From NCBI RefSeq assembly GCF_900166655.1, contig NZ_FVZB01000007.1:744001-808000 (forward strand): DNA of 64,000 nt. The letters are read 5' to 3'. Positions 1-64,000 of this stretch are shown one piece after another; the first letter of the stretch is position 1; every line of letters starts with the position of its first letter. The translations under genes were made by a program, and so were the position numbers. This stretch comes from Halobacillus hunanensis. Its GTDB lineage: Bacteria; Bacillota; Bacilli; Bacillales; Halobacillaceae. The notes under the pieces are model-generated. The model was not told the origin of the DNA. It saw only the letters and a list, made by a program, of their open reading frames with translations, and searched no databases.

Positions 1-1560
1 GAGTTTTTTACTGATGGTTCGATCGGGAGTGGTTTTGACCTTCCCGAAAAAGATTGCCCTGAGTGCGGAACGGCTTATAAAAAAGATGGCCAGGATATTC
101 CATTCGAAACGTTCTTGGGCTTTAAAGGAGATAAGGTCCCAGATATTGACTTGAACTTTTCTGGTGAGTATCAGCCACATGCCCACAACTACACAAAAGT
201 GTTGTTTGGTGAAGACAATGTATATCGTGCCGGCACCATTGGAACGATTGCAGAGAAGACGGCCTATGGGTATGTGAAAGGATATGCCGGCGATAACCAG
301 CTGCAGTATAAAAATGCTGAAATCGATAGACTGGTACAAGGATGTACGGGTGTCAAACGGACAACTGGTCAGCATCCAGGGGGAATCATTGTCGTTCCGG
401 ATGATATGGACATCTTTGATTTTTCACCGATTCAATTTCCGGCCGATGATACTAAATCGGAATGGAAGACCACGCACTTTGACTTCCATTCGATTCACGA
501 TAACTTGCTCAAGCTTGATATTCTAGGACACGATGATCCGACAGTAATTCGTATGCTGCAGGATTTAAGCGGGATTGATCAGAAAGAAATTCCCGTTGAT
601 GATCCGGAAGTGATGAGAATTTTCAGTGGTCCTGAGGCATTGGGTGTAACGGCCGAGCAAATCATGTGTAAAACAGGCACGCTAGGTGTCCCTGAATTTG
701 GTACACGTTTTGTAAGACAAATGCTTGAGGACACAAAACCGAAGACATTTGCTGAACTCGTCATTATTTCCGGACTTTCGCATGGAACTGATGTGTGGCT
801 CGGAAATGCTGAACAGCTGATTAATGATGGGATTTGTACACTGCCTGAAGTAATTGGCTGCCGGGATGATATTATGGTATATCTCATGCACAAGGGGCTT
901 GAACCATCGCTGGCCTTTAAGATCATGGAATTTGTGCGAAAAGGCCGTGGTCTTCAGGATGAATGGATCGAAGAGATGAAAAAGCATGGTGTCCCTGATT
1001 GGTATATTGATTCCTGTAAAAAAATTAAGTATATGTTCCCGAAAGCTCACGCCGCAGCCTACGTGTTGATGGCCGTTCGAATCGCTTACTTTAAAGTTCA
1101 TTACCCTATTTATTTTTATGCGGCGTACTTTACCGTTAGAGCAAGTGACTTTGAACTAGAGACGATGATTAAAGGATCTGATGCTATTCGTAAACGGATT
1201 GAAGAGATCCAAACGAAAGGTTTAGATGCAACACCTAAAGAGAAAAGCTTAATGACTGTGCTCGAATTGGCGCTGGAAATGTGTGAACGAGGGTATGGCT
1301 TTAAGAGTGTCGATTTGTATGAATCAAGTGCAACGGACTTTCTGGTTGAGGATAATCAATTAATTCCGCCATTTAATGCTGTTGATGGTTTAGGTACAAA
1401 TGCTGCGATTAATATTGTTAACGCGAGAGGGGAAGGAGAATTTCTCTCCAAGCAGGATTTACGTGAACGCAGTCGTATTTCAAAGACAGTCCTTGAGTAT
1501 TTAGATCAGCAAGGTTGTTTAGCTGGGATGCCAGAAGAAAATCAACTTTCGCTTTTTTAA
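1..1560 (+). CDS. polC: DNA polymerase III PolC, alpha subunit, C-terminal part (5' truncated by window)
   Basis: Replicative Gram-positive C-family DNA polymerase; only about the last 519 residues are in the window and the frame is open from base 1. Visible are a zinc-ligand pair CPEC near the start, the palm motif [13 protein letters not shown] with catalytic aspartates (about residues 47-59 of the fragment), and the conserved fingers and C-terminal parts, including [12 protein letters not shown] and [18 protein letters not shown]. The C-terminal end matches the usual PolC end, with no sign of decay. In B. subtilis polC also lies just upstream of rimP/nusA, which anchors the synteny of the window. 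The N-terminal OB and exonuclease domains would lie to the left. Confidence 0.97.
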
Positions 1561-1579
1561 ATCAAGTATTGGAGCTCAT

Positions 1580-1598
1580 GCCCCACACGACGTGGGGC
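1580..1598. repeat. GC-rich hairpin, member of the GTTCGGTGTTGG repeat family
   Basis: Stem GCCCCAC (1580-1586) pairs with GTGGGGC (1592-1598), and the sequence AGTTCGACGTTGG follows. There is no T-run, so it is not a standard terminator, although it sits directly behind polC. The same hairpin followed by AGTTCGGTGTTGG occurs near 18008-18040. Confidence 0.6.
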
Positions 1599-1688
1599 AG
1601 TTCGACGTTGGCTCTTTAGGTTAGGACAAAAGGGTTTCATCAAATAGAAATTCGAACTAAGCAGAAACTATGGTTGGTGTATATAACC

Positions 1689-1815
1689 CGCTACGAAAAT
1701 ATACTTCGCTTTCCGCGCGGCTGTTGAGTCTCCTCGTGCTGGCGCACTGTGGGGGCTCACCTAGGCCTTTCCTCCCGCAGGAGTCTCCGTATATTTTCTT
1801 CGCTAAAATAGCACA
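1689..1815. repeat. Long palindromic extragenic repeat (Bacillaceae type)
   Basis: About 125 bp bounded by a perfect 10-bp inverted repeat GAAAATATAC (1695-1704) / GTATATTTTC (1789-1798), with inner segments CTTTCCGCGCGGC and CCCGCAGGAGTCTCC. From memory this matches a highly copied extragenic palindrome of Bacillaceae genomes; no database search was run. Transcribed, it would fold into a branched stem. It encodes no transposase and looks like a MITE/REP-type element. Confidence 0.6.
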
Positions 1816-1896
1816 TCGTAAGTTTTGTTGCTTAAGAAGTTTAATTTTACCCTAGCCTTAGTTTGGCGTTGAAATATCCCTACACGATGTGATGTC

Positions 1897-1944
1897 GTTC
1901 GGTGTTGGGTCCAGGACGTGCTGGTCTTAGTCGAACTTCCTTAA
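1897..1944. repeat. Degenerate copy of the GTTCGG...CGAACTTCCTTAA stem-loop repeat
   Basis: GTTCGGTGTTGG (1897-1908), then a CCAGGACGTGCTGG inner stem and TCGAACTTCCTTAA at the end. It aligns by eye with the better-kept copy at 18029-18075; the outer arms still pair (GTTCG/CGAAC). Confidence 0.55.
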
Positions 1945-1978
1945 TTCGTGTCTACCCGGGAGCTTTCGCCTTCATGGT

Positions 1979-2007
1979 TTGCATAAATGTAGTATCTATG
2001 GTATATT
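1979..2007 (+). promoter_or_regulatory. SigA-type promoter for the rimP-nusA-infB operon
   Basis: The -35 box TTGCAT (1979-1984), a 17-bp spacer and the -10 box TATATT (2002-2007) give a good vegetative promoter 220 bp ahead of rimP. Transcripts would start near 2014 and carry both hairpins at 2038-2065 and 2119-2152 as a leader. Confidence 0.55.
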
Positions 2008-2037
2008 TTTTATGGTGATTAGAACGATAGAGTCGGG

Positions 2038-2075
2038 CGAAAGAGTGGGGAAACCCACTCTTTCGTTTATATTTA
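2038..2075 (+). terminator. Strong hairpin in the rimP leader (terminator or attenuator)
   Basis: A 12-bp perfect stem CGAAAGAGTGGG / CCCACTCTTTCG with GAAA loop, followed by TTTATATTT. It lies about 25 nt after the predicted start of the operon transcript, so it could terminate polC read-through or attenuate the new transcript. Confidence 0.6.
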
Positions 2076-2228
2076 CGGCTCTTCTTTACTTAGAAGGACT
2101 CGTATCATTGTGCAAGAAAGCCGCTATGAACTTATTCATAGCGGTTTCCTTTCGAACGATAATAAGGAAGATGAAAAGTATAGAATCACACCAAATCGTC
2201 AATAAACAGGAGTAAAAGGAGGGATTCC

Positions 2229-2702
2229 ATGAGTAAAAATGTAACCGAAATTGCTGAAGAACTCGTTATTCCCATTGCTAAAGACATGAATCTTGAACTT
2301 GTAGATATCGAATTTAAGAAAGAAGGCAAGAATTGGTTTCTGCGCGTCTTTCTTGATAAACCTGAAGGTATAGATATTGAAGAATGCGGGCAAGTATCTG
2401 AAAAGCTAAGTGAAAAATTAGATGAAATTGATCCTATCGACATGCCATACTTTTTGGAGGTTTCCTCTCCTGGTGCAGAACGGCCTCTGAAAACAAAAGA
2501 AGATTTCATCAAACAAACAGGCAAACATATTTATGTGAAGTTATACGAACCAATGGAGAATGAAAAAGAATTTGAAGGTACATTAGTGCAATTTGAAGAT
2601 GATATAGCAACGATTGAAATACGTATTAAATCGCGTAAAAAGCAACTAGAGGTACCTTTTGACAAAATTGCCAAAGCAAATTTGGCTGTCACTTTTAACT
2701 AA
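2229..2702 (+). CDS. rimP: Ribosome maturation factor RimP
   Basis: Cytoplasmic factor needed for 30S subunit assembly. The 157-residue length and two-domain layout fit the family: an N-terminal alpha/beta domain with [18 protein letters not shown] and the conserved [14 protein letters not shown] segment, and a C-terminal SH3-like barrel ([17 protein letters not shown] onward). The ATG follows AAAGGAGGGATTCC. It is the first gene of the rimP-nusA-rnpM-ylxQ-infB-ylxP-rbfA cluster, with 14 bp to nusA, as in other Bacillaceae. Confidence 0.96.
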
Positions 2703-2716
2703 GGGGGAGAAAGCTG

Positions 2717-3817
2717 TTGAGTAGTGAACTTTTTGATGCCATGAATTATTTAGAAAAGGAAAAGGGCATTGACAAAAATTTATTGCTGGAAGCGCTGGAA
2801 GCTGCGCTAATCTCGGCTTATAAGAAGAATTTTAACTCGGCAACAAACGTTCGTGTTGATATTAATGAAGACGAGGGTTCCATGAAGGTTTTTGCAAGAA
2901 AAACCATCGTTGAAGAGTCTATGGATCCTCAACAGGAGATTTCATTGGAAGAAGCTAAAGACATTGACCCGAATTACGACTTGGAGGATGTCATTGAAGT
3001 AGAAGTGACTCCGGCAGATTTTGGAAGAATTGCGGCCCAGGCTGCTAAACAAGTTGTGACTCAGCGTGTCCGTGAAGCAGAACGCGGCATCATTTACGGT
3101 GAATATGTGGACCGCGAAGAAGATGTTATGACAGGTATTATTCAACGAAAAGACCCAAGGTTCGTTTATGTCAATTTGGGCAAGATTGAAGCCAGGTTGC
3201 CTGAAGGTGAACAGATGCCGACTGAAACGTATGATGTTCATGATCGTTTGAAGGTTTTTGTCACTAAAGTAGAAAATAGTAATAAAGGACCTCATATTTA
3301 TGTATCTAGAACCCACCCTGGCCTGTTGAAACGCTTATTCGAGATGGAAGTTCCTGAGATATATGATGGAACGGTAGAAGTGAAGTCTGTTGCCCGGGAA
3401 GCGGGAGACCGTTCAAAGATCTCTGTTCATGCAGGGGATCCGGAAGTAGACCCGGTTGGTTCGTGTGTAGGTCAGCGAGGCCAGCGTGTTCAAGCTATCG
3501 TGAATGAGTTAAAGGGTGAGAAAATTGATATTGTTCAATGGTCCGAGGACCCAATTGAATATGTGTCAAATGCGCTTAGCCCATCAAAGGTAGTAGAAGT
3601 ACTCGTAGATGAAGAGGAAAAAGCAACCACGGTCATAGTACCGGATTATCAATTATCTTTAGCCATTGGTAAACGAGGACAAAATGCTCGTCTCGCAGCT
3701 AAATTGACAGGTTGGAAAATTGATATAAAGAGTGAAAGTGAAGCGGTTGAGCAGGGTGTGCTAACCGAACAACCAGCTTCAGATGAAGAAGAAATAGACG
3801 AAATAACAGAAGAATAA
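2717..3817 (+). CDS. nusA: Transcription elongation/termination factor NusA
   Basis: RNA polymerase-binding factor acting in pausing, intrinsic termination and rRNA antitermination. The 366 residues fit the Firmicutes type lacking the C-terminal AR repeats. Order: N-terminal RNAP-binding domain (about 1-125), S1 domain (about 130-200, [16 protein letters not shown]), KH1 ([17 protein letters not shown]) and KH2 ([20 protein letters not shown]), then a short acidic tail. The start is TTG behind GGGGGAGAAAGC. In B. subtilis NusA shapes intrinsic termination, which matters for the many hairpin terminators in this window. Confidence 0.97.
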
Positions 3818-3830
3818 GGGGGCGAATCAG

Positions 3831-4109
3831 ATGGCCCAACCTAAACAAAGGAAAATACCACTGCGTAAATGCGTAGTTACGCAGGAGATGAAGCCAAAGA
3901 AACAGCTGATCCGAGTTGTGCGTAATAAGGACGGAGAAGTATTTGTCGACCAGACAGGGAAGAAAAATGGGCGAGGAGCTTATATTTCAAAAAGCCTTGA
4001 TGTCATCGAGCAGGCAGAAAAGCAGCAAGTACTTAACCGTCACTTAAACGCCAAGGTAGAAGCTGACATCTATGACGAACTAAGAGCCATCGTAGAGGTT
4101 CAAGACTAA
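3831..4109 (+). CDS. rnpM: YlxR/RnpM family RNA-binding protein (DUF448)
   Basis: Small basic protein of 92 residues with the family signature [19 protein letters not shown] and [13 protein letters not shown]. Members bind RNA and have been linked to RNase P modulation, hence the newer name RnpM; the older name is YlxR. It lies 13 bp after nusA and overlaps ylxQ by one base (TAATG), so translation is coupled. Confidence in the family is high and in its exact role moderate. Confidence 0.93.
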
Positions 4110-4423
4110 TGGCTGGCTCTTACTTAAATATCATTGGACTGGCATTAAGGGCAGGGAAGCTGACGCTTGGCGAGGAACATATTGTAAAAGATATCCAGAA
4201 GCGCCGGGCAAAATTGGTCCTTATTGCCAATGATACTGGAAAACAAACGATGAAGAAGCTTACAGATAAATGTAGCTCTTATCAAATACCCTGCTATGTG
4301 GTGGATGATCGTGAAACTCTTTCACAAGCCATGGGGAAGTCAGGGAGAGTTGCGATCGCAGTTCTTGACCAAGGATTTGCGAAAAAGTTGCAATCGCTGC
4401 TCGATGAATCTATTCGGGGGTGA
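4109..4423 (+). CDS. ylxQ: L7Ae-family RNA-binding protein YlxQ
   Basis: 104 residues of the L7Ae/L30e/S12e/Gadd45 fold, which usually bind kink-turns; the family's L7Ae signature is at [22 protein letters not shown]. The start codon overlaps the rnpM stop. It is always found with nusA and infB in Firmicutes, and is a ribosome- or RNA-associated protein of unsettled role. Confidence 0.93.
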
Positions 4424-4427
4424 CAGA

Positions 4428-6521
4428 ATGAGTAAAATGCGTGTTTATGAATATGCGAAAGCAAATGAACTATCAAGCAAACAAGTAATTGATAAATTGA
4501 AAGAAATGAAAGTAGAAGTTTCTAACCATATGTCTATGGTAGAAGATGATGTAAAAGGGAAACTGGATCACGCGTTTGGCAAAGGACAGCAAAAAGAGAG
4601 TAAGCCTGTCAGCAATAAGCCGAACAATAATAACAAGAAGAACCAAAAACCCAACCAAAATCGTGATCAGAGAAACAATAAGAAATCAAAAAACAATCAT
4701 CGTCCACAAAATAAAAAGCAGCAAAAGCCTCAGCACAATCAAAAGCAACAGCCTAAGAAGAACCAGGCGCCAGAGAAAATTACCTATTCCGGTTCTTTAA
4801 CAGTAGGAGAACTTGCTGAAAAGCTGAAAAAAGATTCATCTGAGATCATTAAGAAGTTAATGGGCTTAGGGGTTATGGCTACGAAAAACCAGGATCTTGA
4901 TAGTGACTCAATCGAATTGATTTGTGCGGAATTCAATGTAGAGGTTGAAGAGGAAGTCGTGGTAGACGAAACTGATATCGAGAACATCATTTTTGATGAT
5001 GCCGAAGAAGACCTGCAGGAGCGACCTGCAGTCGTTACGATTATGGGACACGTTGATCACGGGAAAACTACGTTGCTTGATTCAATTCGTGATACGAAGG
5101 TTACGGAAGGAGAAGCAGGCGGGATCACCCAGCATATTGGTGCTTATCAAGTAGAAGAAAACGATAAGAAGATTACATTTCTCGATACACCTGGCCACGC
5201 TGCTTTTACAAGCATGCGTTCCCGCGGTGCGCAAATTACTGATATCGCTATCTTAGTTGTAGCAGCAGACGACGGGGTTATGCCGCAGACTCGTGAAGCC
5301 ATTAACCATGCGAAAGCTGCTGAGGTACCAATTATCGTCGCTGTTAATAAAATGGATAAAGAAGGGGCAAACCCTGACCGAGTTATGCAGGAATTAATGG
5401 AATATGAGTTAATCTCTGAAGACTTTGGCGGAGATACCATTTTCGTTAAAATGTCTGCGGTTAAGGGAGAAGGGATCGATGAACTTCTGGAAATGATTCT
5501 TCTTGTAGCTGAAATGGAAGAATTCAAAGCGAACCCGGATCGCCTTGCGAATGGAACTGTTGTCGAGGCCGAGCTTGATAAAGGGCGTGGGCCGGTCGCC
5601 ACTCTTCTAGTTCAAAATGGAACATTGAAAGTTAGTGACGCTGTTGTGGTGGGTAACACACATGGTCGTGTTCGTGCTATGGTGAACGAAATTGGCAGAA
5701 GGGTTAAGGTGGCTGGACCTTCTACACCGGTAGAGATTACCGGATTAAACAACGTACCGCAAGCAGGGGATCGTTTTCTTGCCTTTGAAGACGAGAAGAA
5801 AGCTCGTTCTATTGGGGAAGCGCGTCAGCAGAAACAAATTGAAGCTGAACGAAGCTCCACGGCTAAAGTAAGTCTTGATGATTTGTTTGAACAAATCAAA
5901 CATGGGGACATTAAGGATATCAATCTCATCTTAAAAGCTGATGTTCAAGGGTCTCTAGGGGCTTTGGCTGGTTCACTGCAGAAGATTGAAGTGGAAGGGG
6001 TCAAGGTAAAGATCATTCACACAGGTGTTGGAGCCATTACAGAATCAGATATCTCACTTGCTTCTGCTTCCAATGCAATTGTTATCGGATTTAATGTACG
6101 ACCAGATGGAAATGCTAGAAAAGCTGCTGAATCAGAAGACGTACAAATTCGTCTGCACAACGTTATTTATAAGGTTATAGAAGAAATTGAAGCAGCTATG
6201 AAAGGTATGCTGGATCCAGAATATGAAGAGAAAATCATCGGGCAAGTGGAAGTTCGCGAAATCTTTAAAGTATCAAAAGTGGGTACAATTGCAGGTTCCT
6301 ATGTAACCGATGGCAAAATTACCAGAGATTCAGGTATTCGTGTGATTCGTGATGGTGTCGTCATTTATGAAGGGGAGATAGATGCCCTTAAACGCTATAA
6401 AGATGACGCAAAAGAAGTGGCACAGGGTTATGAGTGCGGCATTACTGTAAAGAACTTTAATGACGTAAAAGTCGGTGACGTCATCGAACCTTATGTCATG
6501 CAGGAGATTGAACGTACATGA
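4428..6521 (+). CDS. infB: Translation initiation factor IF-2
   Basis: GTPase that brings initiator fMet-tRNA to the 30S subunit and promotes subunit joining. The start is set at ATG 4428 behind GGGGGTGACAGA, giving 697 residues; a longer frame from 4296 runs inside ylxQ and is not used. Domains: short N-terminal helical module, a long K/N/Q-rich linker (about 55-115), a second N-module, the G domain ([18 protein letters not shown]) and C-terminal domains II-IV ending [15 protein letters not shown]. The linker is basic and low in complexity, typical of Bacillaceae IF-2. Confidence 0.97.
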
Positions 6522-6796
6522 TTTTAAGTGCTGAGCTGCAAGCGATCGTTTATGATGCTCAGTCCTTGAAAGAAAAGCGTTCCGTTATTAAAAGAGTACA
6601 AACAAGGCTAAAGAATGAATTTAATGTAGCTGTCAGTGAACTGGATCATCAGAATCTCTGGCAGCGGACATGTATAGGGATCGTAACCGTATCAAGCAAT
6701 AAAGTCATCGCAGAGCAAACGATTCAGCAAGCTTTAGCCTTCGTGGATTCTTTTCCTGAATTAGAACGAACAGAAACAGTCCAAGAATGGTTGTAG
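6518..6796 (+). CDS. ylxP: DUF503 protein YlxP
   Basis: 92-residue conserved protein of unknown biochemical role, encoded between infB and rbfA in most Bacillales; overlaps the infB stop by four bases (ATGA). It contains the family phrase [27 protein letters not shown] split over strand-helix, then [17 protein letters not shown]. Context implies a ribosome- or translation-linked job; nothing catalytic is visible. Confidence 0.92.
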
Positions 6797-6826
6797 ACGT
6801 TTAGTTTTTGAAGAGGTGAAGAAAGA

Positions 6827-7177
6827 ATGAATGACTTACGAGCTAACCGTGTCGGTGAGCAGATGAAGAAAGAAATGAGCGATATTATCAGCAAGAAGAT
6901 TAAAGATCCCCGAGTGGGATTTGTTACAGTTACGGAAGTGAAAGTAACTGGTGATCTTCAACAGGCTAAGGTCTATATCTCTGTGCTAGGAGATGACAAA
7001 CAAAAACATGATACACTCGTGGGATTGGCTAAAGCAAAAGGCTTTATACGCTCTGAAATTGGGCAGAGAATCCGATTGCGCAAAACGCCGGAAATCATGT
7101 TTGAATTTGATGAAGCCATTGAAAGAGGAAATCGTATCGAAACGATTTTAAAAGATTTAAATGATACCGATAGCTAA
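6827..7177 (+). CDS. rbfA: Ribosome-binding factor A
   Basis: KH-like protein that binds the 30S subunit during late 16S rRNA maturation, notably under cold conditions. 116 residues, usual length; conserved [17 protein letters not shown] at the N-terminus, [19 protein letters not shown] and the KH-type segment [20 protein letters not shown]. Good RBS GAGGTGAAGAA. Confidence 0.96.
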
Positions 7178-7233
7178 CGAAAAATACTGAATTGCTTAGG
7201 AAACACTTAAGTATTCAAGTAGATGTGCACAAA

Positions 7234-7263
7234 AGAATCCGTGCTGTGATAGGCACGGATTCT
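7234..7263 (+). other. Perfect stem-loop in the rbfA-truB gap
   Basis: AGAATCCGTGC (7234-7244) pairs with GCACGGATTCT (7253-7263) around an 8-nt loop, followed by CTCTGTATAAATAA. The T-run is poor, so a processing site, weak terminator or leader structure are all possible. The gap of 119 bp is unusually long for this operon. Confidence 0.5.
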
Positions 7264-7296
7264 CTCTGTATAAATAATGACTGTGGGGTGGAATTC

Positions 7297-8193
7297 ATGC
7301 ATGGTATTCTCCCATTATGGAAAGAGAAAGGTTTTACTTCTCACGATTGTGTCAGTAAAGCGCGTGGTATGTTACATACTCGAAAAATCGGGCATACAGG
7401 TACCCTGGATCCTGATGTGGAAGGTGTGCTGCCGCTCTGTGTAGGGAAAGCTACGAAAATCGTGCCTTTTTTAACAGATACGGAAAAAGTCTATGAAGCG
7501 ACTGTGACGCTCGGCACTTCTACGGAAACTGAGGATGCAAGTGGTGATGTGGTCGAACATAAGCCCGTGGCCGAAGCGATTCCTCTTGAACAAGTAAAGA
7601 GAGTTCTAGAACGATTTACTGGTGAAATCAACCAAATTCCTCCGATGTATTCAGCCGTAAAAGTAAAAGGAAAGCGTCTGTATCAATACGCACGTGAAGG
7701 AATAGAAGTAGAAAGGCCACAGCGGAAAGTATGTATTTCAGACATTGAGCTGCTTGATCATGAGGGATCCGTCTCAGACGCTCAATTCTCCTTTTCCATT
7801 CGCGTCGTTTGTTCAAAAGGGACATATATTCGCACGCTTTGTGTAGATATTGGCAAAGCGCTAGGTTTTCCAGCACACATGTCTGCACTTGTGAGGTTAA
7901 AAACGGGTGCGATCGCCAAAGAGGATTGTCTAACTTTTGATCAGGTTCAAGAAGCCATTGATCATGGCAATGGGGAAAAATTACTGCTGCCCCTTTCGAA
8001 AGGGCTGGAACACGTTGACGCCTATCATATAACAGAAGATCAAAGACAAGCGATTAAGCACGGTCAAGTGCTGTCGAAGCCAAACGGGCTTACGGCCTCT
8101 ATTTTCAGCGTGATGTGTGAGCAAGAAGTGTTAGCTATTTATCAAATACACCCAACAAAACCGGATCGCATTAAACCCGTTCGAGTATTTTAA
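7297..8193 (+). CDS. truB: tRNA pseudouridine-55 synthase TruB
   Basis: Makes pseudouridine 55 in the T-loop of tRNAs. The catalytic aspartate lies in HTGTLDPDVEGVLPLCVG; motifs YEATVTLGTSTETEDASG and SKGTYIRTLCVDIG also fit, and a PUA-like C-terminal tail is present. The start at ATG 7297 with GGGGTGGAATTC in front gives 298 residues, the normal length; an upstream in-frame ATT/TTG stretch to 7192 crosses the stem-loop and is rejected. Confidence 0.96.
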   Translation: MHGILPLWKEKGFTSHDCVSKARGMLHTRKIGHTGTLDPDVEGVLPLCVGKATKIVPFLTDTEKVYEATVTLGTSTETEDASGDVVEHKPVAEAIPLEQVKRVLERFTGEINQIPPMYSAVKVKGKRLYQYAREGIEVERPQRKVCISDIELLDHEGSVSDAQFSFSIRVVCSKGTYIRTLCVDIGKALGFPAHMSALVRLKTGAIAKEDCLTFDQVQEAIDHGNGEKLLLPLSKGLEHVDAYHITEDQRQAIKHGQVLSKPNGLTASIFSVMCEQEVLAIYQIHPTKPDRIKPVRVF

Positions 8194-8222
8194 ACTTTAC
8201 TCAAATAAAGCAGGTGAGTAAT

Positions 8223-9161
8223 ATGAAAACAATTGAATTATCTGAGTCATTACCGAAACACGATCTCCACTTAGAACAAAGTTCTGTTGCGGTCGGTTTT
8301 TTTGATGGAGTCCATAAGGGTCATCAAGAAGTTATCAGAACCGCCCAGGATAAGGCGAAAGAGCTTGGTTTACAAACGGCTGTGATGACGTTTGATCCTC
8401 ATCCTTCTGTTGTTTTAAATAAAAAAATCCAGCATGCCCGCTACATTACTCCACTGCCTGAAAAGCAGGAAATCTTGGAGGCCATGGGAATACATTACTT
8501 ATTCATCGTTCGATTTGATCAGTCGTTAGCAGCCCTTCCACCAGAGCAATTTGTCGATGACTACTTTGTTCAATTAAACATTAAACACGTTGTGGCTGGC
8601 TTTGACTTTAGTTATGGCCATAAAGGCAAAGGCTCTATGGAGACACTTCCACAGCACGCTAAAGGGAGACTGACCTACACTGTAGTTGATCGAGTAGACC
8701 AAGAGCATACTAAGGTAAGTTCCACGAGGATAAGAGACTTATTGAAGGAAGGAAACGTATCATCCGTCAATGAATTACTGGGGCGTGAGTTTAATATTGA
8801 AGGCACAGTAGTTTCTGGTGATGAAAGAGGACGAACGATTGGCTACCCGACTGCGAACATCACTGACATGGAGGAACAATATTTACCAAAGGTTGGTGTT
8901 TATGCCGTTACTGTTGAGTATCAAGGGGAGAGATACTTTGGAATGGCCAACCTTGGAATGAAACCAACGTTTCATTCGGAAAGTACCAGCCCAAGCTTGG
9001 AAGTACATGTGTTTGATTTTGAAGAGGATTTATATGGCACTCGATTAAAAGTCTTTTTTCATCATTTCATACGAGATGAGCAGAAATTTAATGGGGTTGA
9101 GGAAATTACGGCCCAGATTAATAGAGACGAAAGGGAGATTCGCCGCTATTTTAAGCTGTAA
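8223..9161 (+). CDS. ribF: Bifunctional riboflavin kinase / FMN adenylyltransferase
   Basis: Makes FMN from riboflavin and then FAD (RibC in B. subtilis). The N-terminal nucleotidyltransferase domain shows GFFDGVHKGHQ and STRIRDLL; the C-terminal riboflavin kinase domain shows RGRTIGYPTANI. 312 residues from ATG 8223 (RBS AGGTGAG); a GTG nine bases upstream is a less likely start. 29 bp follow truB, so it is probably co-transcribed. Confidence 0.96.
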   Translation: MKTIELSESLPKHDLHLEQSSVAVGFFDGVHKGHQEVIRTAQDKAKELGLQTAVMTFDPHPSVVLNKKIQHARYITPLPEKQEILEAMGIHYLFIVRFDQSLAALPPEQFVDDYFVQLNIKHVVAGFDFSYGHKGKGSMETLPQHAKGRLTYTVVDRVDQEHTKVSSTRIRDLLKEGNVSSVNELLGREFNIEGTVVSGDERGRTIGYPTANITDMEEQYLPKVGVYAVTVEYQGERYFGMANLGMKPTFHSESTSPSLEVHVFDFEEDLYGTRLKVFFHHFIRDEQKFNGVEEITAQINRDEREIRRYFKL

Positions 9162-9181
9162 TATAGTTTCCTCTTGCATTT

Positions 9182-9209
9182 TTGTCATAAAAATTGTACG
9201 CTTTAATAT
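9182..9209 (+). promoter_or_regulatory. Probable rpsO promoter and structured S15 leader
   Basis: TTGTCA (9182-9187), 16 bp, TAATAT (9204-9209). The transcript then carries a GC-rich foldable leader (about 9215-9262, CTTGGCGGCACG...) before the GGAGGTG of rpsO. Bacillaceae rpsO mRNAs are known to bind S15 for autoregulation; that this leader does so is inference. Confidence 0.45.
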
Positions 9210-9290
9210 GGAACCTTCGCTTGGCGGCACGTAACTCCGACGTCCGCTCGGGGAAAGGGAATTCTATAAATTATAGGAGGTGTAGCTATA

Positions 9291-9560
9291 ATGGCTATCA
9301 CACAGGAACGTAAACAAGAACTGATCAATGAGTATAAAACTCATGATAATGACACAGGTTCTGCCGAAGTACAAATTGCTGTACTTACTGAACAAATCAC
9401 GAATTTGAACGACCACCTGCGTACACACAAGCAGGATCATCATTCTCGTCGTGGCTTGCTTAAAATGGTAGGTAAACGCCGTAACTTGCTTAACTACCTA
9501 CGTAATAAAGATATTACACGTTACCGTGAGTTAATTAAGAGCCTTGGCTTGCGTCGTTAA
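9291..9560 (+). CDS. rpsO: 30S ribosomal protein S15
   Basis: 89 residues, exactly the family length, with [39 protein letters not shown] and the C-terminal [12 protein letters not shown]. Binds the 16S rRNA central domain early in 30S assembly. Strong RBS AGGAGGTG. It has its own terminator (9574-9604), separating it from pnp. Confidence 0.98.
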
Positions 9561-9573
9561 TGTAGTAAGATTG

Positions 9574-9604
9574 AAAAAGCGGGAGTTATTCCCGCTTTTT
9601 CTGT
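9574..9604 (+). terminator. rpsO intrinsic terminator
   Basis: AAAAAGCGGGA (9574-9584) / TCCCGCTTTTT (9590-9600), loop GTTAT, T-run. Confidence 0.88.
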
Positions 9605-9685
9605 ATGTTTACATACAGTAGGGTGTAAACTCTAAAGAGTAGGCACTATTTTTAATTTATTGTTTTGAGAGGAGTAAAGTGCTTT

Positions 9686-11801
<2,116 letters not shown>

Positions 11802-11803
<2 letters not shown>

Positions 11804-11834
11804 AAAGAAACTGGCTTGCCAGTCTCTTTTTTTT
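11802..11834 (+). terminator. pnp intrinsic terminator
   Basis: AAAAAGAAACTGGC / GCCAGTCTCTTTTT with one mismatch, then a T-run. It begins in the pnp stop codon. Confidence 0.8.
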
Positions 11835-11893
11835 GGCCTGAAATTCTAGACAACCCCTTTTAAGCATATCCTGCTTAAGAAGGGGGACTTTCC

Positions 11894-12811
11894 ATGAACA
11901 AGTACATAAAGCCTGCCGTTATCGTTTTTCTACTGATCAGCTGTTTGGCTGTTTATATGTCATTGAACCAGAGCAATCCTGTTTCTTCCTCCAATCCTTT
12001 ATACGAAAGGATTAAAAGTAAGCAGCAGGATTATTTTATAGAGCCTCAAAATGCGTACATTGATCAAGTTTGGAAAAAGATGCCCGGTTTAAATGGAAGA
12101 AAAGTGAATATAGAGAAGTCTTATAACAAGATGAAAAAAGATGGAAAATTTAATGAAGACAAACTTGTGTTTGAACAAATACCTCCAGAAGTGTCGTTGG
12201 AAGAGCTGCCCGTTTCGCCGATTTACCGCGGTCATCCCGACAAAGAAATGGTTGCGCTGCTGATTAATGTTTCGTGGGGAGCTGAATTTATCCCGGAAAT
12301 GGTGGAGGCGTTATCGAAACACCGAGTCAAAGCAAATTTTTTCATCGATGGAGCGTTTGCGGCTGAACATAAAGATTTAGTCCAGATGATTGAAGAAGAA
12401 GGTCATCTGATTGGCAGTCATGGTTATGGTCACAAGGATTTTGCCAAATTATCTAAACCTCAAGCCATGACTAACTTAGATAAGGCGAACAGTATCATAT
12501 CAAGCTTGATCGAAAGTGATATCGAATGGTTTGCTCCCCCGGCAGGAAGTTTTACGATGTCGGCAGTCGAAGCAGCGCAGAATTTAGATATGCAGACAAT
12601 CCTCTGGACTGTAGATTCCATCGATTGGAAGAAACCTACCAAAGATGTTTTTCTGCATCGAATTACCAGTAAGCTGCATAATGGCGCAACCGTCCTGATG
12701 CATCCAACCGCAGTTACAGCGTCCAGCTTGGATGAATTAATTCCCATCATTCAAGAACAGTATAGAATTGGCACATTAACAGAATTAATGAGTGAAAAAC
12801 GAGGAGGCTGA
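11894..12811 (+). CDS. ylxY: YlxY, sporulation-associated polysaccharide deacetylase homologue
   Basis: 305 residues: N-terminal membrane anchor (about 6-25) and a NodB-type domain outside the membrane. The usual metal/catalytic TFDDG motif is replaced by INVSWGAE, while GSHGYGH (metal-binding His pair) is kept and the third motif reads WFAPPAGSF. This matches the YlxY subfamily, so activity on sugar polymers is uncertain. In B. subtilis the same gene follows pnp. RBS AAGGGGGAC. Confidence 0.92.
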   Translation: MNKYIKPAVIVFLLISCLAVYMSLNQSNPVSSSNPLYERIKSKQQDYFIEPQNAYIDQVWKKMPGLNGRKVNIEKSYNKMKKDGKFNEDKLVFEQIPPEVSLEELPVSPIYRGHPDKEMVALLINVSWGAEFIPEMVEALSKHRVKANFFIDGAFAAEHKDLVQMIEEEGHLIGSHGYGHKDFAKLSKPQAMTNLDKANSIISSLIESDIEWFAPPAGSFTMSAVEAAQNLDMQTILWTVDSIDWKKPTKDVFLHRITSKLHNGATVLMHPTAVTASSLDELIPIIQEQYRIGTLTELMSEKRGG

Positions 12812-12817
12812 TTAGCG

Positions 12818-13042
12818 TTGAGGTTGAAGGAATTGTCCCAGAAGGAAGTCATTGATGTCGATGAAGGGAAAAAACTCGGGATCCTCGGTAAAGCAGATTT
12901 AATCGTGGATCCTGACAATGGCTTGATTCAATCGTTAATCATTTTAAATGAAGGACTGTTTAAAAGTCGGGATCACATCGAGATTGAGTGGAAGCAAATT
13001 TCAATTATTGGTGAAGATACAATATTATTAAAGAAAGATTGA
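12818..13042 (+). CDS. ymxH: PRC-barrel protein of the YlmC/YmxH family
   Basis: 74 residues forming one PRC-barrel: MRLKELSQKEVIDVDEGKKL, then GKADLIVDPDNGLIQSLIIL. Expressed in sporulating B. subtilis; molecular role unknown. The start is TTG 12818 with GAGGAGGC upstream overlapping the end of ylxY; TTG 12824 is an alternative. The mlpA protease gene that sits between ylxY and ymxH in B. subtilis is absent here. Confidence 0.88.
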   Translation: MRLKELSQKEVIDVDEGKKLGILGKADLIVDPDNGLIQSLIILNEGLFKSRDHIEIEWKQISIIGEDTILLKKD

Positions 13043-13071
13043 GCTACAACAAATTGTTGTAGCTTTTTTTT
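13043..13071 (+). terminator. ymxH intrinsic terminator
   Basis: GCTACAAC / GTTGTAGC with loop AAATT and seven T residues; starts right after the ymxH stop. Confidence 0.9.
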
Positions 13072-13098
13072 ATGCCCGTGCTTAGGCTTTTAGGAAAT

Positions 13099-13126
13099 CA
13101 CTAACGATCTGTTTCTGCATACGATA
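13099..13126 (+). promoter_or_regulatory. Sigma-K promoter of the dipicolinate synthase operon
   Basis: CATACGATA (13118-13126) fits the sigma-K -10 consensus CATANNNTA exactly, with the short -35 element AC (13100-13101) 16 nt upstream. spoVF is a known mother-cell sigma-K gene in B. subtilis. Confidence 0.8.
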
Positions 13127-13163
13127 AAAGGAGATTACACCACTTATAAAGGAGACTTCCGGC

Positions 13164-14042
13164 ATGCTTACAGAATATCATGTAGCAGTCATAGGGGGCG
13201 ATGCCCGACAAATTGAAATCATAAGAAGATTAAATGAGTGGGGTGCACATGTTTATTTAGCCGGATTCGATCAATTGAACGGGAGCTATACCGAAGCGGT
13301 GGAACTTGAATTTGACAGTGATCAGGTCGAGAAGCTTGATGCTGTCATTCTTCCTGTTTCAGGTACAGATGAAAATGGTTGTATAGATGGTATCTTTACG
13401 AATCGTTCGATCCCTTTGAGAGAAGAGTGGCTAAAGCGCACCCCGGAACATTGTCAAGTTTTTACAGGAATTACGAATGAAACGTTAACTCAAATGGTTC
13501 ATAACGCCAAACGAACATTGGTCCCGCTCATGGATCGCGATGATGTAGCCATTTATAATTCGATCCCAACTGTGGAAGGTACGATTATGATGGCCATTCA
13601 GCATACAGACGTTACGATTCATGATTCGCGGGTGTTGCTTATCGGCTTAGGAAGAGTAGGAATGAGCTTAGCCAGTACGTTTCATCAATTAGGGGCGAAG
13701 GTGAGCGTGGCTGTTCGTTCTTCAAAGGATGTAGCACGCGTCTATGCAATGGGATTGACTCCGCTTTATATTGAGTCATTGCCCGAACAAGATCTCACGT
13801 TTGATTTAGTCCTCAATACTGTTCCTGCTCCAATCCTTGATGCCAAAGTCATAAAAAAACTGCCAACACATGCCTTAATCCTGGATATTGCATCCAAACC
13901 AGGCGGAACGGATTTTCGTTATGCAGAAAAAAGAGGCGTCAAAGCAATACTAGTGCCTGGTCTGCCTGGAATAGTCGCTCCGAAAACAGCAGGGCGGATT
14001 ATTGCCAATGTTATATCACAGCAATTGAGAAAGAGTAAATAG
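13164..14042 (+). CDS. dpaA: Dipicolinate synthase subunit A
   Basis: SpoVFA. With DpaB it oxidises dihydrodipicolinate to dipicolinic acid in the mother cell, for uptake into the spore core. 292 residues; Rossmann NAD(P)-binding loop VLLIGLGRVGMSLA at about 159-172, N-terminal domain typical of the family (YHVAVIGGDARQIEIIRRL). The operon has a sigma-K promoter and continues into dpaB 15 bp later; asd, dapG and dapA supply the precursor. Confidence 0.96.
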   Translation: MLTEYHVAVIGGDARQIEIIRRLNEWGAHVYLAGFDQLNGSYTEAVELEFDSDQVEKLDAVILPVSGTDENGCIDGIFTNRSIPLREEWLKRTPEHCQVFTGITNETLTQMVHNAKRTLVPLMDRDDVAIYNSIPTVEGTIMMAIQHTDVTIHDSRVLLIGLGRVGMSLASTFHQLGAKVSVAVRSSKDVARVYAMGLTPLYIESLPEQDLTFDLVLNTVPAPILDAKVIKKLPTHALILDIASKPGGTDFRYAEKRGVKAILVPGLPGIVAPKTAGRIIANVISQQLRKSK

Positions 14043-14057
14043 AAAGGTGGATAAAGA

Positions 14058-14654
14058 ATGGTTCAATTAAAGGGAAAAAGAATAGGATTCGGCTTAACGG
14101 GTTCACATTGTACGTATCATGAAGTGTTCCCTGTTCTCCAGAAGCTTATGGATCTTGGAGCAGATGTCATTCCTATCTTATCTCACACAGTTCAAAAAAC
14201 AGATACAAAGTTTGGAGAAGCCGCTGAACACGTGAAGACAATTGAGTCAATTACAGGCAAAGAAGCAATCATGACAATTCCAGATGCAGAACCTTTGGGT
14301 CCGAAACTGCCGCTTGATTGTATGGTCATCGCTCCGATGACAGGAAATTCTACGAGTAAGTTCGCAAATGCTCTTACGGATTCACCAGTATTAATGGCTG
14401 CAAAAGCAACACTGCGAAACGAGAACCCGGTCGTCCTCGCGATTTCCACAAACGATGCGTTAGGATTGAATGGGGTTAACATTATGAGGCTGATGGCCAC
14501 CAAAAATATATACTTTGTACCTTTAGGGCAGGACCATCCTTACAAGAAACCTAACTCGCTCGTAGCAGATATGACATTAATTCCCGAGACAATTGAAGCA
14601 GCTATTTCTGGGAAACAGCGTCAACCTGTGCTGATTGAAAGATACTCAGAGTAA
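14058..14654 (+). CDS. dpaB: Dipicolinate synthase subunit B (flavoprotein)
   Basis: SpoVFB, 198 residues, a HFCD-type flavoprotein fold. Motifs: GFGLTGSHCTYHEVFPVLQ at the N-terminus, IAPMTGNSTSKFANAL, and LGLNGVNIMRLM. Acts as a complex with DpaA. RBS AAAGGTGG. Followed by a separate vegetative promoter for asd. Confidence 0.96.
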   Translation: MVQLKGKRIGFGLTGSHCTYHEVFPVLQKLMDLGADVIPILSHTVQKTDTKFGEAAEHVKTIESITGKEAIMTIPDAEPLGPKLPLDCMVIAPMTGNSTSKFANALTDSPVLMAAKATLRNENPVVLAISTNDALGLNGVNIMRLMATKNIYFVPLGQDHPYKKPNSLVADMTLIPETIEAAISGKQRQPVLIERYSE

Positions 14655-14662
14655 TTCCCTTT

Positions 14663-14691
14663 TTGATAACAGATGTGACAAGAAGTATGAT
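14663..14691 (+). promoter_or_regulatory. SigA-type promoter of asd-dapG-dapA
   Basis: TTGATA (14663-14668), 17 bp, TATGAT (14686-14691), about 65 bp ahead of the asd start codon. It would let lysine/DAP synthesis run in vegetative cells independently of the sporulation-only dpaAB. Confidence 0.6.
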
Positions 14692-14757
14692 AAAATAACA
14701 CAATAGTGGCTCACGTAGCAAAAATATAAAGATTTATATGTGAAAGGGGATCTGATT

Positions 14758-15804
14758 ATGAGTCAAACAAAAACGTACACTATCGCAGTAGTAGGTGCAA
14801 CTGGTGCTGTCGGACAAAAAATGTTGGAGACACTCGAAGATCGAAACTTTCCTATTAAAGAATTGAAACTATTGTCATCCAGCCGCTCAGCCGGCAAAAA
14901 AATGGTATTTAAAGGAACTGAATATACGTTGGAAGAAGCAACACCTGATAGTTTTGAAAACGTTGATATCGCTCTGTTTTCTGCAGGCGGATCAGTTTCT
15001 AAAAAGCTTGCTCCTGAAGCAGTGAAACGTGGAGCATTAGTCATCGACAATACGAGTGCTTACCGCATGGATGAAAGTGTGCCGCTCGTTGTCCCGGAAG
15101 TCAATGAAGAAGATATTAAAAATCACAATGGGATCATTGCCAACCCAAATTGTTCAACTATTCAAATGGTGGCCGCTCTCGAGCCAATAAAGCAGCACCT
15201 TGGCATGAAGCGTGTTATTGTCTCTACGTATCAGGCTGTTTCTGGTGCAGGTAATGAGGCAGCGGAAGAACTGCGGGAGCAATCACAGTCGTTCCTTAAT
15301 GGAGAAGAATTAGAAGCTAGCATTCTACCTGTTAGTGGGGATGAAAAACATTTTCCAATAGCTTTTAACGCGTTGCCTCAGATTGATAAATTTCAAGATA
15401 ATGGCTATACCTTCGAAGAAATGAAAATGATTAATGAAACGAAGAAAATTATGCACACTCCCGCGCTTCAAATTTCAGCTACATGTGTTCGTTTGCCGAT
15501 TTTTACTTCACATGCTGAGAGTGTTTATGTTGAAGTTGAACAGGAAGATGTTTCAGTTCAACAATTGAAAGAGCTTGTAGGCAATGCACCTGGGGTCGTG
15601 CTGGAAGACGATCCAGATGTTCAGTCCTATCCAACACCATTAAGTGCTGCTGGGAAACGTGATGTATTTGTAGGCCGTATACGTAAAGATCTCGACCATA
15701 AGAATGGATTTCATCTTTGGGTAGTTTCTGATAATCTATTAAAGGGAGCTGCCTGGAATTCAGTTCAAATTGCAGAACGAGTCGTCGCCAATCAATGGCT
15801 GTAA
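14758..15804 (+). CDS. asd: Aspartate-semialdehyde dehydrogenase
   Basis: NADPH-dependent reduction of aspartyl phosphate in the DAP/lysine, threonine and methionine pathways. 348 residues from ATG 14758 (AAAGGGGATCTG upstream); a GTG six codons earlier overlaps the RBS. Nucleotide-binding [19 protein letters not shown] start and the catalytic cysteine in [16 protein letters not shown] are visible. Confidence 0.96.
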
Positions 15805-15828
15805 ATCTAATAGGTTGAGGTGTATACA

Positions 15829-17046
15829 TTGAAATTACTCGTGCAAAAATTTGGGGGAACCTCCGTCCGTGATCAAGAAAGCAGATCACGGGCAATCTCC
15901 CATATTAAAAATGCTTTAAGTGAAGGATACAAAGTCGTCGTTACCGTTTCAGCAATGGGGCGTAAAGGCGAGCCATATGCAACAGATACATTACTTGATT
16001 TAATCCAGTTTCCCGAATCAAACGTATCAGATCGAGAACAGGATCTGATTATGTCTTGCGGAGAAACAATTTCATCCGTGGTTTTTTCAAACGAATTAAC
16101 TCGGGAAGGGATATCTGCAGCAGCTTTAACAGGTGCTCAGGCTGGTTTTTTAACAACAGATGATTTTACTCGTGCTAAAATTTTACGCATGGACCCAACT
16201 CGCATTTTAGCAGAACTTGAGAAAAATGATGTTGTAGTTGTAGCTGGATTCCAAGGAAAGACGGAGTCAGGTGATACGACAACGATAGGTCGTGGAGGCA
16301 GTGATACAAGTGCTGCTGCCTTAGGTGCGGCTTTAAGTGCGGATTACATTGATATTTTTACAGATGTGGAAGGAATTATGACAGCCGATCCGAGACTTGT
16401 AGAATCTGCGCGGGCACTCCATGTAGTCACATATAATGAAATTTGCAATCTTGCTTATCAAGGGGCCAAAGTGATTCACCCGCGTGCAGTTGAAATTGCC
16501 ATGCATGCAAAGGTACCTATCCGCGTCCGTTCAACTTATTCAGACTCGACGGGCACGTTAGTAGCTGCTTCGAAAGAAGGGGAAGCAGGGAATGATCTGC
16601 CGGATCGACTCGTGACAGGAATCGCTCATATGTCCGGATTAACTCAAATTAAAGTTCAATCCAAAGAGGATCCATCGAGGCTTCAATCCGAAGTGTTTAA
16701 ATCCATGGCCGAGGCGAATATTTCTGTTGATTTTATTAACATTTCTCCAAGTGGGGTAACCTATACGATTGATGGAATGTTTACAGAAAGAGCAGTCGGT
16801 ATCTTGAATGATCTCGGTTACGAGCCGGAAATTAAAGCAGGCTGTGCAAAAGTATCAACGGTCGGGGCTGGGATTACCGGTGTACCAGGGGTTACAGCTC
16901 AGATTGTGCAAACACTGATTGAGCGTGGCGTACAAATTTTGCAGTCAGCCGATTCCCATACGACAATTTGGGTCCTGATCAAGGAAGAGGATTTAATTGA
17001 CGCGGTCAATGCCCTCCACGATATCTTTCAATTGAATAAAGAATAA
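15829..17046 (+). CDS. dapG: Aspartokinase I (DapG)
   Basis: Phosphorylates aspartate for meso-DAP and dipicolinate synthesis; the B. subtilis enzyme is feedback-inhibited by DAP. KFGGTSV substrate loop at the N-terminus, IGRGGSDTSAAALGA in the kinase domain, and two C-terminal ACT domains. TTG 15829 is chosen because it gives MKLLVQKFGGTSV, as in relatives, at the right distance from TGAGGTG; 405 residues. Confidence 0.95.
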   Translation: MKLLVQKFGGTSVRDQESRSRAISHIKNALSEGYKVVVTVSAMGRKGEPYATDTLLDLIQFPESNVSDREQDLIMSCGETISSVVFSNELTREGISAAALTGAQAGFLTTDDFTRAKILRMDPTRILAELEKNDVVVVAGFQGKTESGDTTTIGRGGSDTSAAALGAALSADYIDIFTDVEGIMTADPRLVESARALHVVTYNEICNLAYQGAKVIHPRAVEIAMHAKVPIRVRSTYSDSTGTLVAASKEGEAGNDLPDRLVTGIAHMSGLTQIKVQSKEDPSRLQSEVFKSMAEANISVDFINISPSGVTYTIDGMFTERAVGILNDLGYEPEIKAGCAKVSTVGAGITGVPGVTAQIVQTLIERGVQILQSADSHTTIWVLIKEEDLIDAVNALHDIFQLNKE

Positions 17047-17063
17047 TGAAAGGGGATATAGAC

Positions 17064-17933
17064 GTGGATTTTGGTAAAGTATTAACAGCCATGGTGACAC
17101 CTTTTGACATCAATGGGAACCTTGATCTTGCTAAAACGTCGACACTGGTAGAATATTTAATAGATCATGGGACAGAAGGGTTAGTTGTGGCTGGAACAAC
17201 CGGAGAATCACCAACACTTACTTCAGAAGAAAAAGTGGCTCTTTGGGAGCATGTAGTAAAAGTAGTCAACGGCAGAATCCCGGTTATTGCAGGCAGCGGC
17301 AGCAATAATACGCAAGCTTCCATTGAGCTCTCAAAGAAAGCTGAACAAACTGGAGTAGATGCCATAATGCTCGTTGCCCCTTATTACAATAAGCCGAATC
17401 AACGTGGTCTTTATGAACATTTTAAAGCCATTGCTAAATCCATTACGAAACCTGTAATGCTGTATAATGTTCCAGGTCGAACAGCTGTCCGAATGAATGC
17501 TGATACGGTCATTAAACTATCGGAAGTTGACAATATTGTCTCTGTCAAGGAAGCGACAGGAGATCTCGATGCGGTAGCCGAGATTGTAGAAAAAACAGAT
17601 GACTCGTTCTCCCTGTATAGTGGTGATGATAATTTGACTCTTCCGATTTATGCAGTGGGCGGAAATGGAATTGTATCTGTATCCGCTCATGTCGTCGGTG
17701 AGGAACTAGGTGAGATGCTTAGATTGTTTGACGCTGGAAAAGGAAAAGAAGCCGCTGCCATTCACAGGCGCATCCTCCCTGTGTTAAAAGGTATGTTTAG
17801 TGCGCCTTCTCCAACGCCAATTAAAACAGCTCTGCAAATGAAAGGGCTTGATACAGGAGGAGTCAGACTACCGCTCGTTCCCCTCACTTCTGAAGAACGC
17901 CACACGATTCAGCAATTAGTCGACACGATTTAA
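17064..17933 (+). CDS. dapA: 4-hydroxy-tetrahydrodipicolinate synthase
   Basis: Condenses pyruvate with aspartate semialdehyde. TIM barrel, 289 residues; GTTGESPTL loop, catalytic tyrosine in MLYNVPGRT and Schiff-base lysine in SVKEATGDL. Start GTG 17064 behind AAAGGGG gives MDFGKVLTAMVTPFD; the in-frame ATG at 17046 overlaps the dapG stop and the RBS. Last gene of the asd operon; strong terminator follows. Confidence 0.95.
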   Translation: MDFGKVLTAMVTPFDINGNLDLAKTSTLVEYLIDHGTEGLVVAGTTGESPTLTSEEKVALWEHVVKVVNGRIPVIAGSGSNNTQASIELSKKAEQTGVDAIMLVAPYYNKPNQRGLYEHFKAIAKSITKPVMLYNVPGRTAVRMNADTVIKLSEVDNIVSVKEATGDLDAVAEIVEKTDDSFSLYSGDDNLTLPIYAVGGNGIVSVSAHVVGEELGEMLRLFDAGKGKEAAAIHRRILPVLKGMFSAPSPTPIKTALQMKGLDTGGVRLPLVPLTSEERHTIQQLVDTI

Positions 17934-17938
17934 GTGTA

Positions 17939-17973
17939 CAGCAGCGTGCAAAAAACGCTGCTGTATTTTTTTT
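17939..17973 (+). terminator. dapA intrinsic terminator
   Basis: CAGCAGCGT / ACGCTGCTG with loop GCAAAAA, then TATTTTTTTT. Confidence 0.9.
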
Positions 17974-18130
17974 GCCCACAGGATGTGGGTAGTTCAGTGT
18001 TGGCACATGCCCCACAGGATGTGGGGTAGTTCGGTGTTGGCACAGGACGTGCCGCTCTTAACCGAACTTCCTTGATGCCGAACTTAGTCGAACTTCCATT
18101 AATCCCGCTCTTAACCGAACTTCCTTAACC
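17974..18130. repeat. Array of GTTCGGTGTTGG / CCGAACTTCCTT stem-loop repeats
   Basis: The best-kept unit (18029-18073) has outer arms GTTCGGT/ACCGAAC and an inner stem GGCAC/GTGCC around AGGAC. A CCCACAGGATGTGGG hairpin precedes it and occurs twice (17974-17990 and 18008-18026). Partial units follow: CCGAACTTAGTCGAACTTCC and CGCTCTTAACCGAACTTCCTTAA. The array takes the place where rnjB lies in B. subtilis. No coding content. Confidence 0.7.
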
Positions 18131-18215
18131 ACCAAACTTGTTCTTTCGCTTTTTCTTGTATGACGTTAGTTACTCTGTCTCATACTAAGAAAAAGTGTGA
18201 AAGGGGCAGGTAAAG

Positions 18216-18935
18216 ATGAAAGACAAACAAGAAGAGAATGATCAGTCCAAGCAACAATCATCGCTTGTAGATAAAATACAGCAGCTGGGCCAAAATAATG
18301 TACCACAGCCAGGAGATTCAAACATTCATGTTCTCCCGATTATTGGGCAGGTAGAAGGGCATGTCCAATTGCCTGCACAAAATAAGACGACAAAATATGA
18401 ACATTTGATTCCGCAGCTGATTGCCATCGAACAAAATCCTAAAATTGAGGGTCTCGTCGTGTTATTAAACACGGTAGGCGGTGATGTGGAAGCAGGACTA
18501 GCGATATCAGAGATGATCGCCTCGCTGTCTAAGCCATCCGTATCTATTGTTCTCGGAGGCGGTCATTCTATAGGTGTTCCGATTGCCGTAGCGTCAAACT
18601 ATTCCTTTATAGCTCCGACGGCTACGATGACGATCCACCCAATCAGATTAAATGGGTTAGTGATCGGCGTCCCTCAGACATTTGAATACATGGATAAAAT
18701 GCAGGATCGGGTTATTAATTTTGTGACAAATCACTCCAATATTGAGGAAGAAAAATTTAAGGAACTTATGTTTGCCAAAGGTAACCTGACACGTGATATC
18801 GGTACGAACGTTGTTGGACAGAAAGCAGTTGAAAGTGGGTTAATTGATGATGTCGGCGGCGTCCATGAAGCGATGAGCAAACTTAATGAACTCATTGATA
18901 TTCAAAAAGGTAAACAAGAGCAGGTGATTCAATGA
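18216..18935 (+). CDS. tepA: TepA, ClpP-like peptidase (S14 family)
   Basis: 239 residues, cytoplasmic ClpP/crotonase fold, described in Bacillus as translocation-enhancing protein and linked to degradation of spore proteins. The serine sits in [14 protein letters not shown] rather than the canonical ClpP GxASM, and the histidine in [25 protein letters not shown]. Overlaps ylzJ by four bases (ATGA). It is normally preceded by rnjB, absent here. Confidence 0.9.
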
Positions 18936-19138
18936 CCCTGTATACACCACTAAGTGAACATGATATATTTCCTCAGCCATACAAAGACGGAAATATTGTA
19001 TTTGAAAATCACAAAAACTGTCAGGTGAAGTGTTTAGATCAAGGCAATGGAAAAAAACAAATTCTTCAAGTATTATCGACCAATCCAACTGATTACATGG
19101 ACCCGACTTTACAACCAGGACAATGGCTGGACTCGTAA
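18932..19138 (+). CDS. ylzJ: YlzJ-like protein
   Basis: 68-residue conserved hypothetical protein typically found between tepA and spoIIIE. No motif of known function; overlaps the tepA stop, so the two are translationally coupled. Identity rests on length and context. Confidence 0.85.
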
Positions 19139-19152
19139 CACGCTGCGCCCTA

Positions 19153-19223
19153 TGCTATAATAAAGGAAGATAGAACTGGAAATGTGGATGTCGCTTACAC
19201 TACTCTTGGTAGCAGGCGACATC
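19153..19223 (+). promoter_or_regulatory. spoIIIE promoter (extended -10) and leader hairpin
   Basis: TGCTATAAT (19153-19161) is an extended -10; no good -35 is seen. The transcript then folds GATGTCGC (19187-19194) with GCGACATC (19216-19223) around a 21-nt loop, followed by TTGTTCTTT. It resembles an attenuator in the leader. Confidence 0.5.
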
Positions 19224-19259
19224 TTGTTCTTTCCTAAGGCATAGGAGGTGGAACTTTTT

Positions 19260-21545
19260 ATGGGAAAAAAAAGAAAAAAGAAAGGTAAGTCTAGAAAAAA
19301 ACGATCAGCCCTTAAAGAACAGCTGCAACTTGAGTTGATTGGTTTATTGTTTTTATTTATAGCTGTTTTCGGCAGTGGTGCTTCCATCATAAGCGATGGA
19401 GCCATCCCAGGAGGCCTTGAACATTTTTGGCAATTTATTTTTGGTGTCTGGTATTTTGCTGCTTCTCTGTTTTTCTTAATAACTGGTATTTATTTGATGG
19501 TAAAACGGAAATGGCCGCAGCTTTTACATAAACGGATGATCGGTATCTATTTCATTTTCACTTCCCTGCTTCTGTTTACACACGTTGAAACGTTGGCAGA
19601 TGAGCTGCAAAATGAGAGCGGCTCAGTATTTGGCCTGACGTGGGACCGCTTGATAAGTATGATGTCAGGAGAAGCTCCTGTTTCTGCAATTGGCGGCGGT
19701 TTAACAGGTGCCTTTCTACTGTTGATTACCTACTACTTGTTTTCTTCAATAGGAGCCATCATCGTTTCCATATTCTTGTTCCTTGTCGGAGTCATGTTTG
19801 TGACAGAACGATCTATGGGAGACCTGTTAGCAAAAAGCTGGGAAAAGACGAAAGAGTTTTTTACTATTGCGCGGGAACAATCAGAAACGAGACGAGAATC
19901 GAAGAAGTTGGCTGAGCCTCGTCCTAAAAAAGAGGCCGCCAGCACCATCGATGTCATTGATGATCCTCGAACAGAAGTTGAGGAGGACCATCCTGAGCCT
20001 ATTATTCAGGATTTTACAGAACAGGCATACCAGAAGCCGAAAAACAGTGAGACAACACCTGAGGAGCAAAAAGAAGATCAAGTTCTTGAGAAATCAGTAT
20101 CAACTGCTGAACTTGAGAATCCCGATTACAAACTGCCGGGTATGGATTTATTGGATGAACCAACCTCGAGCACTCAAAGTCAGGCGCGATCTCATATTCA
20201 GGCAACGGTGAGGAAACTTGAAAAAACCTTTCATAGCTTTGGAGTCAAGGCAAAAGTCACAAAAGTCCATGTAGGGCCTGCTGTAACTAAATATGAAGTA
20301 TATCCTGACGTAGGGGTGAAGGTGAGCAAAATTGTCAACCTAAACGACGATCTTGCCTTGGCACTGGCGGCAAAGGATATTCGTATTGAAGCACCGATAC
20401 CAGGCAAGTCTGCTGTAGGGATTGAAGTGCCAAACACTGAAGTATCGATGGTATCATTGCGTGAAGTACTGGAAACAGGCAAAACGAAACCAGATGCGAA
20501 GCTTAGCTTTGCCTTGGGGCGGGATATTTCCGGAGAAGCAGTGATGGCAGAGCTTAATAAAATGCCCCACTTGCTTGTCGCCGGGGCAACAGGGAGCGGA
20601 AAAAGTGTCTGTATTAACGGTATTATCACGAGTGTTCTGATGCGAGCGAAGCCTCACGAAGTCAAGATGATGATGATTGATCCAAAAAAAGTTGAACTCA
20701 ACGTCTATAATGGCATTCCTCATTTATTGGCACCGGTAGTGACGGATCCTAAGAAGGCTTCCCGTGCCCTCATGAAAGTCGTTTCGGAAATGGAAAGAAG
20801 GTATGATCTGTTTTCTGATTCCGGAACGAGAAATATCGAAGGGTACAACGAATATATCAAGAAACATAACAAAGAAAACGATGACGACCAGCCGTTTTTA
20901 CCGTACATTGTTGTGCTGGTTGATGAATTAGCTGACCTAATGATGGTAGCTTCAAATGATGTAGAAGATGCGATTACCCGTCTAGCACAGATGGCAAGGG
21001 CTGCCGGTATTCATTTAATCATTGCTACCCAGCGGCCATCCGTTGATGTCATCACAGGGGTCATCAAAGCTAATATTCCTTCCCGAATTGCCTTTAGCGT
21101 TTCCTCTCAAACTGACTCGAGAACGATTTTAGACTCAGGCGGTGCAGAGAAATTGCTTGGACGAGGTGATATGTTGTTCACTCCTGTAGGTTCCGGGAAA
21201 CCAACACGTGTCCAGGGCGCTTTTTTATCAGATGAAGAAGTTGAACGGGTTGTCAATTTCTGTGTGGAACAGCAAAAGGCTCAATACCAGGAAGAGATGA
21301 TTCCAGAAGAAGAAAGTGAAGTGAAACAGGAAGTTGATGATGATTTGTACCCAGATGCAGTACAAATGGTTATTGAGATGCAAAGTGCCAGTGTCTCCAT
21401 GATTCAACGCCGTTTCAGAGTGGGCTATACAAGAGCTGCCCGTTTAATCGATGCCATGGAAGACAACGGGATTGTAGGTCCTTATGAAGGAAGTAAGCCG
21501 AGAAATGTACTTGTCTCGGAAATGCAAGAAGAACAATCCAGCTAA
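19260..21545 (+). CDS. spoIIIE: DNA translocase SpoIIIE (FtsK family)
   Basis: Membrane-anchored motor that pumps the chromosome into the forespore. 761 residues; basic N-terminus, four membrane helices (about 25-180), acidic linker, motor domain with Walker [15 protein letters not shown] and Walker [15 protein letters not shown], and a winged-helix gamma domain ([20 protein letters not shown]) that reads SRS sequences. ATG 19260 behind AGGAGGTGG; GTG 19248 lies in the RBS. Length is near B. subtilis SpoIIIE and well below SftA. Confidence 0.95.
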
Positions 21546-21574
21546 ACTGTCGTACTCGTACGACAGTTTTTTTT
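21544..21574 (+). terminator. spoIIIE intrinsic terminator
   Basis: AAACTGTCGTA / TACGACAGTTT with loop CTCG and eight T residues; overlaps the stop codon. Confidence 0.92.
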
Positions 21575-21764
21575 ACGGGGTTCGTTTGATTAATGAGAAG
21601 AATTTAAACATTCTAATTAAACAAACATGTCCAATATTCGATAAAAATGTCCTAATTCTATTTATTTATTTCTAGAAAAGTGTTATATTAATTTCGAATA
21701 TGATGTGTCGAACGTCAGATGTCAGATCTCTTACCTATAGGCAAATAGACTTGGAGTGAACGTT

Positions 21765-22490
21765 ATGTCGATCAGACAGGATACTCGCCACCTGTACTTA
21801 CAGGTAATCGAGCAAATAAAACGAGATATAGAAAACGGCATTTTTTTAGAAAAGGAAAAACTGCCCTCAGAGTTTGAACTCTCTAAATCATTGGGTGTTT
21901 CACGAGCTACATTAAGGGAAGCCCTGAGAATTCTGGAGGAGGAGAGTATTGTAACTAGAAGGCACGGGGTAGGTACTTTCGTAAACCCAAAGCCTGTTTT
22001 CACTTCCGGAATTGAAGAACTGGATAGTGTCACAGGAATGATTAGAAAATCCGGCATGACACCTGGATCACAGTATTTATCAGCTGAACTAGTCGAGCCG
22101 ACAGAAGATGATCGGAGTCGGTTTGCCCCTGTTGAGATACATAATTTAGCTAGAGTAGAACGGGTTCGAACTGCTGATCAGCAGCCGGTTGTTTACTGTA
22201 CAGATAGGATTCCAGAAGGGCTTATCCCCTTAGAACAGGTTCGAGAAGCGGATTCTATGTTTGGGATTCTTGAGAGATACACAGGGAAAACGATCAGCTA
22301 TGCTGTCACCAACATCGAGCCGATCGGTTATCATGAAAAAATCTCGCCGATCTTGAACAGTGAACCTGATCAGGCACTGCTGTTATTGAAACAGATGCAC
22401 TACACGAAAGATGATGAGCCCGTTTTGCTTTCATCCAATTATTTCAGGGCAGATAAGTTTAGTTTTCACGTACTGCGTAAAAGGGTGTAA
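21765..22490 (+). CDS. GntR-family regulator (HutC/UTRA type)
   Basis: 241 residues: N-terminal winged helix ([22 protein letters not shown]) and C-terminal UTRA ligand domain (about 85-235). Corresponds in position to B. subtilis ymfC, just downstream of spoIIIE. Here the next genes encode a BMP-type nucleoside importer, so it probably controls that operon. The upstream region (21700-21735) holds a GTCAGAT direct repeat and TTCGAATATGATGTGTCGAA, possible operators. ATG 21765 with TTGGAG upstream. Confidence 0.88.
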
Positions 22491-22607
22491 GGGTTTTCAA
22501 TAGTGTGACATATTTACAAAAGATTAGGGAGGTGAGGCAGCCTGATTAAAGGAGGCTAAAAATTTTTGTCTTAATTTTCATAATACTTAACAAATTAGGG
22601 GGTATTT

Positions 22608-23720
22608 ATGTTGAAAAATCGTCGTTTTCTACTTGTTTTTGCACTATTATTGTCTTTGGGTTTAGTTCTCGCAGCTTGTGGGGGTTCTTCTAATGAAACG
22701 AGTTCAGAGGGAGAAAGTGGCGGCAGTGAAGGTGGAGAGTCAGGAAGCTCAGACTTCTCTGTAGCGATGGTAACAGATATTGGCGGGGTAGATGACAAAT
22801 CATTTAACCAGTCAGCCTGGGAAGGATTGCAAGCATTTGGAGAAGAGCATGGTCTCAAAGAAGGAGAAGGGTTTGATTATGCTCAATCCGAAAGCGATGC
22901 CGATTATACAACAAACTTAAATCGTCTTGTACGTCAAAAGTATGACCTTATTTTTGGAATCGGCTATTTATTGCAGCCTGCCATTGAAGAAGTAGCAGGA
23001 CAATATCCAGAAACGAATTTTGCGATTGTTGATGCAGTAGCTGAAGGAGATAATATTGCGAGTATCACGTTCAAAGAGCATCAAGGGTCTTTCTTAGCAG
23101 GGGTTGCAGCTGCAAAGAAAACAGAATCTGACAAAATTGGTTTCGTAGGTGGCGTGGATGGAGATTTAATCAATAAATTTGAAGCTGGCTATGTTGCTGG
23201 TGCTAAAGCTATCAACCCTGACATCGAAGTCGATGTGCAGTATGCGGAGAGTTTTGCAGCAGCAGATAAAGGAAAGCTGATTGCTGCGAATATGTATTCT
23301 AAAGGTATCGATGTGATCTACCATGCCTCTGGTGCAACCGGTAACGGTGTGTTCGCACAAGCGAAAGATATTAAGAAAAACAACCCTGAAAAAGATGTCT
23401 GGGTAATTGGTGTTGACCGTGACCAATATGAAGAAGGCCAAATTGGGGAAAACAATGTAACCCTTACTTCAATGGTCAAACGTGTAGACATTGCTGTTCA
23501 AGACGTAGCTACACAAGCTATGAACGGTGAATTTCCTGGCGGAGAAGTCATTGAGTACGGCTTAAAAGATGATGCAATCAGCATTGCCCGTACAAATGAA
23601 GAAGCTCTTACAGAAGAAATTATTACAGCCATCGAAGAGTGGAAGGGTAAGATTGTTAACGGTGAAGTAGAAGTACCAAGTACACGTGATGAATTAAAAA
23701 CATATGTAGAAGGACTATAG
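22608..23720 (+). CDS. BMP-family (PnrA-like) nucleoside-binding lipoprotein
   Basis: Substrate-binding protein of a purine/nucleoside ABC importer (B. subtilis BmpA/YufN type). Lipoprotein signal with LVLAACGG lipobox, then a Ser/Gly/Glu-rich spacer and the BMP domain beginning VAMVTDIGGVDDKSFNQ and containing GFVGGVDGDLINKFEAGY. 370 residues. A terminator separates it from the ATPase gene, which should make the binding protein more abundant than the membrane parts. Confidence 0.93.
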   Translation: MLKNRRFLLVFALLLSLGLVLAACGGSSNETSSEGESGGSEGGESGSSDFSVAMVTDIGGVDDKSFNQSAWEGLQAFGEEHGLKEGEGFDYAQSESDADYTTNLNRLVRQKYDLIFGIGYLLQPAIEEVAGQYPETNFAIVDAVAEGDNIASITFKEHQGSFLAGVAAAKKTESDKIGFVGGVDGDLINKFEAGYVAGAKAINPDIEVDVQYAESFAAADKGKLIAANMYSKGIDVIYHASGATGNGVFAQAKDIKKNNPEKDVWVIGVDRDQYEEGQIGENNVTLTSMVKRVDIAVQDVATQAMNGEFPGGEVIEYGLKDDAISIARTNEEALTEEIITAIEEWKGKIVNGEVEVPSTRDELKTYVEGL

Positions 23721-23768
23721 GTCCCGAATCTAAAACTTTATATTTTCTTTCTGATTAAGAAAGGTTGG

Positions 23769-23864
23769 CTCTTGGGTTGATGGAACATCAATCCAAGAGT
23801 CGAATATGTGAAAATCATCAAGTGAAGAGTATGTTCCGGCCCTCTTCATTTGATGATTTTTTCA
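23769..23864 (+). terminator. Double hairpin between bmp and its ATPase gene
   Basis: Hairpin 1: CTCTTGGGTTGATG (23769-23782) / CATCAATCCAAGAG (23786-23799). Hairpin 2: AAAATCATCA...TGAAGAG (23811-23829) / CTCTTCATTTGATGATTTT (23842-23860), then TTTTTC. The second is a strong intrinsic terminator; partial read-through would set the ratio of binding protein to transporter. Confidence 0.8.
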
Positions 23865-23916
23865 AGGCTAGAGGTCTGGAGATTGAATGAATAGAGAAAA
23901 GAAGTGGGGGAGAAAC

Positions 23917-25443
23917 ATGGAATACGTGATAGAGATGCTTGATATTCGTAAAGAATTTCCCGGTGTAGTAGCCAATGATAAGATTAACCTCCAAGTGAAA
24001 AAAGGTGAAATACATGCTTTACTTGGTGAAAATGGGGCAGGAAAATCTACGTTAATGAATGTTTTATTTGGCCTCTACCAGCCGGAAAGAGGCGAAATTC
24101 GTGTTAAAGGGGAGAAAGTTCATATTACAGACCCTAATATCGCTAACAGTTTAGGGATTGGAATGGTTCACCAGCACTTTATGTTAGTCGATACGTTTAC
24201 AGTGACTGAAAATATCGTACTTGGCAGTGAACCGCGTAAGGGGGCTTCCGTAGATATTAAAAAGGCGGAGCAACAAGTTAAAGAACTATCGGAGCGCTAC
24301 GGTCTAAATGTCGATCCTAAAGCCAAAATTCGTGATATTTCAGTGGGAATGCAGCAGCGTGTGGAAATTTTGAAAACGCTTTATCGGGGAGCAGATATTC
24401 TTATCCTTGATGAACCTACGGCTGTGCTCACACCACAGGAAATTAATGAACTAATTGCGATTATGAATAGCTTAGTAGCTGAAGGCAAATCCATTATTTT
24501 GATTACTCATAAATTAAAAGAAATTATGGAAGTTTGTGATCGCTGTACGGTAATTAGAAAAGGGGAAGGCATAGGTACCGTTGAGGTAAAAGATACCAAC
24601 CCAACCGACTTAGCTTCCTTAATGGTTGGCCGTGAAGTGAGCTTCACAACCGAAAAAACGAAAGCAATTCCTAAGGAAACATATCTGTCTGTTAAAGATT
24701 TAGTTGTTAAGGATGTTCGCGGCGTTGAGATGGTTAAAGGCTTAAATCTTACTGTGAGGGCCGGAGAGATCGTGGGGATTGCAGGGGTAGACGGGAATGG
24801 TCAATCCGAATTGATTGAAGCAATTACCGGCCTTCGCAAAAGTACTTCAGGAGAAGTTAAGTTGCATGACAAAGTAATCAGCAATTTAACACCTCGAAAA
24901 GTCACTCAGTCGGGTATCTCTCACATTCCTCAAGACCGCCACAAGTTTGGGCTCGTCTTGGATTTTCCAATTGGAGAAAACATGGTGCTGCAAACCTATT
25001 ATCAGGAGCCTTTTTCTAAAAAAGGTGTTATGAATTATAAAAACATTTATCAGAAGGCTCAAGCACTTATTGAAGAATATGACGTACGTACACCAGATGA
25101 ACATACGAAAGCGCGGGCTCTTTCGGGCGGTAACCAACAGAAGGCAATCATTGGACGTGAAGTCGATCGCTCACCGGATTTAATTATTGCTGCCCAGCCG
25201 ACTCGTGGATTGGATGTAGGAGCTATTGAATTTATTCATAAGAAATTAATTGAAGAACGTGACAAAGGCCGAGGGGTGCTGCTTCTTTCTTTTGAACTGG
25301 ATGAAATCATGAACTTGAGTGATCGGATTGCCGTTATGTTCGACGGCAAAGTTGTGGCCGAAGTGGAGCCTGAAGAAACGGATGAACAGCAGCTCGGTCT
25401 TTTAATGGCGGGGAATGCAGTGAAGAAAGCAGGTGTCGAATAG
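23917..25443 (+). CDS. Nucleoside ABC transporter ATP-binding protein (two NBDs)
   Basis: 508 residues; two fused ABC domains as in sugar and nucleoside importers (YufO/NupO type). First NBD: LLGENGAGKSTLMNVLFG, signature ISVGMQQRVEILK, DEPTAVLTP. Second NBD: degenerate Walker A GVDGNGQSELIEAITG, signature LSGGNQQKAIIGRE. The degenerate second P-loop is normal for this family. ATG 23917 after GGGGGAG; ATG 23887 is a possible longer start. ends TAGATG against the permease gene. Confidence 0.93.
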   Translation: MEYVIEMLDIRKEFPGVVANDKINLQVKKGEIHALLGENGAGKSTLMNVLFGLYQPERGEIRVKGEKVHITDPNIANSLGIGMVHQHFMLVDTFTVTENIVLGSEPRKGASVDIKKAEQQVKELSERYGLNVDPKAKIRDISVGMQQRVEILKTLYRGADILILDEPTAVLTPQEINELIAIMNSLVAEGKSIILITHKLKEIMEVCDRCTVIRKGEGIGTVEVKDTNPTDLASLMVGREVSFTTEKTKAIPKETYLSVKDLVVKDVRGVEMVKGLNLTVRAGEIVGIAGVDGNGQSELIEAITGLRKSTSGEVKLHDKVISNLTPRKVTQSGISHIPQDRHKFGLVLDFPIGENMVLQTYYQEPFSKKGVMNYKNIYQKAQALIEEYDVRTPDEHTKARALSGGNQQKAIIGREVDRSPDLIIAAQPTRGLDVGAIEFIHKKLIEERDKGRGVLLLSFELDEIMNLSDRIAVMFDGKVVAEVEPEETDEQQLGLLMAGNAVKKAGVE

Positions 25444-26490
25444 ATGTTTTCGAATCGCACAATAAATATTTTAATTCCTATCATTTCGGTTCTATTAGGC
25501 TTGCTCTCTGGAGCGATCATCATGCTTTTCTTCGGATATAACCCGGTTAAAGGGTATGCGGCTCTCTGGAACGGTGCTTTTGGTGATGCTTACTTTTTTG
25601 GTGAAACGTTGAGACAGGTAACACCTTATATTCTTTCAGGACTTGCTGTCGCCTTCGCCTTGAGGACAGGGTTACTAAATATCGGGGTGGAAGGACAAGT
25701 GTTTGTCGGTTGGCTTGCGTCTGTGTGGGTAGGGGTGGCTTTTGAGCTTCCAGCTATTATCCACTTACCGTTAGCCATCTTTGCTGCAGCGTTAGCAGGC
25801 GCTTTCTGGGGTTTTATCCCTGGGATTTTAAAAGCGAAGCTCGGTGTTCACGAAGTTATCGTAACGATTATGATGAACTATATTGCGCTCTATGTTACGA
25901 ACGAAATCGTGCGAAACGTCATAACGGATGGAGAAGATAAAACTGAGCAAATTGCAGAGACAGCTTCGCTCGCTTCTCCATGGCTTGCGGAGATCACCTT
26001 TTATTCCCGGCTTCACTATGGATTGCTCATTGCTTTGTTTGTCGCTTTTATTATGTGGTTCCTATTAAATAAAACAACGACGGGCTTTGAATTGCGGGCC
26101 GTCGGTTATAATCAGCATGCCTCACAGTATGCAGGGATGAATGTTAGTCGAAATATTGTGTTGGCTATGGTTATTTCGGGTGCTTTTGCAGGCCTTGCCG
26201 GAGCGATGGAAGGTTTAGGTACGTTCGGATACCTTTCCGTAAAATCAGGCTTTACCAATATTGGATTCGATGGAATTGCCGTGGCCTTACTGGGAGCCAA
26301 CACGGCGATAGGTGTCGTTTTAGCTGCCTTCTTATTCGGTACTTTAAAAATTGGTGCTTTGAATATGCCTACAGCATCAGGTGTTCCAACAGAGCTTGTT
26401 GAAATTGTCATTGCTTTAATCATATTTTTTGTGGCATCAAGCTATATGATTCGTTGGATCATTTTACGATTTAAGAAGGAGGGGAAATAA
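25444..26490 (+). CDS. Nucleoside ABC transporter permease 1 (YufP type)
   Basis: 348 residues, about 8-9 hydrophobic segments, BPD_transp_2 family: LRTGLLNIGVEGQVFVGWLA, GFIPGILKAKLGVHEVIVTI (the EAA-like coupling region), and GGLGTFGY-like stretch near 255. Starts two bases after the ATPase stop. Forms a heterodimer with the next permease. Confidence 0.92.
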   Translation: MFSNRTINILIPIISVLLGLLSGAIIMLFFGYNPVKGYAALWNGAFGDAYFFGETLRQVTPYILSGLAVAFALRTGLLNIGVEGQVFVGWLASVWVGVAFELPAIIHLPLAIFAAALAGAFWGFIPGILKAKLGVHEVIVTIMMNYIALYVTNEIVRNVITDGEDKTEQIAETASLASPWLAEITFYSRLHYGLLIALFVAFIMWFLLNKTTTGFELRAVGYNQHASQYAGMNVSRNIVLAMVISGAFAGLAGAMEGLGTFGYLSVKSGFTNIGFDGIAVALLGANTAIGVVLAAFLFGTLKIGALNMPTASGVPTELVEIVIALIIFFVASSYMIRWIILRFKKEGK

Positions 26491-27450
26491 ATGAACTTTT
26501 TTGAAATATTACAATCGATTATTCCGCAAGCTGTTTTCTTTGCGGCCCCTCTTATCTTTACAGCTTTAGGCGGGGTATTTAGTGAACGTTCAGGAATCAT
26601 TAACATTGGTCTCGAAGGATTAATGGTGATGGGAGCATTCGTAGGAATCGTGTTTAACCTGGCTTTTGTCGATGTGTTTGGGAACTGGACCCCCTGGGTA
26701 TCGATTCTAGTCGCAATGGTCGTCTCCGCTATTTTTGCACTAGTTCATGCGGTCGCTTCCATTACATTTAGAGCAGATCAGGTTGTTAGTGGTGTAGCCA
26801 TTAACTTCCTTGCCTTAGGTATTGGTCTGTTTTTAACGAAGCAATGGTATGGAAAAGGACAAACAGATATGGTTGAACGTCCTTTTTATACAACCGATAT
26901 CCCTGTGTTAAGTAAAATCCCGATTATTGGCGACTTATTTTTCTCAGGCATGTATTTGACGTCTTATTTAGCTATTCTATTAGCATTTGTTGCCTGGTAC
27001 ATCCTATTTAAAACTCCGTTCGGGTTACGTTTACGTTCCGTTGGGGAACATCCGATGGCGGCTGATACGAATGGAATTAATGTGTATGGCATGCGTTATG
27101 TTGCGGTCATGATCTCTGGAGCCCTCGGGGGTCTGGGCGGATCAGTGTTTGCTTTAACCATTGCTTTAAACTTCTCCCATGCTACAATTGTCGGACAAGG
27201 GTTTATGTCTCTGGCAGCTGTTATTTTTGGAAAATGGCATCCACTGGGTGCCTTAGGAGCTGCGTTGTTCTTCGGATTTGCTCAGAGTTTAAGTATCGTA
27301 GGATCTGGTATCCCGTTATTAAGTGAAGTTCCGCAGATCTTTCTGCTGATTGCCCCTTATGTCTTGACGATTCTCGCCTTAGCTGGATTTATTGGCAGGG
27401 CTGAGGCGCCAAAAGCTTTAGGAGAATCTTATATTAAAGGTAATCGCTAA
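26491..27450 (+). CDS. Nucleoside ABC transporter permease 2 (YufQ type)
   Basis: 319 residues with 8 or so membrane helices and family motifs GVFSERSGIINIGLEGLMVM and RADQVVSGVAINFLALGIG. Immediately follows permease 1 (TAA ATG), last gene of the importer operon before a terminator. Confidence 0.92.
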   Translation: MNFFEILQSIIPQAVFFAAPLIFTALGGVFSERSGIINIGLEGLMVMGAFVGIVFNLAFVDVFGNWTPWVSILVAMVVSAIFALVHAVASITFRADQVVSGVAINFLALGIGLFLTKQWYGKGQTDMVERPFYTTDIPVLSKIPIIGDLFFSGMYLTSYLAILLAFVAWYILFKTPFGLRLRSVGEHPMAADTNGINVYGMRYVAVMISGALGGLGGSVFALTIALNFSHATIVGQGFMSLAAVIFGKWHPLGALGAALFFGFAQSLSIVGSGIPLLSEVPQIFLLIAPYVLTILALAGFIGRAEAPKALGESYIKGNR

Positions 27451-27459
27451 TTTAGATTT

Positions 27460-27494
27460 GCCCGGTACGATGGTGCCGGGCTTTAATTTTTTAC
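27460..27494 (+). terminator. Importer operon terminator
   Basis: GCCCGGTAC (27460-27468) / GTGCCGGGC (27473-27481) then TTTAATTTTTTA. Confidence 0.88.
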
Positions 27495-27594
27495 TTTTTC
27501 AATTATTTATCTTAGCATTAGAGTTGACCTCATATGGATGAATACATGGAAGTACGTTCATAATATAAAGGAAACGATGAGGAGGATGTTAGAA

Positions 27595-28881
27595 ATGAAA
27601 ATAACGAAAGAAACAGTACGGGGTAAGCAAGGGTACAGACTACATATTTTACCAACTACAAAGTATAAAACGGTTTCTGTTATTGCCAAATTTAAGGCAC
27701 CACTGAAAAGGGAAGGGATCACCGAACGTGCTCTGCTTCCTCATGTTCTTCATAAAGCTACCAACAACCATCCAAACGTGCGATTACTGCAATCTGCTTT
27801 GGAAGACCTGTATGGAACAGGATTCTCAAGCGATGGCTCTAAAAAAGGGGAGAATCATGTACTTTCCTTTCGGATGGAGGTCGTCAATGAATCCTATTTA
27901 AACGAAAGTGAACCGATTTTAGAAAAAGCGTTAAACATATTCCATGATGTTTTATTCAATCCAAAAGTTGAAGGAAACGGCTTTGATGAAGCAATTGTAA
28001 AAAGGGAAATACAAACGCTTGAGCAAAAAATCACTTCCATTAAAGACGATAAAATGAGCTATGCTAATCTACGTTTAATCGACCATATGTGTGAAGGGGA
28101 GCCGTACTCTTTACATGTTCACGGCTATTTAGACGACCTAAAGAAAATTACGGCAAAGTCTTTATATCAACACTACCTCGAAATGATTGAAAACGATGTA
28201 CTTGATGTATACGTTATTGGAGGCATAGACGAATCTGAGATTGAAACATTAATGGATCGAACATTTACTCGTGCCAAAAGTGACAATCAAGGGGAGCACT
28301 TGGAATCAGAACCAATTCATCCAGCGGAATCTAAAGAAATTGTCGAGCAGGAAGAAGTAAAGCAGGGTAAGCTTCACATCGGCTATCGTACCCACATTAA
28401 ATTTGGGGACGAGGATTATTATGCCTTGCAAATTTTCAATGGACTTTTCGGCGGGTTTCCTAGTTCTAAACTGTTTGTGAATGTAAGAGAAAAACATAGC
28501 CTGGCTTATTATGCCGCATCACGATTCGAAAGCCACAAAGGGCTGCTCCTCGTCTTTAGCGGAGTTGACCCGAAAGATTATGACCAGGCAAAATCGATTA
28601 TTTTAGAACAAATGGAAGCGATGAAGCAAGGTGATTTCTCTGATGACCAAGTAACTGACGCAAAAGAACAAGTTGTGAATCAACTACAGGAAACAATGGA
28701 TAATGCCAACGGATTAATTGAGGTCTTGTATCATCAAATGCTTTCCGGCTCCACCATTCAGTCAGATGAACTTATGGAAAACATCCGTAATGTGACGAAA
28801 GAAGATGTGGTGAAGGTCGCGGAGAAAATAGAACTTGATACGATTTACTTTTTAACAAGTCAAGAGGGAGGGGAAGCGTGA
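27595..28881 (+). CDS. ymfF: YmfF, M16-family protein lacking the zinc motif
   Basis: 428 residues with the M16 peptidase fold, but the region where HxxEH should lie reads ALLPHVLHKATNNHPN, so no inverted zinc motif is present. In Firmicutes such a YmfF is encoded next to a YmfH that keeps the motif; the pair probably forms a heterodimer, as in mitochondrial processing peptidase. ATG 27595 with AGGAGG upstream; ATG 27538 would add 19 residues without an RBS. One-base overlap with ymfH. Confidence 0.9.
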   Translation: MKITKETVRGKQGYRLHILPTTKYKTVSVIAKFKAPLKREGITERALLPHVLHKATNNHPNVRLLQSALEDLYGTGFSSDGSKKGENHVLSFRMEVVNESYLNESEPILEKALNIFHDVLFNPKVEGNGFDEAIVKREIQTLEQKITSIKDDKMSYANLRLIDHMCEGEPYSLHVHGYLDDLKKITAKSLYQHYLEMIENDVLDVYVIGGIDESEIETLMDRTFTRAKSDNQGEHLESEPIHPAESKEIVEQEEVKQGKLHIGYRTHIKFGDEDYYALQIFNGLFGGFPSSKLFVNVREKHSLAYYAASRFESHKGLLLVFSGVDPKDYDQAKSIILEQMEAMKQGDFSDDQVTDAKEQVVNQLQETMDNANGLIEVLYHQMLSGSTIQSDELMENIRNVTKEDVVKVAEKIELDTIYFLTSQEGGEA

Positions 28882-30173
28882 TGGAAGCATTAACGTATAA
28901 ACAGCTAAATGAGACCGTATATTCAGAAACGATGGAAAATGGGTTAAAAGTGTTTTTACTGGCAAAGCCGGAGATGGCCAAGACATTTGGTATTTTCACA
29001 ACAAATTATGGATCCATTGATCAAACCTTTACCCCGATTGGAAAGGATGAGCAAGTGACTGTGCCGGAAGGGATTGCTCATTTCCTTGAACATAAGCTAT
29101 TTGAAAAAGAAGACCGTGATGTGTTTCAGGATTTCACCAAGCAGGGGGCGTCTGCTAACGCTTTTACGTCGTTTACGAAGACGGCATACTTATTTTCCGC
29201 AACTAGTCAGATTGAAAAAAATGTGGAAACCTTATTAGATTTCGTTCAGGATCCTTATTTTTCCAAGGAATCCGTTGAGAAAGAAAAAGGGATCATCGCT
29301 CAGGAAATACGTATGTATGATGACCAGCCGGACTGGCGTTCTTTCTTTGGAACAATACAAAGTCTTTATCATAAACATCCTGTCAGGGTAGACATTGCCG
29401 GAACGGTTGATTCGATTGAGGATATTACAAAGGATGACCTATATACTTGTTACGAAACGTTCTACCACCCATCCAATATGGTGTTGTTTGTAGCTGGTAA
29501 TATTGATCCGGAAAAAATGATGGATCAAATTCGCAGTAACCAGAACAAGAAAGAATTTAAGGAGATTCCAACGATTGATCGTTTTTATCCGGAGGAGCCT
29601 GCTGAAGTAGCTAACCCCGACGGTTCCATTACAATGCCAGTCACCACAGCAAAAGCAATGGTAGGTGTGAAAGAGGATGTTTCGTCTCTTGATGGTGCTG
29701 AACTTGTAAGGGCTGAACTGCTGTCTGGCATGATCCTTGATTATTATTTCTCTAAAAGCGGGGAATTCTACGAGCAGCTTTATAAAGAAGATTTAATTGA
29801 TTCCAGCTTTCAATATGAAACCGAATTAGATAGACAGTTTGGTTTCACTATTCTTGGCGGTGATTCAAGGAAACCTGACGAATTAGCGGCTCGTATAAAA
29901 GAAATGCTTCACAAGCTTAAAGAGAACCGTATTTCAGAAGAAGATTTTAAACGTATGAAACGTAAGAAGATCGGCCAGTTCATGAGGGCTTTGAATTCTA
30001 TGGAATTTATCGCTAATCAATTTACGCATTATCATATGCTTGGCGTTGACTTATTCGATGTTTTGCCTACCATTGAATCACTTACGACAAGTGATGCCGA
30101 TCAGTATGTCGAAAATTGGATAAAGGAAGAAAGCATTTCGGTCTTCCAGGTGAAACCACAGACCCATGCCTAA
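28881..30173 (+). CDS. ymfH: YmfH, M16-family zinc metallopeptidase
   Basis: 430 residues; inverted zinc motif HFLEH at 67-71 with the following acidic helix, and QGASANAFTSFTKTAYLF typical of M16 peptidases. Probable cytoplasmic or membrane-associated partner of YmfF. Start ATG 28881 overlaps the ymfF TGA. ymfI overlaps its end by 8 bases. Confidence 0.93.
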   Translation: MEALTYKQLNETVYSETMENGLKVFLLAKPEMAKTFGIFTTNYGSIDQTFTPIGKDEQVTVPEGIAHFLEHKLFEKEDRDVFQDFTKQGASANAFTSFTKTAYLFSATSQIEKNVETLLDFVQDPYFSKESVEKEKGIIAQEIRMYDDQPDWRSFFGTIQSLYHKHPVRVDIAGTVDSIEDITKDDLYTCYETFYHPSNMVLFVAGNIDPEKMMDQIRSNQNKKEFKEIPTIDRFYPEEPAEVANPDGSITMPVTTAKAMVGVKEDVSSLDGAELVRAELLSGMILDYYFSKSGEFYEQLYKEDLIDSSFQYETELDRQFGFTILGGDSRKPDELAARIKEMLHKLKENRISEEDFKRMKRKKIGQFMRALNSMEFIANQFTHYHMLGVDLFDVLPTIESLTTSDADQYVENWIKEESISVFQVKPQTHA

Positions 30174-30885
30174 GCGTTGTTTAATTATTGGAGCCAGCGG
30201 TGAAATTGGCATGCAAACTACGGAGTTACTCGCTGCGGAAGGGTATGAAGTGGCGGTTCATTATCACACTAATCAGCAACGGATAAGCGAGCTTAAGCAG
30301 CGAATCCCGAACCAGCAATGGGCGGGGGCTTATCAAGGAGACTTATCTACTGCCGCCGGGCTTGACTCTTTGATTGGCAAACTCCCTTCAGATGTCGACG
30401 CTATTGTGTTTGCACAAGGGAACCACTCTAACCAACTGCTTCAAGAAATGAGTTCCGCTGAAATGGACACGATGTATTATGTTCACGTTAAATCATTATG
30501 GCTCATTACTCACAAATTGCTTCCATCCATGATTTCAAATAAGTCCGGAGAAATCGTCGTGGTGTCATCGGTTTGGGGAGAAGAAGGTGCCAGTACAGAA
30601 GTAGTTTACAGTTCTGTTAAAGGAGCCCAAATTAGTTTCGTAAAAGGATTAGCCAAGGAAACTGCTCCAAGTAACATTCGTGTGAATGGAGTAACACCGG
30701 GGGTCATCGACACAAAAATGAACGGCCACTTATCTGCAGAAGAACTGGCTATATTAGAAAGTGAAATCCCGCTAGGCCGTTTAGGAACGGGTTCTGAAGT
30801 AGCACAGGCGATCTTGTTTTTATTAAGTAAACGATCCAGTTATATTTCCGGTCATATCCTTCGCGTCAACGGCGGCTGGTATTAA
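30166..30885 (+). CDS. ymfI: YmfI, SDR-family (FabG-like) reductase
   Basis: 239 residues; cofactor loop GASGEIGMQT, NAG-equivalent AQGNH, catalytic YSSVK (Tyr-x-x-x-Lys), and the PG-like VTPGVIDTKMN. NAD(P)H-dependent oxidoreductase; substrate unknown. Overlaps ymfH, so coupled to it. Confidence 0.92.
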   Translation: MPKRCLIIGASGEIGMQTTELLAAEGYEVAVHYHTNQQRISELKQRIPNQQWAGAYQGDLSTAAGLDSLIGKLPSDVDAIVFAQGNHSNQLLQEMSSAEMDTMYYVHVKSLWLITHKLLPSMISNKSGEIVVVSSVWGEEGASTEVVYSSVKGAQISFVKGLAKETAPSNIRVNGVTPGVIDTKMNGHLSAEELAILESEIPLGRLGTGSEVAQAILFLLSKRSSYISGHILRVNGGWY

Positions 30886-30958
30886 AATTGTGATGTATAA
30901 AAACGTTCTGGCTACCTCATACTAAACATGAAAAACATTACAGTAGGAGGTAACATGA

Positions 30959-31219
30959 ATGTCTGTACTTGACAACTTTGAATCTTTCAAATCTTTCCTT
31001 GGTGATCGTATGAACCAAGCGGAAGGAAAAGGGATGAACCATAGTGCTGTAAACGAAGTCGCTTACGAGATTGGTGATTATTTATCCAAAAATGTTGAGG
31101 CCAAGAATCAGGAAGAAGCCGTTCTTCGCGAGTTATGGAACGTTGCTGATGATAAAGAGCAGCATGCTATTGCAAACATGATGGTTAAATTGGTTCAGAA
31201 TGACAAGCCACAATCATAA
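30959..31219 (+). CDS. ymfJ: YmfJ, DUF3243 protein
   Basis: 86-residue acidic cytoplasmic protein of unknown role found at this place in Bacillaceae (FLGDRMNQAEGKGMNHSAVNE). Strong RBS TAGGAGG. Its own terminator follows. Confidence 0.9.
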   Translation: MSVLDNFESFKSFLGDRMNQAEGKGMNHSAVNEVAYEIGDYLSKNVEAKNQEEAVLRELWNVADDKEQHAIANMMVKLVQNDKPQS

Positions 31220-31225
31220 AATGAC

Positions 31226-31259
31226 AAAAACCGCGCAGAAATTCATGCGCGGTTTTTTT
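31226..31259 (+). terminator. ymfJ intrinsic terminator
   Basis: AAAAACCGCGCA / TGCGCGGTTTTTTT around GAAATTCA. Confidence 0.92.
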
Positions 31260-31383
31260 CGATCAATATTCGGAAGAAGTCTGTTTCAGTCTTTCTAATT
31301 AAGGGAAAATCATTTATGATATATAGTAGAGTGTGTTATTCTGTTTTTACAAAAAGCGACATTTTTTCCAGAGGAGATGTGTC

Positions 31384-32172
31384 ATGGAGAAAAAAGAATG
31401 GTATTTAGAATATGAAATCCAGTATAACCGTCCTGGGTTGCTTGGAGATATTTCGTCACTTCTTGGGATGATGGCGATTAATATAGTTACGATAAATGGG
31501 GTAGAGAATTCTCATCGAGGAATGCTCTTGCTTTGCAAAGAGGAAGATCAAATTACTCGGCTTCGGTCGATATTAAATACAATGGATACCATTAAAATAA
31601 CCAAATTACGCAGACCAAAACTGAGAGATCGGTTAGCTGTAAGGCATGGCCGGTACATACATAGTGATATTGATGATCGAAAGACCTTCCGATTTAACCG
31701 GGAGGACCTTGGGCTGCTTGTAGACTTTATGGCTGAGTTATATATGAAAGAGGGCCATAAGCTGATTGGTATCCGTGGTATGCCGCGCGTAGGCAAAACT
31801 GAATCTGTTGTAGCTGCAAGTGTATGTGCAAATAAACGCTGGTTATTTGTGTCGAGCACATTACTTAAGCAAACGGTCAGGAATCAGCTGATTGAGGAAG
31901 AGTATAATGAGGATAATTTATATATTATAGATGGAATCGTCTCTGCGAAAAGGGCAAGCGAGAAGCATTGGCAGCTTGTGAGAGAAATTATGCGCCTTCC
32001 CGCTGTGAAGGTGATTGAACATCCAGACATTTTTGTACAAGAGACAGAGTATAAAATGGAGGACTTCGATTATATTATTGAACTCAGAAGCAATGAGGAT
32101 GAAGAAATCACGTATGAACCTGTGGAGAAGCAAGGAATGAACAACGACGGCTTTTCTATGTTTGATTTTTAA
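31384..32172 (+). CDS. ymfK: YmfK, DUF3388 protein with N-terminal ACT-like domain
   Basis: 262 residues. Residues about 5-75 resemble an ACT domain (EIQYNRPGLLGDISSLLGMM); the C-terminal part has GIRGMPRVGKTESVVAASV, a P-loop-like sequence (GMPRVGKT). Function unknown. ATG 31384 behind AGAGGAGATG is chosen over ATG/TTG further upstream. Confidence 0.88.
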   Translation: MEKKEWYLEYEIQYNRPGLLGDISSLLGMMAINIVTINGVENSHRGMLLLCKEEDQITRLRSILNTMDTIKITKLRRPKLRDRLAVRHGRYIHSDIDDRKTFRFNREDLGLLVDFMAELYMKEGHKLIGIRGMPRVGKTESVVAASVCANKRWLFVSSTLLKQTVRNQLIEEEYNEDNLYIIDGIVSAKRASEKHWQLVREIMRLPAVKVIEHPDIFVQETEYKMEDFDYIIELRSNEDEEITYEPVEKQGMNNDGFSMFDF

Positions 32173-32190
32173 AAATGGATGGTGTTACAA

Positions 32191-33099
32191 ATGGAGATTG
32201 GATCTCGATTAAGAGAAGCGAGAGAAGCAAAGCAATTAACACTTGAAGAAGTACAGAGTACCACGAAAATTCAAAAAAGATACCTTCAAGCGATTGAAAA
32301 TAACGAGTTTGGCACCCTTCCAGGGAAGTTTTACACTCGGGCGTTTATTCGGGAATATGCCTCCGCCGTCGGCTTGAATCCGGAGCAGGTGATGGAAGAA
32401 CACAGCAGTGAACTCCCGACTACAGAAGAAGAGCCTGTAGTGACGTATAGCCGAGTGCAAAAGGCTAAAAGTGAATCGACTTCTAACAAAGCCGGGGGTT
32501 TTGCTAAATCCTTTCCGAGAATATTGTCAATTCTTTTAGCTGTTATTGTGGCTATTGTGGCCTACTACTTTGTTATAGAAGGAACAGATTCGAACGAAGG
32601 GGCCAATCAACCGAAAAATGAAGATCAGGTAGACGTTCCAACGACCACAAATCCTGAAGAGAATACTTCAGAAGGAAATCAATCACAGGATGACTCTTCC
32701 AATGAATCAGCTGGTGATAAACAGCAGAAAGAGCAGGCTGAAGATAAGAAAGAATCTGTTGAGGAAGAACCGTCTCTTGAAGCGAGCTTAGTTGAAACAG
32801 GCTCAGGCTCATTCCCTATGCATACCTATGAAGTTACAGGAGCTGAGGAGAGGGAGCTAACGCTTGAGTTTTCTGCTGACACTTATGTCGCTGTTCAAGC
32901 TCCTCAAGGCGGAGAAGATCTAATAGCGCCTGAGGTTTACACCTCTGACGACGAAGCGGTAAATGTTGATATTTCTGAATATGAACAGGTGTATATTAAA
33001 ACAGGTTCAGCTCCTGGTTTGACTGTGAAAATTAATGATAAAGTCATGGAATTTCAAGGAGATAGACTGACTCAAAAGCTATTAATTAATTTTAAATAA
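32191..33099 (+). CDS. rodZ: RodZ family cell-shape protein (YmfM)
   Basis: 302 residues: N-terminal helix-turn-helix domain (about 1-75, TTKIQKRYLQAIENNEFGTL), one membrane helix near 115-132, a long Asn/Glu/Ser/Gln linker and a C-terminal beta domain (DUF4115, about 205-300). Bacillus homologues are needed for rod shape and act with MreB. ATG 32191 with GGATGGTG upstream; ATG 32179 is possible. The gene is upstream of pgsA, as usual. Confidence 0.92.
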   Translation: MEIGSRLREAREAKQLTLEEVQSTTKIQKRYLQAIENNEFGTLPGKFYTRAFIREYASAVGLNPEQVMEEHSSELPTTEEEPVVTYSRVQKAKSESTSNKAGGFAKSFPRILSILLAVIVAIVAYYFVIEGTDSNEGANQPKNEDQVDVPTTTNPEENTSEGNQSQDDSSNESAGDKQQKEQAEDKKESVEEEPSLEASLVETGSGSFPMHTYEVTGAEERELTLEFSADTYVAVQAPQGGEDLIAPEVYTSDDEAVNVDISEYEQVYIKTGSAPGLTVKINDKVMEFQGDRLTQKLLINFK

Positions 33100-33114
33100 T
33101 TTTGATGAACAATG

Positions 33115-33194
33115 ATGCTGTCCTTTAGATGACTGGAATCAATAAGCATGGTAAAATGACTTGTTGACTTCAGTAAGGACAGCATTCTGTTTTT
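33115..33194 (+). other. Long stem-loop between rodZ and pgsA
   Basis: ATGCTGTCCTT (33115-33125) pairs with AAGGACAGCAT (33175-33185), with a second ACTG/CAGT pairing inside, then TCTGTTTTT. Could be an attenuator or a terminator; GGTAAAAT inside the loop could be a -10 for pgsA. Confidence 0.55.
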
Positions 33195-33218
33195 AAAACG
33201 ATAGGAGTGGAAGTTAAG

Positions 33219-33797
33219 GTGAATTTACCAAATAAGATTACGTTATCAAGAATTTTTCTTATTCCGATTTTTATTGTGTTGATGAGTGTACCTTTTCAGT
33301 GGGGGAGCCTCCAAATCGGCAATGCAGTACTGCCTATTTCCCATTTAGCAGGGGCTTTGTTATTTATTATTGCTTCTACCACGGATTGGATAGACGGATA
33401 TATTGCTCGTAAACATAATCTTGTCACTAACTTAGGGAAGTTTCTCGATCCTTTAGCTGATAAGCTGTTAGTTAGTGCGGCATTGATATTGTTAGTGGAA
33501 ATCGGGCTAGCTCCAGCGTGGATTGTGATTGTAATCATCAGTCGTGAATTTGCTGTAACAGGTCTCCGTCTGGTCGCAGCAGGCGAAGGCAGTGTGCTGG
33601 CGGCCAGTCAGATGGGTAAACTTAAGACGTGGATTCAAATTGTTTCGATTTCCCTTCTTCTCTTGCACAATTGGCCTTTCGCCTATATTGGATTCCCAAT
33701 GGGAACCATTGCCCTATACGCGGCGCTAATTATTACCTTCATATCAGGCTATGACTACTTCGTGAAAAATTGGCACGTGATGAGGAATTCCAAATGA
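33219..33797 (+). CDS. pgsA: CDP-diacylglycerol-glycerol-3-phosphate 3-phosphatidyltransferase
   Basis: Committed step to phosphatidylglycerol, in the membrane. 192 residues with the CDP-alcohol phosphotransferase signature spread over DGYIARKHNLVTNLGKFLD, ending LADK. About 5-6 membrane helices. GTG 33219 gives MNLPNKITLSRIFLIPIF, as in relatives. ATGA overlap with cinA. Confidence 0.95.
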   Translation: MNLPNKITLSRIFLIPIFIVLMSVPFQWGSLQIGNAVLPISHLAGALLFIIASTTDWIDGYIARKHNLVTNLGKFLDPLADKLLVSAALILLVEIGLAPAWIVIVIISREFAVTGLRLVAAGEGSVLAASQMGKLKTWIQIVSISLLLLHNWPFAYIGFPMGTIALYAALIITFISGYDYFVKNWHVMRNSK

Positions 33798-35026
33798 GGA
33801 CGGAGATCATAGCTGTCGGGACAGAACTCTTATTAGGCCAAATCGCTAATACGAATGCCCAATGGATTTCCAGGAAGTTAGCTCAATATGGTGCTTCAGT
33901 TTATTTTCATGGCGTTGTTGGAGATAACATGGAACGAGCTGTTAAAACCATCAAAGTGGCGAGTGAACGTTCAGATGTGATTATTGTTACCGGAGGATTG
34001 GGTCCAACAGAGGACGATTTAACGCGTGATGCCGTTAAGCCTTTGCTAAAACAAAACTTAGTCATCCATGAGGAAACACTCAAAAAAATTGAGGCGGTTT
34101 ATAAAAAAAATAACCGTCAGATGACTGCTAATAATCGCAAGCAGGCATTAGTATTCGAACATGCTAAAGTCCTGCTTAACCCAGAAGGAATGGCACCTGG
34201 GCAGATAGTGGAACACGAACAGACTTTATTTGTGTTCTTGCCGGGTGTACCTTCAGAAATGAAAAGTTTAATGGAGAACAGGGTTCTCCCATATTTAATA
34301 GAGACTTTTTCATTAGAATCTGAAATCGTTTCTGAAATGCTGAGGTTTATCGGAATTGGTGAGTCGACGCTAGAGTATAAACTCGAGGATATGATCAGCC
34401 AGCAGGTTAACCCGACCATTGCGCCGCTTGCGTCTGAAGGCGAAGTTGGGTTAAGGCTCACTTCTTCAGGTGCAGAATCCAAATCAAAAATAGCAGCGTT
34501 AAAAGCGGAAATTTTGCAGCGTGTGGGTGAATTTTATTATGGAAGTGATGATCTTACCATTGAAGAAAAGGTTAGGGATTTACTTAAGGAAAACAGGTTG
34601 ACCTTAGGTTCTGCTGAAAGTCTGACAGGAGGGAAGTTTATTGAACGCCTTATTTCCCTGCCTGGAGCGTCAGAAGTTTGTGAAGGCGGTCTTGTTGCTT
34701 ATACCCCTTCTGCTAAAGAAAAGGTCATTGGTGTGCCGCCCGATCTCATTTCACAACACGGCACAATTAGTGAAGAGTGTGCCAAGGTCATGGCGATTCA
34801 GTCTCAAAAACGCTTACATGTGGACGCAGCTATTAGTTTTACAGGGGTTGCCGGACCAGACAAAAGCGAAGGTCAGGAGCCAGGAGTAGTTTTTATTGCA
34901 CTTCAAATCGGCAGTGGAGCTCCTCTTGTAAAAAGGTATCATTTTGAGGGCGGGCGTGATAAAGTGCGGTTGCGAGCCGTCAAAAAAGGCTATGAACTGG
35001 TCTTTCATTATTTAAAAGATCTATAA
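33794..35026 (+). CDS. cinA: Competence/damage-inducible protein CinA
   Basis: 410 residues: N-terminal MoaB/MogA-like domain (EIIAVGTELLLGQIANTNAQ, GGLGPTEDDLTRD) and C-terminal PncC-type nicotinamide-nucleotide deamidase domain (SAESLTGGKFIERL, FTGVAGPDKSEG). Start overlaps the pgsA stop. cinA-recA adjacency is widespread; here recA has its own SOS promoter. Confidence 0.95.
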   Translation: MRTEIIAVGTELLLGQIANTNAQWISRKLAQYGASVYFHGVVGDNMERAVKTIKVASERSDVIIVTGGLGPTEDDLTRDAVKPLLKQNLVIHEETLKKIEAVYKKNNRQMTANNRKQALVFEHAKVLLNPEGMAPGQIVEHEQTLFVFLPGVPSEMKSLMENRVLPYLIETFSLESEIVSEMLRFIGIGESTLEYKLEDMISQQVNPTIAPLASEGEVGLRLTSSGAESKSKIAALKAEILQRVGEFYYGSDDLTIEEKVRDLLKENRLTLGSAESLTGGKFIERLISLPGASEVCEGGLVAYTPSAKEKVIGVPPDLISQHGTISEECAKVMAIQSQKRLHVDAAISFTGVAGPDKSEGQEPGVVFIALQIGSGAPLVKRYHFEGGRDKVRLRAVKKGYELVFHYLKDL

Positions 35027-35115
35027 ATCTTTAATTATTGTAATTTCTTATTAAATATTTCATTTTTTGTTTGGAGGAAAAATGAAAACTGAGTAAATTC
35101 CGGTCATAAAAAAAG

Positions 35116-35129
35116 GGAACATTTATTCG
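35116..35129 (+). promoter_or_regulatory. DinR/LexA box of recA
   Basis: GGAACATTTATTCG: GAAC-N4-(G)TTCG form with two deviations from CGAAC-N4-GTTCG. It lies just ahead of the recA -35, a usual place for LexA control in Bacillus. Confidence 0.7.
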
Positions 35130-35137
35130 CTTTTTAG

Positions 35138-35166
35138 TTGGCAAATGATCAAAAACAAGTTATGAT
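35138..35166 (+). promoter_or_regulatory. recA SigA promoter
   Basis: TTGGCA (35138-35143), 17 bp, TATGAT (35161-35166), 30 bp before the start codon. Confidence 0.75.
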
Positions 35167-35195
35167 TAGAGTAGCAATTTTGAAAGGGGAATATT

Positions 35196-36242
35196 ATGAG
35201 TGACCGTAAACAAGCATTAGATATGGCATTAAGACAAATTGAGAAACAATTTGGTAAAGGGTCTATTATGAAATTAGGTGAACAAGCTGAACAGAGAGTC
35301 AGTACGGTATCCAGCGGGTCTCTCGCCCTCGATGTGGCTTTAGGTGTGGGCGGGTACCCCCGCGGAAGAATTGTTGAGATATATGGACCGGAATCCTCCG
35401 GTAAAACAACAGTAGCTCTTCATGCTATTGCTGAAGCCCAGCGACAGGGTGGACAAGCGGCTTTCATAGATGCAGAACATGCACTTGATCCTGTTTATGC
35501 TCGCGCTTTAGGAGTAAACATTGAGGAACTATTGCTATCACAGCCTGATACGGGAGAGCAAGCTTTGGAAATTGCTGAAGCTCTTGTACGAAGCGGCGCT
35601 GTAGATATGGTAGTAGTGGACTCAGTAGCTGCACTTGTACCAAAGGCAGAAATTGAAGGGGAAATGGGAGATGCTCACGTAGGTCTTCAGGCACGTTTAA
35701 TGTCTCAAGCATTGAGAAAACTGTCCGGTGCCATAAATAAATCAAAAACGACAGCGATCTTTATTAACCAGATTCGTGAAAAAGTCGGTGTAATGTTTGG
35801 GAACCCTGAAACAACACCTGGTGGTCGTGCCCTTAAATTCTATTCATCTGTAAGGCTGGAAGTACGTCGAGCTGAAACCTTGAAACAAGGCGATGAAATG
35901 GTGGGGAACAAAACCAGATTGAAAGTCGTTAAAAACAAAGTAGCCCCTCCATTCAAGAAAGCTGAAGTTGACATTATGTACGGAGAAGGAATTTCAAGAG
36001 AAGGTGAATTACTAGATATCGGTACGGATCTAGACTTAGTTCAAAAGAGTGGTTCCTGGTATTCTTACAATAATGAAAGAATGGGGCAAGGACGAGAAAA
36101 TGCCAAGAAATACTTGAAGGAAAATGAAGAGGTATATCAAGAAATTAAAGGATTAGTTCGTGCACATTATGATATGGACGACGCCTCTTCTGCAGAAAAG
36201 AATGAAAAGGTTTCTGAGAGTCAGGAATCTCTTGATGTATAA
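35196..36242 (+). CDS. recA: Recombinase RecA
   Basis: 348 residues. Walker [14 protein letters not shown], Walker B-type [18 protein letters not shown]1/L2 loops ([28 protein letters not shown]), acidic C-terminal tail. RecA filaments trigger LexA cleavage and, in ICEBs1, also activate the mobile element through ImmA, so it is functionally linked to the element at 49.6 kb. RBS GAAAGGGG. Confidence 0.98.
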
Positions 36243-36252
36243 CTAAAAGATG

Positions 36253-36311
36253 TAGTCCCTTTCTTCAGATGCGTGCCACTCGCACTCGTTTGAAGAGAGG
36301 GGCTATTTTTA
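36253..36311 (+). terminator. recA terminator
   Basis: TAGTCCCTTTCTTCA pairs with TGAAGAGAGGGGCTA (one bulge) over a 23-nt loop, then TTTTT. Confidence 0.75.
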
Positions 36312-36426
36312 AAGCGAACTTAGTTGAAGCTTCCTTAAAAGTCTTGCGCATGGAGCACTGTTTCCTAAATAATAGACAGACTGTTTGTAATATTTCGATT
36401 TGTGGGGGCTTAGATTTGACGATTCC

Positions 36427-36456
36427 TTGACATTCTACATTCTAAAAGCATAAAAT
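36427..36456 (+). promoter_or_regulatory. rny SigA promoter
   Basis: Consensus -35 TTGACA (36427-36432), 18 bp, -10 TAAAAT (36451-36456). Confidence 0.7.
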
Positions 36457-36569
36457 GAATGTGTATCATTTTCATATTTATACCTTATATAAAATGTAAT
36501 GAAACTGAAAATGAATCGTTTGTACATGCCGACAAACGGACCAAGTTTATAGCAAGAGGAGGTGAACCT

Positions 36570-38129
36570 ATGGATATGTTATCCATCGCCTTCATTTTGC
36601 TTGCCCTTATCGTCGGTTCTGTTGTTGGTTATCTCATTCGGAAATCTATTGCGGAAGCTAAAATCTCAAGTGCCGAGGACCTTGCTAAACAAATTGTTGA
36701 AGAAGGCCGACGCAATGCTGAATCTGCGAAGAAAGAAGCACTTCTTGAAGCGAAAGAAGAAAATCAAACCTTTCGTCAGGAAGCAGAGAACGAGATCCGC
36801 GAGCGCCGCATGGAGCTGCAGAAAACTGAAAATCGATTAACACAGAAAGAAGAGAATCTTGATCGTAAGAGTGGAACTTTAGATCAACGTGAATTATCAC
36901 TCGAAAAGAAAGAGGGGACTCTTGCCGAAAGACAACAACAAATTGAAGAAACGGAAAGCAAAGTGGAAGCGATGCTTCAAGAGCAGCAAACAGAGCTTGA
37001 ACGAATCTCCGGTCTTACATCAGACCAAGCGAAACAGGTTATTCTCGAACGCGTGGAACAAGAAGTATCTCATGAATCAGCACTGATGGTTAAGGAAGCC
37101 GAAAACCGTGCAAAAGAAGAAGCTGATAAGAAAGCGAAAAGCATTCTTTCACTTGCCCTTCAGCGCTGTGCTGCCGATCACGTTGCAGAGACTACAGTAT
37201 CAGTAGTAAACTTGCCAAACGACGAAATGAAAGGACGGATTATCGGTCGTGAAGGACGAAATATCCGCACCCTGGAGACACTTACTGGCATTGATCTTAT
37301 TATTGATGATACTCCTGAAGCCGTTATCCTTTCAGGGTTTGACCCTATTCGTCGGGAAACAGCACGTATGGCTTTAGAAAAACTTGTTCAGGATGGCAGG
37401 ATACATCCAGCACGTATTGAAGAGATGGTTGATAAATCACGACGTGAAGTGGATGATTACATTCGAGAGGTTGGAGAGGAAACGACCTTTGAAATCGGGG
37501 TGCATGGCTTGCATCCAGACCTGATTAAAATTCTCGGTCGTCTGAAATATCGTACAAGCTACGGTCAAAATGTTCTTAAGCATTCTACTGAAGTGGCGTA
37601 TTTATCCGGCCTTCTGGCTGCAGAGCTGGGAGAAGATGAAACGTTGGCACGCCGTGCAGGACTATTGCATGACATAGGTAAAGCAATTGATCATGAGGTG
37701 GAAGGAAGTCACGTGGAAATTGGTAAGGAATTAGCTTCCAAATATAAAGAGAACGATGTCGTGATCAACGCGATTGCTTCTCACCACGGTGACGAAGAAC
37801 CAACTTCTATCATTGCTGTACTTGTTGCTGCAGCTGATGCTCTGTCAGCCGCACGTCCAGGTGCACGCAGTGAAACACTTGAGAACTACATTAAACGTCT
37901 TGAGAAACTTGAAGAGATTTGCGAATCTTACGGCGGTGTAGAAAAGTCATTTGCCATTCAAGCAGGACGTGAAGTACGGATCATTGTTCGACCGGACGAA
38001 ATTGACGATTTAACAGCGACTAGTCTGGCAAGGGATATTCGTAATCAAATTGAGAATGAACTTGATTATCCAGGCCATATTAAAGTAACAGTCATTCGTG
38101 AAACACGTTCAGTGGAATATGCGAAATAA
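36570..38129 (+). CDS. rny: Ribonuclease Y
   Basis: Membrane-bound endoribonuclease that starts bulk mRNA decay. 519 residues: N-terminal membrane helix (about 5-24), long coiled coil (30-200), KH domain ([19 protein letters not shown]) and HD domain ([12 protein letters not shown]). ATG 36570 behind AGAGGAGGTG. Its regulator RicA is encoded at 43.6 kb and its partner PNPase at 9.7 kb. Confidence 0.97.
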
Positions 38130-38130
38130 T

Positions 38131-38164
38131 AAATGAAGCGGTCTTTACGGGCCGCTTCATTTTC
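38131..38164 (+). terminator. rny terminator
   Basis: AAATGAAGCGG / CCGCTTCATTTT around TCTTTACGGG. Confidence 0.8.
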
Positions 38165-38204
38165 ATGTTATTCATTTACAATTTTTTAGAGAAGGGAATC
38201 GATC

Positions 38205-39002
38205 ATGAAAATATTATTTATAGGTGATGTTGTAGGATCCCCAGGGCGCACGATGGTTGATGAATATCTTCCTAAATTAAAACAGAAGTACCAGCCAACG
38301 ATTACGATCATCAACGGTGAAAATGCAGCAGCGGGAAAAGGCATTACAGAGAAGATTTATCGGAGGTTCCTTGAAGTAGGCGCACAGGCCGTTACGCTGG
38401 GAAATCATTCGTGGGATAAGCGTGAAGTATTTGAATTTATTGACCATGCCGACTATTTAGTTCGACCAGCAAATTTCCCCGAGGGAACACCCGGGAAAGG
38501 GATTACGTACGTAAAGACACCTAAAGCTGAAGTAGCGGTAATCAACTTACAAGGCCGCACGTTCCTAGCACCAAACGATGATCCATTTCGGAAAATTGAT
38601 GAGTTAATTGAGGAAGCCAAAAAGCGAACACCGATTATCTTTCTCGACTTTCATGCTGAAGCAACGAGTGAAAAACAAGCGATGGGCTGGTACGTAGACG
38701 GAAGGGTCAGCGTGAATGTCGGAACTCATACTCATATACAAACGGCTGATGAGCGCATTTTACCCAATGGAACTGCCTATATTTCTGATGTAGGCATGAC
38801 GGGACCCTATGACGGAATTCTTGGTATGGAGCGTGAAGCCGTATTAAAAAGATTTTTAACAAATTTGCCGGTACGTTTTGAAGTTCCTAAGACGGGAAGA
38901 ACACAATTAAGTGGTTTTTTGGTAGATGTGGATGAAACAAACGGCCGTGCAACAAAGGTGAAACGGATTCAAATTAACGAGGACCATCCGTTTTTCGGTT
39001 GA
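38205..39002 (+). CDS. ymdB: YmdB metallophosphoesterase
   Basis: 265 residues with a complete calcineurin-like metal set: GDVVGSPGRTMVDEYL, NGENAAAGKGIT, GNHSWDKRE, FHAEATSEKQ and GTHTHIQTADERI. B. subtilis YmdB is a phosphodiesterase that affects biofilm and motility gene choice. Located after rny, as usual. Confidence 0.95.
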   Translation: MKILFIGDVVGSPGRTMVDEYLPKLKQKYQPTITIINGENAAAGKGITEKIYRRFLEVGAQAVTLGNHSWDKREVFEFIDHADYLVRPANFPEGTPGKGITYVKTPKAEVAVINLQGRTFLAPNDDPFRKIDELIEEAKKRTPIIFLDFHAEATSEKQAMGWYVDGRVSVNVGTHTHIQTADERILPNGTAYISDVGMTGPYDGILGMEREAVLKRFLTNLPVRFEVPKTGRTQLSGFLVDVDETNGRATKVKRIQINEDHPFFG

Positions 39003-39111
39003 TTGTTTGAATTTTGCGAAAAGTTCCTGCATAATGAAAAGGGAATATTCTACATCTCCCAAGAATATAGTGGTTATGGAACAACTATAGTGAATGAAGG
39101 AGGAGCTAGTA

Positions 39112-39372
39112 ATGGAAATATTAAAAGTATCAGCTAAATCCGTACCTAATTCAGTAGCAGGAGCCCTGGCAAATGTCATTCGGGAACGTGGAACAGCAGA
39201 GATTCAAGCCATTGGTGCAGGAGCGCTAAACCAGGCCGTGAAAGCGGTTGCGATTGCACGAGGGTTTGTTGCGCCTAGTGGTGTTGACCTCATTTGTATT
39301 CCCGCCTTTACCGATATCATGATTGATGAGGAGGAACGTACGGCAATCAAGTTAATTGTCGAGCCTCGTTAA
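39112..39372 (+). CDS. spoVS: Stage V sporulation protein S
   Basis: 86 residues, exactly the family length, Alba-like fold; VSAKSVPNSVAGALANVIRE and IAVARGF-type segment (KAVAIARGFVAPSGVDL). Needed for spore coat and core development in B. subtilis, where it is sigma-H controlled; GGGAATATT...AAGAATATAG (39041-39070) could be a weak sigma-H promoter. ATG 39112 with AAGGAGGAG. Confidence 0.96.
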   Translation: MEILKVSAKSVPNSVAGALANVIRERGTAEIQAIGAGALNQAVKAVAIARGFVAPSGVDLICIPAFTDIMIDEEERTAIKLIVEPR

Positions 39373-39404
39373 ATTCGTCTTTTTTATATGTATTATATGA
39401 CATG

Positions 39405-39443
39405 AAACCGCACGCTCAATTGAGAGCAGGTGCGGTTTTTTTG
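39405..39443 (+). terminator. spoVS terminator
   Basis: AAACCGCAC / GTGCGGTTT enclosing GCTCAATTGAGAGC, then TTTTTT. Confidence 0.88.
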
Positions 39444-39564
39444 TGTTGAAGGATGAAAAGTAATTTTCTGAATACATAAGATCGGGATTAGGCCATGATG
39501 CTGGCAAATCAGGAAAGCGCTTTATCAGATAATCAAATGTACATTCACAGAGGACAGATATGAT

Positions 39565-39599
39565 TTGACGTATTTGTTATTCATGATACTATTATGAAT
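39565..39599 (+). promoter_or_regulatory. tdh-kbl promoter with overlapping palindrome
   Basis: TTGACG (39565-39570), 16 bp, TACTAT (39587-39592). An inverted repeat ATTCAT (39579-39584) / ATGAAT (39594-39599) covers the -10 and fits a repressor operator. No regulator gene lies next to it. Confidence 0.5.
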
Positions 39600-39643
39600 A
39601 TAAAAGGGATTAACCCTTATTCAAGTAGACAGGAGTGTTTTCT

Positions 39644-40684
39644 GTGGATGGAACAATGAAAGCAATTGTAAAACATCATCGTGGAAAAGGTGCGGAACTT
39701 CGTGAAGTTTCTATACCAACTATCCAAGCTGATGAAGTACTTATTCGAGTAAAAGCAACCTCAATCTGTGGGACAGATGTTCATATTTATAATTGGGATG
39801 AATGGTCAGCAAGCAGAGTTCAGCCGCCATATGTGTTTGGGCATGAATTTGCCGGTGAAATTGTTGAAGTGGGAGATGCAGTGGACAATTTTTCCGTTGG
39901 AGATTATGTGAGTGCGGAGACCCATCTAGTGTGTGGTCATTGTCCTCAATGTCTGACGGGAAAATACCATATATGTGAAAATACTCAAATCATCGGAGTT
40001 GACACACAAGGGTGTTTTGCAGAATATGTCGCCCTACCTGCTAGTAATCTATGGCGCAATCCAGAAGGTCTGCCTAATGATATTGCTTCTATTCAGGAGC
40101 CGATGGGGAATGCCGTTCACACCGTGCTAAACGGTGACGTGGCTGGTAAATCGGTGGCAATTATCGGCTGTGGTCCAATTGGCTTAATGGCCGTTGGGGT
40201 CGCTAAAGCTGCCGGAGCCTCTCAAGTGCTCGCATTTGATTTAAATTCTTATCGATTGGAATTAGCTAAAGAAATGGGGGCTACCGTCGCTATCAATTCC
40301 GGGGAGACGGACCCGGTAGGAGAAGCTAAGAAATTAACCGATCAACATGGTGTAGATGTCGTTTGTGAAATGAGCGGTCATCCTGTGGCTATGGACCAGG
40401 GCTTTAAGATGATCACAAATGGAGGAAGAGTTTCAATTTTAAGTCTTCCCACTACTCCCGTCACCCTTGATATTACTAATGACGTTGTGTTTAAGGGAGT
40501 TGAAGTTCAAGGGATAACAGGGCGTAAGATGTATGAAACGTGGCAGCAAGTTTCCCGTTTGTTACACTCTGGACAAGTGGATGTGAAGCCGATTATCACT
40601 CATCATTTTGACCTTGAAGAATTTGAACAAGGATTCCAGTTAATGAATGAAGGAAAATGCGGTAAAGTAGTATTACACCCATAA
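39644..40684 (+). CDS. tdh: L-threonine 3-dehydrogenase
   Basis: NAD-dependent oxidation of threonine to 2-amino-3-ketobutyrate. Zinc alcohol dehydrogenase family, 346 residues: catalytic zinc ligands CGTDVH and GHEF, structural zinc [15 protein letters not shown], Rossmann [22 protein letters not shown] 39644 lies 8 nt after AGGAG. Forms an operon with kbl. Confidence 0.95.
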
Positions 40685-40703
40685 CTTTTTAAGGAGGATG
40701 GTC

Positions 40704-41879
40704 ATGAAAGGATTTGAATATTTACAGGAACAATTAGATGACATGAAAAAGGAAGGGACGTTTAGAAAACTGATCCCGCTTGAATCGGCTCAAGGTTCGA
40801 AGGTAGTTATTAAAGGAAAAGAGGTCATTCAGCTTTCCTCGAATAACTATTTAGGGTTAACATCCCATCCGCGAATGAAAAAAGCTGCCGACGAAGCAAA
40901 TGAAAAATACGGGGTAGGAACAGGTTCTGTTCGGACTATTGCAGGTACCTTGCAAATGCATGAAGATTTTGAAGAGAAACTTGCCAAATTTAAGCATACT
41001 GAAGCGGCTCTTGTGTTCCAATCTGGTTTTACGACAAACCAGGGCGTGCTTTCCTCGATTTTAACAGATCAGGATGTCGTGATCTCGGATGAACTAAACC
41101 ATGCTTCGATCATCGATGGCATTCGTCTGACGAAGGCTTCGCGTAAAATTTATAAACACGTGGACATGGATTCATTGGAGCAAGCGCTTATAGAAAGTTC
41201 GGATTTCCGTACACGTCTTGTCGTAACAGACGGAGTATTCTCTATGGACGGAAACATTGCCCCTCTTCCAAAGATCGTTGAACTCGCTGAAAAGTATGAT
41301 GCCTTAATTATGGTTGATGATGCGCATGCAAGTGGTGTATTGGGCGATAACGGACGCGGAACCGTTAACCATTTCAATTTAGATGGCCGTGTTCATATTC
41401 AAGTCGGAACGTTAAGTAAAGCGATTGGTGTCCTGGGTGGATATGTAGCAAGTACGAAAACCTTACGTGAATACTTGATTCATAAAGGACGCCCATTCCT
41501 ATTCAGCACCTCTCATCCACCAGCAGTAACAGCAGCCAACGATGCTGCCATTGATGTGCTGCTGGAGGAACCGGAACTGATTGAGAAGCTTTGGGACAAT
41601 ACGAAATTCTTTAAAGACGGGTTGCAGAAGCTTGGCTTTGATACAGGAATTAGTGAAACGCCTGTTACTCCGGTCATGATCGGTGACGACGCGCTGACAC
41701 ATAAATTCTCTGATGAGCTGTTTGAAGAAGGTGTGTTTGCACAAGGCATTGTCTTCCCGACTGTACAACGCGGAAAAGGACGAATCCGCACCATTGTGAC
41801 AGCTGAACACTCAAAAGAAGAGCTTCAAGAAGCTTTGACTGCTTTTGAAAAAGTTGGCAAAAAACTTAATATATTATAG
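40704..41879 (+). CDS. kbl: Glycine C-acetyltransferase (2-amino-3-ketobutyrate CoA ligase)
   Basis: PLP enzyme cleaving 2-amino-3-ketobutyrate to glycine and acetyl-CoA, completing threonine degradation with Tdh. 391 residues; PLP lysine in [37 protein letters not shown] sits 6-7 nt before ATG 40704; ATG 40698 is too close to it. Confidence 0.95.
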
Positions 41880-41888
41880 GATTGTATA

Positions 41889-41921
41889 GAGCCACTATGA
41901 AACTTTTCATAGTGGCTTTCC
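41889..41921 (+). terminator. kbl terminator
   Basis: AGCCACTATGAAA / TTTCATAGTGGCTTTC; similar in sequence to the CCGCTATGAA hairpin ahead of rimP. Confidence 0.8.
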
Positions 41922-42026
41922 TCATCATGAAAATAAAAAAATCTGCAATTTACGGTTAGCTCTTAATATTTTTATGTAGAATTGATATAATGAGACAGTT
42001 AGAGCTCTGCTTGAAAGGAGATTGAC

Positions 42027-43598
42027 ATGAACGAACAACAACGCAAAGAATCGTCACAAATTCGACAGGGAACTCCAGCGGACGTAAAATCCGACCAGGA
42101 TAACCTTAATCGAATTAAAGACAAAAGCAGTGAAGACTTTATGAAGTATTTCGAAACGACCTATCAACCGCCTTCTCTCAGAAAAGCGCAGCGTCGCCGA
42201 AAAGAGGATGTAAAGGTTCACTATGATTTCACGATACCAGAAGATTTGGATAACATAGGGCAGGATCGTAAATACATGATTCGCACGTATGGCTGCCAAA
42301 TGAACGAGCATGATACAGAAGTGATGGCCGGGATTTTTGAAGAGATGGGATATGAGTCCACGAATGATACGAAGGAAGCCGATATCATTCTCTTGAACAC
42401 TTGTGCTATTCGAGAAAATGCAGAGAACAAAGTGTTTGGGGAAATTGGCCATCTGAAGCCATTGAAGCTTGAGAATCCTAACTTGATCATTGGTGTATGT
42501 GGATGTATGTCCCAGGAAGAATCCGTCGTAAACAGGATTTTGAAAAAACATCCATTCATTGACTTGATCTTTGGAACGCATAATATCCACCGCCTGCCTC
42601 AACTTGTGAAAGAAGCAATGTTTGGGAAAGAGATGGTGATCGATGTATGGTCCAAAGAAGGCGACATTATCGAAAACCTTCCGCGTTCCCGTAAAGGGAA
42701 AATTAAAGGATGGGTCAACATTATGTACGGGTGTGACAAGTTCTGTACATATTGTATTGTACCTTATACTAGAGGAAAAGAACGGAGCCGTTTGCCGGAG
42801 GACATCATTCAGGAAGTCCGTCACTTAGCTGCTCAAGGCTATAAAGAGATTACTCTCCTTGGACAAAACGTAAATGCATACGGGAAAGACCTCGAAATGA
42901 ATTACGGTCTGGGCGACTTAATGGATGAACTTCGTGATATTGATATCCCAAGAATTCGGTTTACAACCTCACATCCGCGTGACTTTGACGATCGCTTAAT
43001 TGAGGTTCTTGCAAAAGGCGGAAATATGCTTGACCACATTCACCTTCCTGTACAATCTGGAAACTCAGACATTCTCAAAATTATGGGACGTAAATATTCT
43101 CGCGAAGAGTATTTAGAGCTGGTACGCAAGATTCGCAAGGCTATGCCAGATGCAACGTTAACCACTGATATTATCGTTGGGTTCCCAAATGAAACGAAAG
43201 AACAATTTGAGGACACTATGTCTCTTGTCGAAGAAGTTGGTTTCGAAGCGGCCTATACGTTTATTTATTCAGCTCGTGACGGTACACCTGCTGCTCGCAT
43301 GACAGATAATATATCTATGGAAGAGAAAAAAGATCGCCTGCAGCGTCTGAATAAACTTGTGAATGATCAGGCGGCCGAAGCTATGAAACAATATGAAGGC
43401 GAAGTTGTTGAAGTGCTTGTAGAAGGCGAAAGTAAGAAAAATAGTGAAGTGTTAGCAGGTTATACGAAGCGCAATAAAATGGTAAATTTTACAGGTCCGC
43501 GTTCATCCATAGGGACCATCGTGAAAGTGAAAATTAATAAAGCGAAGACCTGGTCCTTAGATGGGGTTATGGTCGAAGAGACTATAGAGGTGAAATAA
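42027..43598 (+). CDS. miaB: tRNA-2-methylthio-N6-dimethylallyladenosine synthase MiaB
   Basis: Radical-SAM methylthiotransferase for A37 of tRNAs reading UNN codons. 523 residues with the N-terminal extension of about 80 residues usual in Bacillus; first Fe-S cluster cysteines at [19 protein letters not shown] and [10 protein letters not shown]; radical [19 protein letters not shown]-terminal TRAM domain. Stop is directly followed by the ricA start. Confidence 0.96.
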
Positions 43599-44024
43599 AT
43601 GGCACAGTATACCAGAAAACAAGTGGTGGATGAAGCACATAAGCTTGCAAAAATGATGGCAGACATCGAAGAAATTGACCGCTTTAAACAGCTTGAAGCG
43701 AAGCTTAATGATAACAAGAAAGTTCAAGACCACATTAAGAAAATAAAAGCGTTGCAAAAACAGGCTGTTAACTTTCAAGCTTATGGCAAAACTGAAGCAC
43801 TTGAAAAAGTAGAAAAAGAAATTGACCGCCTGCAGGACGAACTGGATAGCATCCCAGTTGTAGCAGAATTCAAAGAGTCACAGCTGGTTATTAATGATAT
43901 TTTGCAGATGATTTCCAGTACGATCTCCCGCGAAGTGACAAATGAAGTGATCCGCTCAACAGGTGGAGATTTACTAAGTGGAGAGACAGGCTCTAAGCAA
44001 AAAGATGAAGCATGTGGCCACTAA
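43599..44024 (+). CDS. ricA: RicA (YmcA), subunit of the RicAFT complex
   Basis: 141 residues, mostly helical (com_ylbF family), with a cysteine in the C-terminal EACGH that would serve the Fe-S clusters of the complex. In B. subtilis RicA/RicF/RicT modulate RNase Y and are needed for competence, biofilm and sporulation. ATG comes right after the miaB TAA. Confidence 0.94.
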   Translation: MAQYTRKQVVDEAHKLAKMMADIEEIDRFKQLEAKLNDNKKVQDHIKKIKALQKQAVNFQAYGKTEALEKVEKEIDRLQDELDSIPVVAEFKESQLVINDILQMISSTISREVTNEVIRSTGGDLLSGETGSKQKDEACGH

Positions 44025-44406
44025 TCTAATAGAAACCGCCGGATATTTTTCTCCGGCGGTTTTTTATTGTATCAAGATATTTTTAAAGAAGTGAGCTATT
44101 GTTGCAAGAGGAGAGCTTTTCTCTAGTAGAATGGAGCGTTCTCTTAATGAATCCGAGCTAAATATTTAAAATCGGAGCGTATTTGATCATAACCTGATCG
44201 CAAGCCCTATGAGAATGTTTTTCTGTAGTGCTTCGCTTATGCTATTCGAGTCTGACCAAGGCACTTTCGCTTTTCTTGGTACAATTTCTTGGGCGTTTGC
44301 ATAGGATGGGAGTACAAACGATTTGAAGTCATCGATTCTTTTTTTGTATTCACCATTCGCCCATGACTTGCATAGAATGGGCTGTAGATTAAGGAGGAGT
44401 GTTGCT
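44025..44406. other. ricA-cotE intergenic region (382 bp)
   Basis: Contains the ricA terminator AAACCGCCGG/CCGGCGGTTT (44033-44067) and two similar sporulation-type -10 boxes, GCATAGGATGGG (about 44299-44310) and GCATAGAATGGG (44370-44381), each with an AC dinucleotide 17 nt upstream. They fit sigma-E/sigma-K promoters for cotE. The rest (44080-44290) holds no gene I can support. Confidence 0.6.
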
Positions 44407-44967
44407 ATGTCATTCTTTGAGCGGGAGTACCGTGAAATTATTACGAAGGCTGTATGTGGAAAAGGGAAGAAGTTTACCGAAGCAACAAACACGATTAGCC
44501 CATCTCATCGTCCATCCAGTATTTTAGGTTGCTGGGTTATCAATCATATCTACAATGCCAAGAAGAAAGGCGACCATGTAGAGGTTTCAGGAAGTTACGA
44601 CATAAACGTTTGGTACTCTTACAATGATAATACAAAGACAGAAGTTGTAACCGAACGTGTAAACTATTGTGATCATGTTCGCCTAGCAGTAAAAGATGAG
44701 AATTGTATCAATGATCATTTAGAAGTGGTAGCAAAAGCAGTTCAGCAGCCTAATTGTTTAGAATGCAAGATTACCGCACAAGGACAGAAAATTTGTGTTG
44801 AAGTAGAAAGAGAGTTTATCGTTGATGTGATTGGTGAAACAAAGCTGTGTGTTAAGGTTAATCCTCATGGCTGTGAGAGAGATGATGATTACGAATTTGA
44901 ATTATCATCCGATGACTTCTCAGATATTGAAACAGATTTTCTTCCTAGCAGCAGTAGTGAAGAGTAA
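44407..44967 (+). CDS. cotE: Outer spore coat morphogenetic protein CotE
   Basis: Organises the outer coat on the forespore. 186 residues: conserved [20 protein letters not shown] start, [14 protein letters not shown], and an acidic Ser/Asp/Glu-rich tail ending SSSSEE, as in B. subtilis CotE. ATG 44407 behind AAGGAGGAGTG; a longer frame to 44323 crosses the promoters. Confidence 0.96.
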
Positions 44968-44971
44968 TCGT

Positions 44972-45007
44972 AAATGTCCTTGCTGACTCAGCGGGGCATT
45001 TTTTTTT
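44972..45007 (+). terminator. cotE terminator
   Basis: AATGTCCTTGCTGA / TCAGCGGGGCATT with GU pairs, then TTTTTTTT. Confidence 0.8.
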
Positions 45008-45102
45008 GCATTTTTTAGCACGATTCTTTCATTAAAAGGCCGGCAAAATATGTGATATAATGACGGTATATTGAATTTCGTACGCTTTGGAGGACTATAA
45101 GA

Positions 45103-47664
45103 ATGGCACAATACACACCCATGATGCAACAATATTTGAAAATAAAAGCAGACTATAAGGATGCTTTTTTATTTTTTAGATTAGGTGACTTTTATGAAAT
45201 GTTTTTTAATGATGCACTAAGTGCATCGAAAGAGCTTGAGATCACGCTGACGAGTCGCGATGGAGGAGATAAGGATCGCATTCCGATGTGTGGTGTCCCA
45301 TACCACTCAGCTGAAAGTTACATAGGGCAGCTAATTGATAAAGGATTCAAGGTAGCAATATGTGAGCAAGTTGAAGATCCCAAATCCGCAAAAGGCGTCG
45401 TCAAACGGGAAGTCGTTCAGCTCATTACACCAGGTACTGTGATGGAAGGGAGTATGCTTGATGAAAAGGAAAACAATTATCTCGCTTCTGTAACAGCATT
45501 CAAGGATGGAACATTCACAGTTAGTTACAACGATCTCACGACAGGTGAGAACAGCATCGCCCTGATTTCAACTGGTTTCGATGCTGTGTTGAGTGAGCTT
45601 TTTAATCGACCGGTTAAAGAAGTGGTGATTGCCAGTGACTTCGATGAGGAGCGCCAACAATTGCTGAAAGAGCGATTAGGCTATACGATCTCTTATTGCG
45701 ACCAATTTGACATCCAAGAAGGATTTAGTCATCTGATAGAATCCGTTCATCAGGATAAATTCATAGAAGGGTTCGGACGTTTGCTTCATTATATTGAACA
45801 CACTCAGAAGCGTGCCCTTGACCATTTGCGCCCGGTTCAACCCATTGAATTAAATGAATATATGTCATTGGATATGTATTCGAAACGAAATTTAGAACTC
45901 GTGGAAACGTTAAGAAAACAAGGGAAGAAAGGCAGTTTGCTGTCTGTGCTTGATTATACGATTACCTCCATGGGTGCCCGGATGTTGAAGAAGTGGCTTG
46001 AACGTCCACTTCTTTCTCAGGAGCAGATTAAGACAAGGCATGATCAAGTTGAAGGGTTGCTGCAGCAATTTTTCGAACGGGAAGCACTCCGTGAACAGCT
46101 GACATCTGTGTATGATCTAGAGCGATTAGCAGGCAGGGTAGCTTTTGGCAATGTCAATGCAAGAGACTTGATTCAGCTGCGTAATTCACTGACCAAAATC
46201 CCTGATATATTAGAGACGCTTGAGCAATTCAACCATCCTTCTCTTGCAAAACTTTATCAGGAAATTGATCCGCTTACTTCTTTAAAAGAACTGTTAGAAG
46301 CTAGTTTAGCAGATGATCCGCCGATTACGATAAAAGAGGGGGGCATGATTCGAGATGGTTATCATGCTCAGCTTGATGAATATCGGGATGCCTCCAAAAA
46401 CGGAAGAAAGTGGATCGCTGAGCTTGAAGGGAAAGAACGGCAGGAAACGGGAATTAAATCATTAAAAATAGGATACAACCGTGTATTTGGCTATTATATT
46501 GAAGTAACGAAAGCCAACCTTTCTCATCTTCCAGAAGGCCGTTACGAACGTAAGCAAACGTTAACGAATGCAGAGCGATATATTACCCCTGAGTTAAAAG
46601 AAAAAGAAACACTTATTTTAGAAGCCCAGGAGAAAAGCGTAGAGCTCGAATATCAGCTTTTCGTCGAAGTGCGTGAACGTGTTAAAGATTTTGTTCAATC
46701 TTTGCAAAATCTGGCTGAGCAGATTAGCTGTATCGATGTTCTTCAAGGGTTTGCCGAGAGTGCAGATCAGAACGATTACCATCGGCCAACTTTTGGTCAT
46801 GACCGAGTGATTGATGTTAAACAGGGAAGACACCCCGTAGTAGAGCAAGTTATGAAGGGAGAATCGTTTGTTCCGAACGATATCTATATGGATGATACGA
46901 CAGACATGTTGCTGATAACGGGACCGAATATGTCTGGAAAAAGCACGTATATGAGGCAGCTTGCTTTGACAGCCATTATGGCTCAAATGGGAAGTTTTGT
47001 TCCATGTGAATCAGCCGAATTACCTGTGTTTGATCAAATCTTCACGAGGATTGGTGCCGCAGACGACCTTGTGTCAGGACAAAGTACCTTTATGGTGGAA
47101 ATGCTTGAAGCGAATCATGCTCTCAGCCATGCGACCGAACAAAGCATGATTTTGCTCGATGAGATTGGACGAGGGACAAGCACGTATGATGGAATGGCTC
47201 TGGCGCAGGCTATAGTAGAACATATACACGAAAAAGTTCGAGCCAAGACTTTATTTTCCACCCATTATCATGAATTAACGTCACTCTCCGATCAGCTGGA
47301 TCGATTGAAAAACATTCACGTGCGCGCAGAAGAATACGAAGGAAATGTCGTTTTCCTTCACCAAATTCAAGAAGGCGCAGCCGATCAGAGCTATGGCATT
47401 CATGTGGCCAAGCTGGCAGATTTGCCGGATTCACTTATTGAACGAGCTACGTTCTTACTAGATCACTTAGAAAATGCAAATCCGGAAGTTGCAGCTTCAA
47501 GCGAAGAAGAGCAATTAAGTTTATTTGTAGAAGAAACTAATCCTTCAAAGCAGCCACAGTCCTCAGCGATTGAGAAACAACTTAAGAAGTTAAACTTGAT
47601 GCAAATGACTCCAATGGACGCGATGAATGAGCTCCATCGCCTGCAAAACCAGATCAAGTCGTAA
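45103..47664 (+). CDS. mutS: DNA mismatch repair protein MutS
   Basis: 853 residues. Mismatch-contacting phenylalanine in [11 protein letters not shown], ATPase Walker [14 protein letters not shown], Walker [16 protein letters not shown]-terminal helix-turn-helix. Promoter: extended -10 TGATATAAT at 45053-45061. Followed 15 bp later by mutL. Confidence 0.97.
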
Positions 47665-47679
47665 CAAGGAGGGTCATAC

Positions 47680-49521
47680 GTGGGCCGAATTCAATTAATG
47701 CCTGACCATTTAGCAAACAAAATTGCCGCGGGGGAAGTCGTTGAGCGGCCAGCTTCCGTCGTAAAAGAGCTCGTAGAAAACAGTATTGATGCCGGCAGCA
47801 CCTGGATAACTATTGAGCTTATTGAAGCAGGCTTACAGTCGATTCGCATAAGCGATAACGGGTATGGGATGGAACAGGATGATGCTAAAAGGGCTTTTCA
47901 TCGTCATGCAACGAGTAAGATCCTCGATGAAAACGACCTGTTCCACGTTCGTACGCTAGGCTTCCGCGGCGAGGCTCTTGCCAGTATAGCCGCGGTCAGC
48001 CGCCTGACTTTACAAACGTCAACGGGTTCTGAAGCGGGCACGAAGATGAAGTTCGAAGGCGGCAAGATCATAGAAGAAGCAAAAAGTGATGCCAGGCAGG
48101 GAACCGAGATTTTAGTAGAGGAGCTTTTCTATAATACACCCGCCCGATTAAAATATATGAAAACGATCCATACCGAACTTGGTCATATTACCGATGTGTT
48201 GAACCGCATGGCTTTAGCCCATCCTGATATTAAGTTTACATGCATTCATAATGAAAAAGAATTATTCAGAACAAATGGGCGTGGTGACCTTCTGCAAGTG
48301 ATCGCCCAAGTATATGGCATGAAAGTAGCCAGGCAGATGATTCCGATTGAAGCAGAAACACTGGATTTTAAAATCACAGGTTACATTGCAAAACCAGAGG
48401 TATACCGGGCCTCAAGGAACTATATGTCTACCATCATCAACGATAGATTTATACGTAATATCCCTCTTAATAAAGCCATTCAGCAAGGTTATCATACGCT
48501 GCTGCCAATCGGAAAAAGCCCGATTGTTATTTTAAAAATAGAAATGGACCCGATTCTAGTTGATGTGAACGTTCATCCGGCGAAGTTAGAAGTGCGTTTT
48601 AGTAAAGAAAAAGAACTCTACGAGACTGTTGAATCAACGATCCGTGAGTCTTTCCGGAAACAAACATTAATTCCTCAGGTAAAACACCAAGAGGAAAAGA
48701 AACCGGTGAAACCTTACAGTAATCAGGCTAGTTTTGATTTTTCTGAAGCAAGGCACCCAGAGCAAGAGCAAAGGCCGAGGCCTGATGAACCTTCAGAATC
48801 AATCCCAGAATCGAACTCCTTTATGGAGGAACAGCACGCGGTTATAAGGGAAATGCAGCCAGAACAGGAACTAGCACGTGAATCTCAGAAGACAGAAACC
48901 AATCCTTCTGTTAGTGATGAAAGCAATAAGGAGCAGCACAGAGTACCCACTATGTATCCGATCGGGCAGCTTCATGGAACATATATTCTCGCTCAAAATG
49001 AAGAAGGGATGTATATTGTCGATCAGCATGCAGCTCAGGAACGCATAAAGTATGAGTTCTTTCGGGATCGAATTGGAGAGGTCTCACAAGAAGTACAAGA
49101 GCTGCTTGTGCCTATGACGTTTGAGTTTCAAAGACATGAAGCTTTGCGAATCGAGGAATATAAAGAAGACTTAGAGAAGGTGGGGCTTTTTTTTGAACCT
49201 TTCGGCGAAAACAGCTATATAATCCGCTCACACCCCCAATGGTTTCCGAAGGGTTTTGAGGAAGAAGTGATTCACGAAATGGTGGAACAATTAATGAGTG
49301 AAGAGCGTATTCACGTCGGTAAGCTGCGTGAAGAAGCAGCGATCCTCATGTCATGCAAACGATCAATTAAAGCCAATCATTATTTAAATCAGTCGGATAT
49401 GTTTCGGTTACTTGAAGATTTACGCACTTCAACTGATCCATTTACGTGTCCTCACGGCCGTCCGATTATTGTATTTTTCTCAGAATATGAAATGGAGAAA
49501 ATGTTTAAACGAGTGATGTAA
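47680..49521 (+). CDS. mutL: DNA mismatch repair endonuclease MutL
   Basis: 613 residues. GHKL ATPase motifs ([33 protein letters not shown]), a Pro/Glu/Gln linker (about 335-425) and the C-terminal endonuclease domain with [24 protein letters not shown] and CPHGRPI. Start GTG 47680 after AAGGAGGGTC. It is intact; the mobile element begins just behind it. Confidence 0.97.
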
Positions 49522-49531
49522 GAAACTTTAT

Positions 49532-49575
49532 GCGCTAACCCCTCATTTAATAGGAGTTAGCGCTTATTTCTTTTA
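49532..49575. terminator. Bidirectional terminator between mutL and the integrase gene
   Basis: GCGCTAAC (49532-49539) / GTTAGCGC (49556-49563) plus CCT/AGG inside, then TTATTTCTTTT. On the other strand it ends the leftward int gene. Confidence 0.75.
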
Positions 49576-49579
49576 TAAC

Positions 49580-49598
49580 TGACCACAATTTGACCACA
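49580..49598. repeat. Direct repeat TGACCACA x2 at the left end of the element
   Basis: TGACCACA at 49580-49587 and 49591-49598, overlapping the int stop region. Likely integrase arm-binding sites near attL; the exact core cannot be set without the right end. Confidence 0.4.
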
Positions 49599-49599
49599 T

Positions 49600-50757
49600 T
49601 TATTGCAAATGGATGTTTTTGAACGCCTCATCAAATCTTATTGCTGAATCTTTTTGCATGTTAGGAGTAACATGACTATATAAGTTTAGTGTAGTCTGTA
49701 CATCGGCGTGGCCTAACCTTTCAGAAACAACTTTAGCGTGTTCTCCTAACTGAAGCATAATTGTTGCATGAGTATGACGGAGATCATGGAATCTAATCCG
49801 TGGTACTTCAGACCGCTTTATATCATATAAAAAGAATTTGTGAACCGTTTGTGGGTTAATAGGAGAGCTCCCATTATCAGAAATCACATAACAGGAAGGC
49901 GTAAGTTTCATTCCGGCACGGAAAAGTTGTGCCTTTTTCTCTTTTCGGTATTGACTTAATGCTATAATGACTGATTCAGACAGAGCGATGGTTCTCATAC
50001 CTGAATCGGTTTTAGGGTGTTGCTGAGTAATTCCCTTGCCACTTATATAATATAAGGATTTGGTAATAGAAATAACATGGTTTTCAAAATTAATATCTGA
50101 CCATTGAAGACCAAGGATTTCACCTCGACGCATCCCGGTAAAAATAGCAAGGTAATAAAGCATGTACCGATGTATTTTGTTATGTTTTTTTTGAAGCCTA
50201 AGGAACTTTTGACACTCTTCTATTGACCAAGTGTTCACTTTTTTTCTTCTTCTTGAAGGGGGAGATACATTAGTCATAGGATTTTGCTTAACATATTGCC
50301 ATTTTACTGCAAAACTTAATGAGTGTTTTAAAATAACATGAATATACTGAATGTACTCTTCACTAATACCTTCTTCAATTAATTCATTATAATACCTTAA
50401 GAACATGGTTGGTTTAAGGTCCTTAATCCTTGCATTACCAAATTTAGGGATAATTCTAGATTGAATGGCGCTCCTGTACCCATTTAATGTAGAAGATTTT
50501 ACGGTTTGCTTCGCTGATACTTCTAGCCACTCCAGGATAAATTCCTTAAGGTATATTTTTTTCTCCGTAAAGTATTCTTCATTTTCCAGTTTGTTAAGGA
50601 TATTTGCTACTTCATTTTCAGCCTCTTTTCTAGTTTTAAAACCTCGCCTAGTGATTTGTTTTCTTTTACCTGTTTCGGGATTGATTCCTGCTTCAATCGA
50701 AACCTTCCATGTATAGCCCTTCTTATTTTTAGCTCTTACCTTTGTATAAGAAGCCAT
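49600..50757 (-). CDS. int: Tyrosine recombinase (integrase) of the mobile element
   Basis: 385 residues. N-terminal arm-binding domain (about 1-65), SAM-like core-binding domain (70-165) and catalytic domain with Arg210 (TGMRRGEILGL), His324 and Arg327 (HDLRHTHAT), His350 (RLGHAD) and the Tyr360 nucleophile (NLYSHVTP). All catalytic residues are present. Catalyses integration and excision. RBS GGAGGTG before ATG 50757; divergent in content from the core genes and more AT-rich. Confidence 0.95.
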   Translation of the reverse strand: MASYTKVRAKNKKGYTWKVSIEAGINPETGKRKQITRRGFKTRKEAENEVANILNKLENEEYFTEKKIYLKEFILEWLEVSAKQTVKSSTLNGYRSAIQSRIIPKFGNARIKDLKPTMFLRYYNELIEEGISEEYIQYIHVILKHSLSFAVKWQYVKQNPMTNVSPPSRRRKKVNTWSIEECQKFLRLQKKHNKIHRYMLYYLAIFTGMRRGEILGLQWSDINFENHVISITKSLYYISGKGITQQHPKTDSGMRTIALSESVIIALSQYRKEKKAQLFRAGMKLTPSCYVISDNGSSPINPQTVHKFFLYDIKRSEVPRIRFHDLRHTHATIMLQLGEHAKVVSERLGHADVQTTLNLYSHVTPNMQKDSAIRFDEAFKNIHLQ

Positions 50758-50814
50758 TATTTAAACACCTCCATTGGTACCTTAATTTATTTCAGCTACT
50801 GTTTCGGTACAATT

Positions 50815-51297
50815 TCAAATGAACTCATTATGCATGCGTTCTTTGATGATTTGGTTTTCGTAGTGCCGAAGTCTCCTCAAAGCAAAGTGAGGTGTGACAT
50901 TGAATGCCCTCTTAACAATATGCGTTGCTTCATAAATATCATAAGGTAATTCAATTTGTTGTAGCATAAATGTAGGAATGCAAAATTGTAAAGCAAAGTT
51001 ATTCGCCTGAGACTCTTGCATCCTAAAAAGGTCTATTGGCATGAATAGTTGATTTCCAGCATGTCTTAGTACGTGACAAAGTTCATGAGCAAATTCTCTC
51101 CAAAGCTCTTCTCTGCTTAGATATACATTAAGCATGATCGCATTTCCTTGGTAATGACTAGGTTGATCAGTGAAAGTAAGATCAACACCCAGCCGTTTGG
51201 CAATTATGAAGATATCTAAATCTTTTGGTTGTAGAATGTGGATGCTTTCTAATAATTTCTTTATATCGTCTTCTAGATGTGTCATTTGGTATTTCAT
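50815..51297 (-). CDS. immA: ImmA/IrrE-family metallopeptidase (anti-repressor protease)
   Basis: 160 residues; zinc motif HELCH at 71-75 and downstream QESQANNFA (Glu95) as third ligand. In ICEBs1, ImmA cleaves the ImmR repressor after DNA damage or cell-cell signalling and so starts excision. Position between int and the repressor gene is the same here. RBS AGGGGG. Unlike ICEBs1, 162 bp and a hairpin separate it from the repressor gene, and a perfect LexA box lies about 20-35 bp ahead of its start. Confidence 0.9.
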   Translation of the reverse strand: MKYQMTHLEDDIKKLLESIHILQPKDLDIFIIAKRLGVDLTFTDQPSHYQGNAIMLNVYLSREELWREFAHELCHVLRHAGNQLFMPIDLFRMQESQANNFALQFCIPTFMLQQIELPYDIYEATHIVKRAFNVTPHFALRRLRHYENQIIKERMHNEFI

Positions 51298-51317
51298 ATA
51301 TGTGCCCCCTGCTCATA

Positions 51318-51331
51318 GGAACGTATGTTCG
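51318..51331 (-). promoter_or_regulatory. Perfect DinR/LexA box ahead of immA
   Basis: Read on the minus strand it is CGAACATACGTTCC, matching the B. subtilis DinR consensus CGAACRNRYGTTYC at every position. It is only 21 bp from the immA start codon, so LexA would block transcription or its start. Confidence 0.8.
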
Positions 51332-51341
51332 TTTTTAGTTT

Positions 51342-51380
51342 AAAATAATTAGCGTGACTATGCACGCCTAAAATTATTTT
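51342..51380 (-). terminator. Hairpin between repressor and immA
   Basis: AAAATAATT-GCGTG / CACGC-AAATTATTTT with small bulges. Likely ends the repressor transcript before immA and so makes the two genes separate units. Confidence 0.6.
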
Positions 51381-51459
51381 GCCTATAAAACATAATTTTT
51401 CAGTTTAGATAGATTTTTCGACACAGACACTATTATAATAAATTTAATTCCTAATAGCT

Positions 51460-51870
51460 TCAATCCTTGTCTTCAATTTCTCTCTCTTCAGCTCTTTGGA
51501 CAACCCACCTAAAATGTCTTTTAATCTCTTCAACATCTTGACGTGAGAGTTTTTTCCATTTTTTAATGTCATAAAAACCAAAATCAATATCTTGCATATT
51601 GTTTTCAACCATGAATTGTTTGAGTTCTTCCATTGGATCGAAATTCTTATCTGAGTTTGCTCCGCTTGGATCTTCAGATCTTCCTAGTAAGTAATCGATG
51701 GTTACTTCGAAGTAATCTGCAATTTTTTGAAGCGTTTCGTAATCAGGTTGCCTGAATTCACGCTCGTAGTTAGAGAGGTTTTGATGAGGGATATTTAACT
51801 TTGCTGCTAATGATTTTTGGGTTAATTTTTCTTGTTTTCTAAGTGTACTAATTCTATTTCCCAAAGACAT
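51460..51870 (-). CDS. Xre-family repressor (ImmR-like)
   Basis: 136 residues from ATG 51870 (AGGGGAG upstream; GTG 51879 is possible). N-terminal HTH: ISTLRKQEKLTQKSLAAKL with NIPHQNLSNYEREFRQPD, then YFEVTIDYLLGRSEDPSG and a C-terminal domain ending in an acidic tail. Divergent from the early operon across an operator-rich gap; presumed substrate of the ImmA-like protease. Confidence 0.88.
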   Translation of the reverse strand: MSLGNRISTLRKQEKLTQKSLAAKLNIPHQNLSNYEREFRQPDYETLQKIADYFEVTIDYLLGRSEDPSGANSDKNFDPMEELKQFMVENNMQDIDFGFYDIKKWKKLSRQDVEEIKRHFRWVVQRAEEREIEDKD

Positions 51871-51889
51871 GATTTTCACTCCCCTCTAC

Positions 51890-51999
51890 TACGAATTGTA
51901 CATTATTCTTCAATGTGAATAAATGAGTTATACGAAAAGTATATTTTTGTGTTGACATATACGAATTGGAGAATTATTATATAAGTATATTCTTCGTTT
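51890..51999. promoter_or_regulatory. Divergent operator/promoter region of the element
   Basis: Rightward promoter: TTGACA (51952-51957), 17 bp, TATTAT (51975-51980). Three same-direction TACGAA motifs at 51890, 51931 and 51960; the second lies in a palindrome TATACGAAAAGTATA (51929-51943) and the third in the promoter spacer. A fourth inverted site TTCGTT follows near 51993. TACAAT on the minus strand (51897-51902) may be the repressor -10. Confidence 0.7.
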
Positions 52000-52022
52000 T
52001 GTTTATTTTTGGAGGTTATTAT

Positions 52023-52247
52023 ATGAAAGTGAACCAAGCAATTAGATGTATTAGAAAGTCAAAAGGTTTTACACAAGTTCATGTAGCTAAAAATCTTGGT
52101 ATGTCAGTACAGACATACAATGGATATGAACTTGGTAGAAGGCAGGTGAAAGCAGATTTTGTAAAAGAGATTTCTTTTGTTTTAGAAGTACCTGTAGAAT
52201 ATCTTTTTAACTATAAATTATACGAATCGAAGAATAAGTCCGATTAA
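52023..52247 (+). CDS. Small Xre-family regulator (first early gene)
   Basis: 74 residues, one HTH_3 domain: IRKSKGFTQVHVAKNLGMSV and ELGRRQVKADFVKEISFVL, then VPVEYLF. ATG 52023 behind GGAGGTTATT; the open frame extends to 51966 through the promoter, so that start is rejected. Position suggests a Cro-like or activator role. Confidence 0.85.
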   Translation: MKVNQAIRCIRKSKGFTQVHVAKNLGMSVQTYNGYELGRRQVKADFVKEISFVLEVPVEYLFNYKLYESKNKSD

Positions 52248-52261
52248 AAGAGGTGATTTAA

Positions 52262-52564
52262 ATGTTAGAAGCCACATTTGACCAAGAACTTTTCCAAAGG
52301 ATGGTTAATAAAGCTGTTGACGCGGCAATTGAACGACATGCCCTTAAAGATCAACTTCCACCTATCCTTACACGCAAGGAGTTTATGAATCTTATGCAGA
52401 TTGGCGATACCAAGTGCGCTGAATTATTTAACCGAAAGGACTTCCCCGTTAATCGTGAATTCGGAAATCCAAGAGTTCCAACCAAGTTACTCTTGAAATG
52501 GATTGACGAACACACAGAATGGGTTCGGAAAAATGCAAACCCTCAAAAATTATCAATAGTTTAA
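52262..52564 (+). CDS. Excisionase-like DNA-binding protein
   Basis: 100 residues. The C-terminal two thirds form a winged helix of the excisionase/MerR kind: PPILTRKEFMNLMQIGDTKC and FPVNREFGNPRVPTKLLLKW. Located where ICEBs1 has xis. It probably helps integrase bend DNA in excision; a plain regulator is the alternative. Confidence 0.75.
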   Translation: MLEATFDQELFQRMVNKAVDAAIERHALKDQLPPILTRKEFMNLMQIGDTKCAELFNRKDFPVNREFGNPRVPTKLLLKWIDEHTEWVRKNANPQKLSIV

Positions 52565-52632
52565 CTCGCTTTAATCGTAACAATACAGTGATTAAATCTT
52601 GGTACAAACTATGGTGCAAAGGAGTGAGATAA

Positions 52633-53151
52633 ATTAAGAAAGGTAGGTCAGCTCGGATATTTAAAGGGATGAGAAAAGAGTTAGGTAAGTCACAACAACA
52701 ACTATCGATAGATATGTACCAATCCAGAGAATACATTTCGAAACAAGAGAATGGAGAGCGTAAGATACCTCCTGCAGCAACCAAACATTTTATTGGAAAA
52801 TATAACGACCCGTGGCTAGCACTTGAGGCAGCTAATGAATATATTGGGTGGGGTATTTTACAATTGAATGGACCTGCTGCTGATAACCATAGAAGTAGTG
52901 TTCGACTAAAATTAGAAGAAGAGTTAAATGAAGCGCTTGAATCAATTATGAAGGTCAAAGTGGCTAAGAATCCAGAATATGTACAGTCCATGGAATTTCA
53001 AGATATTCGTCGGTCGGCTATGGAAGTCACTGATGTAATTCATGCTTCAGTCATCTACTTAGCCACCGTATGTGAAACATACAATGTTAGCTGGTTACAG
53101 TTATGGGAAGAGCATCATACTAAATTGAGATCAAAAAAATATGTTACATGA
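52633..53151 (+). CDS. Xre-family HTH protein, probable ATT start
   Basis: 172 residues if it starts at ATT 52633, which has an ideal RBS (AAAGGAG at 52618-52624, 8-nt spacing) and yields the basic start KKGRSARIFKG. The first ATG, 52669, has no RBS and would cut into the HTH (RIFKGMRKELGKSQQQLSID, SREYISKQENGERKIP). The rest is helical without known domain. Possibly a regulator or early replication-control protein. Confidence 0.7.
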   Translation: MKKGRSARIFKGMRKELGKSQQQLSIDMYQSREYISKQENGERKIPPAATKHFIGKYNDPWLALEAANEYIGWGILQLNGPAADNHRSSVRLKLEEELNEALESIMKVKVAKNPEYVQSMEFQDIRRSAMEVTDVIHASVIYLATVCETYNVSWLQLWEEHHTKLRSKKYVT

Positions 53152-53338
53152 GTGATGCTAGATAGGAAATAATTAATCAAATTATTTCAGAGGTTGTTTA
53201 ACCAAGAAAATTATCTACTTCCTTTTTAAGGGTTTATGAAATGACAGTAGAGATTAGAAGATTTTTTTCATAATTCCTATTTTTATTTTACCCCGTAGGA
53301 TGGTTGAAAAACTAAAGAACTCTGAAGGAGTGATACAA

Positions 53339-54367
53339 ATGCAGGGATGGGTAAAGCTTCATCGTAAGATCCTTCATAGCGAAATTTTTGAAAATGAAAA
53401 AATGTTGAAGGTTTTTATTTACTGCTTAACAAAATCATGTCATAAACAAACTCAATCTAGAATAGGGAGACAAAAGGTTAAGCTGGAACCAGGTCAATTT
53501 ATATTTGGAAGAAAAAAGGCCGCATCTGAATTAAACATGAAAGAATCAACTGTTCGAGATTACCTAGAAATCTTACAGGAAGATGGTGTGGTTACTATTC
53601 AGTCCACCAACAAATATAGTGTTATAACAGTTGATAACTGGGCAATCTATCAATCTAACGAAGAAGATTATGACAACAAATCCACACCAAAAAAACACCA
53701 AGAGGACAGCACATTACCATCAGGAGAACAGCAAAAAGACACATACAAGAATGACCAAGAACTTAAAGAAGTTAAGAATGTAAAAGAATTTATTACTACT
53801 TCTACAACTGGACATGCGCAGGGGGACGTCATTCAATTTTACCAAAATAACTTTGGCATGATCCGTCCTCAAATCTCTGAGGAGCTCTTAGCTTGGAGTG
53901 AGGATCTTGGAGAACAAATGGTCATTGAAGCAATGAAACGTTCTCTAGACCGTAATAAACCAACTTGGGGTTATGTGAAAAGCATTCTTCAGTCATGGGT
54001 GAACAAAGGGGTGAAAAGCCTAGACCAGGCTCAAGTAGAAGAAGTTGAGTATAGAAATCACCAAAATAACCGAACTTCTTTTTCAAAACGATCACCTAAC
54101 CAAGAGGTCTTGCCAGAATGGTTTAAGACACGTGAACAGCAACAAATAGAGGAAGAAAAACCGAAGAAACAACCAAGTCTTGAGAGCACGGCCCTAAAAA
54201 TTGATCTAGGTATAAGGTTAAAAAGATCTCTGGAGGATATCCTGGAAGCCATTGATTACAGATACGATCTATCAAATGAGGATATTATCAATATTCGTGA
54301 AGGGAAAAGATCAGCCATAAAAATTCTACAATCCAAATCAAATCTGAAGGCCGTAGGTGACCCCTAA
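53339..54367 (+). CDS. DnaD-domain replication protein
   Basis: 342 residues; N-terminal winged-helix part (KLHRKILHSEIFENEKMLKV, then RKKAASELNMKESTVRDYL), a polar linker, and a C-terminal DnaD domain (WGYVKSILQSWVNKGVKSLD, the Y-x-x-x-I-x-x-W signature). Such phage/ICE proteins help load the helicase at the element's origin. No helicase-loader gene follows. ATG 53339 behind GAAGGAG. Confidence 0.85.
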   Translation: MQGWVKLHRKILHSEIFENEKMLKVFIYCLTKSCHKQTQSRIGRQKVKLEPGQFIFGRKKAASELNMKESTVRDYLEILQEDGVVTIQSTNKYSVITVDNWAIYQSNEEDYDNKSTPKKHQEDSTLPSGEQQKDTYKNDQELKEVKNVKEFITTSTTGHAQGDVIQFYQNNFGMIRPQISEELLAWSEDLGEQMVIEAMKRSLDRNKPTWGYVKSILQSWVNKGVKSLDQAQVEEVEYRNHQNNRTSFSKRSPNQEVLPEWFKTREQQQIEEEKPKKQPSLESTALKIDLGIRLKRSLEDILEAIDYRYDLSNEDIINIREGKRSAIKILQSKSNLKAVGDP

Positions 54368-54411
54368 ATCTAATTCAGCAATTCCTAAACGAATATGAGG
54401 AGGGGAATTTT

Positions 54412-54645
54412 ATGGGGAAATGGAAAAAACATTTCGCATTTTATGACATTTCATCTCAAGCCGATAACATCAAAACCTTTGAGGGAAAGGTATATGATGT
54501 ACATGGCCTGTGGGCCGTTGATAACGAGGGCCATTATGAAAAATTGGCGAATATTTATTATCGCATCCGAACCGTAAAGGATAAAAAGTTTAGAACGATT
54601 GCAAAACGTCGAAACCCTAAAAGTGACCTGAAACAAGTCTTATAA
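54412..54645 (+). CDS. Small basic protein ahead of the transfer operon (candidate antitermination factor)
   Basis: 77 residues, Lys/Arg-rich C-terminus (KDKKFRTIAKRRNPKSDLK) after a beta-rich aromatic N-terminal half (KHFAFYDISSQADNIKTF). Strong RBS GAGGAGGGG. I do not recognise a domain by sequence. It lies just before a 420-nt structured region with a boxA-like motif, the place where the conAn system of Gram-positive conjugative elements encodes its small antitermination protein. The functional link is inference. Confidence 0.55.
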   Translation: MGKWKKHFAFYDISSQADNIKTFEGKVYDVHGLWAVDNEGHYEKLANIYYRIRTVKDKKFRTIAKRRNPKSDLKQVL

Positions 54646-55149
54646 TATATAACATTTTAACACGTGCTTAAATTAGAGCACACTTTGACCTTTGAAAACT
54701 ACATATCTATGCTAGGGATGGAACGGTCACGGGACATCCTAGCAGTTGGATGATTGTTCGGTGCGTGGTACGTGAAATGCATCTAGTGACTTAGTATGCG
54801 TTGTATTGATGATGTTGGCTCTTAGAAGAGGAGGTGAAATTCCGACGAAATCTTCAAAGAGTAAACCTAAATACATAAAGTTCTTCGTATATGCTAGAAA
54901 CGTTGTGCATTGCAGAGCCTCTTGAAATATTCATGATGCAGTCTGCATAGGGTTTGATTGTATCCAGCCATAAACAATCACTTATCATGAAAAAACAGGT
55001 TCAATAAATCCTGAAAGTCTGGTGATTGATCTAGCTTTTATGCTTTAGAATGAATGAAAGGATGGTTCCACGTTTTTTCCATAACGTGGATTTTTATTTG
55101 AGTAGGTGTTAGAATCGTTATACGAACCACTCAAGAAGGGATTGATCTG
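54646..55149 (+). ncRNA. Structured non-coding region, candidate antitermination RNA (conAn2-like)
   Basis: 504 bp without a believable gene. It begins with GACCTTTGAAAACT (54687-54700), close to the Bacillus rRNA boxA. Stem-loops follow: GCTAGGGATG/CATCCTAGC (54711-54742), ATGCA/TGCAT (about 54937-54949), TGATTGT/ACAATCA (54955-54980) and CAGG/CCTG (54997-55014). A strong terminator (55068-55099) comes last. Transcribed together with the transfer genes it would precede all of them. Confidence 0.5.
55068..55099 (+). terminator. Intrinsic terminator before the first transfer gene
   Basis: CCACGTT (55068-55074) / AACGTGG (55083-55089), then ATTTTTATTT. In the middle of the presumed long operon. 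Confidence 0.8.
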
Positions 55150-55584
55150 ATGAAAAGACGTTGGATCGGTGGTTTGGCTGGATTAATATTGGCCTTTATC
55201 CTTGCAGGTTGTGGAGCCACAGGTCAAGTCGAGTCTTTATCACCAGAGGAAATGAAAGATTATATCAAACAAAATGATACAGCTTATGTGTTAATTAACA
55301 GTACTGAAGATGAAGAAGAAAGAAGAGCTAATATTGAGCTTGTCGAACAACATATTGAATCTATCAATGTGAAGGAAATTAATTCTCAGTCATCTAAGAT
55401 GATAGAAAGTAATTTAAAGTTGAAGGATCTGGGTTTAAAAAATATCCAATTTGGAACACTAGGTTTTTATAAAGAAGGGACATTGAAAGAGTATGTTTCT
55501 CTACGAAATGCAGATCATCCTTCGGAAGCAGAAAAGGAAAAAGCACTTAAAAAATTTATAGATGAAACATCATCCCAAGGGTGA
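55150..55584 (+). CDS. Lipoprotein of the transfer region
   Basis: 144 residues; lipoprotein signal peptide with FILAGCGAT lipobox (Cys about 21). The mature part is charged and may have a thioredoxin-like layout (TAYVLINSTEDEEERRANIE) but without a CxxC. Surface lipoproteins are common first genes of Gram-positive transfer operons. Enclosed by terminators on both sides. RBS GAAGGGATTG. Confidence 0.75.
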   Translation: MKRRWIGGLAGLILAFILAGCGATGQVESLSPEEMKDYIKQNDTAYVLINSTEDEEERRANIELVEQHIESINVKEINSQSSKMIESNLKLKDLGLKNIQFGTLGFYKEGTLKEYVSLRNADHPSEAEKEKALKKFIDETSSQG

Positions 55585-55587
55585 AAA

Positions 55588-55619
55588 GAAGTGATCTTTT
55601 ATAGATCGCTTCTTTTTTT
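55588..55619 (+). terminator. Intrinsic terminator inside the transfer operon
   Basis: GAAGTGATC (55588-55596) / GATCGCTTC (55604-55612), loop TTTTATA, then seven T residues. No promoter is evident between it and the next gene. Confidence 0.88.
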
Positions 55620-55651
55620 ATGCTTAAATTCTTTGAAGGAGGTGATAGAGA

Positions 55652-55849
55652 ATGGGTGCAACGAACCGCGAAGTTAAACAATCGAAAGATCTTGTTCAAA
55701 CACTCTTACAAGTTCAAGACCTTTCTTACAACGACTGGATTCATGAGAAACATCAGGAATACATTCGGGAGAATCAAGATGTTGTGATGGAGTCTTTGAT
55801 GCAGTACAAGGAATTGAAGAATGAGAGAGACTACAAAAATTCATATTAA
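55652..55849 (+). CDS. Small hypothetical transfer-region protein
   Basis: 65 residues, polar and helical (REVKQSKDLVQTLLQVQDLS), no membrane segment. RBS GAAGGAGGTGA. Unknown function; kept because of the strong RBS and tight spacing in the operon. Confidence 0.7.
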   Translation: MGATNREVKQSKDLVQTLLQVQDLSYNDWIHEKHQEYIRENQDVVMESLMQYKELKNERDYKNSY

Positions 55850-55872
55850 AATGAAGAGGGGAGAGTTATAGC

Positions 55873-56136
55873 ATGAATATGCTTATGAATAACATTGTGT
55901 TTTCTGCGATCAGTAACTTACAGGCTACCGGAGCTTCCATTCTTACAGCAATGCAGCTACTCGGAATTATTTCTGCGGCCATTGCTTTTGGAATTGGGGC
56001 TTATCACTTGATATGGGGTGGCGTTCGAGGGAGACAAAGTTCCCTTGTATGGTTTATTGGCGGTTCAGTTGGTTTGGTGGTCTTGATGGGGGCCACTGCG
56101 ATCGCCGAATATATTGATAGTCAGGTCGTCTTTTAA
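55873..56136 (+). CDS. Small two-helix membrane protein (VirB2/TrbC-like)
   Basis: 87 residues with two hydrophobic segments, about 22-45 (SILTAMQLLGIISAAIAFGI) and 55-76 (SLVWFIGGSVGLVVLMGATA), separated by a short RGR loop. This size and layout match VirB2/TrbC-type subunits and their Gram-positive counterparts. Starts 23 bp after the previous gene. No signal peptidase site is certain. Confidence 0.65.
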   Translation: MNMLMNNIVFSAISNLQATGASILTAMQLLGIISAAIAFGIGAYHLIWGGVRGRQSSLVWFIGGSVGLVVLMGATAIAEYIDSQVVF

Positions 56137-56150
56137 AGGAGGAAATACAA

Positions 56151-57260
56151 ATGCGAGTGTTATTTACCTCTAAGTTAGAAGGTGAAATTATTAGCTTTCA
56201 ACCCTATCTGTTTCAAGAAATGGTTGAAAAAACAGAGAAGTTGGACACAAAATGGAAAAAGAAAAATGCTGAGCCGGTCCCCCTCAATTTCATGATCTCT
56301 AATGATGAGGGGGACAAATTGTATAGTGGAACCTATGTGGTAGGGAGCGAAGACACAACAAATATTTACGATCATGTATGCAGGAAGCTTATTCAGATGC
56401 CTTTGAACCATAAACAACAAGAAACGGAACGTGACATTTTTTTGCAGCATTTAACATCTCATACGCCTACGACTTATCAGCTTGATGTTACGGAACTACT
56501 AAAAGAAGAATCATTGAATCAACCGGGTTGGAAAACCTTAAGTAAACGACAAAAAGTCATGACTGGTTCCTTTTTGAGCCTAGTCATTGTAACGGTAGTC
56601 ATCTCGGTGGTTCTAGTTGTTATGTTGCGAAGTCAGTCGCAAGCTACGGAACAGTTGGATCAAAAGCTCACTGAAGTAAGGGCTACTAAAGGCGTTTATG
56701 AAATGGCTGTAACGGGTGATATAACGGAGGCTATTAACAAGCTGCAAGCTCAAGAAAAGCTTAGTGATGGCGAACAAGAAGCGCTTATTTACTTTCTTTT
56801 GTCAAAAAAGAACTATAAAGAAGCTGTCAAAGAGGCAGGGAAAGAACAAATTTCATTCTTAGCAAGCAAAATTATGCAACTCCATGGGGTGGAGGGACTC
56901 CAAACCTTTCAAGAGTCATATCCAAGTCCAGTAGGAACATTTGAAATCGCGTACCATAAAGAGGATTACGAAGAAGCAATATCTGTTGAAAACGTTCCGA
57001 TGACACCAGAACGCTATAAGAAAAAGGGGATGGCGTATTTAAAGCTTGATCAACTAGAAGAAGCCAAAAAGATGGCCAGCGAGGCAAAAAGCAACAAACT
57101 TAATGAAAAAATCAACACATATGAACAGCTTGAACAACAAATAGCACATCTTAATAATCAAATCGAAACGGAGAAGCAATCAGATAAAAAGGATGAGAAT
57201 AAAATTAAAGAATGGAAAGAACAAAAGACCGAAATACAAAACAAACAAAATCATTTATAG
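56151..57260 (+). CDS. Bitopic membrane protein of the transfer machine (EssB-like layout)
   Basis: 369 residues: cytoplasmic N-terminal domain (1-136), a single membrane helix at about 137-159, and a 200-residue extracytoplasmic part with repeated helices like TPRs (NYKEAVKEAGKEQIS, KGMAYLKLDQLEEAKKMA) and a Lys/Glu-rich coiled coil at the end. The same order is seen in EssB/YukC of type VII systems, but I cannot prove homology. It is probably a scaffold of the secretion channel. Confidence 0.6.
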   Translation: MRVLFTSKLEGEIISFQPYLFQEMVEKTEKLDTKWKKKNAEPVPLNFMISNDEGDKLYSGTYVVGSEDTTNIYDHVCRKLIQMPLNHKQQETERDIFLQHLTSHTPTTYQLDVTELLKEESLNQPGWKTLSKRQKVMTGSFLSLVIVTVVISVVLVVMLRSQSQATEQLDQKLTEVRATKGVYEMAVTGDITEAINKLQAQEKLSDGEQEALIYFLLSKKNYKEAVKEAGKEQISFLASKIMQLHGVEGLQTFQESYPSPVGTFEIAYHKEDYEEAISVENVPMTPERYKKKGMAYLKLDQLEEAKKMASEAKSNKLNEKINTYEQLEQQIAHLNNQIETEKQSDKKDENKIKEWKEQKTEIQNKQNHL

Positions 57261-57272
57261 GGGGCGATCATC

Positions 57273-59798
57273 TTGAAATCGTTCATCGCTAAAAGGCAGG
57301 TGCTTATTCCACTAAGCATCTGTTTTTTTATAACGATCATGATAGGATCCACATTTATTTTGAACGTGGGATTTGCCATGTGGGCCACTGTTCAGACATT
57401 CCCGCAGTTTAGCCAACCACTCGTAATTAAGACAATTTATCTAACAGATTTTCATATTCAAGAATATCCGTGGTTTTACGCTATAACAGCTCTGATTGGT
57501 TTGTTGAGCATTGCGTATATCATCTATAAACTACGCAGTAATTTTCAACCCATTGGAACGGATGAAAAAGGATCTCAGCGTTTTGCAACACGAAAGGAAA
57601 TCAAACAACAATACAAGGCAATTCCCGACAGAGGGCAAACTTACCCGGGTCAAGGAGGTCCTGTGTTAGCCCGGAAAAAGAATAGGGCTTACATTGATCC
57701 ATCGTCCGTTAATAACTTGATTATCGGAACAACGCGAAGTGGTAAAGGGCAAACCTATGTGATTCCCACGATTGATGCGTATTCCCGTGCCGAAGACCAG
57801 CCTTCCTTAGTCATCAATGATCCCAAAGGGGAACTATTCGCCTCAAGTCGGAAAACACTGGAGAATCGAGGCTATGAAGTGGAAGTGCTCAATTTGATGA
57901 ATCCGATGCAAAGCATGAGCTTTAACCTTTTGGAACTCGTTAAACAATCTTACCAGGATGGGGATTATTCAACAGCCCAAACGCTCTGTGAAACGATCAC
58001 CCATATGTTGTATCACAATCCTCAAGCAAAAGAACCTATGTGGGATGATTCTGCCAAGTCACTTGTGAATGCGATGATCCTCGCAATTACCGAAAAAAGT
58101 ATCACCGAAGGAACCGAGGAAAAAATCACCATGTACACGGTGGCCAACATGCTGTCTGAACTGGGGACGCAAAATGAAGTTGATGAAAATGGCCAGGAAG
58201 TTAATGCGCTCGATCAATACTTTCAAAAGTTGCCGCAGGCGCATGTTGCCAAAGAACAATATGCAACGAGTAATTTTTCCAAAGGGAATACACGTTCCAG
58301 CATCTTTACAACGGCCATGAATGGCTTGACGAAGTTTACTATGAGTGAAACAGCTAAGATGACAGCGAAGAACTCATTAGATCTGAAAAAGGTAGGCTTT
58401 GGTCAATCGATAAAAGGCCGTGGGACACCGTTTTCCAAAGTGTATGTTACTTTCCCCGACGGTGCAACTGAAGTCAATCAATCGGGGGAGAGTGGCACCT
58501 GGACGATTAATTTCTCCTCCAGGTTGAAACCAGGAGACACCCTTACGATATCGCAAGATGATGAGCCGTTAACCACGAAACAAAAACGAAAAAGAACTAA
58601 AGGGCAATATGAAGAAAAAGAATGGAGACAGCTCAAGGTTCAAGTAAAAGAAATGGATGAGAAGTCTGGGGAGGTTTACATTGCCTTCCCATCTGGTTCC
58701 ATTCCAAACCTAACAGTCGATCAAATTAGTTATTTTACTAAACCGATCGCCCTTTTCATGGTCACACCGGACTATGATACATCGACACACGCAATCCCAT
58801 CGATTTTCGTGAGTCAGTTATATTATGTGTTATCGAAAAATGCAGCGATTGCCAAAGGACAAAAGTGCTTGCGAGAAGTCGTGTTTGTATTGGACGAGTT
58901 TGGTAATATGCCAGCTATTGCGGATATGGGCAATAAGGTTACAGTTTGCCTGGGGCGAAACATTCGTTTTCACCTCGTTGTTCAGTCCTACGCGCAATTA
59001 AAAGAATTGTATGGAGAAGATGGACAGGCAACCATCCGTGGAAACTGTGGGAATGAGATTTATATTTTGAGTGCGGATTATGATTCCGCATCTTATTTTT
59101 CTTCCAAACTTGGTAAGCAGACCCTAAATACGCAAACGCGGTCGGGCTCAACCTTTTCGCTCGATAAATCAAAAACCGAAAGTACCGAAGGGCGAGATCT
59201 CTTAACCGCCAATGAACTGCAAGAGTTAGAAGAAGGAGACACTGTAGTACGTCGTGTATTAAAACGTCGAGATATGAGAGGACGGAAAATAAGAGCTTTT
59301 CCCATTTACAATACGGGCAAACACAGTATGAAATATGCACATACGTATTTGAGTCAGGATTTTGATACAACTAAGGCAATTACGGAAGAGGAGATTGATA
59401 CACCTCATCGTAACGTTCAACCACAAGATTTAGTGATCGATTTTACTTCGACATCAATAGCTGAAAAGGAAAGACGATGGAAGGCTTCCAAAGAGGATAA
59501 TAGCGAACATCAACCATTTCATAAAGAAGCATGGAAGCAACAAAAGGTTGGTCAGTTTTTCGATGCTGTTACGCTTCACATGATTCAAGAGCATATTGCT
59601 CCTCAGCTGGAGCACAGTGAGGAAGAGATGAATGAAGAGCTGTTGGAGGTTTTTATATACAATTTGAAAATGCTAGGGGAAGGACAGGAAATCAGTCGGC
59701 AAGTTTATGGCCATATTCGTAAACAAATCGATAAATTAAGTCAGGAACAAGAAACGCTAGATATGGAGAAAAGGAAGAAGCCGAATTATAACTTATAA
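57273..59798 (+). CDS. virD4: VirD4/TraG-type coupling ATPase
   Basis: 841 residues. Two membrane helices (about 11-40 and 66-86), P-loop GTTRSGKGQ at 152-160, conserved INDPKGELF at 181-189, Walker B FVLDEFGNMP near 540 and C-terminal AAD region. It couples the relaxase-DNA complex to the channel. Residues 382-480 hold an insertion that reads like a bacterial Ig-like domain (VYVTFPDGATEV, GTWTINFSS, LKPGDTLTISQDD) between the motor motifs. TTG 57273 behind AGGGGG. Confidence 0.93.
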   Translation: MKSFIAKRQVLIPLSICFFITIMIGSTFILNVGFAMWATVQTFPQFSQPLVIKTIYLTDFHIQEYPWFYAITALIGLLSIAYIIYKLRSNFQPIGTDEKGSQRFATRKEIKQQYKAIPDRGQTYPGQGGPVLARKKNRAYIDPSSVNNLIIGTTRSGKGQTYVIPTIDAYSRAEDQPSLVINDPKGELFASSRKTLENRGYEVEVLNLMNPMQSMSFNLLELVKQSYQDGDYSTAQTLCETITHMLYHNPQAKEPMWDDSAKSLVNAMILAITEKSITEGTEEKITMYTVANMLSELGTQNEVDENGQEVNALDQYFQKLPQAHVAKEQYATSNFSKGNTRSSIFTTAMNGLTKFTMSETAKMTAKNSLDLKKVGFGQSIKGRGTPFSKVYVTFPDGATEVNQSGESGTWTINFSSRLKPGDTLTISQDDEPLTTKQKRKRTKGQYEEKEWRQLKVQVKEMDEKSGEVYIAFPSGSIPNLTVDQISYFTKPIALFMVTPDYDTSTHAIPSIFVSQLYYVLSKNAAIAKGQKCLREVVFVLDEFGNMPAIADMGNKVTVCLGRNIRFHLVVQSYAQLKELYGEDGQATIRGNCGNEIYILSADYDSASYFSSKLGKQTLNTQTRSGSTFSLDKSKTESTEGRDLLTANELQELEEGDTVVRRVLKRRDMRGRKIRAFPIYNTGKHSMKYAHTYLSQDFDTTKAITEEEIDTPHRNVQPQDLVIDFTSTSIAEKERRWKASKEDNSEHQPFHKEAWKQQKVGQFFDAVTLHMIQEHIAPQLEHSEEEMNEELLEVFIYNLKMLGEGQEISRQVYGHIRKQIDKLSQEQETLDMEKRKKPNYNL

Positions 59799-59814
59799 AT
59801 AAGGGGATTTGAAT

Positions 59815-60003
59815 ATGACAGAAACGCTAGGGAAGGTGATGGATACGTATAAAGAAAATATCAAGGATGGAGAAGAGGTGATTATTACCTTACATGATGC
59901 GGTGATTAAATTATTTGAAGGCCAAGAAACACCAGTTGTTGTGGTGATTGAACCGACGACAGATCATGTGAACACCACTCTTGTTGCCTTCTTAGATCAA
60001 TAA
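59815..60003 (+). CDS. Small hypothetical protein after VirD4
   Basis: 62 residues; no signal or membrane segment; alternates charged helix and valine-rich strands (PVVVVIEPTTDHVNTTLVAF). RBS AAGGGG 8 nt before ATG 59815. Unknown role; operon position suggests a transfer accessory. Confidence 0.7.
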   Translation: MTETLGKVMDTYKENIKDGEEVIITLHDAVIKLFEGQETPVVVVIEPTTDHVNTTLVAFLDQ

Positions 60004-60018
60004 GATAGGAGTGAGCCA

Positions 60019-61911
60019 ATGTCAGATGAAGAACTATTAGAGAAACTGCTTCAATTTTCGGAGGTCCTCCATACAAACAATATATTCAGTTCTGGACTCC
60101 GACTCATGGGATGGGTGATTATTCTTTTCCTAAAAAAGATTGTGGATGGTTTAGAAGGTATGGTCAATAATGTGTTAATATTGACGGATTTCTTTAGAAG
60201 CGAACCTGTTCAATCGTTTCTAAATACGATTCAACCAGTCCTGTATATATTACTAGCTTTTTCATTAGCTATGATTGGGTTTAGATTGATTTTCAATAAA
60301 GAAAAAAATCGGGCAGAAATCCCCATGAACATTTTTATATCAGTTATGACCATAACTCTCTTGACATTTGGGATGGGAAAAGTCGATGAATTTACTGAGA
60401 ATGCGATCGATGTTGCCCAGGTTAATCAAGACTCCTTTACGACCTCAGATCGCGTCATTATGGATTATATTACAGATGTTGCCATATATGACGAAACAGG
60501 GTGGCAAACTCCAAAGGTGGAGGAATCCATCCTCATAAATCCGGATAACATTGATAAAATTTCAATTAATGAAACTATTACTAAAGAGTTTGAAAAGGCA
60601 AACGGGGAGCAATTATCAGAACAAGGGAAAAAAATAGTTATGAACAAAGTTGGTTTAGAATCAAACGGAGAAGAAGGTCTAGTCGCATTGGGTAAAAGTA
60701 GTCTATTTGACTTTTTGCCTGAACATTATTATCGCTGGGATGTAGAATGGGTTTCGGCGATTGTGACACTTGGGGTTATGGCTTTTACAATGGTTCTCAT
60801 TTCGATTAAGGTGGCGAAACTTTGTTTCGAACTTGGATTTAATCATATTGTTGCGCTTATTATGGCGTATGCTGACATTTCTACCGGTCAGAGATTGAAG
60901 GAGATTATTAAAAACGTTGGCAGCATATTCGTTTCACTGATTATGATTTTTTTAAGTTTACGTGTCTATATGTATTACACCACCTTTATAAGTGACAACT
61001 TAGAAGGCGTAGGCTATTTAGTAGCCTTGGTGGCTGGCAGTTTGGCTGTGATCGATGGACCAAACATTGTCCAAAAACTCTTTGGTATCGATGCTGGATT
61101 AAAAAATGCCTGGCATGTAGCCATGGGCGGTTATTTGGCATCGAAAACCATTGGTCCACCAGCAAAGAAAGCTGTTGGAACTGTAGCTAGTGGAGGAACT
61201 AGTTCGGTCATGCATTCAGGAGCTAGTGTAGCTGGGGCCCTTGCAGGGTTGGCCGGTAGTAAAGGAAAAGGGTCAGCTCAAAATAATGAAAAGCCTAGTC
61301 CCATTCAAGGGGCAATAGGAAGAGACACAGGAGAGAAACTTGATCAAAAATCTGGAATTACTCCGTCCAATAGGGGCCCTGAACAACAGCCTCAGCCCTT
61401 ACAGAAAAACAACCAAAGTCCACAAACGGGTGGAGATTCTTCAATTCCACGGAATCAAGAACAACAGTCGGACTATGTATCTAGTGGCTCCATTCCTTCT
61501 ATTCATGAAGAAATGCGAGGAGAGCGAAAGCAACAATCACCGAATACTAGACCAAAACCTCGTTTACATGAGGAAATGAAAAAAGGTAATCGACAAGTGG
61601 CAGCTTCAACAGAAGTAAAGAAGTCAGTAGATCAACGATCGAATGAGATGCCACTCGTTGACCAGGGGCAGGAAAGTAAACAAGCATCACATGGAGATCA
61701 ATCAAAAGCACCCACAAGTACTGATGATATTCCTATGCCGAATCAGCATCGCACCGAACAGCGTACCATGGGTCAATATATGAAAGATCGAATGAAGGAA
61801 CGATTTAACAACCATCACAAGGTTCAGAGGGCCAAACGCACCTATAACCTATCACGCAATACAACAGAAAACTGGAGACGTAACATTCAAAAACGCGAGC
61901 GAGGCTCTTAA
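60019..61911 (+). CDS. VirB6/TrbL-like polytopic membrane protein
   Basis: 630 residues: six or so membrane helices (about 30-50, 75-97, 102-120, 240-285, 300-322, 328-346), then a long Ser/Gln/Pro-rich tail (365-630). This is the plan of TrbL/VirB6 channel proteins of Gram-positive T4SS. The tail has two similar motifs, PSIHEEMRGER and PRLHEEMKKGNR, and a basic end (RAKRTYNLSRNTTENWRR). RBS ATAGGAGTGAG. Confidence 0.8.
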   Translation: MSDEELLEKLLQFSEVLHTNNIFSSGLRLMGWVIILFLKKIVDGLEGMVNNVLILTDFFRSEPVQSFLNTIQPVLYILLAFSLAMIGFRLIFNKEKNRAEIPMNIFISVMTITLLTFGMGKVDEFTENAIDVAQVNQDSFTTSDRVIMDYITDVAIYDETGWQTPKVEESILINPDNIDKISINETITKEFEKANGEQLSEQGKKIVMNKVGLESNGEEGLVALGKSSLFDFLPEHYYRWDVEWVSAIVTLGVMAFTMVLISIKVAKLCFELGFNHIVALIMAYADISTGQRLKEIIKNVGSIFVSLIMIFLSLRVYMYYTTFISDNLEGVGYLVALVAGSLAVIDGPNIVQKLFGIDAGLKNAWHVAMGGYLASKTIGPPAKKAVGTVASGGTSSVMHSGASVAGALAGLAGSKGKGSAQNNEKPSPIQGAIGRDTGEKLDQKSGITPSNRGPEQQPQPLQKNNQSPQTGGDSSIPRNQEQQSDYVSSGSIPSIHEEMRGERKQQSPNTRPKPRLHEEMKKGNRQVAASTEVKKSVDQRSNEMPLVDQGQESKQASHGDQSKAPTSTDDIPMPNQHRTEQRTMGQYMKDRMKERFNNHHKVQRAKRTYNLSRNTTENWRRNIQKRERGS

Positions 61912-61949
61912 CCTTGTTGGCGTTTTTGTTTTGGAAAGGAGAAGATACG

Positions 61950-62252
61950 TTGCATTATAAAATTCCTTCTGAAATCGGAAGCGAACTAAAAATCAACCGT
62001 CTGTTCTACCTGACGGACTTACTTGTCGTGTTAATTATGGGAGGGGGCGGTTTTACCTTGCGTTATGTCGTGCATCCCTCTTTCATTTGGTATTACGCGA
62101 CCTTTTGGATCATCTTGATGATGACCTGGCTTGTCCGGCCAAAATCAAACCCGAAAATGCGTATGGTGAAAGCCTTGGGATTAGCTGTGTTTCGAGATCG
62201 TATCACCTATTGTTCTATGGATACAGAAGAAAAAGAGAAAGGGGAGTCCTAA
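61950..62252 (+). CDS. Small membrane protein of the T4SS (DUF5592/TrsD-like)
   Basis: 100 residues, TTG 61950 with AAAGGAG and 8-nt spacing; the frame opens earlier at 61914 but without RBS. Two membrane helices (about 20-38 and 45-64), then basic RPKSNPKMRMVKALGLAV. A protein of this size and layout precedes VirB4 in many Gram-positive systems (VirB3/PrgI-like place). Confidence 0.72.
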   Translation: MHYKIPSEIGSELKINRLFYLTDLLVVLIMGGGGFTLRYVVHPSFIWYYATFWIILMMTWLVRPKSNPKMRMVKALGLAVFRDRITYCSMDTEEKEKGES

Positions 62253-62888
62253 ATGACATTCTCTGAAGATCATGAAGAACAGCAAGCTCTTTTCGATGAA
62301 CAGCCTTTCAAGAAACGAAAAAAGAAATACAAAGGGTCAAAGCCTCAGAACAAGAAGCGATCGAAGGCCAAAGCGTCTATCGCTGAAATTATACCGATTC
62401 GAGACATGACAGATGATGGGGCTTTTCAACTTCAAGAGGATGAACGTTATATGGATATGATGCAGCTGCAAAGCAAGGATATTTATTCTCCTTCTATGGA
62501 TGAAACGGAATACGACATTATGATGATGGCCAAGTTTTTTCAATCCTACGCTGCCGACATCAAAATTGTGTCGATGAACTTCCCCGTTGATATGCAGCGA
62601 CAATTAGACGCAGTGGATCGAAGGATAAAAAAGAATACTTCTCCCTTATATGAACGTTTTCTCTTTAGGAAACGCGAAGAATTAGGCTTCTTAGAACAAC
62701 ACCGAACAAATCGGGAGTTCTATTTATTTATCTACGCTTCAAGCCTAAAGCAGTTAACAGAATACCGGAATAACTGTCAACGTTATCTGGGGCGGGTGGC
62801 TCCATTACTTCCTTTAACCGAAGAGAAGAAAATTGATTTGCTTTATAAACTCTACAACCAAAATTCCAAACTTGAAAAAAGGGGGTAG
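62253..62888 (+). CDS. Separate small protein preceding VirB4 (VirB4 N-domain-like)
   Basis: 211 residues: Lys-rich N-terminus (residues 18-42), then IIPIRDMTDDGAFQLQEDER, which resembles the opening of VirB4/TrsE N-terminal domains, and a segment similar to the part that follows (REFYLFIYASSLKQLTEYRN). TAAATG spacing on one side, five bases to virB4 on the other. Likely a split-off N-domain that binds VirB4; inference. Confidence 0.65.
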   Translation: MTFSEDHEEQQALFDEQPFKKRKKKYKGSKPQNKKRSKAKASIAEIIPIRDMTDDGAFQLQEDERYMDMMQLQSKDIYSPSMDETEYDIMMMAKFFQSYAADIKIVSMNFPVDMQRQLDAVDRRIKKNTSPLYERFLFRKREELGFLEQHRTNREFYLFIYASSLKQLTEYRNNCQRYLGRVAPLLPLTEEKKIDLLYKLYNQNSKLEKRG

Positions 62889-62893
62889 AAGTC

Positions 62894-64000
62894 ATGTTTA
62901 GATTTTTGCAATCTAAAACAGACCAAGAACAAACAATGTCTAAGGGTTACAATCCGTACCTACTAGCCCATATCCAACCTCAAGGAGGGATCAACTTCCA
63001 GGAGTCTTATATTCGAAAGGGGGATGGCTATGAGGCAGGTGTTCATGTATATGCCTTTCCCAAAAATGTATCGGACTTCTGGCTAGAGCCGATCTTCAAT
63101 ATGGAGAATGTGATTACAACGATGGATATTGTGTCGGACGATCGATACAAAATTCGTGATGGGTTAAACAAAGGGATGGCTGAACAGAACTCCAGAATGA
63201 TTAATGAAAAAGACAATGCTGGTATCATCGAAGCGCAAAACCATTACGACGATTTACGAGAACTCTACAATCAGGTGTCGGAACAAGGGGAAATTGTAAA
63301 GCGTGTGCATCTCCGCCATTACGTGAGTGCCCCAACAAAAGTTGAATTAGAAGATAAAGTGAAGGCCGTTCTATCAACCTTGCAAGATGAGAACTTTCGG
63401 GGGTCGATTTTCTTAAATGAACAAGAATATGAATGGAAAGCTCTTCTTTCGAGTTATGATGACCAGTCTAAGTATCGCAACAAACGGGAAGGTCAACCTA
63501 TCCCGGCGTTAGGATTAGCTGGTGGTTTTCCTTTTCACTTTACGAGTTTACATGATCCTTACGGAACGTTCTATGGAACAACTTTGACAGGGGGCAATGT
63601 GGTATTTGATTTGTTTCATCGTGATAACCAGCGCAAGAGCTATAACGGTGTCATGGTAGGGGCCATGGGTGCTGGAAAGTCAACTACACTCAAGAAGATC
63701 ATGTTGGACAATGCCATTAAAGGATATAAAGTAAGAACCTTCGACGTAACCGGCGAATTTGCGGAGTTAACGGAAGCTCTAGGTGGGAAACGAATTGCCT
63801 TAGACGGATCGGATGGAGTGATTAATCCATTACAGGTGTATAGAACGGCTGAAGATGAAACGACATCATTTACACAGCACTTATCCAAGCTGACGACGTT
63901 CTATAAGTTTTTGGCCCCGGAAGCCAATGATAGTGAACTAAAAGAGTATGAGAATCTTCTAAGGCAACTCTATGAAACTACTGGACTTTGGAACGAGGAT
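62894..64000 (+). CDS. virB4: VirB4/TrsE-type ATPase (3' truncated by window)
   Basis: 369 codons in the window, open to the last base. Walker A GAMGAGKSTTLKK lies at about residue 257; after it TFDVTGEFAEL and RIALDGSDGVINPLQVY are typical of VirB4 ATPases. Energises assembly of the conjugation channel. ATG 62894 shortly after the previous stop (GGGGGTAG as RBS). The remainder of the ATPase domain and the relaxase, if any, lie to the right. Confidence 0.92.
   Translation, partial: MFRFLQSKTDQEQTMSKGYNPYLLAHIQPQGGINFQESYIRKGDGYEAGVHVYAFPKNVSDFWLEPIFNMENVITTMDIVSDDRYKIRDGLNKGMAEQNSRMINEKDNAGIIEAQNHYDDLRELYNQVSEQGEIVKRVHLRHYVSAPTKVELEDKVKAVLSTLQDENFRGSIFLNEQEYEWKALLSSYDDQSKYRNKREGQPIPALGLAGGFPFHFTSLHDPYGTFYGTTLTGGNVVFDLFHRDNQRKSYNGVMVGAMGAGKSTTLKKIMLDNAIKGYKVRTFDVTGEFAELTEALGGKRIALDGSDGVINPLQVYRTAEDETTSFTQHLSKLTTFYKFLAPEANDSELKEYENLLRQLYETTGLWNED

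Follow-up and report, generated by a model that had tools for sequence, protein, structure and literature searches.

The question raised by this locus is how RNA polymerase might read through the stop signals of a conjugative transfer operon. In the 64,000-nt stretch of Halobacillus hunanensis DNA analyzed here (the window), a small open reading frame and a noncoding stretch precede the transfer genes, a layout for which a preliminary description had proposed a processive antitermination module like conAn of plasmid pLS20, whose function is as summarized in PMC8955417. That lead was right in kind. The module is of the conAn kind, a boxA-bearing variant carried on an ICE, and the locus very probably serves as a conAn-type processive antitermination module of that element, in which the gene of a 77-aa protein and a folded RNA probably let the polymerase read through the terminators of the transfer operon.

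A ConAn1-like protein upstream of the transfer genes

The first component is the protein gene.

54412..54645, + strand: ConAn1-like protein, 77 aa (open reading frame; hhalign to pLS20 ConAn1; AlphaFold2 model)

The 77-codon frame noted earlier is present, and a protein search of 199 related genomes found homologues in 22 of them, at 29 places. Aligned to pLS20 ConAn1 with hhalign, the protein gave a Prob of 92.7; when the open reading frames were ranked, it scored 91.6, with the other 231 at 2.7 or below. The profile comparison that had been suggested thus found homology, and the 77-aa protein is a homologue of pLS20 ConAn1. A ConAn1-type protein is indicated both by hhalign and by BLASTP of pLS20 ConAn1 against the L047 protein (E 7e-5, three subject sequences compared). 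The AlphaFold2 model has a mean pLDDT of 90.6.

The named relatives come from Halobacillus, Thalassobacillus, and Sediminibacillus and, more distantly, from Bacillus, Ornithinibacillus, Cytobacillus, and Pallidibacillus, 16 loci in total. By tblastn, the protein is tied to Bacillus plasmids, one of them a pLS20-like plasmid of B. pumilus. Related protein-RNA pairs occur on ICEs of halophiles, on plasmids of Priestia, Bacillus, Planococcus, and Exiguobacterium, and on pTEF1. On plasmids of Lysinibacillus, Planococcus, and Exiguobacterium (L087, L089, L090, and L091), the ConAn1-like domain is fused to an N-terminal helix-turn-helix domain. Genome G008 holds the protein-RNA module in three copies (L003, L023, and L029), so that it probably contains three related elements.

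A conserved, covarying RNA follows the protein gene

Behind the protein gene lies a structured RNA with the following elements.

54649..55121, + strand: conAn2-like structured RNA, whole (alignments, profile, covariation, GU versus AC counts)
54649..54663, + strand: P1a, 5' arm of the closing helix (covariation helix 1)
54665..54670, + strand: P1b, 5' arm (covariation helix 1, columns 21-26)
54690..54700, + strand: boxA-like CTTTGAAAACT, unpaired in the structure used (rRNA-leader core; 0/2000 shuffles)
54711..54743, + strand: P3 hairpin, 54711-54719 with 54736-54743 (helix 3; 6/9 pairs with two-sided changes, 87.7% paired)
54725..54730, + strand: pseudoknot strand GGTCAC in the P3 loop (helix 4; 99.1% paired, 2/6 pairs two-sided)
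54760..54783, + strand: P4 hairpin, 54760-54766 with 54777-54783 (helix 5; 1/7 pairs two-sided)
54786..54791, + strand: pseudoknot partner GTGACT (helix 4)
54802..54875, + strand: P5 with insert, 54802-54807 with 54870-54875 (helix 6; 3/6 pairs two-sided)
54880..54909, + strand: P6, GTTCTTCGTATATGCTAGAAACGTTGTGCA, the hairpin of highest conservation (pattern at 16 places in 15/397 genomes)
54911..54947, + strand: P7 hairpin (helix 8; 4/6 pairs two-sided)
54956..54979, + strand: P8 hairpin, GATTGT/ACAATC with a GCCATAA loop (helix 9; 3/6 pairs two-sided, 88% paired)
55099..55104, + strand: P1b, 3' arm (covariation analysis)
55106..55121, + strand: P1a, 3' arm, GTGTTAGAATCGTTAT (covariation analysis)

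The noncoding stretch recognized earlier does extend to 55149, but the RNA begins not at the boxA-like motif, as had been proposed, but at the 5' arm of the closing helix (54649), and it ends at about 55121. It is thus about 475 nt in size, with a long-range closing helix and a covarying pseudoknot inside.

Comparative evidence for this RNA is stronger than its folding energy relative to shuffles (z -2.45, with 2 of 100 shuffles equally good). The RNA is conserved in relatives, a point on which the preliminary description had let its reading depend: 20 close loci are alignable across its entire length. A profile of these loci, which necessarily matches its own 20 sources, also matches L018 from end to end (E 6e-20); in L021, L026, and L027 the match is confined to a core stretch (E 0.001-0.0024). 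It had no match at E <= 10 in 5 of the 29 loci (L017, L019, L020, L022, and L028), among which L022 is likely a false hit within a long frame and L019, in genome G013, is a broken copy whose ConAn1-like gene is a relic with internal stops.

The consensus of a 19-sequence alignment comprised 90 pairs, 29 of them with two-sided changes. A 72-pair structure including the pseudoknot, written from one sequence (Halobacillus alkaliphilus), was tested on an 18-sequence alignment that adds the Bacillus and Priestia types; 96.3% of cells were paired and 27 pairs showed two-sided changes, and none of 500 shuffles matched either value, in a comparison where related rows can outscore shuffles even without structure. 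For further pair types, 49 of 500 shuffles in the same test reached the observed number. Slid controls were paired in at most 43.9%, the reference structure being favored over slid versions in that it was drawn from one alignment row.

P1 comprises 22 pairs, formed in 98.2% of cells of the 18-sequence alignment. Of 18 sequences tested singly, 11 had a best long-range helix that no shuffle out of 100 equaled; in the other seven it was reached by 48 shuffles (window), 2 (L065), 29 (Bvel), 17 (Virgi), 66 (L047), 90 (L021), and 14 (canT). Taken alone, P1 of the window, with one G fewer in the P1a 5' arm than its relatives have, is therefore not above shuffles. The best long-range helix of L065 is not P1, and no acceptable P1 helix was found in L047, L021, or L065. 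By inspection, the pseudoknot GGTCAC/GTGACC has changed to GATCAC/GTGATC in Priestia (L052 and L053), and its arms are swapped in Exiguobacterium (GTGACC/GGTCAC). P6 is without covariation evidence because its helix, helix 7, shows no two-sided change.

A ConAn1-like protein is encoded upstream, in the same direction, at all 16 places with the P6 pattern, 7 of which are absent from the 29 loci of the protein search. At the Watson-Crick positions of the reference row, the other rows hold 68 GU cells and 14 AC cells, and since GU cells exceed AC cells, the molecule is indicated to be an RNA of the + strand. These two results bear on whether the conserved hairpins might instead function as DNA, as an oriT or a single-strand origin. 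Structured origins of both kinds are common on conjugative elements, and a MobL relaxase gene does lie downstream of the module, but some 13 kb from it; with the GU excess fitting + strand RNA and with position and direction behind the ConAn1-like gene fixed at the 16 places checked, a DNA origin is most improbable.

Relation of the RNA to pLS20

The preferred reading, a conAn2-type RNA, was followed with R1, a covariance model of P6-P8 from 17 sequences, run on 25 sources (315 kb). R1 found four close RNAs at E <= 1.5e-12, among which L018 and L081 are also sequences of the model. Four further matches (Planococcus, L017, pTEF1, and B. pumilus; E 0.004-0.018) each fall in a gap that follows a ConAn1-like gene, on the same strand as that gene, and the three remaining matches (E 0.68 upward) are elsewhere. 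At E <= 1, R1 had no match in pLS20 itself, in B. subtilis, B. velezensis, Virgibacillus, Lysinibacillus, or two Exiguobacterium plasmid gaps, or in the gaps of L044, L045, and L046. In these last three, distant ConAn1-like genes precede a short gap RNA, some 200 nt in size, in which inspection shows a P6-like motif; no convincing closing helix was found in them.

The gap RNAs of B. pumilus and pLS20 match each other in blastn (best piece, 81.6% over 76 nt; E 9e-14), and the tie of the RNA to pLS20 runs through this B. pumilus intermediate. The covariance comparison with conAn2 that had been called for thus gave a covarying fold and a path by way of B. pumilus. A relation to conAn, earlier suggested from layout, is demonstrated for the protein by hhalign and for the RNA through intermediates, by covariation, covariance model, and blastn.

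A conAn2-type RNA accordingly adjoins the protein gene, with the qualification that R1 leaves pLS20 unmatched and that the place of conAn2 on pLS20 is itself a probable one. Gene 28 of pLS20 is given as the first gene (PMC8014075) and gene 29 as ses (PMC6635565), and the surface-exclusion gene is placed in a pair beginning at the "third gene" (PMC8955417). Because gene 28 is first, gene 29 is ses, and the pLS20 record has no gene between them, conAn2 is probably the gap after gene 28. The assignment is no more than probable because strong folding is seen in the 462-nt leader preceding gene 28 as well (-106 kcal/mol, versus -112 for the gap). The leader (L048:2101-2563, between Pc and gene 28) has a terminator-like hairpin immediately before the gene.

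The boxA-like segment

The boxA-like segment lies between P1 and P3, toward the RNA 5' side. Its 11-mer is identical to the core situated about 170 nt ahead of both 16S genes found in the same genome, so that the nascent RNA would carry an exact rRNA-type boxA core. Among the 20 close loci, the core reads TTGAAAA in 19 and TTGACAA in 1. When 16 conAn2-type RNAs were scored, the 11-mer was exact in 2, within one mismatch in 4, and within two mismatches in 8; the other half, that of pLS20 included, had at least three. L017 has two mismatches and pTEF1 three. The observed match arose in 0 of 2000 shuffles for the RNA of the window, where it is exact, and likewise in 0 of 2000 for that of B. arachidis, and it was reached by 31 of 2000 shuffles in B. 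velezensis and 32 of 2000 in Virgibacillus. For the five RNAs with two mismatches, 90 to 345 of 2000 shuffles were as good, two mismatches being common by chance. The boxA is therefore real in the window and in part of the family and is absent or degenerate elsewhere. Of the boxA/Nus proposal in the preliminary description, an exact, unpaired, positionally conserved motif stands, but not one that the whole family shares.

There is a little less than an even chance that the segment is a promoter, or a mere part of the RNA fold, rather than a Nus site. The sequence TTGACC-17-TATGCT (54685, 9/12) overlaps it, the conserved text extends past boxA into ACATAT, and half of the scored RNAs have no good boxA match. 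By inspection, however, L053, L050, and L085 retain TTGAAAA but not the -35/-10 pattern, and both rRNA leaders found carry the exact 11-nt core.

Terminators, promoters, and the transfer operon

Two T-tract hairpins, ending at about 55091 and 55614, flank the first gene behind the RNA.

55067..55099, + strand: terminator-like hairpin within the RNA, unconserved (2/19 loci, window included)
55150..55584, + strand: small lipoprotein gene, lipobox-like LAGC (sequence)
55583..55617, + strand: intrinsic terminator behind the lipoprotein gene (19/19 loci, window included)
57273..59798, + strand: VirD4-like coupling protein, CD1115 family, downstream operon (family search)
60019..61911, + strand: pLS20_p028-family transmembrane protein, downstream operon (family search, E 1.2e-119)

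Both hairpins, which had been described as two terminators, are present, but they differ in standing. The same predictor was applied to both in 19 of the close loci, window included; it found the second in every locus and the first, by this one predictor, only in the window and L029. The first hairpin is inside the RNA, because the RNA runs to about 55121. Its nearness to the RNA 3' end is what would favor a cis attenuator or riboswitch controlling the lipoprotein gene alone. Such an attenuator is very improbable, since the hairpin is predicted in so few loci and is enclosed by P1 (22 pairs, 98.2% of cells), since Rfam gave no family at threshold in the RNA stretch and only scattered weak matches at E <= 10, and since a ConAn1-like protein precedes the RNA pattern at 16 of 16 places. 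Elsewhere in the window, Rfam matches are rliD and Bacillaceae-1 RNA, at 9573-9866 (- strand) and 18011-18077 (- strand).

For the conAn-type reading, terminators further along also count. Over 54412-81400, an interval whose end was our choice, terminator-like sites numbered 13 sense versus 3 antisense (one-sided binomial p 0.011), several of the 13 lying within coding sequence and one being the hairpin inside the RNA; over the whole scan (49000-96000), there were 21 sense and 6 antisense. Several intrinsic terminators inside the operon are thus predicted.

The best promoter candidate is at 51952 (11/12 matches). The module, placed earlier at the head of the operon, is indeed upstream of the T4SS genes, but four codirectional genes stand between it and this candidate. 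No promoter-like site was found on the + strand from 54713 to the scan end at 55700, in agreement with the earlier statement that none follows 55619; the scan says little either way because it gave fewer sites than shuffles did (8 versus 13.6).

The lipoprotein gene, for which no family match above cutoff was found, stands where pLS20 has its surface-exclusion gene, a position that suggests a corresponding role. Downstream genes encode a CD1115-family VirD4, p028, DUF5592, a VirB4-like ATPase, a lysozyme/M23 protein, MobL, an ArdC/M78 protein, Toprim, and a type I restriction system. This set resembles that of pLS20 as far as Toprim, the kinship resting on the CD1115-family VirD4, p028, DUF5592, the MobL relaxase, and Toprim. 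The type I restriction-modification system that the element carries beyond its transfer genes is at L082:17780-19468 and L083:25-3917.

TraE of pTEF1

Searched in NCBIfam, the ConAn1-like proteins of the window, L053, and L086 gave weak matches to TraE_Enteroc (E 3.5e-4 to 7.6e-3), well short of its cutoff. Scored against a 23-sequence profile, TraE of pTEF1 reached a Prob of 93.1, the next best other open reading frame 1.3 (154 entries from bases 1-50000 of 66320, TraE entered twice). BLASTP of pTEF1 TraE against pLS20 ConAn1 was not significant (E 2.7). On the profile evidence, pTEF1 TraE is a ConAn1 homologue. At L093:13236-14173 (- strand), this pAD1-type TraE is followed by a structured gap of 581 nt, and then by a 101-aa open reading frame and sea1. 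Within the gap, a closing helix of 21 bp (equaled in 0 of 100 shuffles) occurs together with the P8 motif and an R1 match (E 0.017).

TraE1 is described in a review as promoting transcription of conjugative genes (PMC7117660), and the title of a 1993 paper calls it a positive regulator. A limited literature search that included PMC7117660 found no tie of TraE1 to antitermination. We offer, as a tentative and rather unlikely generalization, that one machine, a ConAn1-like protein with a P1-closed pseudoknotted RNA, might drive transfer operons across Bacilli, those of enterococcal pheromone plasmids included; that TraE1 might be an antitermination processivity factor; and that one branch, as well as the unrelated canT, might have taken the host rRNA boxA for Nus factors. 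TraE1, an activator long without a mechanism, would thereby gain a testable one.

Proposed mechanism

The homology of the protein and the structure of the RNA are observed properties of the module, from which we infer antitermination, a processivity role for the ConAn1-like protein, and a link to Nus factors. Transcription would start upstream, probably at the promoter-like site at 51952, and the polymerase would transcribe first the 77-codon ConAn1-like gene and next the RNA region. As it emerges, the RNA would fold compactly, with helix P1 closing it and the P3-loop pseudoknot within, a structure supported by covariation. By homology with pLS20, the RNA may confer terminator resistance on the polymerase, and the small protein may maintain the processivity of the modified complex, which would pass the conserved terminator at 55614 and further terminators in the transfer operon. 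Polymerases initiating within the operon would halt at the first terminator. In the lineage of the window, the boxA-like segment may add recruitment of NusB/S10. The covariation-backed model, with its closing helix, loop pseudoknot, and boxA-like segment, names targets for mutation.

Comparison with known systems

In ICE Tn916, canT is a cis RNA of about 450 nt required for passing terminators; it needs no other Tn916 gene, and its active fragment, 452 bp, lies 126 to 577 bp past the stop of orf8; shorter active fragments are described as well (PMC11658703). We read Tn916 from pCF10 (L030), where the gene annotated as helix-turn-helix was taken to be orf8. The 452-bp fragment starts inside an exact boxA CTTTGAAAACT, of which it keeps the last 9 of 11 bases, and 1 of 2000 shuffles was as good. 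This Tn916-like element thus has an exact rRNA-type boxA at the start of the canT fragment (L030:41628-42090, - strand). The two canT mutants described lie further downstream, away from boxA, and the word "boxA" does not occur in the main text of that paper (PMC11658703). Like the RNA of the window, canT is an ICE cis RNA of comparable size with the exact boxA core in its region; unlike canT, the RNA here has a dedicated protein. A relation in sequence or structure was not found, R1 having no match in L030 at E <= 1, and boxA alone is shared.

With rRNA boxA antitermination, the locus shares the exact core of its own rRNA leaders, unpaired near the RNA 5' side; here, in contrast, the core lies within a large RNA that comes with a dedicated protein, and it is not family-wide. 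With pTEF1 TraE (the pAD1-type TraE1 positive regulator), it shares a ConAn1 homologue and an RNA-like gap that holds a closing helix as well as an R1 match, but that protein is 118 aa, its gap RNA is diverged, with three mismatches to boxA, and its host is an enterococcal pheromone plasmid.

The closest comparison is pLS20 conAn. Both systems have a homologous small protein encoded upstream of homologous transfer genes and a gap RNA after the protein gene with a long closing helix (0 of 100 shuffles in pLS20), and by inspection the pLS20 RNA has a loop-downstream pseudoknot candidate and a P6-like GAGTTC..TGCTACAAAC. In contrast, the protein is 172 aa in pLS20 and 77 aa here, the P1-closed RNA is about 280 nt there and about 475 nt here, and the boxA-like segment belongs to the present locus. 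Here, too, the carrier is a chromosomal element with four other genes ahead of the module, which places conAn-type control on a chromosomal ICE.
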